NCBI RefSeq assembly: GCF_028281565.1
Contig: NZ_JANQJQ010000044.1
Location: 1 to 64,000, forward strand
Direction: 5' to 3'
DNA from: Seonamhaeicola sp.
Lineage (GTDB): Bacteria > Bacteroidota > Bacteroidia > Flavobacteriales > Flavobacteriaceae
Length of the DNA: 64,000 nt
Shown here: positions 1 to 64,000 of the stretch, piece after piece
Layout of the letters: each line of letters opens with the position of its first letter
Numbering within the stretch: position 1 is the first letter of the stretch
Program-made: the position numbers and the translations under genes
Notes under the pieces: generated by a model
What the model was told of the DNA's origin: nothing
Database searches by the model: none
What the model saw: only the letters and a program-made list of their open reading frames with translations

Positions 1-1
1 T

Positions 2-976
2 CAGGCAGTAGAACCCATTCTTCAAGAAAACAAAGATCGTTTTGTTATTTTTCCAATTCAACATCATGATATTTGGGAATGGTATAAAAAATCTGAGGCG
101 AGTTTCTGGACTGCAGAAGAAATTGACCTTCATCAGGACTTAACAGATTGGTCGACCAAACTTACAGACGATGAGCGTTACTTCATCAAACACATTTTAG
201 CCTTTTTTGCTGCCAGCGACGGTATTGTAAACGAGAATTTGGCGGAAAACTTTGTAAATGAAGTACAATATAGTGAGGCAAAATTCTTTTACGGTTTCCA
301 AATTATGATGGAAAACATCCACAGTGAAACTTATTCGCTTTTAATTGATACTTATGTAAAAGACGAAAAGGAAAAAGATATTTTATTCAAGGCCATAGAA
401 AATTTCCCGGCGATTAAAAAGAAAGCAGACTGGGCATTAAAATGGATTGAATCCCCAAGTTTTGCGGAGCGTTTAATTGCTTTTGCAGCAGTAGAAGGGA
501 TATTTTTCTCAGGTGCTTTCTGCTCTATTTTCTGGTTAAAGAAACGTGGTTTAATGCCGGGGTTAACATTTTCAAATGAGTTGATCTCCAGAGATGAAGG
601 GGTACATTGTGATTTTGCAGTACACTTACATCAAAATCATTTGGTAAATAAGGTGCCTAAAACCAGAATAACTGAAATATTGATAGATGCGCTTGATATA
701 GAGCGTGAATTTATAACAGAGTCTTTACCGGTTAGTTTAATTGGTATGAATGCCAAACTAATGACTCAGTATTTAGAGTTTGTAACAGACAGGCTATTAA
801 GTGAATTAGGCTGTGACAAAGTATACAACACTACCAATCCGTTTGATTTTATGGACATGATCTCTCTTCAGGGAAAAACCAATTTCTTTGAAAAACGTGT
901 GTCCGAATATCAAAAAGCAGGTGTTTTAAATAAAGAAGAAGAACAGGACAAATTTAGTTTTGATGCAGACTTTTAG
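2..976 (+). CDS. nrdB: Ribonucleoside-diphosphate reductase, beta subunit (5' truncated)
   Basis: Radical-generating small subunit of class I ribonucleotide reductase, partner of the NrdA encoded next. The reading frame is open from base 2, so the true start lies before the window; the TTG at 239 is internal. About 324 residues are present, nearly the whole family length. Iron-ligand motifs are visible: an ExxH in [11 protein letters not shown], and later a Glu in FAAVEG and DEGVH. The Tyr in ETYSLL is in the position of the radical tyrosine of class Ia enzymes, and the sequence around it closely resembles the eukaryotic R2 motif. The gene lies 188 bp upstream of nrdA on the same strand. Confidence 0.97.
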
Positions 977-1164
977 TTTGCTGTAAATCCTAAAAAAGGG
1001 TTCTTCCGGATCCATATTATTTTCCGTCATCGGGAAATAAGCTAAACTATTTTTTATCAAACCCAACTAAACTTTTTCTAACTAACCCTTAGAAAATTTT
1101 TTTAGAATAACTAGCTAACCATTTTTCTGAAGCCATTCAGAAAGCCTAAAAAACAGTAAAACAA

Positions 1165-3660
1165 ATGTATGTAATCAAAAGAGACGGTAGAAAAGAACAG
1201 GTCATGTTCGACAAGATCACCGCAAGAGTGAGAAAATTATGTTACGGACTAAACGAATTGGTAGATCCGTTAAAAGTTACCATGCGTGTCATTGAAGGTT
1301 TATATGACGGTGTAACCACCAGTGAACTGGATAATTTGGCAGCGGAAATTGCAGCGACTATGACTACGGCACACCCGGACTATGCACGTTTGGCAGCGAG
1401 AATTTCCGTGTCTAATTTGCATAAAAACACTAAAAAGACATTTAGTGAAGTGATGCAGGATCTGTATACATACGTTAACCCAAGAACCGATAAAGATGCG
1501 CCTTTATTATCCGATGAGGTCTATAATGTAATTATGGAGCACAAAGACCGTCTCGACTCCACCATTATATACAACCGGGATTTTGGATATGATTACTTCG
1601 GTTTTAAAACCTTAGAGCGTTCTTACCTGTTGAAGCTTAACGGTAAAATAGCTGAGCGTCCGCAACACATGCTAATGCGTGTTTCCGTAGGGATCCATTT
1701 AGATGATATTGACGCTGCTATTGAAACCTATGAGTTGATGTCTAAAAAGTACTTTACACATGCAACCCCAACGTTGTTCAATTCCGGAACGCCAAAACCA
1801 CAGATGTCGTCTTGTTTCCTGTTAACTATGAAAGAAGACAGTATTGACGGTATTTACGATACGTTAAAGCAAACTGCTAAAATATCGCAGTCTGCCGGGG
1901 GTATTGGTTTGGCTATGCATAATATTCGTGCGACAGGCAGTTATATTGCCGGGACTAACGGAACCAGTAATGGTATTGTGCCCATGTTACGTGTATTTAA
2001 TGATACGGCGCGTTACGTAGATCAGGGAGGCGGTAAGCGTAAAGGTAGTTTTGCGGTGTATCTAGAGCCCTGGCATGCTGATATTTTTGAATTTTTAGAC
2101 CTGAAAAAGAATCACGGTAAAGAAGAAATGCGGGCCCGCGATTTATTCTACGCTATGTGGATCCCGGATTTATTCATGAAACGCGTTCAGGAAGATGGAG
2201 AATGGACGTTAATGTGTCCAAATGAGTGCCCCGGATTACCTGAAACACACAGTGAGGAATTTGAAAAATTATATTCAAAGTACGAAGCAGAAGGGCAGGG
2301 ACGCAAAACCATTAAAGCACGTGAACTCTGGGAGAAAATATTAGAATCTCAAATTGAAACCGGTACACCGTATATGTTGTATAAAGATTCGGCTAACCGT
2401 AAATCGAATCAACAGAATTTAGGAACGATCCGTTCTTCAAACTTGTGTACTGAGATCTTAGAATATACTTCACCAGATGAGGTGGCAGTTTGTAATTTAG
2501 CATCTATTGCTTTACCAATGTTCGTGAAGAACGGTCAGTTTGATCATAAAGAACTGTTCCGTATCACAAAACGTGTCACCAAAAACTTAAATAGGGTCAT
2601 TGATAGAAATTACTATCCGGTGCCGGAGGCTGAAAATTCTAACATGCGCCATCGTCCTATTGGATTGGGCGTTCAGGGATTAGCAGATACGTTCATTCAA
2701 TTGCGTTTACCGTTTACAAGTGATGAAGCTAAACAATTAAACCAGGATATTTTTGAAACACTTTACTATGCTGCGGTTACGGCCAGTATGGAAGAAGCTA
2801 AAACAGATGGTCCTTACCAAACCTATAAAGGGTCTCCAATAAGTAAAGGCGAATTCCAACATAACCTATGGGGATTAAAAGACAGTGATTTAAGTGGTAA
2901 TTGGGATTGGGAAAAACTTCGTAAGCAGGTGTTGAAAAACGGTGTGCGTAATTCGTTGTTAGTGGCACCTATGCCAACAGCATCTACCTCTCAAATTTTA
3001 GGTAATAATGAGTGTTTTGAGCCTTATACATCTAACATTTATACGCGTCGTGTCTTATCGGGTGAGTTTATAGTGGTGAACAAGCATTTATTGGAAGATT
3101 TAGTAGAATTAGGTCTTTGGAACGAAGGGCTTAAGCAAGATATAATGCGGGCCAATGGTTCTATTCAAAATATCGATATCATTCCACAGGATATTAAAGA
3201 CCTTTATAAAACGGTTTGGGAGTTAAGTATGAAGGACATCATCGATATGTCCCGTCAACGCGGCTATTTTATAGATCAATCGCAATCGCTTAACTTATTT
3301 ATGGAAGGTGCCACGATGGCGAAATTAACCTCCATGCATTTCTATGCCTGGAAAAGTGGTCTGAAAACAGGAATGTATTACTTACGTACCAAGAGTGCTG
3401 TTGATGCTATCAAGTTTACACTTCAGACTACCAAAAAAGAAGAACCGGTAGCCGAAACCGTTGAAGTTGACGATGTTGCCGTACAACAGGAAGAAGCAAA
3501 GAAAAAGAAATTAGCCGCACAAAATGCTGCTAAATTTGCTAAACAAAATACGCCTACACCTGAGGTAGATGTAGAGCCTATGTCTGCCGAAGAAATGAAA
3601 GCACTTATTGCTCAGGCAAAAGCCGGTGAAGGTGATGACTGCCTGATGTGTGGCTCTTAA
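1165..3660 (+). CDS. nrdA: Ribonucleoside-diphosphate reductase, alpha subunit
   Basis: Catalytic large subunit that reduces NDPs to dNDPs in the cytoplasm. The 831-residue protein starts with an ATP-cone (about residues 1-95) that mediates allosteric control. The redox cysteine is in SSCFLL, the thiyl-radical cysteine with its catalytic Asn and Glu in SNLCTEI, and the partner cysteine in AVCNLAS. A Lys/Ala-rich linker leads to the mobile C-terminal tail, which ends in DDCLMCGS and carries the CxxC pair that re-reduces the active site. The order nrdB-nrdA is common in Bacteroidota. No NrdR box is evident in the 188-bp gap upstream. Confidence 0.98.
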
Positions 3661-3708
3661 GAAATCGGGTTTGCTTCCCCTTTTACGGGGGAGCCCCAAA
3701 TTTAAACG

Positions 3709-3740
3709 AAAAAAGCATCTCCTCAGAGATGCTTTTTTTT
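3709..3740. terminator. Bidirectional intrinsic terminator between nrdA and the OmpA-like gene
   Basis: Perfect 8-bp stem (3714-3721 with 3726-3733), 4-nt loop, followed by eight T on the plus strand and preceded by an A-run, so it can serve both convergent genes. Confidence 0.85.
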
Positions 3741-3757
3741 ATAAAGTCAATCTTGTT

Positions 3758-4639
3758 TTAATCTAATATCTTATTCTCGGCAACGGCTGTATCTTTTTCA
3801 GCCATTAAAGCGAAAAACTTGTCAATATTTGGAAGGATGACAATACGTGTTCTTCTGTTTCTGGCCCTGTTTTGCCATGTTTCATTATCGGTAAGCGGCT
3901 GGTAGCTACTTCTACCGGATGCTATTAACTTTTCAGGTGCTACGTCAAATTTATGTTGTAACCTTCTAACTACAGAAGTGGCTCTTAGAACACTTAGGTC
4001 CCAGTTATCAGCAATCTTATCAGTGTTTATACCTCTGGAATCCGTATGGCCCTCTACCATGACATCTAAACTTGGTTCGGAATTTATAACATCCGCCAAT
4101 TTGGTTAAAATTTTATCTGCTTTAGAGCTTACTATGTGGCTTCCGCTGTTAAATAACATTTTGTCTGAAATAGAGATCATTACAACCGTTTCATTAATGT
4201 CTACGGCAATATCTTCGTCTTCATCAATATCATTGGTGTTAATAGCTTTCTCTAAGTTATATGCTACGGCCAGGTTCATAGAGTCTTTAAGTGTTTTTGC
4301 CTGACTTAACCTGGAAGGATCTACATTTGCCAATGTAGCGCGCATTTTAATCTTGGCATTATTAGAGATTACAGCCCCATTTTTAAGTGTTTCGAATTTA
4401 GAATTACTTTTTTCGGTTAGCACGTCAACATCTTCTTTTAAAGACGAAATTTTAGTGTTGTACTCTGTAACTCTGGCTTGGATCTTAGCAAATTTAGCTT
4501 CTAAATCTTCTTTTTCTACTCTGGTTTTAGTCAATTCACTTTTAATCTGACCATTTTCATGTTCTAAAGCCAGATATTTCTTCTTTGAAACGCAAGAAAA
4601 AGTGAGAGCAACTAATAATAAAATTGAAATTTTCTTCAT
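3758..4639 (-). CDS. OmpA family lipoprotein
   Basis: Peptidoglycan-binding outer-membrane lipoprotein of 293 residues. The signal peptide ends in a lipobox (ALTFSC, Cys about residue 16). A Lys/Glu-rich coiled coil covers roughly residues 25-85. The C-terminal OmpA domain (about 150-275) has the motifs EGHTDSRG, NWDLSVLRA and ARNRRTRI, which supply the Asp and Arg that bind diaminopimelate. It probably tethers the outer membrane to the cell wall. It stands alone, transcribed convergently to nrdA and divergently from the RDD gene. The family assignment is firm; the specific role is not known. Confidence 0.93.
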   Translation of the reverse strand: MKKISILLLVALTFSCVSKKKYLALEHENGQIKSELTKTRVEKEDLEAKFAKIQARVTEYNTKISSLKEDVDVLTEKSNSKFETLKNGAVISNNAKIKMRATLANVDPSRLSQAKTLKDSMNLAVAYNLEKAINTNDIDEDEDIAVDINETVVMISISDKMLFNSGSHIVSSKADKILTKLADVINSEPSLDVMVEGHTDSRGINTDKIADNWDLSVLRATSVVRRLQHKFDVAPEKLIASGRSSYQPLTDNETWQNRARNRRTRIVILPNIDKFFALMAEKDTAVAENKILD

Positions 4640-4836
4640 AATATTAATTTAGGTTTACATCATTTACGTAATGAAGTAGATTATAGATTACGAAGCATGT
4701 GAATTCTTTTTAACAGAGAAAGCTATTTACGCTTTCTATAACGAGAATTTCAAATTTAAATTAAAGGAGGTCATTTTGAAGACGTCTTTTTGTAAATAAA
4801 ATACTATATTTAGTGAACTTAATAAATAGAATAAAA

Positions 4837-5340
4837 ATGAACCCACAAAACTTCATTGTAACCCCGGACATTTACGCCAGCAAGGAAAAGAGATTTGTAA
4901 ACATGATTATTGATGTTATAGCTTATTATGTATTGTCATTTATAGTTGGTATACTTTTCGGGATTTTGGAATTGATTGGTATAACAGGCATTTTAGATTA
5001 TATAGCTACTATGGGGCCTCTTGGGAACTTAATTTTCGGGATAATAATAGTAGGGTCCTATTTTACTGTTTTTGAAGTTTTAACTCAGAAAACATTGGGA
5101 AAACTAATTAGCAAAACAATGGTAGTTTTAGAAGATGGAAGTAAACCAACTACTAAGGATGTTTTAATAAGAACCTTTAGTAGATTTATACCATTTGAGG
5201 CCTTTTCCTTTTTAGGTTCTGAAGGGCGTGGTTGGCATGATTCCATATCAGACACTTATGTTGTTGACACTGCCAAGTTTAAGGCCAAGGTAAAGGCTGA
5301 AAATGAATTAGACCTGATAGGTGTTTCTCAGGAAGATTAA
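4837..5340 (+). CDS. RDD family membrane protein
   Basis: Small integral membrane protein of 167 residues with the RDD domain. Features seen: a basic N-terminus leading into KRFVNMIIDVIAYYV (the R..D signature), a second hydrophobic hairpin around residues 50-80, and the ending GWHDSISDTYVVD, the conserved Asp-Thr-x-Val-Val element. I chose the ATG at 4837; a GTG at 4813 is in frame but less likely. RDD proteins have no settled general function; some act as ion antiporters. The stop lies 6 bp before the cytosine deaminase gene, so the two are probably cotranscribed. Confidence 0.85.
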   Translation: MNPQNFIVTPDIYASKEKRFVNMIIDVIAYYVLSFIVGILFGILELIGITGILDYIATMGPLGNLIFGIIIVGSYFTVFEVLTQKTLGKLISKTMVVLEDGSKPTTKDVLIRTFSRFIPFEAFSFLGSEGRGWHDSISDTYVVDTAKFKAKVKAENELDLIGVSQED

Positions 5341-5346
5341 TTCAGA

Positions 5347-5784
5347 ATGGACAAATTTTTAAAAGAAGCTATTATTGAAGCCAAAAAAGGATTGCGTGAA
5401 GGAGGGATTCCCATAGGTTCCGTCATAGTACATAACGATAAGATTATTGGAAGGGGCCATAATAGGAGAATCCAGAACGGAAGTGTGGTTTTACATGGTG
5501 AAATGGATGCCTTTGAAAATGCCGGCCGACAGTCCGCTTCGGTTTATAAAGCCTGTACTTTATATACTACCTTATCCCCTTGTTCTATGTGTTCCGGGGC
5601 TATTTTATTGTATGGAATACCCAAAGTGATTATTGGCGAAAACCAAACATTTCTGGGAGAAGAAGCCTTATTGAAATCAAGAGGTGTACAAGTTGAAGTA
5701 GTTAATAATCAGGATTGTATTGATCTAATGACTTCTTTTATAGCCTCCAATCCGGAACTTTGGAACGAAGATATTGGCGAGTAG
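5347..5784 (+). CDS. Cytosine deaminase, fungal Fcy1-like
   Basis: Zinc-dependent deaminase of 145 residues in the CDA/TadA fold. Ligands and acid are visible: HGE (His50, Glu52) and SPCSMC (Cys79, Cys82). It resembles yeast cytosine deaminase Fcy1 along its whole length: EGGIPIG near the start, GRGHNRRIQNGS, LHGEMDAFENAGR, TLYTTLSPCSMCSGAI, YGIP, GEN, and the C-terminal ending LWNEDIGE, in which Fcy1 uses Trp and Asp to cap cytosine. It is therefore more likely to convert cytosine to uracil (pyrimidine salvage) than to edit tRNA; tadA is a separate gene at 19023. Substrate is inferred, not shown. Convergent with the next gene, with no gap between them. Confidence 0.85.
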   Translation: MDKFLKEAIIEAKKGLREGGIPIGSVIVHNDKIIGRGHNRRIQNGSVVLHGEMDAFENAGRQSASVYKACTLYTTLSPCSMCSGAILLYGIPKVIIGENQTFLGEEALLKSRGVQVEVVNNQDCIDLMTSFIASNPELWNEDIGE

Positions 5785-6504
5785 TTAGTTTAAAACATCT
5801 GTTCCTAAGAGGGTATTGTCTTTATTGTAATACCAGGCCCTGTTTTTAGGCATTTTAATTCCATTAATTACTTTTTCTTCGGTTAAAAGAATATACTCGC
5901 CGGAATCATTTTTTTGATGGCCGTTTTCATCTGTTCTAAAGAACTGATACACTTCCATAGCATAGGTTTCGGGATTAAAATAGAAATACCAGATATCGCT
6001 TCCTACACTGTCATCATAAGTTACTTTTAAGATCAAATAGTCTTTTCCCTTGAAGGTTTTCTTTTCAACTTTGGGGTCAATGACCGTTCCGGGGTCCTTT
6101 AACTTCATGGGTAAGCCGTAAAGGTAGGTGTAGTAGTCTTTATAAAGATTAGCACTTTCACAATTAAGGCCATGCTTTTTGATGTCTTCTTCTGAAATAT
6201 CTTCAGAATTATTTAAGGCAAATGAACAATTACCCTTATCCACAATGAGAGTTGTTGTAATCGTATCTCTTGTGGCGGTTACCTGAAAAAACTCATTAGG
6301 GAGATCTATTCGAATATCACTATGCCTGGACAATTTATCAGGGGTTTCCATGGTAACTTTCAGGGTACCCTTAAATGTGGCCCAATGACCATCAGGGTCA
6401 TGGTATGTAACAGCCTTATCGAGAAGCTGAGGGCCTGTCAAATTTTGAGAAAACAATTGCCCGGTGATGAATAAAACAGCTAATATTAAATGTAAAGTTT
6501 TCAA
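5785..6504 (-). CDS. Secreted conserved flavobacterial protein (DUF6503-like)
   Basis: Protein of about 239 residues with a Sec signal peptide (MKTLHLILAVLFITGQLFSQ) and a beta-rich body that includes HWATFKGTL, FKGKDYLILKVTY and a GIKMPKNRAWYYN stretch near the end. The pattern resembles outer-membrane or periplasmic proteins annotated DUF6503 in Flavobacteriaceae, and more loosely LolA-like folds. The only plausible start is TTG at 6504; no in-frame ATG is nearby. Function unknown. Confidence 0.75.
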   Translation of the reverse strand: MKTLHLILAVLFITGQLFSQNLTGPQLLDKAVTYHDPDGHWATFKGTLKVTMETPDKLSRHSDIRIDLPNEFFQVTATRDTITTTLIVDKGNCSFALNNSEDISEEDIKKHGLNCESANLYKDYYTYLYGLPMKLKDPGTVIDPKVEKKTFKGKDYLILKVTYDDSVGSDIWYFYFNPETYAMEVYQFFRTDENGHQKNDSGEYILLTEEKVINGIKMPKNRAWYYNKDNTLLGTDVLN

Positions 6505-6535
6505 AATGTTTCTTTTTGTCTAAGATACAAAACAA

Positions 6536-6672
6536 AAAGAGGCTGTCTAAAAAGTCACATCTTTGTCAATCTGAACTAGTTTCAGATTCTAAACGTGTGT
6601 TAAAAATCAGTGCTTTAAGATTCTGAAATAAATTCAGAATGACAGATTTTCATACTTTTAGACAGCCTCTTT
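6536..6672. mobile_element. MITE-like element with GGCTGTCTAAAAAGT termini
   Basis: Inverted terminal repeats of about 19-20 bp (6536-6555 and 6654-6672) enclose 100 bp that contain an inner inverted pair of the type TCAATCTGAA / TTCAGAATGAC. There is no ORF. The same terminal 15-mer bounds the element at 63544-63670. The short length and inverted ends suggest a non-autonomous element; the parent transposase is not in the window. Confidence 0.6.
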
Positions 6673-6690
6673 AATTATATGTTTTTGTAA

Positions 6691-8988
6691 TTACTCTTCT
6701 TCTTCTATTGTCGAAACAACAGTTGCCGGCTCAATAGAGTCGTCATGAGAATTATAATATTCTTCCAACAGATTCATGGTGGCCGTTAACAGGTCTTTTG
6801 TTTCCAATAAGATACCAAAGTATAAGGTTGTGTTTTTAGGACTGGATTCTTCCGTTCTGGTACGTTCAACCTGTTTCTGTATTTTTTCAGTTAAAAGATT
6901 GAAAACATCATGTTTTTTATGCAATACAGCACCAATTTCATTAAAAGAACCCGAATTGAAAGCATTTTTGGTATCGCTGAACAATACCTCAAAAGCATCA
7001 TCAATGTCTTTAAGCTCTTTTATCTGGCTGAATTTTAGCTTTTTATGATTGTTGTTTACATGTTTGTAACTTGAGTTTGATATATAAGCCAGTGATTGTG
7101 CCATATCTTGCAGGTACCTTAAAATACTCAGATAGAAATTACTGGCTTCAACACTTGGTTCGTCCAGGTTCTTAATGAAATAGAAAATATTGTCTTTTAA
7201 TTCTTCAATCTCATCTGTGAGTCTTTCTACCTGGCTTTTATTTTTCTTAAGCATTTTAAGATTGTGGGTGGCCAGACCATTTACGGCATTGGTATAAATT
7301 CTGTTACCCCGTTTTACAACGTTGGCTATGTTACTGGCACTTTCAACAATAACGCCTTGGGTAGAGCTGCTTTCAGCTTTTTGTAAAGTGTCTTCGGCCT
7401 TAAGTTCTTTTGTCTTTTTTCTGTGGCTCAAATAGTTTCTGACTAAAACAAGTAAAGCAAAAGCAATGAGTGCCACTAAGGCATAGCCTCTGCCACTGTA
7501 TAAAATTAATGCCATGATAGCAGCAGCCACAAAAGCACTTATAGCGGTAAAAAACCATCCGCCAATAACGTTAAGTACTCCGGCAACCCTGTATACAGCA
7601 CTTTCGCTTCCCCAGGCTCTGTCAGCTAAAGACGTACCCATAGCTACCATAAAGGTTACATACGTGGTAGATAAAGGTAATTTCATGGAGGTGGCTAATG
7701 ATATAAGAACACTTGCAACCATAAGGTTTACCGCGGCTCTAACCATATCGAAAGCAGGCATATCTTCCTTTTTAATGGCTGCAGACATAACAGGCTCTTT
7801 AAATTGCCTGGCAATGACACGCTTTGCCGAACCGGGTAATAAGTTGTTTACGCTTTCTGACGCGGCAATGGTCATTCTAACGATGCTTCTGGATAAAAAG
7901 TTGGGTTCAAAACGCTCTTTAACTTCATCCTGACGTGATAAGTCTACCGATGTTTTTACTACCGCTTTAGCTTTACTGGAGAACCATAAGGTTAAAACCA
8001 TTATCAAACCGGCAGCTAATAAAATGTAAGTAGGCGTCTGAATTTTATTTCCAAGACTTTCCATCGTAAACTGAGAGGCCGTTATACCGAGGGTGTCATG
8101 GGCCTGATTGAAATCCAGATAAGCCTGGTAAGCTCCGGTTGTAGGACCGATAAAGTTTACCAGATCATTGCCTGCAAAAGCGACAGCCAGGGCAAACGTT
8201 CCAATAACAATAATAATCTTATATATGTTGGTCTTCAGTAAAGTCATTAACATTAAAGAGGCCATGGTAAAAACTGCAAATCCGGCAGCCAGAACCATTT
8301 CGGTATTGCCTGATATTAAACTTTTTATGTCATCACTCATAAAAGTGGCATTCTTTATCCCTTTTATAAGAATGAAGTACATGATGGATGTTACCGCAAA
8401 ACCACTGAAAATGGCACCATAAAGCTTAGGTTTATCATTAAAATTGAATGATAGTAAAAGACGCGAAATATATTGAATAATAGCGCCTACAGAAAAGGCG
8501 ACTACAACCGAGAGCAATATACCCAGTATAATTTCTATCGCTTTCTCATTATTAATATAATTACCGATGTCTAATAAAGACAGGTCATTACTCATAGTAA
8601 TTTTGATAACAGCCATACATACTGAAGCTCCTAAAAGTTCAAAAACTATAGACACCGTGGTAGAGGTTGGCAACCCTAAGGTATTAAAGAAATCAAGTAG
8701 CAGGATATCGGTGATCATAACTGCCATGAAAATGATCATGATCTCATCAAATACAAATTCGCCCGGGACAAAGATGCCTTTCCTGGCAATTTCCATCATA
8801 CCGCTGGATGACATAGCTCCAAAAGCAACACCTATACTTGCAACAATCATTAAGGTTCTAAACGAAACTGCTTTAGAGCCGATAGCTGAGTTAAGGAAGT
8901 TTACGGCATCATTACTCACACCGACAACCAGATCTGCAATAGCCAGAACGGCCAGAGCAATAATCATAAAAGTATAAAGATTGTCCAT
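6691..8988 (-). CDS. Inorganic phosphate transporter, PiT family, with C-terminal PhoU-like domain
   Basis: Inner-membrane phosphate permease of 765 residues. Two PiT repeats carry the family signatures: GVSNDAVNFLNSAIGSKA near the N-terminus and FAGNDLVNFIGPTTGAYQAY near residue 270. About 12 hydrophobic segments are followed, after residue 530, by a cytoplasmic helical region (about 560-740) resembling PhoU/DUF47, which in other bacteria is a separate gene (pit accessory protein). The fused form is usual in Bacteroidota. The upstream region shared with the MORN gene has 11-bp-phased ATGTTA repeats at 9043-9070, just upstream of a weak -7 box (minus strand, 9023-9016), suggesting phosphate control. 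Confidence 0.94.
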   Translation of the reverse strand: MDNLYTFMIIALAVLAIADLVVGVSNDAVNFLNSAIGSKAVSFRTLMIVASIGVAFGAMSSSGMMEIARKGIFVPGEFVFDEIMIIFMAVMITDILLLDFFNTLGLPTSTTVSIVFELLGASVCMAVIKITMSNDLSLLDIGNYINNEKAIEIILGILLSVVVAFSVGAIIQYISRLLLSFNFNDKPKLYGAIFSGFAVTSIMYFILIKGIKNATFMSDDIKSLISGNTEMVLAAGFAVFTMASLMLMTLLKTNIYKIIIVIGTFALAVAFAGNDLVNFIGPTTGAYQAYLDFNQAHDTLGITASQFTMESLGNKIQTPTYILLAAGLIMVLTLWFSSKAKAVVKTSVDLSRQDEVKERFEPNFLSRSIVRMTIAASESVNNLLPGSAKRVIARQFKEPVMSAAIKKEDMPAFDMVRAAVNLMVASVLISLATSMKLPLSTTYVTFMVAMGTSLADRAWGSESAVYRVAGVLNVIGGWFFTAISAFVAAAIMALILYSGRGYALVALIAFALLVLVRNYLSHRKKTKELKAEDTLQKAESSSTQGVIVESASNIANVVKRGNRIYTNAVNGLATHNLKMLKKNKSQVERLTDEIEELKDNIFYFIKNLDEPSVEASNFYLSILRYLQDMAQSLAYISNSSYKHVNNNHKKLKFSQIKELKDIDDAFEVLFSDTKNAFNSGSFNEIGAVLHKKHDVFNLLTEKIQKQVERTRTEESSPKNTTLYFGILLETKDLLTATMNLLEEYYNSHDDSIEPATVVSTIEEEE

Positions 8989-9042
8989 CTAAAAGAAAAG
9001 GTAAATTTTAAAGAGCAAATGTCTTATTTTTAATTAAACCTA

Positions 9043-9070
9043 ATGTTACGAAAATGTTATGTTCTTTCAT
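9043..9070. promoter_or_regulatory. Candidate PhoB box upstream of the PiT gene
   Basis: ATGTTA at 9043 and 9054 (spacing exactly 11) followed by TTTCAT at 9065. For the PiT gene the array would span about -32 to -59 from a start site placed after a near-consensus -7 box (CAAATGTC, 9016-9023, read on the minus strand). An 11-bp phase is the known PhoB subsite spacing; binding is inferred. Confidence 0.5.
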
Positions 9071-9187
9071 GTTTTTAATAATGGATATACAACTATGAGT
9101 TGCGTTATTCAATTATTGCTTATGTTATTCGAATATTAATCATTTGTTAAATCATAAACAAATGAAAATCAATTATTTATAAATTTA

Positions 9188-9226
9188 ATGTTAAATTAAT
9201 GTTATGTAAATGTTGCTTGAATGTAA
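9188..9226 (+). promoter_or_regulatory. Candidate PhoB box upstream of the MORN-type gene
   Basis: Four units in exact 11-bp phase: ATGTTA (9188), ATGTTA (9199), ATGTTG (9210), ATGTAA (9221). The last unit ends 9 bp before the -7 box at 9236, the geometry expected for PhoB replacing a -33 element. Confidence 0.6.
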
Positions 9227-9243
9227 AATATTATTTATATTTG
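9213..9243 (+). promoter_or_regulatory. Promoter of the MORN-type gene
   Basis: TATATTTG at 9236-9243 matches the Bacteroidota -7 consensus TAnnTTTG. A TTG lies 20 bp upstream, at 9213-9215. The leader would be about 30 nt. Confidence 0.6.
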
Positions 9244-9277
9244 TTATAGAATTATTAATTAAAAACCCCCACATATT

Positions 9278-9622
9278 ATGAAAAAATATATCCTCATTTT
9301 AGCAGTTCTATTTATTGGAACATCAGTTTTTGCTCAAGATAATAATACAGTAAAACATGAAAAAAAGGGCGATCTGATTGAGACCACCTACTTTTATGCT
9401 AATGGCACCGTACAACAGCAAGGAACTTTTAACCAGGAAGGCAAATTACATGGTGTCTGGACCAGTTATGACGCCGAAGGTAACAGAATAGCTGTAGGGA
9501 ATTACGAAAACGGAAAAAAGGTAGGTAAATGGACATTTTGGGTGAATGGCGAAGCAAATGAAGTGGACTACGTAGATTCCAAAATTACCAAAGTCGTTAA
9601 AGCAAATAATGAAGGATCATAA
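9278..9622 (+). CDS. Secreted MORN/YwqK-type repeat protein
   Basis: Small exported protein of 114 residues. The signal peptide (cleavage after VFAQ, about residue 19) is followed by three MORN-like strands: YFYANGTVQQQGTFNQEG, GVWTSYDAEGNRIAVGNYENG and GKWTFWVNGE. Such proteins are widespread in Bacteroidota and their function is unknown. Databases sometimes call them YwqK antitoxin or nucleotidyltransferase, neither of which the sequence supports. It is divergent from the PiT gene and preceded by the phased repeats at 9188-9226, so a phosphate-starvation role is the best contextual guess. Confidence 0.82.
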   Translation: MKKYILILAVLFIGTSVFAQDNNTVKHEKKGDLIETTYFYANGTVQQQGTFNQEGKLHGVWTSYDAEGNRIAVGNYENGKKVGKWTFWVNGEANEVDYVDSKITKVVKANNEGS

Positions 9623-9645
9623 TCAAGTTTGATTAATTGAATAGT

Positions 9646-9676
9646 AAAAAAGCTCCCAAATCGGGAGCTTTTTTTT
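9646..9676. terminator. Bidirectional intrinsic terminator
   Basis: Stem AAAAAGCTCCC / GGGAGCTTTTT with a 5-nt loop and T-tract, between the convergent MORN-type and TonB receptor genes. Confidence 0.88.
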
Positions 9677-9695
9677 ATCTAAAATTTAAATGCTA

Positions 9696-12530
9696 TTAGA
9701 ATTTATAAGAGTATCCTAGAGAGAATTCTGTTCCAGGTTGTCTTAAAGAAAATACTCTGTCCTGAGTTCTGAACGACTCAAAAACACTTTCTCTTTCAGC
9801 ACCTAAAATGTTACTGACTTTAATATCTATTGAAGATCTTTTGTTTTCTCCAAGCGCTTTATTTAAAGTAAAGTTCAAGCTTTCAAATGGCTTGGTGAAT
9901 ACATCGGGAATACCTCCTAAACCTACAACTTCTAAAGTTCTTCCCTGCATATTGAAGAATAAACCGGTTTGTAAACCTATTTCAGGGTTCGTATAATTTA
10001 AACTTGTATTGATCAGGAAAGGTGCCTGTCCCTGCATGTCTCTTGTTCTTTCAATGGTTTCTCCATCCCTGGCGTTTGCAACCCTGGAATCAAACTCACC
10101 GTCAGACATAGTTAATTCAGATTTAGTATACGAAGCATTAAGTGAGAATTTTAAGTTTCTCAAGCCTTCAGTTAAAAAGCCTAAGTTTTGTCTGAATTCA
10201 ATTTCAGCTCCATAAACATCAGCGTCTCCTAAATTGTCAACCGTTAACTGTGTAGAAGCCTGAGCAAAGAATGCCTTTTCAATAGGGTCTTTAAATTGCT
10301 TATAAAAACCACTTATGGCAAACATTTGTCCTGCTTCACCAAAACGCTCAAACCTCAAGTCAAAGTTATTGACGTAAGTAGGCACTAAATTTATGTTACC
10401 AATAAATAATCTGTCGGTAATTGGATCATAAATTCTGGAGAAAGAAGCCTCCTTAAATGACGGACGTGCTGTGGTTCTATAGTATGACGTTCTGATATTG
10501 GACTCATCTGTTACAGCATAAATTAAATTTGCCGATGGGAATAAATCGAGCTCGTTTATTACTTCGTTACGTAAGTAATCCGTATTAGTACTATTATTTC
10601 TTCCGGTATAATATGATGTAAATGATTCTGCTCTTAAACCTAAAATGGTTTTAAGTTTTTCAGTTACATTAAATTCATTGGAAACATAAGTAGCACCAAT
10701 ATTTTGTTCACCTTCATAGGCATCGCCGGCATTGAATTGATCGGTTGAAACTAAGTTAGTACCATTAGCGTTATCTCTACTCCAAAGATTTTCGGGAGCT
10801 AAGAAATTATTCGGATTTCCGTCAGCAACGGTTTCATTGTTTTGAAAGGTCCAATCGTCAATACTAAAATCTCTGAACTTATAAGTATAGCCACCACCAA
10901 ATTTTACTTTAGCCGGTCTGCCACCTAATTCATATTTCTTACTGAAATCGAATTTTGAAGCCCAGTTTTCTTCCTGTAAGAACCTCCAAATACGGATTGG
11001 GAAGGTTGCAAAAGAAGGACTGATATCAAACTCACCCTCATCTGTTTCCTGTAAAGGCGTGATCTTATGGTCTTTATCATGCACTTTAGAGAATGTAGGG
11101 GATAATTTCCAGTCGAAACTCCATTCATTATCAGCTCCAAATTTATGATTACCGTTAATTAAAAGGTTAGATACAGAACGTTCTGTGTATGTAATGGCGT
11201 CTTTAGTAATGGGCTCTAAACCGGCACCGGAACCGGAACCACCACCGGCAACTACCTGATCAAAGAAACCACCGGCAGACTCACCATTTTGAATGTGCAA
11301 AAAGTTAACTTTGTATTTAGATTTTTGCGTTTTAAACGTTAATCCCGCTAAACCGTTTACCAACACATTATTAATACCTTCTCTACCTTCAGAAATTCTA
11401 TCGGCTAATAAGTTATTGTTTGATTTGTCAAGTGCGTCAATTGAGAAGGCACCGTCTACACGGTTTTCATAGAACGTCGTACTGTTTTTATATGAAAACA
11501 AGGCCATATAACCAAGTTTGTTATCACCAACTTCAAATTGATCTCCCATTGTAAAACCAAAGTCGAAATTGGGGTTACTGGTTTCTTCCTGCGCCCTTAA
11601 TTCCGGATCAAATCTTCCTGTAAGTGAGTTTAAAAGGTTTCTGTTATCAAAGGTTCCGGGAATAGGTTGATATCTGTTAATCGGCACATTTCTGGTGCCA
11701 TCGTCATACCCCCAGAAATCCGTATCACTACCCGATCCAATAAGGAAGTTATCTTTACCGTGCATATCCGGATTATATCCGGTACCTATTGAAACTGAAG
11801 CCTCAAATTTTGTTGGGAAATCTTTAGTTACAATATCAACCACACCCCCTGTAAAGTCAGCAGGGTATTCTGCAGCAGCAGATTTAACTACTATAATGTT
11901 ATCCAATATATTAGTAGGGAAGATATCCATTTGAATAGTGTTTCTGTCCGGATCTAAACCGGGAATATCAACACCATTTAAAGTTGATTTGGTATAACGG
12001 TCACCTAAACCTCTAACATAGACATATTTTCCTCCTTCTACAGAAACACCAGGCACACTTTTTACAGCACTTGCCAAGTTCCCTGCTCCACTGGATTTAA
12101 TACTTTGAGCCGATAACCCATCTAAAAGGGTAACAGACTTCTTTTGAATGTCTAATACTGCACTCTCAGTGTTCCTCTTAATACTGGTAGTAATTACAAC
12201 CTCATCTAATGAGTTTGAAGACAATGTAACGTCTAAATCCGTAACCTGTCCGGCTTTAATTACTACGTCACTGATTTCTTTGGTTTCGTAACCAACAAAA
12301 GAGAAGACTACAGTGTAAGTACCCGCATCTAACTCTAATTGATACTTACCGTCAAAATCAGACGTGGTACCGCTAGTAGTTCTTTTAATTAATATATTGG
12401 CAAACGCCATGGGTTCATTGTTGTATTCACCATCAAGAACATTTCCGGCCAAAATACCGGTTTGAGCATTGACGGTGCTAAAAAAAGAACCTAAAACAAA
12501 TAGTATAAAAACTATATAAATATTTTTCAT
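9696..12530 (-). CDS. TonB-dependent receptor with N-terminal CarboxypepD_reg-like domain
   Basis: Outer-membrane active transporter of 944 residues. In order: signal peptide (to about residue 23, NAQ), CarboxypepD_reg-like beta-sandwich (about 25-110), plug domain (about 125-240, with VPGVSVEGGKYVYVRGLGDRY and TGGVVDIVTKDFP), then a long beta-barrel ending in an aromatic C-terminus (SLGYSYKF). The ATG at 12530 is used; an upstream TTG is also in frame. No SusD partner follows. Instead the gene lies 205 bp downstream of a beta-helix lipoprotein that probably acts at the cell surface with it. Substrate unknown; the neighbouring PiT gene and phased Pho-box-like arrays point to phosphate or phospho-compounds. 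Confidence 0.93.
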   Translation of the reverse strand: MKNIYIVFILFVLGSFFSTVNAQTGILAGNVLDGEYNNEPMAFANILIKRTTSGTTSDFDGKYQLELDAGTYTVVFSFVGYETKEISDVVIKAGQVTDLDVTLSSNSLDEVVITTSIKRNTESAVLDIQKKSVTLLDGLSAQSIKSSGAGNLASAVKSVPGVSVEGGKYVYVRGLGDRYTKSTLNGVDIPGLDPDRNTIQMDIFPTNILDNIIVVKSAAAEYPADFTGGVVDIVTKDFPTKFEASVSIGTGYNPDMHGKDNFLIGSGSDTDFWGYDDGTRNVPINRYQPIPGTFDNRNLLNSLTGRFDPELRAQEETSNPNFDFGFTMGDQFEVGDNKLGYMALFSYKNSTTFYENRVDGAFSIDALDKSNNNLLADRISEGREGINNVLVNGLAGLTFKTQKSKYKVNFLHIQNGESAGGFFDQVVAGGGSGSGAGLEPITKDAITYTERSVSNLLINGNHKFGADNEWSFDWKLSPTFSKVHDKDHKITPLQETDEGEFDISPSFATFPIRIWRFLQEENWASKFDFSKKYELGGRPAKVKFGGGYTYKFRDFSIDDWTFQNNETVADGNPNNFLAPENLWSRDNANGTNLVSTDQFNAGDAYEGEQNIGATYVSNEFNVTEKLKTILGLRAESFTSYYTGRNNSTNTDYLRNEVINELDLFPSANLIYAVTDESNIRTSYYRTTARPSFKEASFSRIYDPITDRLFIGNINLVPTYVNNFDLRFERFGEAGQMFAISGFYKQFKDPIEKAFFAQASTQLTVDNLGDADVYGAEIEFRQNLGFLTEGLRNLKFSLNASYTKSELTMSDGEFDSRVANARDGETIERTRDMQGQAPFLINTSLNYTNPEIGLQTGLFFNMQGRTLEVVGLGGIPDVFTKPFESLNFTLNKALGENKRSSIDIKVSNILGAERESVFESFRTQDRVFSLRQPGTEFSLGYSYKF

Positions 12531-12679
12531 CAATTTTGAAATTTTTATTTTTCAATATCAAACAAATAAAAATTTAATGCTTTGATCAACCGCTTCGCTT
12601 TCGCACAAAAACTTTAATTATTTAGGTTGTAATTCAAAAAATTAAACTTGTTTGTTCTCATTTCATAATATAATTTGAA

Positions 12680-12714
12680 AACTACTGCTCACATATTAGC
12701 GAACAGTAGTATTT
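12680..12714 (-). terminator. Hairpin after the beta-helix lipoprotein gene
   Basis: Ten-base arms (12681-12690 and 12701-12710, one mismatch) with a 10-nt loop, followed on the minus strand by TTTTC. Possibly a partial terminator that lowers readthrough into the receptor gene. Confidence 0.5.
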
Positions 12715-12735
12715 TACATTTATTACAAAGTGTTT

Positions 12736-14061
12736 TTAGAATCCTAAACCACCTGCTTCATTGGCATAGGTCCAGCTTAAGTTAGCCGTATTAGCTCCAA
12801 CAGTTTGAGAACCTTCTGTAACTTGAGTCGTCCAGTCGGCAGCTCTTTCAGTAAAAGATGGGTTAAGGATAATTTTATCCTCATCTACATCGTTACTCTC
12901 ATCAGAATCATCGCAATTTTGAACGCAACCTACTTTTTCAACAAATATATTATTGTCAAACCCAACTACTTGCCAGTTAGAAAAAACAATGTTACCATCT
13001 AAGAAGTTTTGAGATACGCCGTTGTTATCTAACTCAACATCAGAACTGGCTTTAAAGCCTTTAGCGAACACATTAGAAGTGGTACCTGTAGCTTTACTTC
13101 TATAATCAGCATACTCCCCTTTAGAAGTATTTTCATTACCAATTAAAGTGACGTTAGTTAAAGTAAAAGATCCGGTAGCAGTTCCTTCTCTACCATCAAT
13201 TTCCAAGGCGTGGTCAGAAACATCACCTAACACTACTACAGCATTGTCAATAGTTCCGGAGTAAGCCTGGTCGATATCTAATCCGTCATCACCTTGCGCC
13301 CATACTAATAGGTTAGAAGCGTTTACAGTACCACCGAAGAACTCGATACCATCATCAACATTGGCAACAACTTCAACATTGTCAATAACAGTTTTGTTAC
13401 CTACACCTCCTAAAGTTAGTCCGTTAATTTCGTTTCCTTCTCCAATTAGAGCACCTCCGTGACGGATAGAAACATATTTTAAAACACCAGAATCATCATC
13501 AGCAACAGTTCCGCCATACAGGCCAAACGTATCATCTGCAGGAATGCCTTCAATTTGAATTTCAGTTAAATCCCCTTTTAAAGAACAAGGGGCATTACCA
13601 AGAATGATTAAACCACCCCAAAGCCCTCTGTTATTTTCATCTAAGTTTGTACCGGCAGTTTCACCTACGTCAATGTTGTCATCTTCAGACGTAAAGATAA
13701 TAGGGCTTTCGGCAGTACCTACTGCGTTTATTTTTCCACCTCTTGCTATGATTAAAGCAGAAGCCAAAGAACCTGTACCTCTGGTACCTTTAATAATAGT
13801 ACCCGGGTTGATGGTTAATGTAACACCGCTTTCTACAACAACCTTTTGGTTTAATTCATATATTTTATCGTTTGTCCACGTTACATCAGTGGTAAGAGCA
13901 CCAGTAACCGGAACAATTTGCGTTCCTCCAGGAGTATTAGTTCCTCCTCCTTCATTAATTATAGTTACTTCTTCTATAATTATAGGTGTGTCATCATCTT
14001 TAAAACATCCTGTAAATACTAAAGTAGATGCTATTAAAAGAGTTAAAAATATTTTTTTCAT
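12736..14061 (-). CDS. Surface lipoprotein with predicted right-handed beta-helix
   Basis: Protein of 441 residues exported as a lipoprotein (signal peptide ending in VFTGC, Cys19) followed by an Asp-rich linker (DDDTP) and a Gly/Thr/Pro tether typical of surface-exposed Bacteroidota lipoproteins. The body is built of short repeated strands with many Gly-Gly and Asn turns (VESGVTLTINPGTIIKG, AESPIIFTSEDDN, GIEFFGGTVNASN, GDDGLDIDQ), suggesting a right-handed beta-helix. A late insert has the two cysteines of VGCVQNCDDSDESND. No catalytic motif is recognised. It is encoded just upstream of the TonB receptor, and its promoter region carries the 11-bp-phased array 14121-14181. Likely a substrate-capture or phosphoester-processing partner of that receptor; this is inference. 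Confidence 0.8.
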   Translation of the reverse strand: MKKIFLTLLIASTLVFTGCFKDDDTPIIIEEVTIINEGGGTNTPGGTQIVPVTGALTTDVTWTNDKIYELNQKVVVESGVTLTINPGTIIKGTRGTGSLASALIIARGGKINAVGTAESPIIFTSEDDNIDVGETAGTNLDENNRGLWGGLIILGNAPCSLKGDLTEIQIEGIPADDTFGLYGGTVADDDSGVLKYVSIRHGGALIGEGNEINGLTLGGVGNKTVIDNVEVVANVDDGIEFFGGTVNASNLLVWAQGDDGLDIDQAYSGTIDNAVVVLGDVSDHALEIDGREGTATGSFTLTNVTLIGNENTSKGEYADYRSKATGTTSNVFAKGFKASSDVELDNNGVSQNFLDGNIVFSNWQVVGFDNNIFVEKVGCVQNCDDSDESNDVDEDKIILNPSFTERAADWTTQVTEGSQTVGANTANLSWTYANEAGGLGF

Positions 14062-14120
14062 CGTGTTTAAATTTTAGATAATTTTTTTAATCAGTTTTAT
14101 GCTGCAAAGAAATGCACATA

Positions 14121-14181
14121 ATGTAAATACCGTGTTACCTATAGATTAAAGAACGGTAATAAAAGAGTTATGCTAATGTTA
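14121..14181 (-). promoter_or_regulatory. Candidate PhoB box array upstream of the beta-helix lipoprotein gene
   Basis: Six positions in strict 11-bp phase: ATGTAA (14121), GTGTTA (14132), AGATTA (14143), CGGTAA (14154), GAGTTA (14165), ATGTTA (14176). The outer ones match nTGTTA well and the inner ones only partly. The array ends 8 bp from a near-consensus minus-strand -7 box (TTTCTTTG, 14112-14105). Confidence 0.45.
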
Positions 14182-14343
14182 TGAAAAGAAGGGCTTTTCG
14201 GGGCTTTAGAAACAATTTGTTAACATTTAAAGTATTTGTATTTCAAGACTTACAACTTTAACTTTTAACGCCAAATCATAACATATCATATTAAGGCCCT
14301 AAAAGTTTCATTTAGGGTTTTAGAAAGTAAAAATTAGCTAATA

Positions 14344-14733
14344 CTAATTAAGTGAAGTCGTTTGTTTAAGCACTTTCTCTTCAGACGGACTTTCAACAGA
14401 GGCGGTTTCGATCTGAGCCAGGGTAAATGCGTTTAATGACAATTTAATTTCCGTAGGATTTACAGAATCAACCTTTACATTAATCTCTTTAGTTTCATAA
14501 CCCGGAAAATTACAAACCAACGTGTAACTGCCGTCTTTTAGGTTTTCAAAAAGAAACATGCCTGAGACATCGGAAGTAGCATTAATAGATGTTCCTTTAA
14601 CTGAAACATTAGCAAATGCTAAAGGCGTATTGCCTAGTTCTTTATCTAGTACTTTACCAACAATTAAGCCTGTGTTTTGAGCAAAGGAAACCGAGACAAA
14701 TAAAAGAAAAAATAAAGCTAAAAAGTGTTTCAT
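14344..14733 (-). CDS. Stand-alone CarboxypepD_reg-like domain protein
   Basis: Secreted protein of 129 residues: signal peptide (MKHFLALFFLLFVSVSFAQ) then one CarboxypepD_reg-like domain (GKVLDKELGNTPLAFANV, TSDVSGMFLFENL, FPGYETKEINV). It aligns with the N-terminal domain of the TonB receptor at 9696-12530, sharing the LAFAN/MAFAN, TSD..G and GYETKEI elements, but has no plug or barrel. The start at 14733 is preferred because it begins a clean signal peptide; an upstream ATG at 14760 adds nine residues. It may modulate or dock with the receptor; function is not established. The 11-bp-phased array at 14785-14834 lies upstream. Confidence 0.82.
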   Translation of the reverse strand: MKHFLALFFLLFVSVSFAQNTGLIVGKVLDKELGNTPLAFANVSVKGTSINATSDVSGMFLFENLKDGSYTLVCNFPGYETKEINVKVDSVNPTEIKLSLNAFTLAQIETASVESPSEEKVLKQTTSLN

Positions 14734-14784
14734 TAGTTCAATGGAAATCAAGTGCTGCAAATTACCGACTTTATTCAGTTTTTA

Positions 14785-14834
14785 GTGTTACGTAATTGTT
14801 AATGGTATTTCATTTTTACGTTACCTTAATGTTA
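14785..14834. promoter_or_regulatory. Candidate PhoB box array between the CarboxypepD_reg gene and dgt
   Basis: Five units with exact 11-bp spacing: GTGTTA (14785), TTGTTA (14796), ATTTCA (14807), ACGTTA (14818), ATGTTA (14829). It is the longest clean array of the set. It may serve the minus-strand gene, dgt, or both. Confidence 0.55.
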
Positions 14835-14887
14835 AGAGATTTTGGGTTTTATTTTTATTGAATTTGGTTATCTTGCCGAGGCTTTAA

Positions 14888-16219
14888 ATGAATACTATGA
14901 ACTGGGAGCAATTACTTTCCTTAAAACGCTTTGGCGATACTAATAAAAGATTACGTAAAGAACAAGATGAAACCCGTGTTGGGTTTGAGGTTGACTATGA
15001 CAGGATCATCTTTTCATCACAGTTTAGAAGCCTGCAAGATAAAACGCAGGTGATTCCTTTGTCGCAAACCGATTTTGTTCATACCCGCCTGACACACAGT
15101 TTAGAGGTGAGCGTTGTAGGACGTTCTTTAGGACGTAAGGTCGGACAAAAAATTTTAGAAAAATATCCGCATCTTAGAGAAGTTCACGGGTATCAGGTAA
15201 ATGATTTTGGAGCTATAGTAGCTGCGGCAGCTTTGGCGCATGACATTGGAAACCCACCGTTTGGACACTCAGGGGAAAAAGCCATTGGTGAGTTTTTTAA
15301 AACGGGTGATGGTTTAACATATAAAGAGCACCTAACAGATAAAGAATACCAGGATCTATGTGATTTTGAAGGAAATGCCAACGGGTTTAGGATTATTACT
15401 GAAAACAAACTCCGATTAAGCTATGCTACTTTGGGAACTTTTATGAAATACCCAAAGGAATCATTGCCCAAAAAACCTACCAGCCATATTGCCGATAAAA
15501 AATATGGGTTTTTTCAATCGGACAAAGAGACGTTTGAAAACGTGGCGCAAGATTTAGGTTTGTTAAAGCGAAGTGAAAGTTACCTTAGTTTTTCAAGACA
15601 TCCATTGGCTTTTTTAGTAGAGGCCGCTGATGATATTTGTTACACGATTATCGACTTTGAAGATGGGATTAATCTGGGGCTTATACAAGAAGAGTTTGCA
15701 TTAGAGTATTTATCTAAAATAATCAGGGATAAAATTATACCTGAAAATTATTATGCGTTGTCTAATAAACAGGATAGGATTGGCTATTTACGCGCTTTGG
15801 CTATTGGAACACTTATTGACGAAGCGGTAGATATCTTCATGAAGTATGAAGAAGCCATTTTAGATGGTACTTTTGATTGTGCCCTGTTGGATAAAAGTAA
15901 ATATGAAGCCCAAATAAAGGATATTATAAAGATCAGTGTTGAGAATATTTATCAGTCTGAAGAGGTCATTGATAAAGAGATTTCAGGATATCAGATCATC
16001 AATAAATTGCTGGGTATATATACTGGTGCCGTAAATAATAATTTTAACGGAACCGCTTCAAATTATGATAGACTTATTTTAAAACGATTACCCAAGACCA
16101 TTAATTTTTCAAGCGACCATTTATATGACCGGTTATTAGCCGTTTGTCATTATGTATCATTGTTGTCTGACAGCAAGGCTATTTTAAACTTTAAAACTAT
16201 TGAAGGTGTGACTTTTTAG
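14888..16219 (+). CDS. dgt: Deoxyguanosinetriphosphate triphosphohydrolase (HD domain)
   Basis: Cytoplasmic dNTPase of 443 residues that splits dGTP (or other dNTPs) to nucleoside and triphosphate. HD-domain metal ligands are visible: His in FVHTRLTHSLEV, the HD pair in LAHDIGNPPFGHSGE, and a later Asp in EAADDICYTIIDFEDG. The FSSQFRSLQDKTQV segment is typical of Dgt. A second ATG nine bases downstream is an alternative start. The stop overlaps the convergent dxs stop by 4 bp. Its promoter region is shared with the phased array 14785-14834, but a phosphate link for dgt is not established. Confidence 0.93.
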   Translation: MNTMNWEQLLSLKRFGDTNKRLRKEQDETRVGFEVDYDRIIFSSQFRSLQDKTQVIPLSQTDFVHTRLTHSLEVSVVGRSLGRKVGQKILEKYPHLREVHGYQVNDFGAIVAAAALAHDIGNPPFGHSGEKAIGEFFKTGDGLTYKEHLTDKEYQDLCDFEGNANGFRIITENKLRLSYATLGTFMKYPKESLPKKPTSHIADKKYGFFQSDKETFENVAQDLGLLKRSESYLSFSRHPLAFLVEAADDICYTIIDFEDGINLGLIQEEFALEYLSKIIRDKIIPENYYALSNKQDRIGYLRALAIGTLIDEAVDIFMKYEEAILDGTFDCALLDKSKYEAQIKDIIKISVENIYQSEEVIDKEISGYQIINKLLGIYTGAVNNNFNGTASNYDRLILKRLPKTINFSSDHLYDRLLAVCHYVSLLSDSKAILNFKTIEGVTF

Positions 16220-17970
16220 GATGTTGACAGGATGGTCGTTTTGATACTTTCTGAATCTAAGCCAACCAGTTTTTGGAGCTCTCCAACTTTACCGTGTTCT
16301 ACGAAATGATCCGGTACACCAAGTACTTTAATAGTGTTTTTATAATGATGTTCTGAAGCAAATTCTAAAACAGCACTTCCAAACCCTCCTTTAACAGTGC
16401 CATCTTCAACAGTAACAACAGTATTATATGTTTTGAATATTTTGTGAAGTAAGCTTTCATCCAAAGGTTTTATAAAGCGCATATCGTAATGAGAAACGGC
16501 TATATCTTTAATAGCTTCAGTGACATTTTTTGCAATAGCCCCAATGCTAAGTACGGCTGTGTTTTCGCCTTGTTTTAACTGAATGCCTTGACCTGTTTCA
16601 ATAGTTTCAAACGGCTGTTTCCAATCCAATGTAATACCTCTGCCTCTGGGGTAACGAATAGCTATAGGGTGCTCCAAACCTAGCTGAGCGGTGTACATGA
16701 TGTTACGCAACTCCATTTCGTTTCGAGGAGCAAAAATAATAAGGTTGGGGATACACCGTAAATAAGCCAAATCAAAAACACCGTGATGTGTAGCGCCATC
16801 TTCTCCTACCAACCCGGACCGGTCCAAACAAAAAATAACCGGTAGTTTTTGTAACGCCACATCGTGGATCACCTGGTCATAAGCTCGCTGCAAAAAGGTA
16901 GAGTAGATGTTACAAAAAGGGATCAACCCCCGGGTGGCCATACCGGCAGCTAAAGTAACGGCATGTTGTTCGGCTATACCAACATCGAAGGCGCGTTCGG
17001 GAATTTCTTCCATCATAAATTTTAAAGAACTTCCGGTAGGCATAGCGGGTGTAATACCCACAATCTTTTTATTTTGTTTAGCCAGCTCAACAATGGTGTG
17101 TCCAAAAACATCCTGGTATTTGGGTGGTTCACTGGAAGTAGTTTTTGGTAATAAGTCCCCAGTTTCAGCATTGAACTTTCCCGGAGCATGGTATTTAACC
17201 TGGTCTTTTTCGGCCTGTTTTAATCCTTTGCCTTTGGTGGTTATAACATGCAACAGTTTTGGACCCTTAACAGTTTTCAATCGTTCCAATTCCGAAATGA
17301 TGGTATTAATATCATGACCATCAATAGGGCCTGAATAGTCAAAATTCAGAGCCTCAATAATATTATTGCGTTTTTGAGTGCCTTTTTTGACGTTGGTTAA
17401 ATATTGCTTCAAAGCCCCAACACTTGGGTCGATACCAATGGCGTTGTCGTTTAAAATGACCAATAGGTTTACTTCAGTGACTCCAGCATGGTTCAACCCC
17501 TCAAAGGCCATCCCGCTGGCTATGGAGGCATCTCCAATGACGGCTATGTGATGCTTGTTTTCACCCTTTAGTTTTGAAGCAATGGCCATTCCCAAGGTTG
17601 CTGAAATAGACGTTGAAGAATGGCCGACACCAAACGTATCATAATCACTTTCTTCCCGCTTCGGGAAGCCGCTAATACCGCCTAATTGCCTGTTGGTGTC
17701 AAATATATTTTTTCGCCCGGTTAAAATTTTATGCCCGTACGCCTGATGGCCAACATCCCAAACCAATAGATCTTCAGGGGTGTTAAATACATAATGTAAT
17801 GCAATGGTCAATTCAACCACGCCCAAACTGGCCCCTAAATGCCCTTCTTTAGTAGCTACGATGTTGATTATAAAATGGCGAAGTTCTTTGGCAAGCTCAG
17901 GGAGTTCTTCCTGCTTTAAAAGACGCAGATCTTTTGGTGAATTAATATGTGTTAATAATTGTTTTTGCAC
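16216..17970 (-). CDS. dxs: 1-deoxy-D-xylulose-5-phosphate synthase
   Basis: Thiamine-diphosphate enzyme joining pyruvate and glyceraldehyde 3-phosphate, first step of the MEP isoprenoid pathway. About 584 residues. The ThDP/metal motif reads GDASIASG...LNDN (GDA where many have GDG), and the second domain has AEQHAVTLAAG and DRSGLVGEDGATHHG; the C-terminal transketolase domain is complete. I place the start at the GTG at 17970, giving MQKQLLTHINSPKDLR, which fits flavobacterial Dxs N-termini. The upstream TTG (17985) would put the first residues on top of a TACTTTTG promoter box at 17982-17975. The TonB-like gene ends about 20 bp upstream on the same strand. Confidence 0.93.
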   Translation of the reverse strand: MQKQLLTHINSPKDLRLLKQEELPELAKELRHFIINIVATKEGHLGASLGVVELTIALHYVFNTPEDLLVWDVGHQAYGHKILTGRKNIFDTNRQLGGISGFPKREESDYDTFGVGHSSTSISATLGMAIASKLKGENKHHIAVIGDASIASGMAFEGLNHAGVTEVNLLVILNDNAIGIDPSVGALKQYLTNVKKGTQKRNNIIEALNFDYSGPIDGHDINTIISELERLKTVKGPKLLHVITTKGKGLKQAEKDQVKYHAPGKFNAETGDLLPKTTSSEPPKYQDVFGHTIVELAKQNKKIVGITPAMPTGSSLKFMMEEIPERAFDVGIAEQHAVTLAAGMATRGLIPFCNIYSTFLQRAYDQVIHDVALQKLPVIFCLDRSGLVGEDGATHHGVFDLAYLRCIPNLIIFAPRNEMELRNIMYTAQLGLEHPIAIRYPRGRGITLDWKQPFETIETGQGIQLKQGENTAVLSIGAIAKNVTEAIKDIAVSHYDMRFIKPLDESLLHKIFKTYNTVVTVEDGTVKGGFGSAVLEFASEHHYKNTIKVLGVPDHFVEHGKVGELQKLVGLDSESIKTTILSTS

Positions 17971-17974
17971 TTGG

Positions 17975-17982
17975 CAAAAGTA
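17975..17982 (-). promoter_or_regulatory. -7 box of dxs, four bases before the GTG start
   Basis: Minus-strand TACTTTTG matches TAnnTTTG. The predicted transcript would begin at or next to the GTG at 17970. No good -33 element is seen at the usual distance, so this is tentative. Confidence 0.4.
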
Positions 17983-17991
17983 CAAGTTTTA

Positions 17992-18942
17992 TTATTCTTC
18001 TGCTTGAAAAACAATTGGTAAACTATAAACCATTTTTGTTGGTTTACCTCTTTGTTTAGCAGGAATAAACAGTGGCAAAAGATTAATGACCCTTTTTGCT
18101 TCTTTTTCCAGGGCGGGATGCGGTGCTCTGGCTTTAATCTCAACAACTTGACCAGTTGTGTCAATTTTGAATTGTGTGATTATTTTTTGTTTCCCATCTA
18201 ATTCCAGACAGACGTTTTTATTAAAGTTTTCAGAAACAAACTTAGAAACACGCTCCTGAAAATAGTCTTTCTTCTTCTGAACAGATAAATTTTTAGGAGT
18301 GTCTTTAAACTCAGGAGGATCAGCTACAATAAACCCTATAACTACTTCACCTTCAACTGTGGGTGGTTCTATAGTTGTGATTGAGTCAATTTTACTGGTA
18401 GGGTTTTCTTTATAATCAATATCTCCAACAGTTTCAATAACTAATTCACCATCAATTGGAACTTCAATAATTTCATCCTTTTTAGAAATAGGGTTGCAAT
18501 CTTTTTTCAGCAAGGAATCTATTTGTTCAACCTTAGGTAAATTTCCTAAAACGTCAATGGTTTTTTTATCAATGGAGTCTATTACTTCAATACTATCTAT
18601 TTTTTGTTTGTTGCCATTTTTGCCAGAACAGTTCATCAAACTTGTCCCCATGGCAATTAACAAAACGAGTAAAAACAGTTTGTGAAAGCTATGTTGTTTT
18701 TCCAGAACCTGTGAAGGGATGTGAATATTAACACTATCTAATTGCGTTTGTTTAAAATGACCACAAATACGAGTTCCTTTATTTTGATGAATGAAATCCT
18801 GGATTTCAAATGTGCTCATTTTGGTGAAGTCAATAACTGTTTTGGCACAGGAATCACAATAGCGCCCTTTTTCTTTTGGTGTCATAGTTCGCCAATCTTC
18901 ATGACAGGGCTCCGGAATTTTAATAGAATAGTATTTTTTCAT
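17992..18942 (-). CDS. TonB-like protein with N-terminal cysteine motif
   Basis: Protein of 316 residues in three parts. The N-terminal cytoplasmic region has a Cys/His pattern (Cys13-His14, Cys29-x2-Cys32, Cys60-x-His62) found in a set of flavobacterial proteins and likely to bind a metal. One membrane segment spans about residues 87-104. The periplasmic part has a Pro/Glu-containing linker and a C-terminal TonB-type domain (about 240-316: GQVVEIKARAPHPALEKEAKRV, PLFIPAKQRGKPT). It may transduce proton-motive energy to an outer-membrane receptor. No ExbBD genes are adjacent; those at 51931-54264 are far away. dxs follows on the same strand. Confidence 0.82.
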   Translation of the reverse strand: MKKYYSIKIPEPCHEDWRTMTPKEKGRYCDSCAKTVIDFTKMSTFEIQDFIHQNKGTRICGHFKQTQLDSVNIHIPSQVLEKQHSFHKLFLLVLLIAMGTSLMNCSGKNGNKQKIDSIEVIDSIDKKTIDVLGNLPKVEQIDSLLKKDCNPISKKDEIIEVPIDGELVIETVGDIDYKENPTSKIDSITTIEPPTVEGEVVIGFIVADPPEFKDTPKNLSVQKKKDYFQERVSKFVSENFNKNVCLELDGKQKIITQFKIDTTGQVVEIKARAPHPALEKEAKRVINLLPLFIPAKQRGKPTKMVYSLPIVFQAEE

Positions 18943-18987
18943 GATGGTAGTGATTTCTAATTTTTCATCAAACTTCTTGCCGAAACA

Positions 18988-19017
18988 TTTGGAATCATTT
19001 GAAATCGTGTACTTTTG
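18988..19017 (+). promoter_or_regulatory. Promoter of tadA, apparently giving a leaderless mRNA
   Basis: TTTG (18988-18991), 18-bp spacer, TACTTTTG (19010-19017). The ATG at 19023 follows after 5 bases, so the transcript would start at or within two bases of the start codon. Confidence 0.6.
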
Positions 19018-19022
19018 CTTCT

Positions 19023-19472
19023 ATGGACAACATTTTTGACGATGCTTATTTTATGCGGAAGGCTTTACAGGAAGCAGAAATAGCTTTTGATAAAGGCGAA
19101 ATTCCTGTAGGGGCGGTTATAGTCATTGATGATAAGATCATTGCCCGCGGACATAATTTAACCGAAACCTTAAATGATGTCACAGCGCATGCCGAAATGC
19201 AGGCCATTACCGCAGCCGCTAATTTTTTAGGCGGGAAGTATCTTCAAAAATGCACGCTGTATGTGACTTTAGAACCTTGCCAGATGTGTGCCGGCGCCTT
19301 GTACTGGAGCCAAATCTCAAAAATTGTTTATGGAGCCAGAGACTTAGAACGCGGTTGTATTAATTTAAAAACCAAGCTGCATCCTAAAACCGTCATGGAG
19401 GGCGGTGTTCTAGCTGATGAAGCCAGCGATTTATTAAAACGCTTTTTTATAATAAAGCGAAACTTGAATTGA
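19023..19472 (+). CDS. tadA: tRNA-specific adenosine deaminase
   Basis: Zinc deaminase of 149 residues that converts wobble adenosine 34 of tRNA-Arg(ACG) to inosine. Zinc motifs HAEMQAI and EPCQMCAGALYWSQI, preceded by EIPVGAVIV and GHNLTE, are classical TadA. I use the ATG at 19023; an in-frame TTG at 18999 is upstream of the -7 box and so is unlikely to be transcribed. The gene is monocistronic and divergent from the TonB-like gene. It is distinct from the cytosine deaminase at 5347, which lacks the TadA-type HAE motif. Confidence 0.95.
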   Translation: MDNIFDDAYFMRKALQEAEIAFDKGEIPVGAVIVIDDKIIARGHNLTETLNDVTAHAEMQAITAAANFLGGKYLQKCTLYVTLEPCQMCAGALYWSQISKIVYGARDLERGCINLKTKLHPKTVMEGGVLADEASDLLKRFFIIKRNLN

Positions 19473-19481
19473 CACTATGAA

Positions 19482-19555
19482 GTGTCACCCTGAGTTTATT
19501 TCAGGGTCTCTAATTATTAAGGTGTCACACTGAGCGCAGTCGAAGTGCTCTCAAA
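19482..19555. repeat. Two intergenic hairpin repeats
   Basis: CCCTGAGTTTATTTCAGGG and CACTGAGCGCAGTCGAAGTG, each an imperfect palindrome preceded by GTGTCA. They belong to the TGAG(n)TCA-type intergenic repeats common in Flavobacteriaceae; relatives lie at 21668, 23668 and inside 6536-6672. Confidence 0.65.
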
Positions 19556-19592
19556 TTGTGTTTCAGGGGGTAAGATATTAGAACATGTAATA

Positions 19593-19829
19593 TTAGTGCT
19601 TTTTCTCCTTCTGAGACTCCCGCATCTTATCCAAATTCTCTTTGGTCAGCATGTAATCTTTTAAGTTTTTGTCCTTCCAACGGTAATAAGAAAACAAAGG
19701 AAAAACCACCACGAACAAACCGACTACCCCAAAGCCAATAAGTTTTTGCGCATTTTCTGCATTGGAAGCAAATCCGGCAATAATTAAGCCTGCAGATGCT
19801 AAAAATAATATGAGGATGATGTACTTCAT
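19593..19829 (-). CDS. Small two-TM membrane protein
   Basis: Protein of 78 residues with two hydrophobic helices (about 2-20 and 30-48), then a charged cytoplasmic tail (YYRWKDKNLKDYMLTKENL, ending in KEKKH). Function unknown. It begins 3 bp after the stop of the ClC gene on the same strand, so it is almost certainly cotranscribed with it and could be an accessory subunit. Confidence 0.75.
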   Translation of the reverse strand: MKYIILILFLASAGLIIAGFASNAENAQKLIGFGVVGLFVVVFPLFSYYRWKDKNLKDYMLTKENLDKMRESQKEKKH

Positions 19830-19832
19830 AGC

Positions 19833-21620
19833 TTACTGTGTTACATTAATTAATTGTCGACGATAAGCCGTAAGCAGTTTTGATTTCGATATGTAACCGT
19901 AATATTTGCCATTTTTAATAACGGGCAAATTCCATGCACCACTGGTTTTGAATGTCATCATAATATCATTCATGGAGTCCTCTTCATAATTAATGATACC
20001 GGCATCGGCATGCATTAAACTATCGGCATACACTTTGTCATAGAGATCCGTATTGAACATCATATGTCTGATATCATCTAAACGGATCACACCTAAGAAT
20101 TCGTGTGCTTCATTCACCACGGGGAAGTGATTTCTGGAAGATTTTGCTACGGCATTTTTTAAAATATCACCTAAGGTCATATCCGGAGTAAGAATTACAA
20201 AGTTGGTTTCAATCACTTTGTCAATTTCCAGCATCATCAGTACATTTTGATCTTTATTATGGGTGATTAATTCGCCACGTTTTGCCAGTTTCAAAGTATA
20301 CACGGAATGGGAAACATAGTATTTGGTAATAGCAAACGAAATAGCAGACACCAACATTAGAGGCACAAACAATTCATAACCGCCTGTTATTTCCGCAATT
20401 AAGAAAATGGCTGTTAACGGTGCATGTAAAACACCTGCCATCAAACCGGTCATTCCAATAAGGGTGAAGTTAGATTCTGAAACCTGGAAACCAAATCCAA
20501 TATTGTTTATCACTTTAGCAAAGGCATTACCCAGGGCACTACCCATAACCAATGTTGGGATAAAAACACCACCAACCCCACCGGCTCCAAACGTAGTTGT
20601 CATGGCAATAGCTTTGAATAGCGTAATACCGAAAAGAAGTGCGATAACGATCCAGATATTGTCCAGATCAAAATTGAAAGGTGTATTTCCAATGGCAGCT
20701 ATATGGTCTCCTTTTAGCAGGTTATTCATAATACCATAACCCTCACCGTAAAGTGGCGGAATCATATAAAGCATAGTGCCTATGGCTAAGCCACCTATTA
20801 AAAGCCGTTTAGCCCTACTTTCAAAAGATTTGAAAAAGTTAGTAATGCTGAAAAATACTTTTGAAAAGTAAACAGACATATGGCCTGTAACCAAACCTAA
20901 AACAACGTAAAAGGCAATATCATTAATTTCAAATTTGTCTATTAATTCAAAACGAAGTAAAACGTCAGTCCCTAAAAAGAAATAAGAAGTAACAACGGCT
21001 GAAACCGATGCTAAAAGTAACGGTACTAATGAAGCGAAAGCAATATCCAAACTAAAGATCTCAATGGCAAATACAATAGCAGCAATGGGTGCTTTAAACA
21101 TGGAGGCCATGGCTCCTGCAGCAGCACAACCTATTAAAAGCATACGTGTTTTTGTATTCATATGAAAGAGACGTGCTGCGTTAGATCCTAAAGCAGACCC
21201 TACACTTACTGCCGGTCCTTGCAATCCAACAGATCCACCAAAACCGGCTGTTAAAGGTGCCGTAATTAGTGCCGCGTAAATATTATATCTTGGAATGATC
21301 CCGTTAAGTTTTGAGATGGCATGTAAGGTGGTTGAAATACCGTGGCCAATATGCTTTTTGAGCCAGGTTTGTTTAATAATATAAACCAGTAAAAGCCCAA
21401 TAATCGGTAGCACAAAGTACAGGGTACTTTGGAAATCTTTAAAAATATATAAGTTGAATAAATGCCCAATATAATAAGTAAGGTTTTTAAGGACAACAGT
21501 GCCGATTCCTGCCAGAAAACCAACCAGAATGCTAAGCATGTAAATAAATTGACGTTGAGAAATATGCTTGTATTTCCAGATTAAAAATTTACGTAAAAGA
21601 CTTTTAGCTTTTAAAGGCAT
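19833..21620 (-). CDS. ClC-family chloride channel with CBS domains; gating glutamate replaced
   Basis: Inner-membrane anion channel or transporter of 595 residues with about 10 hydrophobic helices, then two CBS domains (about 440-590). ClC motifs: GHGIS at the first selectivity loop, GGSVGLQGPAVSVGS at the second, GAGGVGGVFIPTLVMG at the third. The usual GxEGP glutamate (E148 in E. coli ClC-ec1) is Gln here (CAA at 21219-21221), and the internal proton glutamate (E203) aligns with Ile in FAIEIFS. Proton coupling is therefore unlikely, suggesting passive anion conduction. The start at 21620 is preferred over an upstream ATG at 21644. Confidence 0.9.
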   Translation of the reverse strand: MPLKAKSLLRKFLIWKYKHISQRQFIYMLSILVGFLAGIGTVVLKNLTYYIGHLFNLYIFKDFQSTLYFVLPIIGLLLVYIIKQTWLKKHIGHGISTTLHAISKLNGIIPRYNIYAALITAPLTAGFGGSVGLQGPAVSVGSALGSNAARLFHMNTKTRMLLIGCAAAGAMASMFKAPIAAIVFAIEIFSLDIAFASLVPLLLASVSAVVTSYFFLGTDVLLRFELIDKFEINDIAFYVVLGLVTGHMSVYFSKVFFSITNFFKSFESRAKRLLIGGLAIGTMLYMIPPLYGEGYGIMNNLLKGDHIAAIGNTPFNFDLDNIWIVIALLFGITLFKAIAMTTTFGAGGVGGVFIPTLVMGSALGNAFAKVINNIGFGFQVSESNFTLIGMTGLMAGVLHAPLTAIFLIAEITGGYELFVPLMLVSAISFAITKYYVSHSVYTLKLAKRGELITHNKDQNVLMMLEIDKVIETNFVILTPDMTLGDILKNAVAKSSRNHFPVVNEAHEFLGVIRLDDIRHMMFNTDLYDKVYADSLMHADAGIINYEEDSMNDIMMTFKTSGAWNLPVIKNGKYYGYISKSKLLTAYRRQLINVTQ

Positions 21621-21667
21621 TTTTAAAATTTTGATTGTCCACAATTTACCATAAACAAGGTTTATTT

Positions 21668-21750
21668 GTCAACCTGAACTTGTTTCAGGTTCTTTTTTTA
21701 AAACTTTGGCTATTCGAATTATGAGATTCCGAAATAAATTCGGAATGACA
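21668..21750. repeat. Intergenic hairpin repeats
   Basis: AACCTGAACTTGTTTCAGGTT (21671-21691) and ATTCCGAAATAAATTCGGAAT (21726-21746), two palindromes with GTCA flanks; the same family as the inner part of the element at 6536-6672. Confidence 0.65.
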
Positions 21751-21795
21751 AAATACATACTTATAGTACAAATCGGATCTTCAATTAAAATTAAT

Positions 21796-21824
21796 AAAAA
21801 ATCCCGCACAGGGCAGGATTTTAA
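21796..21824 (-). terminator. Intrinsic terminator of aspS
   Basis: On the minus strand AAAATCC / GGATTTT arms with an 11-nt GC-rich loop, followed by TTTT, just after the aspS stop. Confidence 0.6.
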
Positions 21825-21827
21825 AGA

Positions 21828-23582
21828 TTATGATTTTAAGTTAAGTTTCAAACTTAATTCTTCTAATTGTTCATCATCAATTGGCGCTGGTGCATCAATC
21901 ATGACATCGCGTCCTGAGTTATTTTTTGGGAACGCAATAAAATCTCTTATAGTTTCCTGTCCTCCTAAAATGGCTACCAATCTGTCCAATCCAAAGGCTA
22001 ATCCTCCATGTGGTGGCGCACCGTATTGGAACGCATCCATTAGGAACCCGAATTGGGCCTTCGCTTCTTCTTCGGTAAATCCTAAATAATCAAACATTAA
22101 GGCTTGTGTTTGCTTATCGTGAATTCTTATGGAACCACCGCCAATTTCATTACCATTCAATACCAGGTCGTAAGCATTGGCCTTAACGGCACCCGGATCG
22201 GTTTTTAATAAATCAATTTGTCCCGGTTTTGGCGAAGTGAACGGATGGTGCATCGCATGATAACGTTCTGTTTCTTCGTCCCATTCCAACAATGGAAAAT
22301 CCAATATCCAAAGAGGGGCAAATTCATCCGGTTTACGTAAGCCTAAACGTTCTGCCAATTCCATACGTAAGGCGCTTAATTGTGTTCTTACTTTATCGGT
22401 ATCTCCGGAAAGTACACAGATTAAATCACCCGCTTTAGCACCAGTCACTTTCGCCCATTGAGCTAAATCGTCCTGATCGTAAAATTTATCTACCGAGGAT
22501 TTAAACGAACCATCGTCGTTACAACGGCAGTATACCATTCCCAAAGCACCTATTTGCGGACGCTTCACCCAATCGATCAATTTGTCAATTTCTTTACGAG
22601 TATAGCTGTTTCCTCCCGGAACCGCAATACCAACAACCAATTCAGCCTTGTTAAAGACGTTAAAATCTTTATGTTGAGCCACGTCGTTTAACTCGCCAAA
22701 CGCCATTCCGAAACGAATGTCAGGTTTGTCATTTCCGTACAAACGAATCGCGTCGTCATAAAGTAATCTTGGGAATTTATCAACTTCAACACCGTTCACT
22801 TCTTTTAATAAATGACGTGTTAATCCTTCAAAAGCATTTAAAATATCTTCCTGTTCAATAAACGCCATTTCACAGTCTATCTGCGTAAACTCCGGTTGTC
22901 TGTCAGCACGTAAATCCTCGTCTCTAAAACATTTTACGATCTGAAAATATTTGTCCATTCCGCCTACCATAAGCAATTGCTTAAAGGTTTGTGGGGATTG
23001 GGGTAGGGCATAAAACTCCCCTTTATTCATCCTGGAAGGCACAACAAAATCACGGGCGCCTTCAGGTGTTGATTTAATTAAATAAGGCGTTTCAACTTCA
23101 ATGAACCCTTCGCCTGACAGATAGTTTCGGACTTCCTGGGTTACCTTATGCCTGAAGATCAGACTTTCTCTTACGGGATTACGGCGAATATCCAAATAAC
23201 GATACTTCATGCGCAATTCTTCGCCACCATCGGTGTCATCTTCTATAGTGAAGGGTGGTAAAATGGCTTCATTAAGAAGGTTCAATTCAGATACCAAAAG
23301 CTCAATATCACCGGTTGGAATGTTCGGGTTTTTAGAAGCACGTTCTATAACAGTTCCTTTAACCTGAATTACAAACTCGCGCCCAAGGTTTTGAGCCTGG
23401 ATCATCATATCTTTTGAGGTGCGTTCTTCATCAAAAACCAATTGGGTAATGCCGTAACGATCTCGTAAATCTACCCAAACAATAAATCCTTTATCACGAG
23501 ATTTTTGTACCCATCCGGCCAGGGTAACTTCTTCATTTATATTTGCAGCCCTTAATTCACCACAATTATGACTTCTGTACAT
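21828..23582 (-). CDS. aspS: Aspartyl-tRNA synthetase
   Basis: Class II synthetase of 584 residues that charges tRNA-Asp. An N-terminal OB-fold anticodon-binding domain ([26 protein letters not shown]) is followed by motif 1, motif 2 ([18 protein letters not shown]), the bacterial insertion domain (GAD, about 280-420), and motif 3 (GLAFGLDRL). Length and architecture are those of bacterial AspRS. A TAAATTTG -7 box lies at 23609-23602 on the minus strand, about 20 bp before the ATG. It stands alone between repeat-bearing intergenic regions. Confidence 0.97.
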
Positions 23583-23667
23583 GTTTGTAAAAATTGAAGT
23601 GCAAATTTAGTGATTAAGTTACTATTTTACGATTGAATTTGTTAGAATATTATGGTGTTATTTGTAT

Positions 23668-23705
23668 GAGATTCTGAATCCCGATAGCTATCGGGACAGA
23701 ATGAC
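23668..23705. repeat. Intergenic nested palindrome
   Basis: Perfect 16-bp palindrome CCCGATAGCTATCGGG (23680-23695) nested within ATTCTG...CAGAAT; a repeat of the flavobacterial intergenic type. Confidence 0.6.
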
Positions 23706-23716
23706 TTTGTCAAAAT

Positions 23717-23745
23717 AAAAAGAGCCACATTTTGTGGCTCTTTTC
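23717..23745 (-). terminator. Intrinsic terminator of the RND efflux operon
   Basis: Stem of about 12 bp (AGAGCCACA / TGTGGCTCT plus A/T extension) with a 3-nt loop; A- and T-runs on both sides. Confidence 0.8.
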
Positions 23746-23769
23746 TATTAATTAAATTAGTCACTAAAA

Positions 23770-26700
23770 TTAAACCTCTTCCAATCTTTTATCCATACTA
23801 AACACTTGTTGTTCAACCACGACTTCAGATTGAACGGTTCTGTCTTTAAATAATCGCATTTTCAGCTTAGTCACCAAATAGAATAGTATGGGTACCACAA
23901 TTAGGGTTAAGAAGGTCGCTATAATAAGCCCGTAAATAACGGTCCATGCCAATGGCCCCCAGAAAATTACGTTATCACCACCCACATAAACGTTCGGATT
24001 AAAATCGCTAAAGAGCGTAAAGAAGTTGATATTTAAACCGGTTGCCAGTGGGATCAAACCTAAAATAGTGGTTATGGCCGTTAACAATACCGGACGTAAA
24101 CGTGCTTTACCACCTTTAACAATGGCTTCTATGAGATCATCTGTTTGCAAATATGTGTCGTCTTCCAGGTTTAATTTTACTTTTCTCCTGTCAATTAACA
24201 GTTGCGTGTAATCCAGAAGTACCACACCGTTGTTTACCACAATACCGGCAAGGGAAATAATACCCATCATGGTCATCATAATTACGAAAGGTTTTCCGGT
24301 GATGATTAATCCGCCAAACACACCAATTAAACTCAGGAAGATCGCTAACATAATGATAGCAGGTTTTGACACCGAATTGAACTGGAATATTAACAGGAAG
24401 AATATAAGCCCTAATCCTGCAAAAAACGCTCCCATTAAAAAGCTCATTTGTTTTGCCTGCTCTTCAATTTGGCCTGTATAATCTACTTTAACTGTCGCCG
24501 GTTTTTCATCGAAGGTTTCCATTTCATTCTGAATTTGAGACACAATGGCCGCAGCGTCAGTAAATCCGGGAGCTAATGCTGAATATAATGTAACAACCCG
24601 TTTAACATCCCTGTGTTTGATAGCACTGTATCCGGATGTATTGCTTTGGTTCGCAACAGCAGAAACAGGGATCTCTTTAATTTGGCCGGATGCCATATCC
24701 CTGAACGTGATCTTTTGGTTAAAAAGCGCACTGGTATTGTATCTGTTGGCTTCATTGAAACGAACATAAATATCGTAATCTTCACCGTCTTCTTTATAGA
24801 TCCCGGCTTTAGCCCCGAAAATAGAATTACGTAATTGTTGACCAACCTGACCGGCATTCACACCAAGTTCACCTGCTTTTTTCCTGTCAACAATGACCTG
24901 CATGGAGGGTTTCGATTTGTTTACATCTATCTTTAACTCATCAATACCCTGAATGTTTTTGGAGTTGATAAAGTCGCGCATCTTTTCGGCAGTGGCAATT
25001 AATTCACCATAATCATCGCCTTCTAACTCAATATTAATAGGATAGCCAACCGGAGGTCCAATAGGGTCTTTTTCCACGGAAATAGCCACACCAGGATAAA
25101 TGTCCTTTAAATTTTCCTGAACTTGTTTAAGAAGGTCATTACTATCGGCACCTTCGCGAAATTTATATTCTCGCATGGTAGCCGTAATTTTGCTTCTATG
25201 CGGCATTTCGGCCTGCGAACCACCATCGGTTTGCGGATTTCCGGCACCTTCACCAACTTGGGAAACAGCACTTTCGGTTAAGAAATTAAAATCACCATCC
25301 ATATATTCAGAACCGTTTATGATATCATAAACCTGCTTTTCAATTTCTTTGGTGATGACATTGGTTTTCTTAATATCTGTTCCTTCAGGATATTCTACAT
25401 ATACAATGATTTGGTTTGGTGTATTATCGGGGAAGAACTCCACCTTGGTTCGTTGACTTCCAACCGACATTCCAAATCCCATAAAGGCTAAAATAAGTAG
25501 AGCAAACGTACCTACTGAAATTACGATTGGCCAGCGTCCTTTAAAAGCACCGCGAAGCATTCTTTCATAAAAAGCTTCCCATTTTGGAAGGATATGATTT
25601 TGAAACCCGTTAGCCCAATTTCTAAGGAATAACCTGTATATCCATAGTAATACTACGGTAAACATCATCACAGAACCTAAACCACGGGTACTTCCTCCGG
25701 CCAATAATATCAATAAGCCTATACCGCCTACAATAATAGATAGTCTGATAATGTTTTTTAGTGGCATTTCTTTGTCTTCGGTAGTCATATAGCGGGATAC
25801 CAGTACCGAATTAAAAAAGATAGCAACAAATAAAGACGAACCAAGAACGACTCCTAAGGTTTTTGGAAAGTATATCATAAACTCACCCATAACGCCCGGC
25901 CACATGCCTAAAGGAATAAACGCCGCTACCGTAGTTGCAGTAGAAATAATAATTGGGAAGGCAATTTCACCAATGCCTTTTTTGGCAGCCTGAATTCGGG
26001 TCAGGCCTTCTTCACTCATGAGACGGTACACGTTCTCCACCAGCACAATACCATTATCTACCAGCATTCCAAGTCCCATAATGAGTCCGAATAAGATCAT
26101 GGTATTCATTGTGAAGCCCATAAAACTCAATATCATAAGAGACATGAACATAGACATCGGGATGGCAAACCCAACAAATAAGGCATTCTTAAACCCTAAA
26201 AAGAACATTAATACAGTTACTACCAGTATGATACCAAAGATGATATTGTTTACTAAATCGTCAACCTGCCCAATGGTTTTTGAAGACTGGTCGTTTGAGA
26301 TACTAATCTGTAAATCAGGAGGAAAAACATCCTCAACGGCTTTATCAACAATATCCTGTACCTGTTCTGCTGCCGCTACCATATTTTTACCGGCCCGTTT
26401 TTTAACATCCAGCATTACTACCGGGTGTCCAAATTCACGTGCATAAGTGGTTTTGTCTTCTTCTTTAAAATATACTTTGGCAATGTCTTTCAGGTAAATA
26501 GAATTGTCATTTTCAGATTTAACAACAAAATTTTCCAGTTCGGCGGGTGTTTCAATTTCGCCTATAACTCTAATGGTTCTACGTTGCCCGCTGGCAATCA
26601 AATTCCCGGCAGACATGGTCATATTCTCCCTGCTAATGGTGTTTATAACATCATCAAAGCTTACCTGGGCAGCCATCATTTTATAAATGTCTACAGCCAC

Positions 26701-27306
26701 TTCCACTTCTTTATCCTGAGCTCCTCGGATATCAACTTGTTTGATTTCTAAAAGACCCTCAATTTCATCTTCAAGGTACTCGCCGTATTCTTTTAATTTG
26801 TCAACAGGATAGTCTCCGGAGATGTTGATATTCAGAATTGGCATTTCTTCAGACATACTTAAATCGAACACATTGGGTTCTACTTTCGCCCCGTTAAATG
26901 TTGGCCAGTCCTCACTGGCAGTTTCAGAATCAACTTCGTCTTTTACTTTTTGTTTTGCGGATTCTACCGTGATATTTTCATCAAATTCAACCACAACAAT
27001 GGAGTAATCTTCCTGTGAAGTTGAGGTAATTTCAACTACATTACTCACTGTTTTAAGACGGTCCTCAATAGGGTCGGTGATAAGTTTCTCAATATCTTCG
27101 GCCGTGTTTCCCGGATACACCGAACTTATATAGATTTTAGTTTCCTTAATTTCAGGGAAGTTCTCTCTGGGCATTCCAAAATACGCACTGGCACCCAGCA
27201 TAAGGATAACGGCAATTAAAACATACATGGTTGTTTTGTTGCCAATGGCCCATGACGACAGGCCAAATTCCTTATCTACTTTTTTATTGTTTTTCTTTTT
27301 GCTCAT
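23770..27306 (-). CDS. RND efflux permease (AcrB/HAE1-like)
   Basis: Inner-membrane proton-driven exporter of 1178 residues, longer than AcrB. Twelve TM helices in two halves with two large periplasmic loops are apparent: TM1 near residue 25, PRENFPEI just after it, TM4 with GLGMLVDNGIVLVENVYR, and the second-half counterpart GIISLAGIVVNNGVVLLDY. In TM4 the AcrB Asp pair reads Asp-Asn. An extra hydrophobic region (about 515-560) sits between the halves. It forms a tripartite pump with the adaptor and TolC genes upstream in the operon. Substrate unknown; heavy-metal signatures are not evident. Confidence 0.92.
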   Translation of the reverse strand: MSKKKNNKKVDKEFGLSSWAIGNKTTMYVLIAVILMLGASAYFGMPRENFPEIKETKIYISSVYPGNTAEDIEKLITDPIEDRLKTVSNVVEITSTSQEDYSIVVVEFDENITVESAKQKVKDEVDSETASEDWPTFNGAKVEPNVFDLSMSEEMPILNINISGDYPVDKLKEYGEYLEDEIEGLLEIKQVDIRGAQDKEVEVAVDIYKMMAAQVSFDDVINTISRENMTMSAGNLIASGQRRTIRVIGEIETPAELENFVVKSENDNSIYLKDIAKVYFKEEDKTTYAREFGHPVVMLDVKKRAGKNMVAAAEQVQDIVDKAVEDVFPPDLQISISNDQSSKTIGQVDDLVNNIIFGIILVVTVLMFFLGFKNALFVGFAIPMSMFMSLMILSFMGFTMNTMILFGLIMGLGMLVDNGIVLVENVYRLMSEEGLTRIQAAKKGIGEIAFPIIISTATTVAAFIPLGMWPGVMGEFMIYFPKTLGVVLGSSLFVAIFFNSVLVSRYMTTEDKEMPLKNIIRLSIIVGGIGLLILLAGGSTRGLGSVMMFTVVLLWIYRLFLRNWANGFQNHILPKWEAFYERMLRGAFKGRWPIVISVGTFALLILAFMGFGMSVGSQRTKVEFFPDNTPNQIIVYVEYPEGTDIKKTNVITKEIEKQVYDIINGSEYMDGDFNFLTESAVSQVGEGAGNPQTDGGSQAEMPHRSKITATMREYKFREGADSNDLLKQVQENLKDIYPGVAISVEKDPIGPPVGYPINIELEGDDYGELIATAEKMRDFINSKNIQGIDELKIDVNKSKPSMQVIVDRKKAGELGVNAGQVGQQLRNSIFGAKAGIYKEDGEDYDIYVRFNEANRYNTSALFNQKITFRDMASGQIKEIPVSAVANQSNTSGYSAIKHRDVKRVVTLYSALAPGFTDAAAIVSQIQNEMETFDEKPATVKVDYTGQIEEQAKQMSFLMGAFFAGLGLIFFLLIFQFNSVSKPAIIMLAIFLSLIGVFGGLIITGKPFVIMMTMMGIISLAGIVVNNGVVLLDYTQLLIDRRKVKLNLEDDTYLQTDDLIEAIVKGGKARLRPVLLTAITTILGLIPLATGLNINFFTLFSDFNPNVYVGGDNVIFWGPLAWTVIYGLIIATFLTLIVVPILFYLVTKLKMRLFKDRTVQSEVVVEQQVFSMDKRLEEV

Positions 27307-27325
27307 TAGATTTTAGTCTTTTTAA

Positions 27326-28501
27326 TTACGCAGCATCTAAATCAAGAATCTTAACTTCCTGTCCGTCCTTTACGCTTCTGGCGCCTTCTTCAATGATCTC
27401 CATGTTGTTGCTTAAACCGGATAACACTTCAATGTGGTCGCCCTGGGTTTTTCCAGGGGTGATAATAACACGTTTTACTTTGGCCTTATCGCCATTTTTA
27501 TCGGCAATGGTGTACACATATTGATCCCCATCGGCATTTTCTGAAATGATGCTTAGCGGAATTAAAATCGCGTTGTTACTTGTGTAATCGTTTATCTTAA
27601 GTTTAGCTGTCAAATTAGGCTTAATATCTCCATTCTGATTTGAAATAGGTACCTGAATTTTGAAGGTTCTGTTGGCCGGATTTATAAAGTTTCCTGCCTG
27701 ACGAATTTTAGTGTCTATTGATTTTCCAAGAATAGGAAACTCCACCTTCACATCCTTGCCCGATGTGATACTTGAGATATAGCGTTCCGGAACATCGGTT
27801 TCTATATACATGTCTTTTAAGTTCACTATTCTGAAAAGCGCCGATTGCCCCGGGGCAACAACCGTACCCTGGTCTGTAATGATATCATCTATGGTTCCCG
27901 TAAAAGGTGCCGTAACGGCCGTCTTCGCAATTTGCTGTTTCAATTGTTTGGTAGCCTGAAGCTGGGCTTCATAAGTGGCTTTGGCTTGTAAATACTGTAG
28001 CTCACTGCCAATTTTTTGATCCCATAAGCGCTCCTGACGTTCATAGGTAGTTTTAGCTAATCCGGTTTGTATTTCTAGCTGGGTTAACTGTTGACTTAAT
28101 CCACCATCATCAATTCTAGCTAATAATTGCCCTTTTCTTACCAGTTGTCCTTCTTTAACATAAACTTTGGTTAAGATGCCTCCATATTCGGCATTAATAA
28201 CTACGTTTTGTTTGGTGCTTACGTTCCCTTGCAATTCAACAAAGTGAGAGAACACCTGCTCTTCGGCTTTAAATGTTGTAACCAGTGGAATTTTTTGCTG
28301 AGGGTCTAACTCCTTGATCTTATCTTCCAATTGCTTGATCTCAGAACCCAGTTCCTTATGTGTTATTTCCAGTTCCGATTTCTTTTTTCTGATCGCTGAG
28401 ATATCATTAGAAGAAATGATATCTTCAACAGATTTATTCTTATCTCCACCACAAGATGTTAGTATTATGGCGCTTATTACGGTTAAATAAATATATTTCA
28501 T
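27326..28501 (-). CDS. RND efflux periplasmic adaptor (membrane fusion protein)
   Basis: Lipoprotein of 391 residues (MKYIYLTVISAIILTSCGG). A predicted coiled coil (about 30-65) precedes the biotinyl-lipoyl halves (GGILTKVYVKEGQLVRKGQLLARID and TAPFTGTIDDIITDQGTVVAPGQ), the alpha-hairpin between them, and the beta-barrel and membrane-proximal domains. The start at 28501 places the lipobox correctly; the longer ATG at 28543 does not. It lies 19 bp upstream of the permease gene and bridges the permease to TolC. Confidence 0.93.
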   Translation of the reverse strand: MKYIYLTVISAIILTSCGGDKNKSVEDIISSNDISAIRKKKSELEITHKELGSEIKQLEDKIKELDPQQKIPLVTTFKAEEQVFSHFVELQGNVSTKQNVVINAEYGGILTKVYVKEGQLVRKGQLLARIDDGGLSQQLTQLEIQTGLAKTTYERQERLWDQKIGSELQYLQAKATYEAQLQATKQLKQQIAKTAVTAPFTGTIDDIITDQGTVVAPGQSALFRIVNLKDMYIETDVPERYISSITSGKDVKVEFPILGKSIDTKIRQAGNFINPANRTFKIQVPISNQNGDIKPNLTAKLKINDYTSNNAILIPLSIISENADGDQYVYTIADKNGDKAKVKRVIITPGKTQGDHIEVLSGLSNNMEIIEEGARSVKDGQEVKILDLDAA

Positions 28502-28599
28502 AATGACGGTGTTTATTGTTTTTTCAAAGGACCTATGTAACATCCAAATAATTTTACATTTGTTTTAATAAAATTTGAGTTGGGATGTTTCATGATGGG

Positions 28600-29916
28600 T
28601 TAATTTTTAATATTTAATAAGTTTTTTAGTGCTGCTTTTTTGTTGATCACATCAATAATAGACTGCAGGTATTCTTGTTGACTACTGTATAATTGGGTTT
28701 GCGCTTGTCTTAAGTCAAAACTACTGGCTATACCTTCTTTATATTTAATTGTGTTTTTCCTTTCTATTTTTTCGGCCAGTGCCAAATTCTTTTGTTTGTT
28801 ATCATAGGTATCAATAGCCAATTGATATTCGTTTTTAGCGTTTTTAAACTCAATGGATAACTGATTTTCGGTATCTATTAAATTGTTCTTCGCCTTATCC
28901 CATTCTATCTTAGCCCTTTGTCTTTTAGCTTTTTTTCCAAAAGAGCTAAAAATTGGAAAGGTAATTTTAAGCCCTGTGGCGGTTGAGAAAAACCAGGGTT
29001 GTTCCGGCTTTGTAAACGTGGCAAACGATTCTGAAATGCCCAGGTAATTAGAACTAACAAAAGCGTTAATTTTTGGTAGTTGTTCCGACTTTTCCAATTT
29101 ATATTCCAGTCTTTTACTTTCGGCATCATTGGCAGCAATTTTGTAGTCAATATTGTTGCTTACAGGATGGCTGTTGCTTATCAAATTCAAGGAAATGTTC
29201 TCAACTATGAGAGATTCCAGTGAGTCCGTTAATTCAATAGTTTCATTTTGGTCTATACCTAATAAAATCTTTAAATAACCTTTAGAAATATCAGAAAGTG
29301 TTTCTAAGCTTCTGAGGTTGTTTTGCAGACCGGAAAGTGTTAATTGCAATTGCTCCACATCTTCTTCTTCGGTCAATCCATTTTCAAATATCTTTTTGGT
29401 TTCTTCCAGATTATCAGATAATACCCTGATGTTATTTTTGGTAATTTCAATACTTTCTTTAGTTAACAAGGCATTGTTATAGGCATTTATAACATTGGTT
29501 TCAATAGTGTTTACGGTTTTGTCTTTGGCATTCTGCGAAATTTCTAAGAATACCTTATTAGATTGTAAACCTACTATATAGCCACCATCAAAAATTAATT
29601 GATTGAGCGTAACGCTTGGGGTAAGCTGATGTTTTGGGAAAAAGAACGAAAAAGGATCATCCGGTTCCGGTTCAATGGGCCTTACCACATTAAAAGTGTA
29701 ATCTACATTACCGCTAATTTGAGGCAAACCTCTTGCTGTGGTTTCCCAAACTTGTTGTTTAGCCGCAAGAATACTTAAATCGGCATTCTTGATATTTCTG
29801 TTGTTTTCCAGAGCATATTCTATGGCTTTTTGTAAAGAAAAGCTATGGCTTATTTCTTGTGAAAAAAGCGTAAGACCGCTTAGTAAACTAAAAAATAAAA
29901 TTAGTTTGTTCTTCAT
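28600..29916 (-). CDS. TolC family outer-membrane efflux protein
   Basis: Outer-membrane channel of 438 residues: signal peptide (to about residue 19, LFSQ) then two OEP repeats of long helices and short strands (GLPQISGNVDYTF, SVTLNQLIFDGG; LPKINAFVSSNYLG, GLKITFPIFSSFGKKAKRQRAK). It completes the tripartite pump. The adaptor start lies 98 bp downstream. TolC is the first structural gene after the TetR gene, only 2 bp away. Confidence 0.93.
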   Translation of the reverse strand: MKNKLILFFSLLSGLTLFSQEISHSFSLQKAIEYALENNRNIKNADLSILAAKQQVWETTARGLPQISGNVDYTFNVVRPIEPEPDDPFSFFFPKHQLTPSVTLNQLIFDGGYIVGLQSNKVFLEISQNAKDKTVNTIETNVINAYNNALLTKESIEITKNNIRVLSDNLEETKKIFENGLTEEEDVEQLQLTLSGLQNNLRSLETLSDISKGYLKILLGIDQNETIELTDSLESLIVENISLNLISNSHPVSNNIDYKIAANDAESKRLEYKLEKSEQLPKINAFVSSNYLGISESFATFTKPEQPWFFSTATGLKITFPIFSSFGKKAKRQRAKIEWDKAKNNLIDTENQLSIEFKNAKNEYQLAIDTYDNKQKNLALAEKIERKNTIKYKEGIASSFDLRQAQTQLYSSQQEYLQSIIDVINKKAALKNLLNIKN

Positions 29917-29918
29917 TT

Positions 29919-30524
29919 TTATGATTGATTTGATTTTATGAATTTGTTCAATATTTCAAGGCCTTTATCGGTAACAATGGCTCTCAGGTGATATTCTAAA
30001 TAACTTTCAATTAAGTACTCCATGTCATAAATTTCCAAAGGGAAAATAGTTTGATCCTTAATACCGGTCATACCGTTAAAATACATCCTGGATATGAAAT
30101 CTACGTCAATAGCCTTTCTAAATAATCCGGTGTCAACACCATTTTGTAGACTGTCTTTTACCGAACCGTACATTTTGTCAAACTGTTTAACCCGTAATTG
30201 ACTATAGATATTAGGATAGTATTTTTTTAATTGAAATTGTGGTGATGTTTTTTCGTTTTTCAAATAGTGCAGCACAAACATTTTGATATCGTATAACTCT
30301 TCAATGGGGTTGGCCGAAGTATTACAAATGCCATCTATACCTTCACAGACGTTTTCAAAAATTGTAAAAGTTACTGCCTCAACCAATTTGGTTTTGTTGG
30401 CAAAATGCACATAAATGGTTTTTTTTGATATGGCCATTTCATTAGCTATATCATCCATTGTTACACTTTTAAACCCAAAGTTTAAAAATAATTCTGCTGC
30501 TTTATTTATAATTTGTTTTCTCAT
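29919..30524 (-). CDS. TetR/AcrR family repressor of the efflux operon
   Basis: Transcription factor of 201 residues. The TetR helix-turn-helix is at residues 2-47 (RKQIINKAAELFLNFGFKSVTMDDIANEMAISKKTIYVHFANK), followed by a helical ligand-binding domain. The start at 30524 gives the usual short lead into the HTH; the ATG at 30563 would overlap the operator. It is the first gene of the operon tetR-tolC-adaptor-permease. The perfect dyad at 30542-30579 overlies its promoter, so autorepression is expected; the inducer is unknown. Confidence 0.92.
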   Translation of the reverse strand: MRKQIINKAAELFLNFGFKSVTMDDIANEMAISKKTIYVHFANKTKLVEAVTFTIFENVCEGIDGICNTSANPIEELYDIKMFVLHYLKNEKTSPQFQLKKYYPNIYSQLRVKQFDKMYGSVKDSLQNGVDTGLFRKAIDVDFISRMYFNGMTGIKDQTIFPLEIYDMEYLIESYLEYHLRAIVTDKGLEILNKFIKSNQS

Positions 30525-30534
30525 TTTCAGGCTG

Positions 30535-30564
30535 CAAATATACTTTGGAAACTTTAAAAACAAA
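30535..30564 (-). promoter_or_regulatory. Promoter of the tetR-efflux operon
   Basis: Minus-strand TTTG (30564-30561), 18-bp spacer, TATATTTG (30542-30535). The ATG follows 10 bases after the -7 box. Confidence 0.65.
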
Positions 30565-30579
30565 AAAAGTTTCCAAAGT
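30542..30579. promoter_or_regulatory. Operator dyad for the TetR repressor
   Basis: Perfect 14-bp inverted repeat: ACTTTGGAAACTTT (30542-30555), 10-bp spacer, AAAGTTTCCAAAGT (30566-30579). It covers the -33 to -7 interval of the tetR promoter. Binding by this TetR is inferred from position. Confidence 0.75.
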
Positions 30580-30636
30580 TTTACGTTTTTTTAACACTTA
30601 GTTTACTTTATTGCTTTTTTATAAATTGAATTGATT

Positions 30637-30644
30637 TATTTTTG
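30637..30644 (+). promoter_or_regulatory. -7 box of the polyprenyl synthase gene, four bases before the ATG
   Basis: TATTTTTG matches TAnnTTTG; the ATG is at 30649, implying a leaderless transcript. A good -33 element at standard spacing is not obvious. Confidence 0.45.
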
Positions 30645-30648
30645 TTTG

Positions 30649-31623
30649 ATGCTTTCTATAGAAAAATACCAGCAAGAATTTTTAACTTTTTTAAAGGCGT
30701 ATTCCATAGTAAAAGAACCTAAGGGTTTGTATGATCCTATTCAGTATATTTTGAATTTGGGGGGGAAACGTTTACGACCGGTTTTAACGCTAATGACTGC
30801 TGATGTTTTTGGAGGTCATTACAGAGATGCGCTTAATGCAGCTCTGGGTGTAGAGGTATTTCACAACTTTACTTTGGTGCATGATGATATTATGGATGAC
30901 GCGCCTTTACGTCGGGGGAAGGAAACGGTGCATGAGAAATGGGATACCAATACGGGGATTTTATCGGGGGATGCTATGCTGATCATGGCATATCAGGTAT
31001 TCGAAAATTATGAGCCCGAAACTTTTAAAGCATTAACAGCGTTATTCAGTAAAACGGCACTTGAAGTTTGTGAAGGGCAGCAATACGATGTTGATTTTGA
31101 AACCCGTAATGATGTTACTATCCCCGAGTATTTAAAGATGATTGAATATAAAACCTCGGTTTTGGTGGGTGCTGCTATGAAAATGGGTGCTATAGTTGCC
31201 AAAGCTTCAGAAAAAGACCAAAATGCCATTTATGAATTTGGTAGAAACCTGGGCATTGCATTCCAATTGCAAGATGATTATCTGGATGCTTTTGGTGATC
31301 CTGAGACCTTTGGTAAACAAGTAGGCGGTGATATTATTGAGAACAAAAAAACCTATTTGTACCTAAAAGCCTTAGAGTTTTCTTCTGAAAAAGAGCAGGA
31401 ACGCTTAATACATCTTTTTAATATTGATACTGATAAAACAGACGAAAAAGTATTTGTGGTTAAAGAATTGTTTAAGTCATCCGGTGCAGCGAAAGCCACT
31501 AAGCAAGCTGTTGAGGATTATACCAATAAAGCGTTTTCGATTTTAGAGACCTTACATATTTCTGAAGACAGAAAGCAACTTTTAAAAGATTTTGGTCGTA
31601 CCTTAATGCGTAGAACCGTATAA
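30649..31623 (+). CDS. Polyprenyl diphosphate synthase
   Basis: Trans-isoprenyl chain-elongation enzyme of 324 residues. The first Asp-rich motif is in LVHDDIMDDAPLRRG, the second in LQDDYLDAFGD, with the usual GGKRLRP at the isopentenyl-diphosphate site. It extends allylic diphosphates with isopentenyl diphosphate, downstream of the MEP pathway to which dxs belongs. Product chain length (GGPP, or a longer quinone side chain) cannot be read from the motifs. The start at 30649 fits the family and the promoter; a TTG at 30631 does not. Its stop overlaps the next start (TAATG). Confidence 0.92.
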   Translation: MLSIEKYQQEFLTFLKAYSIVKEPKGLYDPIQYILNLGGKRLRPVLTLMTADVFGGHYRDALNAALGVEVFHNFTLVHDDIMDDAPLRRGKETVHEKWDTNTGILSGDAMLIMAYQVFENYEPETFKALTALFSKTALEVCEGQQYDVDFETRNDVTIPEYLKMIEYKTSVLVGAAMKMGAIVAKASEKDQNAIYEFGRNLGIAFQLQDDYLDAFGDPETFGKQVGGDIIENKKTYLYLKALEFSSEKEQERLIHLFNIDTDKTDEKVFVVKELFKSSGAAKATKQAVEDYTNKAFSILETLHISEDRKQLLKDFGRTLMRRTV

Positions 31624-31970
31624 TGCAACTTCCAGTAACTTTTGACGATTTAATTATTGAAGCCAATCAGTTGGATCTATATAAAAAGCTGATCCGCCAA
31701 CTTAATAAAGATTTTTTGTTGGCTAATATAGATCTGGATTTTCATGAAGATATTTTGCCTTCAAGCCTAAAACTTTTGCTTCATGAAACTATTTATAAAC
31801 TTATTCAGGAAAAGTTCACAGATTATTTAAACCTGCTTTATATAGTTGATGTTTCAGAAAAAGAAGTAAAATCACTTGATGGTGATGATCTGGTAAAACT
31901 AGCCGATGAGGTGTCATTTTTAATCTTAAGGCGCGAATGGCAGAAAGTCTGGTTTCGCAATTGCTATTAA
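31623..31970 (+). CDS. Conserved flavobacterial hypothetical protein
   Basis: Soluble, mostly helical protein of 115 residues with acidic and hydrophobic patches (DFHEDILPSSLKLLLHETIYKLI) and a basic aromatic C-terminus (LRREWQKVWFRNCY). No domain is recognised. Its ATG overlaps the polyprenyl synthase stop by one base, so the two are translationally coupled. Function unknown. Confidence 0.75.
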   Translation: MQLPVTFDDLIIEANQLDLYKKLIRQLNKDFLLANIDLDFHEDILPSSLKLLLHETIYKLIQEKFTDYLNLLYIVDVSEKEVKSLDGDDLVKLADEVSFLILRREWQKVWFRNCY

Positions 31971-32005
31971 CCGGGTTAAAACAACACCTCTGTATAGCTA
32001 GGTTT

Positions 32006-32722
32006 TTATAGGAAACTTAGTTCCAGTTGTTTGGCTTTCTGGTGTAAAATATTATTCTCTAAATGTATATGCTGATGTAAGTCCTGTTCAAATTCTTCTA
32101 ATTTGGCATAAAGTGCCCTAAAGGTATTACAGGCCCCTTCAGGAGGTGTGTAATTATTGGTAAGCTGCGCAATGGTTTTGAAAACATCCCCTGCAGATTC
32201 ATGCTCTTCTTCCATCATTTGAATAGGATTATTGACGCTTCCAAAAGGAGGTGTTTTAAGATTAGCACCTTCAGCTTTTAGCTTCAGCAATTTTTTAATG
32301 TACGGAAATAACACAAGTTCTTCTTTCTTCAAATGCGCTGCCAGTTCATTAGCTACTTCTGTAAATAGTTGATTGATTTTAATCACCTCAGTGTAATGGT
32401 GCCCATGTACCTCAGCCACTCTGTTTGCGTATTGAAGAATTAAAGGGATAGATGCTTCAACATACGTGTGATGCACATTGATAATATGATCTATTAAAAA
32501 GTCAAGCTTCCAGGAGTTATAATCATAGGCTTTGGGAGCCTTATCAACTTGTAAAAGTTCGTTTTTAAGCGTTTCATAATCCAATTGCTTTTTTTCACAG
32601 GCCTTTTCTATGGTTATGCCGCCACCACAGCAAAAATCTATACCATATTTTTTAAATACATGAGCGGTTTTAATGTTTTCGGCAACCACTTCGGCAACCG
32701 TTTTATTTTCTATTGAGTTCAT
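32006..32722 (-). CDS. ric: Iron-sulfur cluster repair di-iron protein (ScdA/YtfE)
   Basis: Cytoplasmic protein of 238 residues that repairs Fe-S clusters damaged by nitric oxide or peroxide. The N-terminal ScdA domain has the DFCCGGG motif (about residues 30-36). The hemerythrin-like domain (about 80-235) has di-iron histidines in DHIINVHHTYVEASI, AEVHGHHY, HLKKEELVLFPYI, EEHESAGD and HQHIHLENNIL. It is the last gene of the minus-strand nos region, which fits a denitrification link. Its own -7 box may be TACTTTTG at 32775-32768; an imperfect AACA-N7-TGTT dyad is centred about 39 bp upstream of the predicted start site. Confidence 0.93.
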   Translation of the reverse strand: MNSIENKTVAEVVAENIKTAHVFKKYGIDFCCGGGITIEKACEKKQLDYETLKNELLQVDKAPKAYDYNSWKLDFLIDHIINVHHTYVEASIPLILQYANRVAEVHGHHYTEVIKINQLFTEVANELAAHLKKEELVLFPYIKKLLKLKAEGANLKTPPFGSVNNPIQMMEEEHESAGDVFKTIAQLTNNYTPPEGACNTFRALYAKLEEFEQDLHQHIHLENNILHQKAKQLELSFL

Positions 32723-32838
32723 AGTAAAATTTTAATAAAGGATATTTTTGTCTTTTTTATAATAATTCAAAAGTATGGATTGAAAAAGCCATAAAACATG
32801 ACATTTGTTAGGGTTTGGTTGTAATATAAAGGTGGAAT

Positions 32839-34839
32839 TTAGAAAATCACAAAAGAGGTGTTTATATAAAAATTTCTTCCCTGACGGTAAATATTGTTCC
32901 AATCGGCATAGGTTGAATATTTAGTGTCCAGTATATTTTCAATACCATATTTAACCACCAATTTATTGGAGTTTATGTAAAAAATGTTTCCTAAGTTGAG
33001 ATTCAAAATAGCATATGCCGGTGTTTCGTTTTCACCATAAAAGCTACTGTATTTACTTTGATTTCCATTGCCCTCTAGTTGTAAAGCAGCATTAAATTTT
33101 TGAGCGTTATAGCTAACTTCAGCTAAATAGGAAAAAGGGCTAATTAGTGGTAAATTTTGGTCATTACTGCCTTTGCCATAATTATATCCAATAGAACTGT
33201 TGAATACTACTTTATCTGAGAATTCAAATCCGGTGTTTAAATAAATATCGAAAATGGAAGCATTATCTAAAGCAGTGTACAATCTTACACCATTGGCGCC
33301 AATAGTCATGGAACTTACCGAGGCGTCAATTTCACCAATAATATAGTTTGATAAGTAAAAGAAAGAAGACTCCAAACCAAGTTTTAGTTTTTTAAATTTA
33401 AAGTTAGTTTTTGCGTTTAGTTCAATAGCTTTTTCATTTTTCAAGTTTGGATTTCCTATATAGTCATAATTATCAAAACTATTGAATAAAAAGAAACCAT
33501 AACCCTCACTAACAGATGGCGCTCGTTCTCCATAACCTATGCCAAAAGAGGCGTTGTAACTTTCTTTAGCGAATGTGTAATTCCCGGAAAAACTCATTAA
33601 AACTCTGCTTTTTGTATCCTTAATGTCCGGATGAAAAATTTGTAAGCTTTCCAATCCCGTTTGCTTAGCTATTTTGTTTTGATGGTATCCTAGTCTTACT
33701 GAGGCACTAACAGATTCTCTTTTATTTAATTCGATGTTATCTTTAACGTAGAGGCCGGTATAAAGGGTTCTAATATCTGGCCATGTGTACATGAACATAT
33801 CTGGCTGATTGGGGTCGTTAGGGTACATGGTCATTTCAGCTAATGACCTGTTATAATATCCATTAAGATTTAGTAGTAGATTATGTTTGTTTTCTCTTAA
33901 TGTGGCTTTGCTGTAAAAACCATAAGTGTCACTCCACCCTGGCATGTCCATTCGTATAGGTACATCAGGACGTTTGCTATCATCCATAATATGGGTTATG
34001 GTGTTGAAGTAAAGCTTTGATTCTAATGATTTAATCGTTGTAGAATCGCTTTTATAGCTATGGGTAATGGAAGTTATTAGGGCTTCGGCCAAAGAAACAT
34101 CCATAGGTAATGCAGGGTAACCAACATCTGTGGCTTTATCATAAATAATGTTGGTTTCTAAGGTTTGACCGCTAGATAGTTTGTAGCCTGTTTGTAACGA
34201 TAGGTTGTACTTTTGAAATTGGGAATACAATATTTCATTTGCGCCTCCTGCGTCGTAATTATCAGATTTACGGAAAATAGCATCGGAATCGAAATAGAAT
34301 TTCTTTCCGGAATATTCAAAGTCTAAACCGGTAATTCTGTAGTTCCCATTGGTTTCGTAACCAGCATCTAAACTTGTTTTTAAACCGTTGTCGTTAAATT
34401 TTGACGGCGAAACCTGTAAATCAATGCTGCCACCAACACAATGGCCATTTTCAACGCCTTCTTGTCCAGATTGAATGCTTACTTGCTCTAAATTGGACAC
34501 ATCAACATATGAAGTTATAGGGTCCATTTTATCTGTACAAGCTCCAAAGATTTGCATACCATCTATGGTTACATTCAGCCTGTCTGTCACCATATTATTT
34601 AATGATGGTTCCCAAGCGTAGTTACCACGTTTGATCATGGTAATTTTATTGGATTTTTCTAAGTATGCATCAATGCTGGATAGGGTTTTTTCTTGACGAT
34701 AATTACTAAGTTTACGTTGAGCAACAACAATAACCTCCTTTAATTTGGTAGTGTCTTTTTTTACTTTAGGGAGCCCATCTTGCGAAAAACCAATGCCATA
34801 AAACAACAGACTAAAACAAAACAAAATAAACCTTTTCAT
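32839..34839 (-). CDS. TonB-dependent receptor, OprC/NosA-like (probable copper importer)
   Basis: Outer-membrane transporter of 666 residues: signal peptide (to about 19), TonB box-like KEVIVVAQ, plug, and a 22-strand-type barrel ending FYINTSFVIF. The plug has CTDKMDPITSYVDVSN with a CxxxM motif (Cys101, Met105), matching the copper-binding CxxxM of OprC and the NosA family. A further Cys134 is in ENGHCVGGSID. NosA-type receptors supply copper for nitrous-oxide reductase. Its place just downstream of the nos genes and of two other Met/Cys/His-rich exported proteins supports copper uptake. Metal identity is inferred. A perfect hairpin lies 11 nt upstream of its ATG. Confidence 0.88.
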   Translation of the reverse strand: MKRFILFCFSLLFYGIGFSQDGLPKVKKDTTKLKEVIVVAQRKLSNYRQEKTLSSIDAYLEKSNKITMIKRGNYAWEPSLNNMVTDRLNVTIDGMQIFGACTDKMDPITSYVDVSNLEQVSIQSGQEGVENGHCVGGSIDLQVSPSKFNDNGLKTSLDAGYETNGNYRITGLDFEYSGKKFYFDSDAIFRKSDNYDAGGANEILYSQFQKYNLSLQTGYKLSSGQTLETNIIYDKATDVGYPALPMDVSLAEALITSITHSYKSDSTTIKSLESKLYFNTITHIMDDSKRPDVPIRMDMPGWSDTYGFYSKATLRENKHNLLLNLNGYYNRSLAEMTMYPNDPNQPDMFMYTWPDIRTLYTGLYVKDNIELNKRESVSASVRLGYHQNKIAKQTGLESLQIFHPDIKDTKSRVLMSFSGNYTFAKESYNASFGIGYGERAPSVSEGYGFFLFNSFDNYDYIGNPNLKNEKAIELNAKTNFKFKKLKLGLESSFFYLSNYIIGEIDASVSSMTIGANGVRLYTALDNASIFDIYLNTGFEFSDKVVFNSSIGYNYGKGSNDQNLPLISPFSYLAEVSYNAQKFNAALQLEGNGNQSKYSSFYGENETPAYAILNLNLGNIFYINSNKLVVKYGIENILDTKYSTYADWNNIYRQGRNFYINTSFVIF

Positions 34840-34850
34840 AGCTTATATGA

Positions 34851-34890
34851 AATATGAAGCTGTTTTAGAGCTTAAAAACAGCTTCATATT
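34851..34890. promoter_or_regulatory. 16-bp perfect hairpin in front of the OprC-like gene
   Basis: Arms 34851-34866 and 34875-34890, 8-nt loop. On the minus strand it lies between the lipoprotein stop and the receptor ATG (34839). It lacks a strong T-tract in that direction, so it may be an attenuator, processing site or weak terminator. Confidence 0.6.
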
Positions 34891-34902
34891 TTTAAAGTTT
34901 AA

Positions 34903-35745
34903 TTAAAACTCCAGCTCTAAATATAAGGAGCTCCTTTCGTTTTGTTCAGTTACATCTTCGCCTTTAAGAAGGGTATCTGTGTTATTCATGAGTTTTAAGT
35001 TTAGAACCCAGTATCCGGTCATGGTCAAAGATAAATCTGCATGATACATCTTATCTGAATTGTCATAACTTAAATCTGTATTATTTGGTGAGCTATGATT
35101 TCCCATCCCGGGCATTCTTGGGTCCAGCATAATAGAATAATCTATCACTTCGGGGAAAGACATCATGTTCTCCATTTTGTATAGGCCAACCATTAAATCG
35201 TTAATGCCAATAATGGGTTCTTTAGGCGCTATAAGAGCAACAATGTACCTAACATTATCACTACCCATAAAACTTGTAATGTTTTGATGTTCGCTTTGAG
35301 TAACGGTAATGGTATCTGTTACATTATAATCTGTTCCGTTAATGTTATATTCAAATGTTATGGACCAACCAGATCCATCTTGATTGGTCATTTGGTATAA
35401 CACATTAGCTTCATATAATGTGCTCTTTCCGGATATTTTTGTAATAGCAGACTTTGGGCAGGAATGCTGCATTGAGGGCATTTGCATCACGGGCATCCAT
35501 GAGATATTAGCGTTCTCTATAAACTCACCATCTGCATTGTTTTTTACTCTTAAAGTAACTTTATTGTAGCCGGTTTTAAACGTACCTGTTTCATTGTATA
35601 ACTCAATGGTGTGGTTGTTGTTGACAAAATCTTGAATTTTTACAAGATTTTCAATTTCATTTATTGGTGCATCTTCGTCATCCGTAGAACAAGACAAGGT
35701 TAATACTGAGATAAACAGTATTTGAAAAATATATTTTAGTTTCAT
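34903..35745 (-). CDS. Met/His-rich lipoprotein with two YtkA/FixH-like domains (probable copper binding)
   Basis: Lipoprotein of 280 residues (Cys19 in VLTLSC). Two beta-sandwich-like halves are seen. The first (about 45-150) has MPVMQMPSMQHSCP (residues 84-97); the second (about 165-280) has DPRMPGMGNHSSPNN and LTMTGYWVLNLKL. These Met/His clusters resemble YtkA-like and copper-trafficking proteins. It lies between nosY and the OprC-like receptor on the same strand. It probably binds Cu on the outer-membrane face or in the periplasm; the function is inferred. Confidence 0.82.
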   Translation of the reverse strand: MKLKYIFQILFISVLTLSCSTDDEDAPINEIENLVKIQDFVNNNHTIELYNETGTFKTGYNKVTLRVKNNADGEFIENANISWMPVMQMPSMQHSCPKSAITKISGKSTLYEANVLYQMTNQDGSGWSITFEYNINGTDYNVTDTITVTQSEHQNITSFMGSDNVRYIVALIAPKEPIIGINDLMVGLYKMENMMSFPEVIDYSIMLDPRMPGMGNHSSPNNTDLSYDNSDKMYHADLSLTMTGYWVLNLKLMNNTDTLLKGEDVTEQNERSSLYLELEF

Positions 35746-35849
35746 TTTGTTATTAGTTAATCTTAATTAATAATGCGTATAAGCCTTCCTTTCTCATATT
35801 TTTTAAGAAAGTAGACATAAATAACCTATGAAGGTTTTAAGAAGAAAAA

Positions 35850-36245
35850 TTAACTAAATATTGGGGGAGGCGTTTCTACTTCAAATGAAGTTTTCGTGAT
35901 TTTCGAAGGATTATGTATTTGAATAATTCGAGGTAGCTCAAATTCTGTACAATTTAGGATTAAGTGTTCAACGGCTAAAATATAAAAGATATCCAGTGAG
36001 GTCCTCTCGCTGTTTTGAAGTGGAAGCTTCTCTTTTGAATCTGAACTGTTTTCGGCCAATTGTTTTTTTAAATGACACTTACCATGGCATCCCTGTTGGT
36101 CATCTTTTTGAATACATAGGGTTTTGGCAATAAAATCTTGATTTATAATAAAGTTTCCTATAGTTACTATACAGTTAATATTGTTTGCCATTAACAATAG
36201 TATTAAAGCGAAAGCCGTGATTTTATATGTCAAAGCCTTAATCAT
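35850..36245 (-). CDS. Small exported protein with CHGKCH motif in the nos/copper cluster
   Basis: Protein of 131 residues with an N-terminal hydrophobic segment (about 9-24, signal or anchor). A Cys/His motif QGCHGKCHLKKQL (Cys53, His54, Cys57, His58) and additional Cys25 and Cys44 follow. The C-terminus is hydrophobic and ends PPPIFS. Similar small proteins occur beside TonB-dependent copper receptors in Flavobacteriia. The motif suggests metal binding or redox, but there is no biochemical precedent I can name. It sits between nosY (63 bp upstream) and the Met-rich lipoprotein. Confidence 0.75.
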   Translation of the reverse strand: MIKALTYKITAFALILLLMANNINCIVTIGNFIINQDFIAKTLCIQKDDQQGCHGKCHLKKQLAENSSDSKEKLPLQNSERTSLDIFYILAVEHLILNCTEFELPRIIQIHNPSKITKTSFEVETPPPIFS

Positions 36246-36308
36246 GGCGCAAATTAATGCATTTTTTATTTAAAAAAATATGATGTTAGTCACATTTTTA
36301 AACACGAA

Positions 36309-37091
36309 TTAAAAATCTTTTTTCTTCGACTTAAATACAATTCTGGTTACCGGTAAAATTACCCAAAGTGATAGCGTAAAAAATGAAATGATGAGTCCCA
36401 GGTTGGTACCAAAGAATTTCTTGAAAATAGCACCGGTATAGCCTAGCAGTGCAGAAATATCCAACTTTAAAAGAATCAATGTCCTGGACAGGTCTATGGG
36501 GTTTAACATGGTGCCCGCTAATGATAATTTATCGAGCGGATAATCTTCAAAAATGATTAGTGACATTAAGAACATACCATCATAAATAATGGCTAAGAAT
36601 AACCATAACAGAATGGCATAGCCAAACCCTTTAATCTTATTTTCATTAGACAGGGCAATGTTAAAGGCCAGGGCTGTAAATATAAAAGTGAGAAAAGTGC
36701 CTGTTATTAATAACAATGAAAAATCCCAAATAACGGATGATTTAAATAAACCGTAGAGGATGAAAGGAATCCCTAATCCCAAAATTAAGCTCATAGAAAG
36801 CGATAAAGACACACCCAGATATTGCCCAAGAAAAATAGAAGAACGTTTTAAGGGTTGTGCCAGTAATAATTCTGTAAACTCTTTAGAATTGTAATAATAC
36901 ATGACCCCGAAAATGGTACCTATCAAGGGGACTAAAACAATGATCACATTCATTAGAGTTATGACGGCTTTAGAAAGGTCGTGGTTGAGAAAGAGCAGGA
37001 CTATACCCAATAATAAATAGAATGCAAAGTAAACATAACTCCAACGGCTACGCATTAAATCGAAAAAGCTATATTTTAAAATCTTAAGCAT
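36309..37091 (-). CDS. nosY: ABC transporter permease NosY
   Basis: Inner-membrane permease of 260 residues with about six TM helices (first near 16-34, last near 235-253). It pairs with NosF, whose stop overlaps its start by 8 bp. NosDFY is needed to mature the Cu-S (CuZ) centre of NosZ, probably by exporting a sulfur species or moving copper with NosD and NosL. A short EFTELLLAQPLKRSSIFLGQY segment is the usual cytoplasmic coupling loop. Confidence 0.93.
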   Translation of the reverse strand: MLKILKYSFFDLMRSRWSYVYFAFYLLLGIVLLFLNHDLSKAVITLMNVIIVLVPLIGTIFGVMYYYNSKEFTELLLAQPLKRSSIFLGQYLGVSLSLSMSLILGLGIPFILYGLFKSSVIWDFSLLLITGTFLTFIFTALAFNIALSNENKIKGFGYAILLWLFLAIIYDGMFLMSLIIFEDYPLDKLSLAGTMLNPIDLSRTLILLKLDISALLGYTGAIFKKFFGTNLGLIISFFTLSLWVILPVTRIVFKSKKKDF

Positions 37092-37791
37092 GGTTATTAG
37101 TTAATATGGACGCAATGGCATGTTCAAAATCCGGTTGATCGGTCTTGGTTTTTAGTTCTGAAATGCTACCTTTAAAATAGATCTTACCTTCCAATAAAAA
37201 CACAATTTCATCCGCAACTTCCTCAACAAAACTCATAATGTGAGAGGTGATGATTATGGTTTTTCCGTTAACCTTTTCTTTCGCAATAAGCTCCTTTAAA
37301 TGTAAAAGCGAAATAGGATCCAGGCCTGTGGTCGGTTCATCTAAAATGATTAAGGGGCTGTCAAACATAAAGGTTAAAACGATATTTACTTTTTGCTTAG
37401 TGCCTCCTGAAAGTGTCCCCAATTTTTTGTTTAAAAAAGGGTCTAATCCAAAAAGGTCTATTAAGCGTTTATCTTCATTAGTCTTTCCTCTTAAATCTTT
37501 GATCATTTTGATTAACTCCTTTACTCTTAGGTTGTTTGGAAAGTTGGCTATTTGAGGTAAATAATCGATTTTATGTCGGTAGTCGGCACTTTTTTTAATG
37601 TTTTCTCCAAGCACAGTGATGTCGCCTTCATTGGGTATAACCATACCCAGAATGGCCTTGATAAGCGTTGTTTTTCCGGATCCGTTAGGTCCCAAAATGG
37701 CAAAAATACCGCCTTCGTTAATAGTTAAATCAACACCACCAAGCACCACATTTTTGTTAAACTTTTTATGTAGATTTTGAACGTTTACCAT
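37084..37791 (-). CDS. nosF: ABC transporter ATP-binding protein NosF
   Basis: ATPase of 235 residues that powers NosY. Walker A GPNGSGKTTLI, Q-loop LPQIANFP, signature LSGGTKQKV, Walker B LIILDEPTTGLDP and the H-loop TSHIM are all present. It overlaps nosD (7 bp) and nosY (8 bp), giving tight translational coupling. Confidence 0.95.
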   Translation of the reverse strand: MVNVQNLHKKFNKNVVLGGVDLTINEGGIFAILGPNGSGKTTLIKAILGMVIPNEGDITVLGENIKKSADYRHKIDYLPQIANFPNNLRVKELIKMIKDLRGKTNEDKRLIDLFGLDPFLNKKLGTLSGGTKQKVNIVLTFMFDSPLIILDEPTTGLDPISLLHLKELIAKEKVNGKTIIITSHIMSFVEEVADEIVFLLEGKIYFKGSISELKTKTDQPDFEHAIASILTNNHA

Positions 37792-39020
37792 GTCACTCTT
37801 TTGGTTAAAGGGTTATGGTCTAAAAGATTATCCGGTGTGAAAACCGGGGATACCTTTTCAGAAAAATCGATAATATCAATAAACAAACTTCGCAATAAAA
37901 TAATAGTTTCCGGAGTGCGGTTTACTACATACGAAAACAACTTTACCGGCCTGTAGGGGACATCGCCAATACCATCTTTATTTAAATCGTACCCTGTGTA
38001 ACTGCTCCAATAGTTTTTGTCAAAAACATTGTCGTTTACTTTGCTATTATAAGCAATATCAAATGAATTGTATAAAAAATTATTTTCTAAAAAGCTATTG
38101 GTATAGCAAGCGCCTCTTACTTTAATGGCCCAGCCATTATTGATAAAGTCGTTGTTTTTATAAAGGATCCGGTTAGAGCCTTCAATATTAATACCGATGG
38201 TATTTTCATTAAAGGTATTCCCAATAATTTCGGCATCATTGATTTCTTTTAACAACATGCCGTAGGATGCCGTACCCCAGTTTTCTCTGAAAATATTATT
38301 GAACATTTTTATTTTTTTTGAAAACATGACCGCCACACCGGCGCCGTTATTTTCAAAGGTATTATCTTCATAAATATCGTCATTTGAAAACATAAAATGC
38401 AGTCCATAGCGTAAGTTATTGGAGCTGACGTTATTTTTTATCAAACAATGATCCGCAAATTCCAGATAGATACCGTCTCTAACATCCTGCACATAATTAT
38501 GTTCAACATCAACATGATTACTGTACCACAGTTGAATACCATTTCCTGAGTTGTATTCCGCAACAGCGTCGCCAATGATCTTGTTATGGAACACTTTTCC
38601 GTAATTGGATTTTTCTATGTAAATGCCAAAGAACAACTTTTCCAGCACAAGGTTTTTAATGATGAAGTGTTTGCTCTTTCTAACTCTGATGGCCGCATAA
38701 TCTTCGGTATAACTTGTTCCAACATTTATTATAAAAAGACCATCCACTGTAACGTTATCTGAGGTAATGGTAATAATTTCGCCTTTTAGTTCGCCATCAA
38801 TAACAGGATAGTTTTCACCAACTATAGTCAGGGGTTTATTTATTAAAACATCGTGTTCTTTATAAGTGCCTTTTCTTACGGTAATGGTATCAAAATCATT
38901 TGCCAGATTAATAGCCGCTTTTAGTGTACTAATAGGGCACGTGTTACATACCTCAATATTTTGAGCATAATTCAGGTATGCCATGAACATGGCTAATAAA
39001 AAAACAAACGTTTTTTTCAT
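37785..39020 (-). CDS. nosD: Periplasmic copper-handling protein NosD
   Basis: Exported protein of 411 residues: signal peptide (to about 19, YAQ) and a right-handed beta-helix of CASH/PbH1 repeats (GIYIEKSNYGKVFHNKI, GIYLEFADHCLIKNN, GLHFMFSNDDIYEDNTF, GVAVMFSKKIKMFNNIF). NosD docks on NosFY and hands copper or sulfur to apo-NosZ. It overlaps nosF by 7 bp and lies 5 bp after nosL. Confidence 0.95.
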   Translation of the reverse strand: MKKTFVFLLAMFMAYLNYAQNIEVCNTCPISTLKAAINLANDFDTITVRKGTYKEHDVLINKPLTIVGENYPVIDGELKGEIITITSDNVTVDGLFIINVGTSYTEDYAAIRVRKSKHFIIKNLVLEKLFFGIYIEKSNYGKVFHNKIIGDAVAEYNSGNGIQLWYSNHVDVEHNYVQDVRDGIYLEFADHCLIKNNVSSNNLRYGLHFMFSNDDIYEDNTFENNGAGVAVMFSKKIKMFNNIFRENWGTASYGMLLKEINDAEIIGNTFNENTIGINIEGSNRILYKNNDFINNGWAIKVRGACYTNSFLENNFLYNSFDIAYNSKVNDNVFDKNYWSSYTGYDLNKDGIGDVPYRPVKLFSYVVNRTPETIILLRSLFIDIIDFSEKVSPVFTPDNLLDHNPLTKRVTW

Positions 39021-39025
39021 TTTTG

Positions 39026-39463
39026 TTAGTTATTAAAATGCGCTAGTAATTCTTCCCAATTATAGAGTTTGCCGTCTTTTTCTGCCTGAATCTTAGAGGC
39101 CTCAGCTTTTGTTTTAAAAGCTGATAAAAAAGCACCCATAGGGCTCGGGATATTTTTACTGATTAAGAAGGTTGCTCTGGTAGCATCTATTAAAGCTTCC
39201 GGTTCCAGATAGTTATTAGATAAGTAGAGCTCGATTTCCGAGGTTTCAAATTCCTCCATAAAATTAATCATGCATTCGGTAGCGTCAAACTTGTATACTT
39301 TTCCCTTTTTGGTAACAATTTCTGCAGCGTGAATTTTATCCACAATGGTCATTTTACAGAAGTGACAACCATCATTTCCATAGTCAATGGGTTTGGGAGA
39401 TACATTACAACTGACCAGAATCAGTAGCAATAATAGTATTGGATAGTGTTTTAGTGTTTGCAT
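39026..39463 (-). CDS. nosL: Copper chaperone lipoprotein NosL
   Basis: Outer-membrane-anchored copper(I) chaperone of 145 residues (lipobox Cys19 in LILVSCN). The NosL signature GNDGCHFCKMTI gives the Cu ligands Cys33/Cys36 and Met38, and KFDATECMINFM follows near residue 80. It delivers Cu(I) to the NosZ assembly machinery. Confidence 0.95.
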   Translation of the reverse strand: MQTLKHYPILLLLLILVSCNVSPKPIDYGNDGCHFCKMTIVDKIHAAEIVTKKGKVYKFDATECMINFMEEFETSEIELYLSNNYLEPEALIDATRATFLISKNIPSPMGAFLSAFKTKAEASKIQAEKDGKLYNWEELLAHFNN

Positions 39464-39493
39464 GATTTTAGTGTTTTGAGTTGGAAGGCGTGT

Positions 39494-40093
39494 TTACATA
39501 GAAGCTGCTTTTTTATGGTTTTTCTTTCCTTTTAAATAGGCTATGAATGAGGCTGCAATACCCAGTGCTAAAAACAGGGCACCGGTTTGGGGGTAAGAGT
39601 GTGCGGTAAAATTCAGGATGTCTTTACTACCGAATAATGGCGGTTGAAAGCCCATGATAGAACCATCGGGGTTGGTAAACTTCATAATGGCTTTAGGGTC
39701 CAGGTCATGACCGTAATCGTGTTCCCAGAGATAAAAATCATAGAGTCCGGCAGCACTCAAAACAATCATTAAAATAAACCAGAATAAGAACCATTTGTAG
39801 TTACCTCTAAATGCTATAATTAATCCTAAGAGGGTTGTGATGATGATGCCGGCCGGAAAAATTTTAAATTCGGGGATGGCTTCCGGAATATATTTCATGC
39901 CTACATAATGATTCATGATATTAATGTTCTTGATGTCGTGCGGATTCGCATCAGAGAAATCATTGATATGAATATACATACCCAGTGGTGTAGGGTATTG
40001 AGGTGCTTCTAACGTTATTTTCCAAAGGGGGAATAAAAACAAACCTAAGGGTAGTATAGAAGCAATAAGCATTATGATATTTGACCGTTTCAT
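39494..40093 (-). CDS. Four-TM membrane protein of the nos cluster (NosB-like by position)
   Basis: Protein of 199 residues with TM segments near 7-24, 79-95, 99-117 and 168-187. Periplasmic loops hold conserved-looking His/Asp positions: NHYVGMKYIPEAIP and LWEHDYGHDLDPKAIMKF. A membrane protein lies between nosZ and nosD in clade II clusters and is called NosB there. Position and topology fit, but I cannot confirm homology from sequence alone. Role in NosZ maturation is unproven. Confidence 0.78.
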   Translation of the reverse strand: MKRSNIIMLIASILPLGLFLFPLWKITLEAPQYPTPLGMYIHINDFSDANPHDIKNINIMNHYVGMKYIPEAIPEFKIFPAGIIITTLLGLIIAFRGNYKWFLFWFILMIVLSAAGLYDFYLWEHDYGHDLDPKAIMKFTNPDGSIMGFQPPLFGSKDILNFTAHSYPQTGALFLALGIAASFIAYLKGKKNHKKAASM

Positions 40094-40130
40094 CGCTGTA
40101 ACTGATTATCTAATTGAATCCAGTGTTTTA

Positions 40131-40170
40131 AAAAGAAAGGCGAGAGCGAAATGAATAACCCTCGCCTTAT
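40131..40170 (-). terminator. Hairpin after nosZ
   Basis: Arms AAGGCGAG (40137-40144) and CTCGCCTT (40161-40168); on the minus strand followed by TCTTTTT. Probably reduces transcription from nosZ into the maturation genes. Confidence 0.65.
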
Positions 40171-40212
40171 TTTAGGAAAATAAACACTAAAACAAAATTT
40201 TCCTAAGTCATA

Positions 40213-42177
40213 TCATTCGATATCTTCACCAAGTGACCATCGTAATGGTGTGTTTGAGTTAGCCGGTGATACACGAACGTAACCTTGCATTTCCTGGTGT
40301 AATGCCGAACAGAAATCCGTACAATAGAAAGGCCATACACCAACTTGTTTTGGTTCCCAAACAAAGGTTTCGGTTTGTCCGGGCATGATAAGTAATTCAG
40401 ATGTGTTAGCCCCAATCATACTTACACCATGAGGCACATCATAATCTTGCTCCAGGTTTGTAATATGGAAGTATACTTTGTCGCCAACTTTAATACCTTC
40501 AATATTATCCGGAGCGAAGTGACTACGTATAGTTGTCATGTAAACATGAACTGTTTTTCCGTCACGAACCACTTTAGCATCTGCCTCTGTTTTAGTTGCG
40601 TATGGATGATTATTGTCTTCTAATTTGAATAATTTTTTAGAACGGGGCTTTATTAAATCAGCTGGACATCCGGCAGCGTAGTGAGGTTCACCTACCGTAG
40701 GGAAGTCTAATAACAATTCCATCTTATCTCCTGAAATGTCATATAGTTGAGCCGATTGCGTCACCTCAGGACCTGTTGGTAAATAACGGTCTTTGGTAAT
40801 TTTATTCATGGCCACTACATATTTGCCAAATGGTTTTTGAGAATTCCCGCCGGGAATCATTAAGTGACCAACCGAGTAGAAACAAGGTTGTCTGTCCACC
40901 ACTTCCCAGGTTCCTAATTTCCATTTAACCACTTCGGAAGAAATAAAGAAAGTGGTATAGGCATTACCTTTACCATCAAACTCGGTATGTAATGGGCCTA
41001 AACCGGGTTGTTCAACAACGCCCGCAAGCGATGATTCAAAATTTATAATTGGAATGCCATAGGCGTCCCCTGCAAATTCTTTATTTTCAATAGCGCTTAA
41101 CATTTTTGTAAAGGAGTGCACGGTCAAATTAGCTGATAATTTACCGCTTCCAACAATGTACTCTCCGGAAGGATCTACGTCACAACCATGAGGTGATTTT
41201 GGTGTTGGCATTAGAAATACAGCACCCGGAACATCTAATGGGTTTACTGTAAGCACTTCTTTCTTCATGGTAGAAGTAGCAGAATGTGTGGACTCATCAT
41301 AAACGTTGTGTGCATAATTGGCAGGCATCATGGTACCACCGCCATTATTAACGTATTCTTCTATTTTCTTCCAGTTTACCGCCGCGATAAAGTCTTTATC
41401 GTTTTGTGATGCGTTAACCTCCATGAGCGTACTCGCTTCTTCTGTGTTATAGGTGCTAAAGAAGAACCAGCCATGTGATTTTCCTCTACCGGGATGTGAC
41501 AGGTCATAATCAAAACCGGGCATGATCAATTGGAACTTAATATCCATATGGCCATGCTCAGGCTCTACAGCAATAAAAGTTAAAGCGCCTTTAAAGTTTC
41601 CTTTGTAATCTTTAATGGGCATATCCTTTTGAGGAACGGGAACAGAAAAACGCGTTCCGGCTACTACATATTCTGTGTTTTCCGTAACGAAAGCAGAACT
41701 GTGGTTACCGGCACTATTGGGTATTTCAATAATCTCAGTAGTTTCAAAAACAGAAAGGTCTATTTTAGCAATTCTGGGAGTATTATTACCATTAATAAAC
41801 ACATAACGTCCATCAATTACACCATTGGTTTGTGAAATATCCGGGTGATGTGAATCATCCCAGGGAATAAACCCGTGAGACGTATTTAACATAGGTTTTG
41901 TTTCTTCATTATAACCCCAGGCTTTTTCAGCATCTTGTGAGAATACCGGGATTACTTTGAATAAACGACCGGATGGTAATCCGTAAACAGAAAGCTGTCC
42001 GCTAAACCCTCCGGAAATGAAAGCGTAAAACTCGTCATGTTCACCGGGATTTACATATACTTTTTCCGCAGCACTACCGGATAATGCCCCGGCATTCTTT
42101 TTTGAGGTATCATTACAACTTGTAAATGCAACAAGAACACTTAAAAGTGCAACAAAAGATTTCAATATATTTTTCAT
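40213..42177 (-). CDS. nosZ: Nitrous-oxide reductase, clade II (Sec-dependent)
   Basis: Terminal reductase converting N2O to N2, 654 residues. The signal is a Sec/lipoprotein type (VAFTSC, Cys21) without a twin-arginine motif, the mark of clade II. CuZ histidines are visible in DDSHHPDIS, AGNHSSAF, KSPHGCDVDP, GPLHTEFD, SVGHLMI and GEPHYA (seven His). The C-terminal cupredoxin CuA site is CTDFCSALHQEM (Cys619, Cys623, His627, Met630), with the upstream His in VPHGVSMIG. No essential ligand is missing, so the enzyme should be active. Electrons probably come from the cytochrome c encoded at the cluster head. Confidence 0.97.
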   Translation of the reverse strand: MKNILKSFVALLSVLVAFTSCNDTSKKNAGALSGSAAEKVYVNPGEHDEFYAFISGGFSGQLSVYGLPSGRLFKVIPVFSQDAEKAWGYNEETKPMLNTSHGFIPWDDSHHPDISQTNGVIDGRYVFINGNNTPRIAKIDLSVFETTEIIEIPNSAGNHSSAFVTENTEYVVAGTRFSVPVPQKDMPIKDYKGNFKGALTFIAVEPEHGHMDIKFQLIMPGFDYDLSHPGRGKSHGWFFFSTYNTEEASTLMEVNASQNDKDFIAAVNWKKIEEYVNNGGGTMMPANYAHNVYDESTHSATSTMKKEVLTVNPLDVPGAVFLMPTPKSPHGCDVDPSGEYIVGSGKLSANLTVHSFTKMLSAIENKEFAGDAYGIPIINFESSLAGVVEQPGLGPLHTEFDGKGNAYTTFFISSEVVKWKLGTWEVVDRQPCFYSVGHLMIPGGNSQKPFGKYVVAMNKITKDRYLPTGPEVTQSAQLYDISGDKMELLLDFPTVGEPHYAAGCPADLIKPRSKKLFKLEDNNHPYATKTEADAKVVRDGKTVHVYMTTIRSHFAPDNIEGIKVGDKVYFHITNLEQDYDVPHGVSMIGANTSELLIMPGQTETFVWEPKQVGVWPFYCTDFCSALHQEMQGYVRVSPANSNTPLRWSLGEDIE

Positions 42178-42200
42178 TGTTTTATAGTTTTTAGTTAGTG

Positions 42201-42773
42201 TTATTCGCTGGGAGGCAATAAAACCTTATCAATTACATGTACTATACCGTTACCGGCTTTTACGCTGGCAATAATGTTAGCGCCACCAATAACAGGTTTG
42301 CCATCAATTACTTCAACCTGAACATATTTATTATTCGCTTGTCCAAGTTTTGGGAGTTTGGTTAAAATAGAAGTATTCAGATTACCCGGAGTTACATGAT
42401 ATTTTAAAATATCGGCAAGTGTGGCTTTGTTTTCGGGTTTCACCAGGTTTTCCACAGTGCCTTCCGGCAGGGCATCAAAAGCGGCATCGGTTGGAGCAAA
42501 AACTGTCAAAGGGCCAACATTAACCAAGGCATTTTCTACCTGGGCGGCCTGAACAGCTGCAACAAGGGTTTTATGGTCCGGAGATCCAATAGCTATTTGC
42601 AAGCAGTTGGGGGTAGCTTCATCATCTTGAATAAAAGCTTGACCGGTTTTGGCGTTAGTTGCTTCAGTATCGGAAACTGTAGAGGTCGTTGAGGCTTCTT
42701 TGTTTTCATTCTTACAGGCTGCAAAAGCAAGTAGACACAGTGCAGATATAAGAATATGCTTGATAGTTTTCAT
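42201..42773 (-). CDS. Fasciclin-domain lipoprotein
   Basis: Lipoprotein of 190 residues (Cys20 in LAFAACK) with one fasciclin/FAS1 domain (about 65-190: LVAAVQAAQVENALVNVGPLTVFAPTDAAFDALP, ILKYHVTPG, NGIVHVIDKVLLP). FAS1 domains mediate adhesion or protein contacts. It lies between the cytochrome c and nosZ with short gaps (10 and 23 bp). Its presence in nos clusters recurs in Flavobacteriia, but its job there is not known. Confidence 0.9.
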   Translation of the reverse strand: MKTIKHILISALCLLAFAACKNENKEASTTSTVSDTEATNAKTGQAFIQDDEATPNCLQIAIGSPDHKTLVAAVQAAQVENALVNVGPLTVFAPTDAAFDALPEGTVENLVKPENKATLADILKYHVTPGNLNTSILTKLPKLGQANNKYVQVEVIDGKPVIGGANIIASVKAGNGIVHVIDKVLLPPSE

Positions 42774-42783
42774 TGTTTTGGAG

Positions 42784-43287
42784 TTATTTTAAGGTTCTAA
42801 AGTATTCAAGAATGGCTCTGGAATCTTCTTCAGACAGATTTTGATTTGCCATTGGAGCACCATTAAATTCAATTAAAAGGGCTTTAGCCAGGGGGTCTTT
42901 TTGAGTCATTTCCACCGGATTTAGAATCATGTTCATTACCCATTCCGGAGTACGGCGTTCCATGATACCCGCAGGAGAAGGGCCAATGAATTTTTTATCT
43001 ACTCTATGACAGGCCGTACATAATTTTTTAAATACCTCGGCACCATGAGCAACCATTTCCTGGTCTATCTTGTCATCCAGCTTTAGGGATTTTATGGGGC
43101 CAATGCCCTTATTGCTTAAGTCTATTTGTTTGGAAGGCGGAAGGGACTCATCTTTCTTTACTTCTGTTTTAGTTGTGGTTTCTTTTTTCTCGTAGCTGAA
43201 ACCTTCTTTCTTTTTTTCTTCTTTACCACCACAATTCATTAATATTGCAGCAAATAAGATGGTCATTAGTTTTAGTGTTGTTTTCAT
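42784..43287 (-). CDS. Mono-haem cytochrome c lipoprotein, probable electron donor to NosZ
   Basis: Protein of 167 residues: lipobox (ILMNC, Cys19), a Lys/Glu/Thr-rich linker, then a class I cytochrome c domain with haem motif CTACH (90-94) and probable axial Met146 in NGAPMANQN. First gene of the nos operon. Clade II NosZ is known to accept electrons from c-type cytochromes encoded nearby; a direct transfer here is inferred. Confidence 0.9.
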   Translation of the reverse strand: MKTTLKLMTILFAAILMNCGGKEEKKKEGFSYEKKETTTKTEVKKDESLPPSKQIDLSNKGIGPIKSLKLDDKIDQEMVAHGAEVFKKLCTACHRVDKKFIGPSPAGIMERRTPEWVMNMILNPVEMTQKDPLAKALLIEFNGAPMANQNLSEEDSRAILEYFRTLK

Positions 43288-43309
43288 ATGTGCGGATTTT
43301 GTAGGATAA

Positions 43310-43317
43310 CAAAACTA
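43310..43317 (-). promoter_or_regulatory. -7 box of the nos operon
   Basis: Minus-strand TAGTTTTG. Predicted start site near 43304, with an 18-nt leader. There is no -33 TTTG at normal spacing; the dyad 43337-43356 is centred about 42 bp upstream, as for an activator. Confidence 0.55.
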
Positions 43318-43336
43318 TGTAGTAAAAGCACCAAAT

Positions 43337-43356
43337 AATATGATAAAAATCATATT
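43337..43356. promoter_or_regulatory. FNR/CRP-type or Rrf2 operator dyad shared by nos and the Rrf2 gene
   Basis: Perfect inverted repeat AATATGAT-N4-ATCATATT, containing TGAT-N4-ATCA, the core of FNR-family sites. It lies about 42 bp from the predicted start of the nos operon and about 43 bp from that of the divergent regulator gene. Confidence 0.65.
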
Positions 43357-43376
43357 TAAGATACGATAGTCTTTTT

Positions 43377-43384
43377 TATATTTG
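43377..43384 (+). promoter_or_regulatory. -7 box of the Rrf2 gene
   Basis: TATATTTG, predicted start site about 43390 and ATG at 43407. No proper -33 element; the dyad 43337-43356 occupies the activator position. Confidence 0.55.
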
Positions 43385-43406
43385 TTATTTCATTCATTCT
43401 TAGAAT

Positions 43407-43838
43407 ATGCTCTCACACTCTTCTAAATATGCTATTAAGGCCGTGCTATTTTTAGCTATACATTCTGATAGTGAAAAGAAGGTTATGGTTAAGGATATTT
43501 CAGATCCGATAAACGTTCCCCAGGCCTATTTAGCCAAATTACTTCAACAGTTAGTTAAAGAGCACTTGGTATCTTCAGTTAGAGGCCCTAAAGGAGGCTT
43601 TTATTTAGATGATCAAAACATGAATAATTCTGTAATAGATATTATTTATGCCATAGATGGAGAAGAAAAACTAAATGCTTGTATGTTGAGTTTAGAGAAA
43701 TGCAATGAAGAAAAACCTTGTCCGCTCCATCATATATTAAATACTTCGCGAAATGACATTTTGAGTAATCTAAAGGACCGGACCATTAAAGAACTTGCTC
43801 AGGATGTTGAAGCGGGTCATGCCTTTCTTCCGCTTTAA
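43407..43838 (+). CDS. Rrf2 family transcriptional regulator with Fe-S type cysteines
   Basis: DNA-binding protein of 143 residues. The winged HTH covers about 8-75 (KYAIKAVLFLAIHS, NVPQAYLAKLLQQLVKEHLVSS, RGPKGGFYL). Three cysteines are arranged C-x6-C-x5-C (Cys92, Cys99, Cys105), similar to the [2Fe-2S]/[4Fe-4S] ligands of IscR and NsrR. Divergent from the nos operon, so it is a candidate NO- or redox-responsive regulator of nos. The exact subfamily (NsrR, IscR, other) is not resolved. Confidence 0.88.
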   Translation: MLSHSSKYAIKAVLFLAIHSDSEKKVMVKDISDPINVPQAYLAKLLQQLVKEHLVSSVRGPKGGFYLDDQNMNNSVIDIIYAIDGEEKLNACMLSLEKCNEEKPCPLHHILNTSRNDILSNLKDRTIKELAQDVEAGHAFLPL

Positions 43839-44108
43839 TCAAATCATGTCTTTTTGAAATTTTGGTATACCAAAGTTATTTCAAATGTTAAAATTTGATA
43901 AAATTGCTAATTATAGAACTTTCAGTATTCAATGATTAAGAAAAATAGCTTCAAATATTTAAAAATCATTAAAAAATTAACATTTAAAAAAAAGTATTTA
44001 CTAAAAGTGGAGAGACGGGCTATAATTCTTTGATGAGAAACATCTAATTTTTATAAAAGTTGTATTTTTGAAGAATGTTTTTTCAAGAAGTGATAGGATA
44101 AAAAAATA
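43839..44108. other. Intergenic region before sucA
   Basis: 270 bp, very AT-rich, no ORF. It holds a candidate sucA -7 box TATTTTTG (44063-44070), about 38 bp before the ATG. No other clear site. Confidence 0.5.
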
Positions 44109-46853
44109 ATGGATAAATTTTCCTTTTTAAATGCAGCGCACACAGCGTATTTTGCTGATCTATACGAGCAATATTTGCAAAATCCGGATAGTGTAGAGCC
44201 TAGTTGGAGAGCCTTTTTCCAGGGATATGATTTTGGTAGTGAAAGCTATGGGCTGGATGGTGAAATTGTGGAAGGCGTTTCAACGCAAATGCCGGAGCAT
44301 CTTCAAAAAGAGTTTCAGGTTGTAAAACTGATTGACGGGTATAGAATGCGAGGGCATCTATTTACAAAAACCAACCCTGTGAGAGAGAGGCGTACTTATA
44401 CGCCAACGTTAGAGTTAAAAAATTTCGGTCTTTCCGAAAACGATTTAGATACCGTTTTTAATGCAGGAGAAATTTTAGGTTTAGAAACGCAAACTTTGCG
44501 TGAAATTATAAAACACCTTGAGTTAATTTATTGTGATTCTATAGGTGTGGAATATATGTACCTGCGGAATCCGGAAGTTATTAAATGGTGGCAGGATAAA
44601 TTGAACGTCAATGATAATCATCCATCATATTCTACAGATACTAAAAAGTACATTCTTTCAAAATTAAATCAGGCCGTAAATTTTGAAAACTTTTTACAGA
44701 CCAAATATGTTGGACAAAAACGTTTCTCGTTAGAAGGTGGCGAATCTTTAATTCCAGCCATAAGTAATGTGCTTTATAATGCCGTTGAAAAATATGATGT
44801 AAAAGAATGTGTTTTAGGCATGGCACACCGGGGGCGTTTAAGTACTTTGGTGAATATTTTCAGAAAGCCACTGCATGAATTGTTCAGTGAGTTTGAAGGG
44901 AAAGATTTTGAAGACCAGGATATTGACGGTGATGTTAAATATCATTTAGGGTTGACTTTAGATAAAACTTACCAAAACGGTAAGACCATTAAGATGAATT
45001 TGGTGCCAAATCCATCACACCTGGAAACTGTAGGGCCTGTTGTAGAAGGCATTACCAGGGCAAAAATTGATGATGACTATGATGGGGATGATTCTAAAAT
45101 TCTACCAATTATAGTACATGGCGATGCTGCTATTGCCGGTCAGGGAATTGCCTATGAAGTAGCTCAAATGAGTACGTTGAATGGTTATAAAACCGGCGGA
45201 ACGGTTCATATTGTTGTAAACAATCAAATTGGATTTACAACAAACTATTTAGATGCCCGATCCAGTACTTACAGTACGGATGTGGCAAAGGTTACTTTGT
45301 CACCGGTTATGCATGTTAATGCAGATGACGCCGAAGCGGTTGTGCATGCTATAGAAATGGCCTTAGATTATAGAATGCGTTTCAAAAAAGACGTGTACAT
45401 TGATTTGTTGGGATATAGAAAATATGGTCATAACGAAGGGGATGAACCCAGGTTTACACAACCTAAACTTTATAAGTATATTTCCAAACACCCAAACCCT
45501 TTTAAAATATATTCCGATAAGCTAATAGCTGAAGGTGCGATAGATAAAACCTATTCTGATGGTATAGTGAGTGAGTTCAGGAATACGCTAGAAAGGGAGT
45601 ATGAAAAGGCCAAAGAAGCAGATGCTTCTAAAGTAAGGGAGTTTATGCAGGAACGTTGGACGAATTTTGAACGCAAGGGCCTGGATGCTATGCTTGAGAG
45701 TATAGATACGCAATACCCGGAAGCTAATTTAAAGGCTATTTCAAAGATCATTTCGACAGTCCCTGATGGTGTTAAGTTTTTGAGAAAAGCAGAACGTATT
45801 TTACAAGGTCGTGAGAAAATGGTTTTTGAGACCGACACTTTAGATTGGGGAATGGCTGAAACCCTGGCTTACGGCAGTTTACTGGAAGAAGGGTTTAATG
45901 TAAGGATTTCAGGTCAGGATGTAGAGCGTGGGACATTTAGTCATCGTCATGCCATTCTACGAGATGAGATATCCGAGGAGCGCATCAACCTGTTAAATAC
46001 CAATCCGAATAACAAGGGCGAAATGTATATATACAATTCGTTTTTATCAGAATATGGTGTTTTGGGGTTTGATTACGGTTATGCCATGGCAAATCCAAAT
46101 ACCTTAACTATTTGGGAAGCACAGTTTGGAGATTTTAGTAATGGCGCTCAAATTATATTTGATCAATATTTATCAGCGGCAGAGGATAAATGGAAAGCCC
46201 AAAATGGTGTGGTAGTATTGTTGCCCCATGGGTATGAAGGCCAGGGATCTGAGCATTCGTCGGCAAGAATGGAGCGTTATTTACAGTTGTGTGCAAACGA
46301 TAATATGATCGTTGCAGATTGCACCACACCGGCTAACTTCTTCCATTTATTGCGTAGACAGATGAAGCGCGATTTCAGAAAGCCGTTAATCGTATTTACT
46401 CCAAAAAGCCTGTTAAGACATCCAAAGGCGGTGTCTTCAATTAAGGAGTTGGCCAATGGAAAATTCCAGGAAGTAATAGATGATACTGCCAAACCTGATA
46501 ACGTTAAAAAGTTAGTGTTCTGTACGGGTAAATTCTACTATGATCTATTAGCTGAAAAAGAAGCGCTTGATAGAGATGATATTGCACTGGTAAGAATAGA
46601 GCAGTTGTTCCCGTTGCATTTAGATAAGATTCAGGATGTTATTAACCGTTATCCAAATGTTGAAAGCTATGTTTGGGCACAGGAAGAACCAATGAATATG
46701 GGTGCCTGGGGTTATATGGCGCAACGTATGAATTTAGTGAAACTGGAAGTTTGTGCAAGACCTTACAATTCGGTGCCTGCTCCGGGGTCAAGTGCAAGGG
46801 ATAAAGCAAGACAACGTCGGGTTATTAATGACGTTTTCAATATTAAAGATTAA
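44109..46853 (+). CDS. sucA: 2-oxoglutarate dehydrogenase E1 component
   Basis: Thiamine-diphosphate decarboxylase of the TCA cycle, 914 residues. The N-terminal region (FSFLNAAHTAYFADLYEQYLQNPDSVEPSW) is the OdhA-type docking segment. ThDP-domain motifs include LGMAHRGRLSTLVNIF, HGDAAIAGQGIAYE and NNQIGFTT. The transketolase-like second half has DVERGTFSHRHA, YEGQGSEHSSARMERYLQL, TPANFFHLLRRQ and TPKSLLRHP. It is followed 39 bp later by sucB. Lipoamide dehydrogenase (E3) is not in the window. Confidence 0.97.
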   Translation: MDKFSFLNAAHTAYFADLYEQYLQNPDSVEPSWRAFFQGYDFGSESYGLDGEIVEGVSTQMPEHLQKEFQVVKLIDGYRMRGHLFTKTNPVRERRTYTPTLELKNFGLSENDLDTVFNAGEILGLETQTLREIIKHLELIYCDSIGVEYMYLRNPEVIKWWQDKLNVNDNHPSYSTDTKKYILSKLNQAVNFENFLQTKYVGQKRFSLEGGESLIPAISNVLYNAVEKYDVKECVLGMAHRGRLSTLVNIFRKPLHELFSEFEGKDFEDQDIDGDVKYHLGLTLDKTYQNGKTIKMNLVPNPSHLETVGPVVEGITRAKIDDDYDGDDSKILPIIVHGDAAIAGQGIAYEVAQMSTLNGYKTGGTVHIVVNNQIGFTTNYLDARSSTYSTDVAKVTLSPVMHVNADDAEAVVHAIEMALDYRMRFKKDVYIDLLGYRKYGHNEGDEPRFTQPKLYKYISKHPNPFKIYSDKLIAEGAIDKTYSDGIVSEFRNTLEREYEKAKEADASKVREFMQERWTNFERKGLDAMLESIDTQYPEANLKAISKIISTVPDGVKFLRKAERILQGREKMVFETDTLDWGMAETLAYGSLLEEGFNVRISGQDVERGTFSHRHAILRDEISEERINLLNTNPNNKGEMYIYNSFLSEYGVLGFDYGYAMANPNTLTIWEAQFGDFSNGAQIIFDQYLSAAEDKWKAQNGVVVLLPHGYEGQGSEHSSARMERYLQLCANDNMIVADCTTPANFFHLLRRQMKRDFRKPLIVFTPKSLLRHPKAVSSIKELANGKFQEVIDDTAKPDNVKKLVFCTGKFYYDLLAEKEALDRDDIALVRIEQLFPLHLDKIQDVINRYPNVESYVWAQEEPMNMGAWGYMAQRMNLVKLEVCARPYNSVPAPGSSARDKARQRRVINDVFNIKD

Positions 46854-46892
46854 ATAAGAACAAATTTAGAATACAATTAAAATTATTCAGAG

Positions 46893-48107
46893 ATGATTTT
46901 AGAAATGAAAGTACCATCACCGGGAGAGTCTATTACCGAAGTGGAAATAGCTACATGGTTAGTTGAAGATGGCGATTATGTTGAAAAAGACCAGGCTATA
47001 GCAGAGGTTGATAGTGATAAAGCAACGCTTGAGCTTCCAGCCGAAACCAGTGGTACTATTACCTTAAAAGCTGAAGAAGGGGATGCTGTTGCAGTTGGAG
47101 CGGTAGTATGTCTTATAGATACCAGCGCTGAAAAACCGGAAGGTGATGCTCCTGCTAAGGAAGCTGTTAAAGAAGAAGCGCCAAAAGCTGAGGTTGTTGC
47201 CAGTGCACCAACGCCACAAGCGGCAACTTATGCCACGGGTACAGCAAGCCCTGCTGCTAAAAAGATTTTAGCAGAGAAGGGTATTGAAGCAGCTTCAATT
47301 AACGGTACCGGTAAAGATGGCAGGGTTACTAAAGAAGATGCTATAAAAGCTGTGCCTTCAATGGGAACACCAACCGGAGGTAACAGAGGCTCATCCAGAA
47401 GTAAAATGTCTATGTTACGCCGTAAAGTAGCTGAACGTTTGGTGGAGGCTAAAAATACTACGGCTATGTTAACCACTTTTAATGAGGTTGATATGTCGCC
47501 AATTTTTGCTTTAAGAAGTGAATATAAAGAAACCTTTAAGTCCAAACACGGTGTTGGTTTAGGGTTTATGAGCTTCTTTACTCTGGCTGTGGTACGTGCA
47601 TTAAAAATGTATCCTGCTGTAAATTCCATGATTGATGGTAAAGACATGATCAGCTACGACTTCTGTGATATCAGTATTGCGGTTTCGGGACCAAAAGGAT
47701 TAATGGTGCCTGTAATGCGTAATGCTGAAAATTTAAGTTTTAGAGGGGTCGAGTCTGAAGTAAAACGTCTGGCCATAAGAGCTCGTGACGGACAAATCAC
47801 GGTTGATGAAATGACAGGCGGTACTTTTACTATTTCCAACGGAGGTGTGTTTGGAAGTATGTTATCTACGCCAATTATTAACCCTCCTCAAAGCGGAATT
47901 TTAGGAATGCATAACATTGTAGAACGTCCTGTGGCCATTGATGGTAAAGTAGAAATTCGTCCTATTATGTACGTGGCATTATCCTATGACCACAGAATTA
48001 TCGACGGTAAGGAAAGCGTTGGATTTTTAGTAGCCGTTAAAGAAGCGCTGGAAAATCCGATAGAGCTTTTGATGAATAATGATGTTAAAAAAGCACTTGA
48101 GTTATAG
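46893..48107 (+). CDS. sucB: Dihydrolipoamide succinyltransferase (E2)
   Basis: Core of the 2-oxoglutarate dehydrogenase complex, 404 residues. The lipoyl domain (1-80) carries [11 protein letters not shown] with the lipoylated Lys. An Ala/Pro linker leads to the peripheral-subunit-binding domain (about 115-152: [25 protein letters not shown]) and the catalytic domain (about 175-404), with the active-site His and Asp in [16 protein letters not shown]. One lipoyl domain is typical for the OGDH E2. It ends before a strong terminator. Confidence 0.97.
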
Positions 48108-48133
48108 ATTCAATAATTTTAATAAATAAATAG

Positions 48134-48165
48134 AAAAAGGGATGCTATTACGGCATCCCTTTTTT
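48134..48165 (+). terminator. Intrinsic terminator of sucAB
   Basis: 12-bp stem AAAAAGGGATGC / GCATCCCTTTTT with a 7-nt loop and T-run. Confidence 0.9.
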
Positions 48166-48179
48166 CTACCATTTTTAAT

Positions 48180-48284
48180 CTAAACTAAAAACAAATTAAT
48201 AAGGTTCATAGAAATTATGATAATAACCAGTATAGTTAATCCAACTATGCAGCATTTATCCAGAATACTATTTTCTCTTTCCAT
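48180..48284 (-). CDS. Possible single-TM micropeptide (34 aa)
   Basis: An open frame from ATG (48284) to TAG encodes a charged N-terminus (MERENSILDK), two adjacent cysteines, and one hydrophobic helix (IVGLTILVIIIISMNLINLF). This shape is typical of small membrane proteins, but nothing else supports expression; no clear promoter is seen. It lies in the 480-bp gap between sucB and the response regulator. Confidence 0.3.
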   Translation of the reverse strand: MERENSILDKCCIVGLTILVIIIISMNLINLFLV

Positions 48285-48321
48285 GGTATATATCGTATTA
48301 TTAAGGTAAGATTTGAAGGGG

Positions 48322-48348
48322 AACTCTGCACCGGAACGGTGCAGAGTT
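48322..48348. repeat. Perfect 12-bp hairpin
   Basis: AACTCTGCACCG (48322-48333), 3-nt loop, CGGTGCAGAGTT. No T-tract follows on either strand, so it is not a canonical terminator. Confidence 0.6.
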
Positions 48349-48426
48349 TGTTAAATAATTCTATCTCTCAAAAAGAATTATAATAGCTTATGTAAAATTA
48401 GGTTACCTGGGTTTAAAAAAAAATAA

Positions 48427-48588
48427 GCACTTCTACGTAATTTTTGATTGAGAACAGTGTTATAAAAAGCGAAAGCTCCGGATCACAATGATGCCAGAGC
48501 TTTCTTAATTCTCCCTAAGAACTAATTAATAGCACTGTAAAGATATAGGATAAGCACGATATAAAAAATACGCACTTCTACGTATTTT
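48427..48588. repeat. Pair of direct repeats GCACTTCTACGTA
   Basis: The 13-mer occurs at 48427-48439 and 48572-48584 with matching A/T flanks. The second copy forms the dyad AAAATACG-N8-CGTATTTT (48565-48588) right at the stop of the response regulator gene. Confidence 0.5.
48464..48504 (-). terminator. Terminator of the response regulator gene
   Basis: On the minus strand GAAAGCTC / GAGCTTTC arms with an 18-nt loop, followed by GCTTTTT. Confidence 0.6.
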
Positions 48589-49220
48589 TATAAATGAGCT
48601 TTGTTAAGATTTGCCCAAATAGAAAGTGATGTAGGCTTGTTGTCCAACCCTAATTTAGCAACAATATTACTCCTGTGTTTATCAACGGTTCTTACCGATA
48701 TTGATAGTTCTTCGGCTATATCATTGCTGGTCTTATTTTCAGAAATTAGCTTAACTATTTTTAATTCAGATTTCGTTAAAAGCTCAATAGCGTCTAAATG
48801 ACTGTCAATAGGACTGGAGTTCAAAAATGAAGCTATTTCTTCACTAAAATAAGGTTTGTTATTTACTACATTCTCAATGCAGGTTTCAATTTCTTCAACA
48901 GCAAACTCCTTTAATATGTAACCGAATACATTGAATGCTTTTGCTTTTTCAAATAACTCTTCTTCTTTATCAAATGTGATGAGGATAATCTTTGTAGATA
49001 AATTGTTTTTTTTGCATTCTTCGGCAATTTCCAACCCTGTTTTGTGGGGCATTCTAATATCAAGAATGGCTATCTCAGGCTTTAATTTTACAATTAGATT
49101 GTACGCAGCATTTCCATCTGTAGCGCTTCCAACAATATTGAAATTTTTAGAAGTTAAAAAATCAGTCAAGCCTCTGAGCATCAATGGATGATCATCGGCA
49201 ATAACAATAGAAGTATTCAT
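48588..49220 (-). CDS. LuxR/NarL-type response regulator
   Basis: Two-component transcription factor of 210 residues. Receiver domain (1-118): acidic pair in IVIADDHPLML, phosphoacceptor Asp in IAILDIRMPHKTG, Lys in GYILKEF. The C-terminal LuxR HTH (about 145-205) includes LTKSELKIVKLISENKTSNDIAEELSISVRTVDKHRSNI. No histidine kinase is adjacent, so it is an orphan in this window. Target genes unknown; TACGTA-type repeats lie just beyond its 3' end. Confidence 0.93.
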   Translation of the reverse strand: MNTSIVIADDHPLMLRGLTDFLTSKNFNIVGSATDGNAAYNLIVKLKPEIAILDIRMPHKTGLEIAEECKKNNLSTKIILITFDKEEELFEKAKAFNVFGYILKEFAVEEIETCIENVVNNKPYFSEEIASFLNSSPIDSHLDAIELLTKSELKIVKLISENKTSNDIAEELSISVRTVDKHRSNIVAKLGLDNKPTSLSIWANLNKAHL

Positions 49221-49255
49221 TTATTTTAGGGAGATAGAATAGTTTAGCTATTGGT

Positions 49256-49696
49256 TTATATTTTTAAATATAGATATTTCTTTTGATAATCTATAATAGC
49301 TTTACCTTTTTTTAGTATGTCCGCACCAATTATACCGTCAACAGGTTTTGAGTTATGATTGATCAAAGCGGTGTTTACATGTGTTAAATTAAACAGTACC
49401 AAAACCACTTTATCATGACGCCATTTCCCTATTTTCACTTTGTTTTTTTTAGACATTTTAGTTTCCATATCAATGGCTCCGGCACCCGCTGCTTTTATAA
49501 CAGAATCCTCAGCTTTTAGTTTAAAGGTTTCAACCGCTTCAAAACCAACACAGGAGCTTGATGCCCCGGTGTCTAAAATGAATAATCCCCGTTTTCCATT
49601 TATGGTAGCCTTAATTTCAAAATGATTGGTTTTGGTAAGGTGTAATTTTATTTTTGTGTAACCTTTTTCCAGTAAATATTCTTGAAGCGTCTCCAT
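49256..49696 (-). CDS. Retropepsin-like aspartic protease
   Basis: Protein of 146 residues with one aspartic-protease motif, FILDTGASSSCVG, and the second-strand motif DGIIGADIL; a single-domain retropepsin fold that should act as a dimer. I use the ATG at 49696 (METLQEYLLEKG); the longer version from 49780 has no good evidence, and a TACTTTTG -7 box at 49720-49713 supports the shorter one. It has no signal peptide, so it is probably cytoplasmic. Role unknown. Confidence 0.82.
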   Translation of the reverse strand: METLQEYLLEKGYTKIKLHLTKTNHFEIKATINGKRGLFILDTGASSSCVGFEAVETFKLKAEDSVIKAAGAGAIDMETKMSKKNKVKIGKWRHDKVVLVLFNLTHVNTALINHNSKPVDGIIGADILKKGKAIIDYQKKYLYLKI

Positions 49697-49889
49697 CAAA
49701 CTTAATTTTAAACAAAAGTATATTAATTTTTTCATTTGGAAATTCACAAAACCGAATGAAACTAAATTATAAACTAACAAAGTAAAACCAAATTTTATAA
49801 CTTTTTGAAAATAAAATTTAGTTTTTACAAAGGAAATATAATCATGTAAAAACGATTACTTTTACAAAAAATTATTAAGGCCTTAACTT

Positions 49890-50657
49890 TTGATTATTAC
49901 AGATACCCATACACATCTATATAGTGAAGCTTTTGATGATGACAGGAACCATATGATAGAGCGGGCTATTCAGCAAAATGTATCCAGATTTTTTATACCG
50001 GCCATAGACTCAACCTATACAGAGTCTATGTTTCAATTAGAAAAAGATTTTCCGGATAATGTGTTCTTAATGATGGGACTTCACCCAACACACGTAAAAG
50101 ATAATTATAAAGATGAACTTCAGCATGTTGAGGACATGTTGGCAAAACGCCATTTTTATGCGGTGGGAGAAATCGGTATAGATTTGTATTGGGATAAAAC
50201 CACTTTAGGAATTCAGCAAGAAGCCTTTAAATATCAAATAGAGTTAGCTAAACAATACCAATTGCCCATTGTGATTCATTGCAGAGAATCATTTAACGAA
50301 ATTTTTGAAGTTTTAGAAGCGGTTAAACATGATGATTTATTTGGGATTTTCCATTGTTTTACCGGAACTTTAGAGCAGGCGCATCAAGCTATATCCTATA
50401 ACATGAAATTAGGGATTGGCGGTGTGGCAACTTTTAAAAATGGTAAAATTGACAAGTTTTTAAATGAGATTGACCTTAAGCATATAGTATTGGAAACAGA
50501 TTCACCATATTTAGCTCCGGTTCCATATCGAGGGAAGCGAAACGAAAGTGTTTATATTTTGAAGGTATTAGAAAAACTATCGGAAATTTATGGAATATCA
50601 ATTCAGGAAATTGCGAGTATTACCACTCAAAACTCCAAAGATGTATTTAGTATTTAA
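49890..50657 (+). CDS. tatD: TatD family metal-dependent hydrolase
   Basis: Metal-dependent DNase/hydrolase of 255 residues with the TatD metal ligands: ITDTHTHLYSE at the start, GEIGIDLYWD, VIHCRES, FHCFTG and ETDSPYLAPVPYRGKRNE. The start must be TTG at 49890, because an in-frame TAA stands just upstream (49884-49886) and no ATG fits the conserved N-terminus. It is followed 3 bp later by the asparaginase gene. Confidence 0.93.
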   Translation: MIITDTHTHLYSEAFDDDRNHMIERAIQQNVSRFFIPAIDSTYTESMFQLEKDFPDNVFLMMGLHPTHVKDNYKDELQHVEDMLAKRHFYAVGEIGIDLYWDKTTLGIQQEAFKYQIELAKQYQLPIVIHCRESFNEIFEVLEAVKHDDLFGIFHCFTGTLEQAHQAISYNMKLGIGGVATFKNGKIDKFLNEIDLKHIVLETDSPYLAPVPYRGKRNESVYILKVLEKLSEIYGISIQEIASITTQNSKDVFSI

Positions 50658-50660
50658 GTT

Positions 50661-51689
50661 ATGAGTCGTACAAAGCCTAGCATATTACTTATTTATACCG
50701 GCGGAACCATTGGTATGATTAGAGACTTTAAAACAGGTGCTTTAAAAGCATTTGATTTTAAAACCCTTCTGGATAAGATACCGGAATTACAATTATTGGA
50801 TTGTAACATAGATACGGTGTCTAATAAGCCAATAGATTCGAGCAATATGAACCCTGATTATTGGGTTGAAATAGCTGAATTAATAGAAGCCAGTTATGAT
50901 GATTTCGATGGTTTTGTTGTACTTCATGGCAGCGATACCATGAGTTATACTGCGTCGGCTTTAAGCTTTATGTTGGAGAATTTAGCAAAACCCGTGGTGT
51001 TTACGGGGTCGCAATTACCCATAGGAGATTTAAGAACAGATGCCAAAGAAAACTTAATTACTTCAATTCAGGTGGCTTCCTTACAAAAAGACAAGGAACC
51101 GGTCATAAAAGAAGTGTGCCTGTATTTTGAGTATAAATTGTATAGAGGAAACAGGACCACCAAGATCAATGCTGAACATTTCCAGGCATTTGCATCACCT
51201 AATTACACAGATTTAGCAGAGTCCGGAGTCCATTTAAAGGTTAACAAAAGGTATTTGTTTAAGCCAGATCCAAATAAACCGTTAAAAGTCCATAAAAACC
51301 TGGACCATAATATTGCGCTTATCAAATTGTTTCCCGGAATAACAAAAACGGTTATTGAAAGCATTTTTAATAACCCAAGTTTAAAAGCCGTTATTTTGGA
51401 AACTTACGGAGCAGGTAATTGTACAACGGAAGCTTGGTTTATTGAACTGCTGGAAGAAAAAATTTCAAAAGGGATACACATCATCAATATAACGCAATGC
51501 TCCGGCGGAAGTGTTATGATGGGGCAATATGAAACCAGTAGCAGCTTAAAAAGGATTGGTGTCATTTCAGGAAAAGATATTACTACCGAAGCAGCAGTAA
51601 GCAAATTAATGTACTTATTGGGTCAGAATATTTCTAAAGAAATGTTCAAATCAGCATACGAAATGCCTTTAAGAGGAGAAATGACCTAA
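50661..51689 (+). CDS. ansA: Type I L-asparaginase
   Basis: Cytoplasmic amidohydrolase of 342 residues that converts Asn to Asp and ammonia. Catalytic elements: first Thr in IYTGGTIGM, then VVLHGSDTMSYTASAL with the second Thr-Asp pair, FTGSQLPIG, and LETYGAGN. No signal peptide. It forms an operon with tatD. Confidence 0.93.
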   Translation: MSRTKPSILLIYTGGTIGMIRDFKTGALKAFDFKTLLDKIPELQLLDCNIDTVSNKPIDSSNMNPDYWVEIAELIEASYDDFDGFVVLHGSDTMSYTASALSFMLENLAKPVVFTGSQLPIGDLRTDAKENLITSIQVASLQKDKEPVIKEVCLYFEYKLYRGNRTTKINAEHFQAFASPNYTDLAESGVHLKVNKRYLFKPDPNKPLKVHKNLDHNIALIKLFPGITKTVIESIFNNPSLKAVILETYGAGNCTTEAWFIELLEEKISKGIHIINITQCSGGSVMMGQYETSSSLKRIGVISGKDITTEAAVSKLMYLLGQNISKEMFKSAYEMPLRGEMT

Positions 51690-51770
51690 ATTTAACCCTA
51701 TAAAATTTTAAGGTTTGAAGATTTTTTTGTTATTTCATCGCCCGTAATTAATACGACTGAAATAAAAACT

Positions 51771-51858
51771 AGAGAGGTGGCCGAGTGGTCGAAGGCGCAC
51801 GCCTGGAAAGTGTGTATACCTCAAAAGGGTATCGAGGGTTCGAATCCCTTCCTCTCTG
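51771..51858 (+). tRNA. tRNA-Ser (GGA)
   Basis: 88-nt class II tRNA. Acceptor AGAGAGG pairs with CCTCTCT, discriminator G, long variable arm (about 51811-51835), T-loop GGTTCGAATCC. Anticodon GGA at 51805-51807 in the loop CTGGAAA reads UCC/UCU. CCA is not encoded. Confidence 0.97.
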
Positions 51859-51930
51859 CTGTTATTTTTACAATTAATTGCTTTTTTTTTTTATCTTTAA
51901 CACTTTAACTAATAAAATTAAGATCGAGAC

Positions 51931-52707
51931 ATGAAAAGATTATTTTCTATCCTTGCCATTACAGGAATGATGGTATTTGGAACTGCTAACGCAACTACAA
52001 TTGCAACCACAACTACGGCAACTACTGTAGCAACAACAATTCAAGACGATGGAGCAGAAGCACCTGCTGAAGAAACACTTGGATTTCATCAGGAATTGAA
52101 AAAGAGATTTATTGAAGGAGGCCCAGGCTTTATGGGAATTGTTTTGTTATGTTTAATTCTAGGTTTAGCAATTGCTATTGAGAGAATTATCTTTTTAAAC
52201 CTTTCTACTACAAATACTAAAAAATTAACTCAAAATGTAGAAGATGCATTATCATCCGGAGGCGTTGAAGCAGCTAAAGAAGTTTGTAGAAACACTAAAG
52301 GGCCTATCGCATCCATTTTCTATCAAGGATTAGACAGAACTGACGAAGGTATTGAAGCTGCCGAAAAAGCTGTTGTAGCTTATGGAGGTGTTCAAATGGG
52401 TCAGTTAGAGAAAAACGTTTCCTGGATTTCATTATTTATCGCATTGGCACCTATGTTAGGATTCATGGGTACGGTAATTGGTATGATTAATGCATTTGAT
52501 AAAATTGAAGCGGCCGGAGACATGCAACCATCGCTTGTAGCCGGTGGTATTAAGATCGCACTTTTAACAACGGTATTTGGTCTTATTGTGGCTATCATAC
52601 TTCAGATTTTTTATAATTACATTATTGCTAAGATTGACAGTATAGTTAATGATATGGAGGATGCTTCTATTACATTAATGGACTTATTAATTAGAAGTAA
52701 GAAGTAA
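51931..52707 (+). CDS. exbB: ExbB-like MotA/TolQ/ExbB proton channel
   Basis: Inner-membrane subunit of 258 residues that, with ExbD, harvests proton motive force to energise TonB. After a cleavable-looking N-terminus (MKRLFSILAITGMMVFGTANA) come TM helices near 62-80, 165-188 and 205-228, with the conserved ISLFIALAPMLGFMGTVIGMI and GGIKIALLTTVFGLIVAI. First gene of exbB-148aa-exbD-exbD. Confidence 0.93.
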   Translation: MKRLFSILAITGMMVFGTANATTIATTTTATTVATTIQDDGAEAPAEETLGFHQELKKRFIEGGPGFMGIVLLCLILGLAIAIERIIFLNLSTTNTKKLTQNVEDALSSGGVEAAKEVCRNTKGPIASIFYQGLDRTDEGIEAAEKAVVAYGGVQMGQLEKNVSWISLFIALAPMLGFMGTVIGMINAFDKIEAAGDMQPSLVAGGIKIALLTTVFGLIVAIILQIFYNYIIAKIDSIVNDMEDASITLMDLLIRSKK

Positions 52708-52727
52708 TTATAAAAAAGATTTAGGTT

Positions 52728-53174
52728 ATGAACTCACAAAAAATATTAACTATCATTATGGGAATTATTGGAGCTGTATCCACTATATTTCTGTTTATGA
52801 TATTAAGCGCAGGTGATGAGGCCATTAAGGCAGGTGAAGCCGATGGAACTGTAAATACATTTATATATTTAGCATATGTGGTACTATTTTTGATAGTAGC
52901 TATAGTGTTATTATTTGTTATTAAAGGATTGTTTTCTGGGAATGTTAAAAAAACATTAATGTCGGTAGGGATCTTTTTAGCAATTGCATTTATATCGTAT
53001 GCTATGTCGTCCGGAACGGATTTGGATTTACAGCCATTTGTAGATAAAGGACAGGATATAACAGAAGGAACATCAAAGAAAGTAGGAGCTGGGTTATATA
53101 CATTTTATGTGTTAGCAATTTTAGCGATAGCTTCCATGGCTTTCTCAGGAGTTAAGAAAATATTTAATAAATAA
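52728..53174 (+). CDS. Four-TM membrane protein of the ExbBD operon
   Basis: Protein of 148 residues with hydrophobic helices near 7-24, 45-66, 78-90 and 123-143. It contains an SSGTDLDLQPFVDKGQ loop and ends VKKIFNK. No family function is known to me. Its constant position between exbB and exbD in Flavobacteriia suggests a partner of the energising complex. Gaps to the neighbours are 20 and 4 bp. Confidence 0.8.
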   Translation: MNSQKILTIIMGIIGAVSTIFLFMILSAGDEAIKAGEADGTVNTFIYLAYVVLFLIVAIVLLFVIKGLFSGNVKKTLMSVGIFLAIAFISYAMSSGTDLDLQPFVDKGQDITEGTSKKVGAGLYTFYVLAILAIASMAFSGVKKIFNK

Positions 53175-53178
53175 TATT

Positions 53179-53766
53179 ATGGCAAAAAGAGCAGCACCAG
53201 AAGTAAATGCGGGCTCCATGGCCGACATCGCGTTCTTACTATTAATATTTTTCTTAGTAACAACAACCATTGAGGTAGATTCGGGAATCAACCGTAAGTT
53301 ACCACCAATGGAAGAATCTGAGGAAGACGTTGTTATTAAGCAAAAAAACATCTTTACAGTGTTATTAAATGGTAAAGACCAGTTATTGGTAGAGGACGAA
53401 TTAATGGAACTGAAAGATTTAAGAGCAGCAGCCATTGAGTTTTTAGATAATGGTGGTGATGGATCTTGCAGTTATTGCAACGGAAGGAAAGATCCAAAAT
53501 CATCTGATAATCCGGATAAGGCTATTATTTCTTTAAAAAATGAAAGAGAGACAAGTTATAAGCAGTATATAGCTGTGCAAAATGAGTTAGTGGCGGCTTA
53601 TAATGTGTTGAGAGATAAGAGATCTATGGCTCAATATGGGGTTCCATTCACAGAAATGCAAGCTAATTATAAGGATGTTAATTGGCCCGGGAACAAGGAC
53701 AGGCTAAAGGAGAAGATAGACCAGATTAAATTAGACTATCCTCAAAAGCTTTCAGAAGTACAGTAA
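53179..53766 (+). CDS. exbD: ExbD-like biopolymer transport protein
   Basis: Protein of 195 residues with one TM helix (about 15-35; MADIAFLLLIFFLVTTTIEVD) carrying the essential ExbD Asp, then a periplasmic domain. An insertion around 95-115 has a CxxC pair in CSYCNGRKD, unusual for ExbD. Works with ExbB and the second ExbD downstream. Confidence 0.9.
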   Translation: MAKRAAPEVNAGSMADIAFLLLIFFLVTTTIEVDSGINRKLPPMEESEEDVVIKQKNIFTVLLNGKDQLLVEDELMELKDLRAAAIEFLDNGGDGSCSYCNGRKDPKSSDNPDKAIISLKNERETSYKQYIAVQNELVAAYNVLRDKRSMAQYGVPFTEMQANYKDVNWPGNKDRLKEKIDQIKLDYPQKLSEVQ

Positions 53767-53787
53767 TTTAACATTAATAGAAGATTT

Positions 53788-54264
53788 ATGTCTAAATTTA
53801 AAAAGAAAAAGAGCGGTGCTTTACCGGCTATATCAACAGCATCTTTACCGGATATTGTATTCATGTTATTATTCTTTTTTATGGTAGCCACAGTAATGAG
53901 GGAAAATACCTTGATGATAGAGAATAATTTACCATTTGCAGATCAGGTTGAAAAGCTTGATAAAAAAGATTTGGTTATGTACATATATGCAGGAAAACCA
54001 AGTCAAAACTTTAAGCAGTATGGTACGGAAGCAAGAATTCAATTAAATGATAAACTTGCAGATGTGAAGGACATCGCTTCATTTATAGCTGCGGAAAGAG
54101 CCTCTAAAAGAGAAGAATTAATTCCGTTTTTAACTACAGCCTTAAAGGTTGATAGCGACGCTAATATGGGATTAATTGGAGATATTAAGCAAGAATTACG
54201 AAAAGTAAATGCGCTTAAGATAAATTACACTACAAAGAAGGGTAGTGTGTTTGGAAGAAATTAG
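53788..54264 (+). CDS. exbD: Second ExbD-like protein
   Basis: Protein of 158 residues with a basic start (KFKKKKSGA), one TM helix (about 18-40; SLPDIVFMLLFFFMVATVMRE) containing the essential Asp, and a short periplasmic domain. Paired ExbD genes are typical of Bacteroidota and probably form a heteromeric channel. Last gene before the terminator. Confidence 0.9.
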   Translation: MSKFKKKKSGALPAISTASLPDIVFMLLFFFMVATVMRENTLMIENNLPFADQVEKLDKKDLVMYIYAGKPSQNFKQYGTEARIQLNDKLADVKDIASFIAAERASKREELIPFLTTALKVDSDANMGLIGDIKQELRKVNALKINYTTKKGSVFGRN

Positions 54265-54286
54265 TTTTTTACTCTTAATTTTATAT

Positions 54287-54318
54287 AAAGGCGTTTTGAC
54301 ATTTCAAAACGCCTTTTT
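54287..54318 (+). terminator. Intrinsic terminator of the ExbBD operon
   Basis: 13-bp stem AAAGGCGTTTTGA / TCAAAACGCCTTT with a 4-nt loop and seven T. Confidence 0.9.
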
Positions 54319-54384
54319 TTATTATCACATCCGAACAATTTTAACTAACATTGTGTGTTAGTAAGTTAGCTAAAGAACAGATTC

Positions 54385-55074
54385 ATGAGATATTTATTTA
54401 TTATTGTATGTCTTCTGCTAGGGTTTTTAGAGGGAAGCGCCCAGGAACAAAACATAAAAGAAATAGATTCGCTTTATAAGGAAGATCAAATATATGCCGG
54501 GGTTACATATAATTTATTAGGGAATAAGCCAGACGACATATCGCAAAGTGGGTTTTCATTAGGTTTTCATTTGGGCTTTATCAAAGACATGCCTATTAAT
54601 AAAAGAAGAAATGTAGCTATTGGATTAGGGCTTGGGTATTCAGCTAATTCGTTTAATCAAAATTTACTGATCAACAAGGAAAATAATGTTATCACTTATG
54701 ATATTCTGGCTGATTCGGGTACTTATAGTAAGAATAAGTTTTCCAGTCATTTGGTTGAAATCCCTTTTGAATTCAGGTGGCGTACTTCTACAGCAACAGA
54801 ATATAGTTTTTGGCGTATTTATACCGGATTTAAGGTTGGATATATGATTACGCACACCACTAAGTACAAAGGAGACTTAGGGACTGTTAAGTTCAGTGAT
54901 ATTGAAGGTTTCAATAAGTTTCAATACGGTTTAACCTTAAGTGTTGGTTATAATACATGGAATTTATATTTGTATTATGGGTTGAATCCTATTTTTAATG
55001 AAAATGTAGTTATAGCCAATGAAAAGTTAGATATGAACTCCGTAAAAATTGGGCTCGTGTTTTACATATTATAA
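54385..55074 (+). CDS. PorT-like outer-membrane beta-barrel protein
   Basis: Outer-membrane barrel of 229 residues: signal peptide (to about 19, GSAQ) and eight or so amphipathic strands (YAGVTYNLLGN, FSLGFHLGFIKDM, NVAIGLGLGYSAN, FQYGLTLSVGYN, YLYYGLNPIFNE, SVKIGLVFYIL). The fold fits the outer-membrane beta-barrel/PorT family. It is not obviously the gliding-motility SprT, which usually follows menG. It overlaps the convergent PAP2-like gene by 6 bp. Confidence 0.8.
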   Translation: MRYLFIIVCLLLGFLEGSAQEQNIKEIDSLYKEDQIYAGVTYNLLGNKPDDISQSGFSLGFHLGFIKDMPINKRRNVAIGLGLGYSANSFNQNLLINKENNVITYDILADSGTYSKNKFSSHLVEIPFEFRWRTSTATEYSFWRIYTGFKVGYMITHTTKYKGDLGTVKFSDIEGFNKFQYGLTLSVGYNTWNLYLYYGLNPIFNENVVIANEKLDMNSVKIGLVFYIL

Positions 55075-55674
55075 CCAATTGGGAACCAATATTATTTGAG
55101 GTATTACGCCAACAAAAACACCCATTACCAGTTCCTTGTAAGTATGTGCATTTACATGAAGCCTTGAGGTTGCAACAGCGCCTGTTATTATGGCCATTAA
55201 AGCTAAAGTCCCGTTAATATTTATACTAAAATGAATACTTAGAGCAATAAAAAACATAAATACTCCGGAAACAGCAATCATATGGATACTTGCCTTAAAT
55301 TTAAAAATAGCCAGTATTAAACAAGCCATTGTAGAGATTAAAATACCAATAAAGAAATAATATAACTCAATGATTTGTGTAGGTGTTAAAATGCGTTGAA
55401 TCACAATTAAAACAACTACACAGTTAAGCAATAGCGGCAATATACGTTCCGAAGTGGTTTGAAGATAAATAGATTTTACTTTTCCCAGGGTTTTTAAAAG
55501 GAAATAGAGCAGGATAGGAAGTACGACAGTAAGTATAAAGAGAGACACCAGTTTTGCCCAAATAATTTCCCTTGGAATGTACCTTGGTGATTTTGAAAAG
55601 TAAAAGATCACCCCCAATAATGGCATCAATAACGGATGAAAAATAAATGAGATACTTCTTAAAATATGATCCAT
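55069..55674 (-). CDS. PAP2-like membrane protein
   Basis: Integral membrane protein of 201 residues with about six TM helices. The ASIHMIAVSG and SRLHVNAHTYKELVMG segments resemble the second and third motifs of membrane phosphatidic-acid phosphatases, but the first KX6RP motif is not evident; activity is therefore uncertain. Its ATG overlaps the rpoN stop by one base (TAATG), so it is coupled to rpoN. Confidence 0.7.
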   Translation of the reverse strand: MDHILRSISFIFHPLLMPLLGVIFYFSKSPRYIPREIIWAKLVSLFILTVVLPILLYFLLKTLGKVKSIYLQTTSERILPLLLNCVVVLIVIQRILTPTQIIELYYFFIGILISTMACLILAIFKFKASIHMIAVSGVFMFFIALSIHFSININGTLALMAIITGAVATSRLHVNAHTYKELVMGVFVGVIPQIILVPNWL

Positions 55675-57128
55675 TATATCTTTTTACGTAGTCTGGCAAC
55701 CGGAATGTCTAGCTGTTCTCTGTATTTGGCAACAGTTCTCCGGGCTATAGGATACCCTTTTTCTTTTAAAATACCGGCAAGGGTTTCGTCTGTTAAAGGT
55801 TTTTTCTTATCCTCTTCTTCAATGACGGTCTCTAAAATTTTCTTGATTTCCCTGGTAGATACATCTTCGCCCTGATCATTTTTCATCGACTCCGAAAAGA
55901 ATTCCTTTATCAATTTGGTTCCGTAAGGGGTGTCAACATACTTGCTGTTTGCAACCCGGGACACTGTAGATACATCCATGGAAATTTCATCGGCAATATC
56001 TTTAAGGATCATAGGTTTTAAGTTGCGTTCATCACCGGTCAAAAAATACTCTTTTTGGTAATGCATAATAGCACTCATAGTCACAAAAAGCGTTTGTTGG
56101 CGTTGCTTTATAGCCTCAATAAACCATTTGGCAGCATCTAATTTTTGCTTGATGAATATAACAGCATCTTTTTGAGATTTCGATTTGTCTTTCGAGTCTT
56201 TATATCCTTTAAGCATATTGTTATACTCTCTAGAGACATGAAGCTCCGGGGCATTTCGGCCGTTAAGGGTCAATTCTAATTCACCATCAACAATTTTAAT
56301 AGCAAAGTCCGGGACAATATGTTCTACAATCCTGTTATTGCCGGAATAAGAACCACCGGGTTTTGGATTAAGATGTTCAATTTCAGAAATGGCATCTTTT
56401 AATTGAATTTCAGAAATATCAAATTTTTGGATTAACTTCTGATAGTGTTTCTTGGTAAATTGCTCAAAGGCTTTATCAATGATACCTATGGCTAATTCAG
56501 TATCAGGTGTTTTTTCTTTCCTGTGCAATTGAATGCTAAGGCATTCTTGTAAATTTCTGGCTCCAACACCTGCAGGGTCTAACTGATGAACAATTTTTAG
56601 TACGTCTTCAATTTTGTTCTCTTCGGTATAGACATTTTGAGTAAAGGCCAGGTCATCCATAATGTCTGATAATGATCTGCGTATATACCCGCTTTCATCA
56701 ACACTACCAACTAAAAATTCGGCAATATCCCGCTCTTCATCACTTAGTCTATAAGTATTCAGTTGATTTATAAGATACTGTGTAAACGAAGTCCCTGCTG
56801 CATAGGGCATGGTTTTTTCTTCGTCATCACTACTGTAATTATTGGTCTGGGTACGATAATCAGGGATTTCGTCATCACTTAAATACTCATCAACATTAAT
56901 GTCTTCGGCATTTATGGATTCATTATCGTTATAATCGTCATTATTGTCAAACTCCGAATCAAATTCGTCTTTATTTTCTTTACCGCCTTCAAGAGCAGGG
57001 TTTTCCTCAAGTTCTTGCTTCAGTCGTTGCTCAAAAGCCTGTGTTGGCAACTGAATCAATTTCATTAATTGAATCTGCTGCGGCGATAGTTTTTGCGATA
57101 GTTTAAACTGTAAATGTTGTTTGAGCAT
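55674..57128 (-). CDS. rpoN: RNA polymerase sigma-54 factor
   Basis: Alternative sigma factor of 484 residues. Region I is the Gln/Leu-rich N-terminus (LKQHLQFKLSQKLSPQQIQLMKLIQLP), region II is the acidic stretch about 45-100, and region III holds the core-binding and HTH domains. The C-terminal RpoN box ARRTVAKYRE is intact. It needs an AAA+ activator, none of which is encoded here. Followed by the coupled PAP2-like gene. Confidence 0.96.
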   Translation of the reverse strand: MLKQHLQFKLSQKLSPQQIQLMKLIQLPTQAFEQRLKQELEENPALEGGKENKDEFDSEFDNNDDYNDNESINAEDINVDEYLSDDEIPDYRTQTNNYSSDDEEKTMPYAAGTSFTQYLINQLNTYRLSDEERDIAEFLVGSVDESGYIRRSLSDIMDDLAFTQNVYTEENKIEDVLKIVHQLDPAGVGARNLQECLSIQLHRKEKTPDTELAIGIIDKAFEQFTKKHYQKLIQKFDISEIQLKDAISEIEHLNPKPGGSYSGNNRIVEHIVPDFAIKIVDGELELTLNGRNAPELHVSREYNNMLKGYKDSKDKSKSQKDAVIFIKQKLDAAKWFIEAIKQRQQTLFVTMSAIMHYQKEYFLTGDERNLKPMILKDIADEISMDVSTVSRVANSKYVDTPYGTKLIKEFFSESMKNDQGEDVSTREIKKILETVIEEEDKKKPLTDETLAGILKEKGYPIARRTVAKYREQLDIPVARLRKKI

Positions 57129-57215
57129 GATTTGGTTGCTAGTTGTTAATCAAAGATAAAAAAAGCAATGAGCTTGCCAAAGTCATACCAAACTAAAGAA
57201 ATTTCAATTTTTATG

Positions 57216-58649
57216 TTAAAATTCGGCGTTTTGAGGGGTTCTAGGATAGGGAATAACATCCCTGATATTACTCATGCCGGTAACAAACATGACCAAACGT
57301 TCAAAACCTAAACCAAAACCGGAATGTACGGCGGTACCAAACTTACGAAGATCCAAATACCACCAAAGCTCTTCTTCAGGAATATTTATAGCGGCCATTC
57401 TATCTTTTAAAACTTCCAAACGCTCTTCACGTTGGGCACCACCAACAATTTCTCCTATGCCTGGAAATAAGATGTCCATTGCACGTACTGTTTTTCCATC
57501 GTCATTTAAACGCATGTAAAACGCTTTAATATTAGCCGGATAATCAAACAGAATTACCGGACACTTAAAGTGTTTTTCAACAAGAAAACGTTCGTGTTCA
57601 CTTTGTAAATCAGACCCCCATTCATTGATAAGATATTTGAATTTCTTTTTCTTGTTAGGCTTACAATTTCGTAGAATATCTACAGCTTCGGTGTAACTAA
57701 CACGTTTAAAATGATTATCGGTTACAAATTTAAGTTTCTCAATAAGTGTCATGGTACTTCTTTCGGCCTGAGGTTTTCTTTTGTCCTCATCCTGTAAGCG
57801 CTTATCTAAAAACTCTAAATCTTCACTATTGTTTTCAAGGATATATTTTATAACATATTTGAGAAAATCTTCGGCTAGATCCATATTGCCGGCCAGATCC
57901 ATAAAGGCTACTTCGGGCTCAATCATCCAAAACTCAGCTAAATGCCGCGATGTATTTGAGTTTTCAGCCCTAAATGTCGGGCCAAATGTGTAAACTTTAC
58001 CCAATGACATAGCATAAGTCTCAGCTTCCAACTGACCGGATACTGTCAGATTGGTTTCTTTTCCGAAGAAATCCTGAGAATAATCTATTTTGCCATTGCC
58101 ATTGGTAGGTAAATTATTGACATCTAAACTGGTTACTTTAAACATTTCACCGGCACCTTCGGCATCACTGCCGGTAATGATCGGTGCATGCATATAATAA
58201 AAACCATGTTCATTGAAATACTTATGAATGGCGAATGATAATGCCGAACGTAAGCGCATAACGGCACTGAACGTATTGGTTCTGGTGCGTAAATGGGCAT
58301 GTTCCCTTAAAAATTCAAACGTATGCTTTTTAGGTTGAATAGGGTAGGTCTCAGGATCTGAATCCCCTAAAACCTCTAAAGTTTTTACCTGAATTTCAAC
58401 CTTTTGGCCTTTACCCTGACTTTCAACAAGTTCACCGGTGACGTGAATGGCAGCTCCGGTTGTAATTCGTTTTAGCAGCGCTTCATCAAAATTCTCAAAA
58501 TCTACTACGCACTGGATATTGTTTAATGTGGAACCATCATTTAAAGCAATAAACCTGTTAGCCCTAAAGGTTCTAACCCAACCTTTTATTTCTACTTCAG
58601 GAAAGGTAATATCTTGTGATAATAATTCTGAAACGGTATATGACTGCAT
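57216..58649 (-). CDS. asnS: Asparaginyl-tRNA synthetase
   Basis: Class IIb synthetase of 477 residues that charges tRNA-Asn. OB-fold anticodon domain ([21 protein letters not shown]), motif 2 ([21 protein letters not shown]) and motif 3 ([15 protein letters not shown]). The [10 protein letters not shown] form distinguishes AsnRS from AspRS. The ATG at 58649 is preferred over the adjacent TTG at 58652. Confidence 0.97.
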
Positions 58650-58673
58650 CAATATCTGAATTTAGATGTAAAT

Positions 58674-58694
58674 ATAAAAAAAGCCTTTCGGCTT
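58674..58694 (-). terminator. Intrinsic terminator of the MMPL gene
   Basis: On the minus strand AAGCC-GAAA-GGCTT with a GNRA tetraloop and seven T. Confidence 0.75.
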
Positions 58695-58762
58695 CCAAGT
58701 CTAAAATACTAAAAAACCAAATTCTATAAGCAAAAATTAAAAAAAACCTATTTATTGAAATC

Positions 58763-61150
58763 TTATTCCGTATCGTCTTCCTCCGGAATAATATTTATAG
58801 CTGGTTCCCTCAATACTTCCTTATTGGCAATACTGCGTTCTAAAGATAGCAATAATGATGGCAATAATAACAAATTTGATAGCATTGCAAATAGGAGGGT
58901 TGCAGAAACTAAAGCTCCTAATGCTACAGTACCGCCAAAACTGGAAATGGTAAACACTGAAAAACCAAAAAACAGAACGATTGACGTATAAAACATACTC
59001 ACTCCGGTTTCTCGTAAAGCCCCGTAAACGGACACTTTAATTTTCCATTGATTGGCTTGTAATTCCTGCCTGTATTTTGCTAAAAAATGAATGGTGTCAT
59101 CAACCGATATACCAAACGCGATACTAAACACTAATATGGTTGAAGGCTTGATGGGGACGCCCAAATACCCCATTAATCCGGCGGTAACTAACAGCGGCAA
59201 CAGGTTTGGGATCAATGATACGATGATCATTCTACCGGACCTGAACATATAGGCCATGAATAACGAGATTAAGAAGATGGCTAATGACAGGGATATAGCT
59301 AAATTTTTGACCAAATATTTTGTTCCCTTTTGAAACACAAGGGCTTTTCCGGTCATAGTTACGTCGTACCGCTCTTCCGGGAAAACTTTATCAATTTTAC
59401 TTTGAAGATTTTCTTCAATGCGTTCCATTTTATCAGTTCCAATGTCTTTCATAAACGTAGTGATCCTGGCATATTGCCCGGTACTGTCTACAAAATTTTT
59501 GAGCAAATCTACGTTAGATGATGAGTTTTTAGCATAAGATAGAATGAAACTATTCTCTTGTGATGTTGGTAACTGATAGTATTTTGGGTTACCGTTATAA
59601 TAAGCCTGTTTAGAATATTTTACCAAACTTACTACCGAAACGGGTTTAGATAATTCAGGTGTTTCAATAATCAGATTTTCCAGCTCATTCATGCGTTTGA
59701 GGGTAGCTAATTTCATAACCCCTTTCTTGCGTTTGGTATCCACCATAAACTCTAAAGGCATAATACCGTTAAACTCTTCTTCAAAAAACCGGATGTCATT
59801 AAAAAAATCGGTTTCCTTTGGCATGTCTTCAATCAAGCTTCCTGAGATCTTTATTTGGTAAATACCAATAATACTGGCTACAAGAAGTATCACGGAAGTA
59901 GCATAAATAGCAATGCGTTTTTGCTTTACCATCCATTCCATCCAGTTAACAAAACCACCGATCCAACGTTTGTTTAAATGCTCTAAATGGCGGTCTTTCG
60001 GGTGTGGTAAAAAGGTGTAAATAATAGGAATGATGAGTAAACACAGGATGAATATAGCCAGAATACTTAATGAGGCTACCACACCAAATTCTTTTAAAAG
60101 TTTACTTTCGGTAAGAATAAAGGTTGCAAATCCAGACGCTGTGGTAACATTGGTCATTAACGTGGCATTACCAATTTTTGTAATAACACGTTGTAGTGAT
60201 CTTACTTTATTCCCATGAAGTTTTACTTCGTGCTGGTATTTGTTGATCAAAAAGATACAATTAGGGATACCAATAACGATAATTAATGGTGGAATTAATG
60301 CTGTTAAAACGGTGATCTCGTAGTTGAATAAACCAATAATTCCAAGGGTCCACATCACTCCAATACAAACTACAATGAGTGAAATAAAAGTAGCTCTGAA
60401 CGATCTGAAAAAGAAAAAGAAAATAATGGAAGTAACCAGTAAAGCGGCAATTACAAACCAATTAATTTCATTTATAATAACCTGTGAGTTTAGGGTGCGA
60501 ATGTATGGCATCCCGGAAACCCTGACGTCTAAATTGTTCGCTGCTTCAAACAGTTCAATTTTACTGGCTAAAACATCAATAACAAAGTCTTTCCTGGCAG
60601 AGGTATTTACAATATCTTTTTTTAGATAAATGGCTGTTCTGACCGTTTTGGTCTCTTTATTGAACAAGAAATTATCATAAAACGGATACTTATGAAACAA
60701 CTCTTTTTGAAGGGTTTCAATTTGTTCTACAGATGTAATGGAATCTTTTATAAAAGGTTCTAAATTGAACTTTTCATTTTTAGTATCCTTCACCAGTTTT
60801 TGAAGGTCTTTAATAGAAACTACGGTTTCAACTTCATCGTATTTTTTAAAATCTTCAGATAGCTTGTTCCAGGTATTAAGTTTTTCAACGGTGAATAATG
60901 AGCTGTCTTTAACCCCTAGAACAATAAGATTTCCTTCTTCCCCAAAGGTTTTTAAAAAATTATTATAGGTAATATTTACGGCGTGGTCGTCTGGTAAAAG
61001 GTTGGCTTCAGTATAGGTAAAACGCATGTTGTCCCACTGCCTGCTAAAAAAATAAGTGGCAATAATAATACCTGCAAGAATGATGATTTTATTACGTAAA
61101 ATCAATCTTGCGGTAACATCCCAAAAGTCTTTGCTAAACAGTTTAAACAT
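58763..61150 (-). CDS. RND/MMPL family transporter
   Basis: Inner-membrane protein of 795 residues with 12 TM helices in two RND repeats and large extracytoplasmic loops after TM1 and TM7. The second repeat has AFGISVDDTIHFLAKYRQEL, a typical Asp-containing MMPL/HAE3 motif. These proteins often move lipids or hopanoids; the substrate here is unknown. No adaptor or TolC gene is adjacent. Minus-strand -7 box TACCTTTG at 61178-61171. Confidence 0.9.
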   Translation of the reverse strand: MFKLFSKDFWDVTARLILRNKIIILAGIIIATYFFSRQWDNMRFTYTEANLLPDDHAVNITYNNFLKTFGEEGNLIVLGVKDSSLFTVEKLNTWNKLSEDFKKYDEVETVVSIKDLQKLVKDTKNEKFNLEPFIKDSITSVEQIETLQKELFHKYPFYDNFLFNKETKTVRTAIYLKKDIVNTSARKDFVIDVLASKIELFEAANNLDVRVSGMPYIRTLNSQVIINEINWFVIAALLVTSIIFFFFFRSFRATFISLIVVCIGVMWTLGIIGLFNYEITVLTALIPPLIIVIGIPNCIFLINKYQHEVKLHGNKVRSLQRVITKIGNATLMTNVTTASGFATFILTESKLLKEFGVVASLSILAIFILCLLIIPIIYTFLPHPKDRHLEHLNKRWIGGFVNWMEWMVKQKRIAIYATSVILLVASIIGIYQIKISGSLIEDMPKETDFFNDIRFFEEEFNGIMPLEFMVDTKRKKGVMKLATLKRMNELENLIIETPELSKPVSVVSLVKYSKQAYYNGNPKYYQLPTSQENSFILSYAKNSSSNVDLLKNFVDSTGQYARITTFMKDIGTDKMERIEENLQSKIDKVFPEERYDVTMTGKALVFQKGTKYLVKNLAISLSLAIFLISLFMAYMFRSGRMIIVSLIPNLLPLLVTAGLMGYLGVPIKPSTILVFSIAFGISVDDTIHFLAKYRQELQANQWKIKVSVYGALRETGVSMFYTSIVLFFGFSVFTISSFGGTVALGALVSATLLFAMLSNLLLLPSLLLSLERSIANKEVLREPAINIIPEEDDTE

Positions 61151-61170
61151 ACCTTTTTATGAAAGCTGCG

Positions 61171-61178
61171 CAAAGGTA
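61171..61178 (-). promoter_or_regulatory. -7 box of the MMPL gene
   Basis: TACCTTTG on the minus strand, about 20 bases before the ATG at 61150. Confidence 0.5.
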
Positions 61179-61198
61179 GAAAAAACGCTTGTATTACC

Positions 61199-61384
61199 TC
61201 ATAAAGTCACGTTAAATGTAAATGTTAAAGCCATATTATCTGTAAATTCTGGTAAATGGGATGTTTCTTAACGATGTAGGTAGTTCAAACCAAAACCAAA
61301 ACGGAATTCATTAAGCTCAAAACCTGACCCCGTGCAGCTTTTTAATGATCCTGGGGTATATGAGACCTTAATGTAAATATAACC
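61199..61384 (-). pseudogene. Decayed 3' end of a DUF5686-type gene
   Basis: The minus-strand translation reads VSYTPGSLKSCTGSGFELNE, continues FRFGFGLNYLHR, then a TAA stop, then ETSHLPEFTDNMALTFTFNVTL and TGA. It matches the C-terminal end of the intact protein at 62256-63527 (SGFELNKLFFGFGLSFTYRY, HLPEFTDNIALKFTFNVTL). Only about 55 codons remain and there is an in-frame stop. This is a relic of a duplication or replaced gene beside the CAP gene. Confidence 0.85.
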
Positions 61385-61411
61385 TAACGGCCGCAGGCAC
61401 TAAATTGAACC

Positions 61412-62071
61412 TTAATTTTGAGCCTGGAGTTCGTGATGATAGTTTATCATGATTTTGTGCCCTTCATCAGTGCCATAATATCCCACAGCAACACCTCTGC
61501 TTTTTTCTCCCATCATACCTCGGTAGTGCCCACCTTCAGGACCTTCTCTATAAATGTTATAAGGAAGCCAAAATACCTTATCCCTGACACTACTGTTGGA
61601 ACCTTCTTCACCGTAGTATCCACCGCCGGCAGCCTGCGCTCTCCATCCGCAACCGTCATTCCAATGTGCAGCACCATTTTCTAATGCGAGCCTTGCTTCC
61701 CGTGCAGCGCATGGTTCATATTCAATAGCGCGAACATGTGGTGGTAAATTATGTCGGGCCCTATATAAGTTAATTAAATTCACAACATATTCACCAACAT
61801 CAACATAGCCACAGGGCGGATCATCATCCATCAGTTGCATAGCACCACCCGCACACAGGTTTTCGGGGTTTCCGGGACCGTCAGGGAACTGCCCTACAAC
61901 AGAGGATTCTAAGCGTTCATAGAATTCGGATTCACCAACCCCTAAATCTATATAGGGGCCATGTTTTTCGGAGGCATCCTGATAATCACAGGAGACATTG
62001 AAAAACAAGAAAAACAAACAACTAAAACATGCCAGTTTTTGGCGCCATACTGCATTGGTTTTCATAGGCAT
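61412..62071 (-). CDS. CAP-domain lipoprotein
   Basis: Protein of 219 residues with a lipoprotein signal (FFNVSCD, Cys about 28). Its C-terminal half (about 95-219) is a CAP/SCP/PR1 domain: VVNLINLYRARHNLPP, YEPCAAREARLALENGAAHW, GCGWRAQAAGGGYYGEEGS, GHYRGMM and GVAVGYYGTD. Several cysteines (LCAGG, PPCGY, EPC, GCG) could form disulfides. It is less AT-rich than its neighbours over long stretches, and it sits between a pseudogene tail and its intact relative, so it may be a late arrival. Secreted CAP proteins are often surface or interaction factors; function unknown. Confidence 0.85.
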   Translation of the reverse strand: MPMKTNAVWRQKLACFSCLFFLFFNVSCDYQDASEKHGPYIDLGVGESEFYERLESSVVGQFPDGPGNPENLCAGGAMQLMDDDPPCGYVDVGEYVVNLINLYRARHNLPPHVRAIEYEPCAAREARLALENGAAHWNDGCGWRAQAAGGGYYGEEGSNSSVRDKVFWLPYNIYREGPEGGHYRGMMGEKSRGVAVGYYGTDEGHKIMINYHHELQAQN

Positions 62072-62255
62072 AGGTTTATTTCGACTTGGGTGATCTGATA
62101 CTAAACTATATTATAATCGCGGTATTTTAAAATAAAAATCACATAATTCGATGAACGCCACTTACCATTTAACTATTTATTCGATAAACGGCAATTGCTT
62201 TATTTTTTAAGGATATCATAAGCAAATCCTAATGGACGGTAGCCTTTATATTCTT

Positions 62256-63527
62256 TTACAAAGTCACATTAAATGTAAACTTCAAGGCGATGTTATCTGT
62301 GAATTCAGGTAAATGGTAGGCACCATAACGATATGTAAAGCTTAAACCAAAACCAAAAAACAACTTATTAAGCTCAAAACCGGATTCCGTATAACCTTTT
62401 TTTAACGATTTAAAAGTCACATTTTCATGCTTTTCCGGTTGTTTCATGTCGCCAATGGCATATCTGGTAATTAGCACTAATTGTGGCTTGTAGCGTTCTG
62501 TTATATTAAATGGTTTAAAAAAGCGCTTCAACTGAATGGTTGCAAACTTATCAGAAAAAAACTCATTGAAATACATGGTTTCAAAACTGTTTAAACCGGC
62601 CACCGAAAAACGCTGCATAATGGTTTCTTTAGTAATATTGTTAGGGTATGCGTGATACATATGCGTTAATGGTGTATCGCCGTTTGCAAGACCGGAGACC
62701 AGAGTTATCTCTGAATAATTATCTTTTTCACTAATGAACTTATGAATGGTCCTAAAATCTATTTTTGAAAAATTGAAGTCACCTTTAAAAGCATTTTTAA
62801 TACTTTTTGAATATTGAAGTGTGAACTTTGGGTACCCGTATTTAGTTTCTTTTAAACCTTTTTCGGTTTGATTAAAATTGCTAAACGGACTCCATTGAAA
62901 AGCTACTTTTGCCATACTTAAACGGAAATCACTCAATGTGGTATTGTTTGAGTTGAATTCGTATTCGTAAGTCGGACTAATTTTACTTACTGAAAACTCA
63001 GCTTTAGAACTTACTTTATTAAAGAGTTGATGTTCTACTGCCACCGATTTTGTAACATGCTTATGAAACAGATCAATATTTAATAATCGGGGTTCAAAAA
63101 ACTGAAAAAACCTACCGTCTGTTAAAAACGTGGTACTTCCGGTTTCCTGTAAGTCGTCAGTGTACGAGACATTTATCCAGGTATTTGTTTTGGGAGCCAC
63201 TCTAAAACCGCCCCCAACACTAAACTTAAACCTGCCATCTCTAAATCCGTAAACTGTATATCCGTTAATTCTGAATTTTTTTGAAAAGGCATCATTCGTA
63301 GTACCGCCAAGCCCCGTTCTAATACCTTCGTATTGGTTGAATTTGATCAAATACCGTAAGTCAAAGTTGAAATATTTGGTAGGTAGATAACCGTTACCAA
63401 GGTGTCTTACGAATGCTTTTTTTTTGATGGAATCCTGTGCAGATTCTTTATTTTTTTCCGAAGAAAGTTGAGCGTTAGTAATATTAAAACAAAGAATGAA
63501 AACGAATAAAAAGTATTGTTTTAACAT
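62256..63527 (-). CDS. DUF5686-type outer-membrane protein, short form
   Basis: Protein of 423 residues with a Sec signal (to about 20, ITNAQ) and a barrel-like body resembling the C-terminal half of DUF5686 proteins (YFNFDLRYLIKFNQYEGIRTGLGG, ITRYAIGDM, SGFELNKLFFGFGLSFTYRYG). Full-length relatives are about 800 residues and carry a CarboxypepD_reg-like N-terminus that is absent here. Because this copy has its own signal peptide it may be a genuine short version rather than a truncation. Function unknown. Confidence 0.75.
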   Translation of the reverse strand: MLKQYFLFVFILCFNITNAQLSSEKNKESAQDSIKKKAFVRHLGNGYLPTKYFNFDLRYLIKFNQYEGIRTGLGGTTNDAFSKKFRINGYTVYGFRDGRFKFSVGGGFRVAPKTNTWINVSYTDDLQETGSTTFLTDGRFFQFFEPRLLNIDLFHKHVTKSVAVEHQLFNKVSSKAEFSVSKISPTYEYEFNSNNTTLSDFRLSMAKVAFQWSPFSNFNQTEKGLKETKYGYPKFTLQYSKSIKNAFKGDFNFSKIDFRTIHKFISEKDNYSEITLVSGLANGDTPLTHMYHAYPNNITKETIMQRFSVAGLNSFETMYFNEFFSDKFATIQLKRFFKPFNITERYKPQLVLITRYAIGDMKQPEKHENVTFKSLKKGYTESGFELNKLFFGFGLSFTYRYGAYHLPEFTDNIALKFTFNVTL

Positions 63528-63543
63528 AAACGGAACAGAAAGT

Positions 63544-63670
63544 GACTGTCTAAAAAGTAATTGAAAATGTCATATTTAGCTTGTCGAAATATATTAACTT
63601 ATCTAAAATCAAGATCGTTTTCGACAGGCTCAAACTGACAATATAATTTAGGTTGACTTTTTAGACAGCC
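63544..63670. mobile_element. MITE-like element, second copy
   Basis: Terminal inverted repeats GACTGTCTAAAAAGT (63544-63558) and ACTTTTTAGACAGCC (63656-63670), 14 of 15 complementary. The inner pair CTTGTCGAAA / TTTTCGACAGG is also inverted. The termini are shared with 6536-6672 but the interior differs. Confidence 0.6.
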
Positions 63671-63677
63671 TTATATT

Positions 63678-64000
63678 TTAGACGGTCATGATTTCTTTTT
63701 CTTTGACATGGAAAATATCATCTGCTCTTTTAACGTACGAATCTGTCATTTCTTGTATGTCTATTTCAGCATTACCTTTAACGTCTTCAGAAGCATCGTC
63801 TAATTTTTTGATTTCATGCATGGCGTCTCTTCGGGCATTTCTAATACCAATTTTGGCATCTTCGCCTTCTGCTTTAGCCTGTTTAGACAGTTCCCGTCTA
63901 CGTTCTTCGGTTAATGGTGGTACGTTAATAATGATACTTTCGCCATTATTCATCGGGTTAAACCCAAGGTTGGCAATCATGATACCACGTTCAATTTCCT
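63678..64000 (-). CDS. frr: Ribosome recycling factor (5' truncated)
   Basis: Factor that, with EF-G, splits ribosomes after termination. About 106 C-terminal residues of the usual 185 are present; the frame is open to the window edge (EIERGI precedes the internal Met at 63980). Motifs: NPMNNGESIIINVPPLTEERRREL and KIGIRNARRDAMHEIKKL. The coiled-coil end reaches MTV. Confidence 0.95.
   Translation of the reverse strand, partial: EIERGIMIANLGFNPMNNGESIIINVPPLTEERRRELSKQAKAEGEDAKIGIRNARRDAMHEIKKLDDASEDVKGNAEIDIQEMTDSYVKRADDIFHVKEKEIMTV

Follow-up and report, generated by a model that had tools for sequence, protein, structure and literature searches.

A transporter of the PiT type in the genome of Seonamhaeicola sp. 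(contig NZ_JANQJQ010000044.1, positions 1 to 64,000; this whole stretch of 64 kb is the window analyzed here) is surrounded by four arrays of short repeats phased at 11 bp. PhoB binds direct repeats with 11-bp spacing, and the locus raises the question of whether these arrays are PhoB operators, which genes they serve and in which direction they would act. The explanation considered likely is that all of them are operators of PhoB, the forward arrays being predicted to activate the PiT island and the reversed array to repress the gene of a small MORN protein.

Phased arrays in the window

The window scan revealed all four arrays of the original prediction, as well as the phosphate transporter within their group, which matched PHO4 (PF01384). 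Runs of four units, defined by at least 17 of 20 letters matching TGTTA at 11-bp steps, start on the plus strand only at 9178, 9189, 14786, and 14797, and runs of five units (at least 20 of 25 letters, same steps) only at 9178, 9189, 14133, and 14786. On the minus strand of the window, no TGTTA run with an 11-bp step reached either threshold, and steps of 7 to 21 bp other than 11 gave 0 to 1 runs at the four-unit threshold with both strands taken together. The five-unit runs form three clusters, all inside the intergenic regions originally named.

Whole-window dinucleotide shuffles gave a mean of 0.005 five-unit clusters and reached the observed three in 0 of 200 cases, while shuffling of the three intergenic regions alone reached the observed five-unit count in 0 of 2000, which speaks against chance as the source of the long arrays. 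The two three-unit clusters observed were matched by 12 of 200 whole-window shuffles and are by themselves weak evidence. A further three-unit run at 9124/9135/9146, absent from the original prediction, was rejected as a mini-array (9124-9150): the chance expectation is about 0.4 three-unit runs per window, and the run is inconspicuous in the upstream consensus of the relatives' MORN genes.

When conservation was analyzed for periodicity, the upstream regions of the CarboxypepD_reg, TonB-receptor, beta-helix-like and MORN genes showed a period of 10.5-11.5 bp and that of PiT, whose array has two units only, one of 13 bp. Exact TGTTA-N6-TGTTA pairs numbered 37 in the genome, compared to 16 in the reversed control; among 30 of the 37 sites fetched, five-unit arrays occurred only at the three loci of the window.

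Strand and promoter register of the forward arrays

The features on the minus strand are as follows.

9044..9059, minus strand: predicted PhoB operator upstream of PiT, made of two TAACA units (read on the minus strand) located 24 and 35 bp upstream of the -7 TTTG
9016..9023, minus strand: PiT promoter, -7 element GACATTTG, without the consensus T at -12
6691..8988, minus strand: PiT-type phosphate transporter
14122..14181, minus strand: predicted PhoB operator preceding the beta-helix-like/TonB-receptor operon, with six units in phase, from proximal to distal TTACA, TAACA, TAATC, TTACC, TAACT, and TAACA
14105..14112, minus strand: -7 element of this operon, TTTCTTTG, no TA
12736..14061, minus strand: conserved lipoprotein-like protein with no Pfam match, putatively beta-helical (compare FI/FII in PMC8115612)
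9696..12533, minus strand: TonB-dependent receptor (CarbopepD_reg_2, Plug, beta-barrel)
14786..14834, minus strand: predicted PhoB operator of CarboxypepD_reg, whose units lie 24, 35, 57, and 68 bp upstream of the -7 element
14758..14765, minus strand: -7 element of the CarboxypepD_reg promoter, GTAATTTG, no TA at -12/-11
14344..14727, minus strand: stand-alone CarboxypepD_reg-like protein, ATG start picked within the listed ORF 14344-14760

Because no Pfam match was obtained for the 12736-14061 protein in the 14 members checked, and no sequence match was found in the PDB, its beta-helix fold is treated as putative.

In gene sense, the unit of the three minus-strand arrays is TTAACA, and each of their promoters has a TAACA exactly 24 bp upstream of the -7 TTTG. 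The fixed-spacing -7 boxes of these arrays fall on the minus strand, and where the TonB-receptor operon is flipped, as in three Aquimarina loci, its array is flipped as well; on these grounds, three of the four arrays appear to serve minus-strand genes, namely PiT, the beta-helix-like lipoprotein/TonB receptor and CarboxypepD_reg. The strand originally assigned was thus wrong for three of the four arrays, and the plausible plus-strand -7 boxes proposed near them hold at the MORN promoter only, where the array is reversed, but not at the other three. On the PiT side, the two good units at 9044-9059 were retained, but the TTTCAT that had been counted after them does not qualify as a unit in the consensus of the relatives.

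The TAACA-N24-TTTG register was found in 58 of 79 PiT and 19 of 27 CarboxypepD_reg upstream regions of relatives, and the two-unit PiT arrangement, with at least 8 of 10 letters matching and taking the best TTTG per upstream region, in 73 of the 79 PiT genes in 80 loci. At the thresholds used, 16 of the 80 PiT loci had no array. Five-unit arrays in the 80 loci numbered 121, of which 65 were forward at the TonB receptor, CarboxypepD_reg, beta-helix-like or PiT gene (with a dGTPase on the far side in 14), 50 were reversed at MORN (2 of them also with an unlabelled forward gene), and 6 had other or no labelled neighbours.

Orientation was accompanied by promoter type. The three forward-array promoters of the window have no TA in the -7 consensus position and no -33 TTG. 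Among relatives, whose promoters, being orthologous, cannot be treated as independent of one another here or in the other counts, TA was present in the -7 element of 1/145 forward-array promoters vs. 48/48 reversed MORN promoters, and a -33-like TTG in 0/145 vs. 44/48, in the latter 18-21 bp upstream; in the pattern-picked set, the corresponding figures were 1/18 vs. 25/25 for TA and 0/18 vs. 19/25 for TTG. According to the proposed mechanism, phosphorylated PhoB would bind the TTAACA repeats in tandem, head to tail, one every 11 bp. Since the forward promoters lack both elements, PhoB bound at the PiT, beta-helix-like/TonB-receptor and CarboxypepD_reg promoters would substitute for the -33 contact in bringing in RNA polymerase. 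That PhoB recruits the polymerase there, turning these promoters on under phosphate scarcity, is judged highly likely from the promoter sequences.

Whether the 14786-14834 array could serve the dGTPase-like gene on the plus strand was also considered, and this was rejected, as the TTTGs in the window are out of register, the spacing is unconserved, and the array in relatives follows the gene on the opposite side instead. Among 51 dGTPase upstream regions of relatives, 22 have a TTTG in range and 5 reach the reversed-array threshold, all five without TA in the -7 element and four sharing ACAATTTG; in view of these five, the dGTPase-like gene counts as an unlikely target and not as one dismissed outright.

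Two exact architecture patterns gave two sites each in the 5.27-Mb genome, all at these window promoters, with 0 and 1 matches for the reversed controls. A search for a wider regulon with up to one mismatch returned 11 matches (the 2 exact ones included) vs. 6 controls, and so none is visible in this genome. In 199 genomes of the family, the exact pattern had 146 matches in 113 genomes, and was absent from 86, compared to 27 for the reversed-pattern control, while a spacing cut by 5 bp (N19 for N24) gave 21 matches with 36 for its own reversed control (146, 27, and 36 are hand sums); 18 PiT promoters were among 30 of the 146 matches fetched. The Flavobacteriaceae thus appear to have a searchable PhoB-promoter grammar, consisting of TTAACA units at 11-bp steps and 24 bp to a TA-less -7 element, which was not found in print in searches of the open-licence PMC literature and would permit the prediction of phosphate-starvation genes from sequence, also in genomes where PhoU is not found.

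The reversed array and the small MORN protein

The features on the plus strand are as follows.

9178..9226, plus strand: predicted PhoB array of reversed orientation at the promoter of MORN, reading TGTTA in the direction of the gene, with units at 9178 (TATAA), 9189, 9200, 9211 (TGTTG), and 9222 (TGTAA)
9213..9215, plus strand: -33-like TTG of the MORN promoter, within the 9211 unit and 20 bp before the -7 element
9236..9243, plus strand: consensus -7 element of the MORN promoter, TATATTTG
9278..9622, plus strand: small MORN_2 protein, signal-peptide-like start judged by eye

The MORN array has the opposite orientation and is placed over a full -33/-7 promoter. TGTTA-N35-TTTG was present in 49 of 68 MORN sites, and the exact TGTTA-N6-TGTTA-N35-TTTG had one match in the genome of the window. 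PhoB bound to this array would block transcription, and the MORN protein would consequently be made when phosphate is plentiful; this is slightly favoured as the most likely outcome.

The PhoP boxes of Bacillus subtilis consist of TT[A/T/C]ACA with a period of about 11 bp and are reversed at the repressed tag genes. They share with the arrays described here the unit TTAACA and the reversed layout at repressed promoters, but the B. subtilis targets are teichoic-acid genes, whereas here the target is a small MORN protein whose repression is predicted. A search of the open-licence PMC literature on MORN gave nothing relevant.

More tentatively, the orientation of one PhoB operator may set the sign of regulation throughout the Flavobacteriaceae. 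Placed forward on promoters without TA and -33 element, it would yield PhoB-dependent phosphate-uptake genes. Placed in reverse on a housekeeping promoter with all its elements, where one unit has become TGTTG and doubles as the -33 element, it would put the gene of the small secreted MORN protein under conserved repression by PhoB. The locus thereby lends itself to a clean test of operator orientation as the sole determinant of activation or repression.

Regulator, related systems and alternative readings

The genome encodes a PhoB-like/PhoR-like operon with a reversed TGTTA pair upstream. The best NCBIfam match of the regulator is PhoB, below the equivalog cut-offs (220 vs. 296 and 209 vs. 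270 bits), and a PhoB relative is present in 57 of 60 family genomes. PhoU (PF01895) was not found in any of the 7 genomes of the genus, and the single PstS-like match (PF12849) in the genome of the window lies below the cut-off; by these two results, the PhoU plus PstSCAB set of a Pst-PhoU controlled Pho regulon was not recovered. As PhoU was not found, the PiT island probably forms the core of the Pho regulon in this genus. Arrays are carried by 4 of 7 PhoU loci of relatives, and none was found at L143 and L146, which end before the pst promoter, or at L149, which is not a pst locus. In the four pst loci, 6 of 8 array-bearing promoters inspected had the same units in the same register and 2 were out of register; at the more distant loci L147 and L148, several array promoters have TA.

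In Riemerella anatipestifer, also of the Flavobacteriia, the DAP-seq motif of PhoP is given in a figure legend as TTTAACA, and PhoP is reported to have an autoregulatory site ahead of the operon that encodes it, to have been assayed by EMSA on the promoter of a TonB receptor and to repress 34 of its 50 direct targets; the passages on it contain no phased-array or -7 spacing analysis (PMC9603813). This motif appears to have the same core as the TTAACA units. The arrays show five features expected of a Pho box: direct repeats of at least two units with an 11-bp step, a position and orientation that are constant with respect to the promoter, location at phosphate-acquisition genes (PiT in the window, pst loci in relatives), agreement with the published PhoP motif, and an encoded cognate PhoB-PhoR pair, the regulator being below the equivalog cut-off. 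That they are PhoB boxes of a phosphate island, as originally proposed, is very probable from the pst-locus register, the PhoB/PhoR-like operon and the TTTAACA motif; what had to be revised was the strand and the promoters.

The Escherichia coli PhoB box, with direct repeats of the consensus CTGTCAT (PMC4415409) in 11-bp units, likewise lies in tandem directly upstream of phosphate-uptake promoters. Aligned by eye, CTGTCAT and TTAACAT have nTnnCAT in common in the same orientation, whereas here the unit is TTAACA, a well conserved unit stands 24 bp before the -7 TTTG, and the promoter is of the Bacteroidetes type. Cyanobacterial SphR boxes (CTTAACCT, 8 bp with a 3-bp linker), in the part of PMC1906773 that describes them, show the same TTAAC core, 11-bp period and at least three tandem units, but belong to another phylum, with other promoter type and targets. 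Concerning the genes, PUSIII and PUSIV of Flavobacterium johnsoniae are TonB receptor and FI/FII lipoprotein pairs strongly induced by Pi depletion, one PUS pair adjoins phoBR, and no PiT is listed in the table of P-acquisition loci (PMC8115612); their pairing appears to be the same as in the operon of the window. In the main text of that paper, "motif" and "binding site" have 0 occurrences. In Bacteroides fragilis, the putative phosphate/sulphate permease BF3715 is described as PhoB-dependent, as unresponsive to low phosphate in the wild type and as unrelated to the Pi response (PMC3547664).

The sign of regulation at MORN is where another reading deserves most weight, although it is rather unlikely: all arrays, the reversed one included, would be activating, and the whole divergent island would be induced by low phosphate. 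In its favour, 20 of 25 pattern-picked MORN loci have a divergent PiT (8) or porin-like gene (12), and a reversed pair also lies upstream of phoB, a gene that Pi depletion induces in F. johnsoniae (Table 1 of PMC8115612: FC 3.06, apparently log2). However, the full -7 element and -33-like TTG of MORN need no activator and are covered by the array, unlike in the forward classes, which speaks against this reading. It is improbable that the 9178-9226 array is mainly a distal forward operator of PiT, with the proximity of MORN being incidental. The array does read TTAACA toward PiT, and on that strand the window has a TTTG 26 bp further on, but a PiT-directed promoter was rejected, as an alignment of 67 sites shows no conserved TTTG at 24-26 bp toward PiT; the distance to the MORN -7 element is fixed in the 49 sites given above and kept where PiT or porin-like genes start about 265-400 bp away, and PiT has its own two-unit array.

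Slightly less probable still is the binding of another OmpR/PhoB-family response regulator. Tandem sites are a property of that whole family and five Trans_reg_C proteins are encoded in the genome, but only phoB among the five regulator genes has such an array just upstream, the arrays track phosphate genes and occur at pst-locus promoters of relatives, and the printed flavobacterial PhoP motif (legend cited above) again points to PhoB. Chance, or AT-rich structural DNA with no regulator, has a negligible probability: the regions are AT-rich and the genome has the 37 TGTTA-N6-TGTTA pairs given above, but the shuffles, the shifted-spacing control and an orientation that follows the gene refute it for the long arrays.

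Phased arrays and the orientation of their units

The scanning of the window for five-unit TGTTA runs at 11-bp steps (at least 20 of 25 matches) returned only the three intergenic regions in which the original prediction had placed candidate PhoB boxes, all on the + strand, and the positions of the arrays were confirmed. Three five-unit clusters were observed against a shuffle mean of 0.005, a number matched in none of 200 whole-window shuffles and attained in 0 of 2,000 shuffles of the three intergenic regions alone. The strain's own genome (5.27 Mb) holds 37 exact TGTTA-N6-TGTTA pairs, compared to 16 for the reversed control; three of the 37 fall within a 6-kb stretch of the window, and among the 30 sites fetched, five-unit arrays occurred only at the window's three sites. 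An extra three-unit 11-bp run (TGTTA, TATTA, TGTTA) at 9124-9150, between the PiT and MORN arrays, showed no excess over chance and no conservation among relatives. The genes concerned are:

6691-8988, - strand: PiT phosphate transporter (PiT)
9278-9622, + strand: small MORN_2 protein (MORN)
9696-12533, - strand: TonB receptor (TBDR)
12736-14061, - strand: conserved lipoprotein-like protein with no Pfam match and a putative beta-helix fold (BHEL)
14344-14727, - strand: stand-alone CarboxypepD_reg protein (CPREG)
14888-16219, + strand: HD-domain protein, which we read as dGTPase-like

CPREG resembles the N-terminal extension of TonB receptors, has a PhoB-type promoter of its own and recurs next to TonB-receptor operons among relatives. 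MORN recurs next to PiT or a porin-like gene, and its promoter is among the best conserved in the analysis.

Eighty PiT loci, for the most part from Flavobacteriaceae according to record titles, were fetched for comparison, and at least one array was present in 64 of them at the thresholds used. Three Aquimarina loci have the TonB-receptor operon in inverted orientation, and the array has turned with it; thus, the gene-sense unit is TTAACA and TGTTA is its complement. The general idea of the prediction was right and its strand wrong. Of 121 five-unit arrays counted across all 80 loci, 50 stood at MORN, every one reversed (TGTTA in gene sense; two of them additionally face an unlabelled gene in the forward direction), and another 65 were in forward orientation at TBDR (30), CPREG (21), BHEL (11) and PiT (3), 14 of these also having a dGTPase on the far side; the remaining six had a neighbor of another label or none.

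Fixed register and two promoter classes

The arrays are phased, stand in a fixed register to the -7 element, take an orientation linked to gene class and accompany two distinct kinds of promoter. Among relatives, TAACA lies 24 bp from TTTG in 58 of 79 PiT and 19 of 27 CPREG upstream regions, and TBDR regions, a set including many second genes or paralogues, show this spacing in 19 of 82 cases and one of 57 bp in 20 of 82. The window's PiT, BHEL and CPREG each have TAACA precisely 24 bp ahead of TTTG. MORN regions carry TGTTA-N35-TTTG (49/68) and TGTTA-N46-TTTG (50/68), which gives an identical 11-bp phase on the opposite strand. A conserved AAAATCA block, at 9167-9171 in the window, shares the 11-bp register of the array; many relatives have it some 68 bp upstream of the MORN -7.

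Exact searches of the own genome with TAACA-N6-TAACA-N24-TTTG returned two matches (PiT and CPREG; reversed control 0), and TAAC-N29-TAAC-N25-TTTGC also two (BHEL and CPREG; reversed control 1). The latter pattern gave eight matches in four same-genus genomes against three reversed controls, and, judging by spacing and sequence, we read seven of the eight as the same promoters. Across 199 family genomes, the first pattern occurred 146 times in 113 genomes (27 reversed-pattern controls), and replacing N24 by N19 left 21 matches in 20 genomes (36 reversed controls). Thirty loci fetched from the 146 comprised 18 PiT promoters and 12 with another or no labelled downstream gene. TGTTA-N6-TGTTA-N35-TTTG gave 93 matches in 85 genomes versus 34 controls, and 25 of 30 fetched loci were MORN promoters, whose divergent gene was porin-like in 12, PiT in eight, and other or unlabelled in five.

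In the -7 box of Flavobacterium johnsoniae, T-12 and A-11 are described as almost invariant among 241 probable promoters (PMC6847099). With anchors placed without use of TA or TTG, and with genes lacking a qualifying array omitted (6/79 PiT, 8/23 CPREG, 41/81 TBDR, 44/61 BHEL, 20/68 MORN), the TA pair was present at 1/73 PiT, 0/15 CPREG, 0/40 TBDR and 0/17 BHEL promoters, none of which had a TTG 18-21 bp upstream, whereas reversed-array MORN promoters had TA in 48/48 and TTG in 44/48. Sites chosen by DNA pattern alone gave TA in 1/18 PiT versus 25/25 MORN, and TTG in 0/18 versus 19/25. The PiT -7 mostly keeps the A and replaces the T by G; at MORN, the array unit at the -33 position is TGTTG instead of TGTTA. 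The crippled -7 is not universal, since several promoters at L147 and L148, which are more distant, have TA.

Among 51 dGTPase upstream regions, of which 22 have a TTTG in range, five attained the reversed-array threshold, none of them with TA, and the window's own dGTPase region is out of register. The five (L058, L067, L068, L071 and L078) show a reversed-array-like register to a TA-less TTTG, and four share ACAATTTG.

Regulator, PhoU and pst loci

Of five Trans_reg_C proteins in the own genome, the top candidate is a PhoB-like regulator of 226 aa, next to which a PhoR-like kinase is encoded downstream; its scores are below the NCBIfam equivalog cut-offs. Of 60 family genomes, 57 encode a PhoB relative (E 1e-60 or better). 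The own-genome phoB has a reversed TGTTA pair upstream, and a [TC]GTTA-N6-[TC]GTTA pair occurs in 20 of 31 located phoB promoters (from 28 of 30 fetched phoB loci and three Aquimarina), 18 of the 20 lying 42-46 bp ahead of a TAT[ACT]TTT[AG] box; the spacing is thus less strict than at MORN. Aquimarina loci L114 (10407-11208) and L123 (10412-11218) have a reversed array between PiT and the response-regulator gene that directly follows it, and the L114 regulator scores best as PhoB. A third, L103, has a response-regulator gene and a reversed pair.

PhoU was found in none of seven genus genomes and in seven of 25 genomes searched. The sole PstS-like match in the own genome, below the Pfam cut-off, lies in a 310-aa open frame (G000:C30:194345-194794, L247). 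Of the seven PhoU loci fetched from relatives, four bear arrays (L144, L145, L147, L148); none were seen in the other three, two of which end before the pst promoter is reached, while the third is not a pst locus. Six of eight array-bearing promoters inspected in these four loci were in register, the exceptions being L145 pstS and L147 porin-pst; one more run, beyond these eight, was flagged at L148 4335-4372.

Predicted action of PhoB

The arrays are very probably PhoB boxes, a known kind of element; no description of the flavobacterial promoter grammar or of the reversed MORN operator was found in the open-licence PMC literature searched. PhoB is predicted to bind forward and reversed arrays and, at low phosphate, would very probably activate the forward-array genes. 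From the reversed array it may repress MORN, a prediction towards which we lean only slightly. In Bacillus subtilis, TTAACA units are placed in reverse at repressed tag genes. The main alternative is that PhoB activates from the reversed site, and it is favored by the reversed pair upstream of phoB, a gene induced in F. johnsoniae upon Pi depletion (FC 3.06, apparently log2; PMC8115612). Among the 50 direct PhoP targets reported for Riemerella anatipestifer, 34 were repressed and 16 activated (PMC9603813).

In the same report, the nucleotides most conserved in the PhoP DAP-seq data were TTTAACA, and EMSA covered the upstream regions of phoPR and a TonB receptor (PMC9603813). In F. johnsoniae, Pi depletion strongly induced the TonB receptor/lipoprotein pairs Fjoh_0545/0546, which adjoins phoBR, and Fjoh_3857/3856, and the Pi-depletion table in that text lists no PiT (PMC8115612). 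In a low-phosphate Bacteroides fragilis phoB mutant compared with the high-phosphate wild type, pstS, pstC, pstA and pstB were 103- to 542-fold down and the putative phosphate/sulphate permease BF3715 52-fold down; BF3715 was unchanged in the wild type at low phosphate and was classed by the authors as PhoB-dependent and unrelated to the Pi response (PMC3547664). Escherichia coli and Streptomyces boxes are described in PMC4415409, and cyanobacterial boxes are given as CTTAACCT (PMC1906773).
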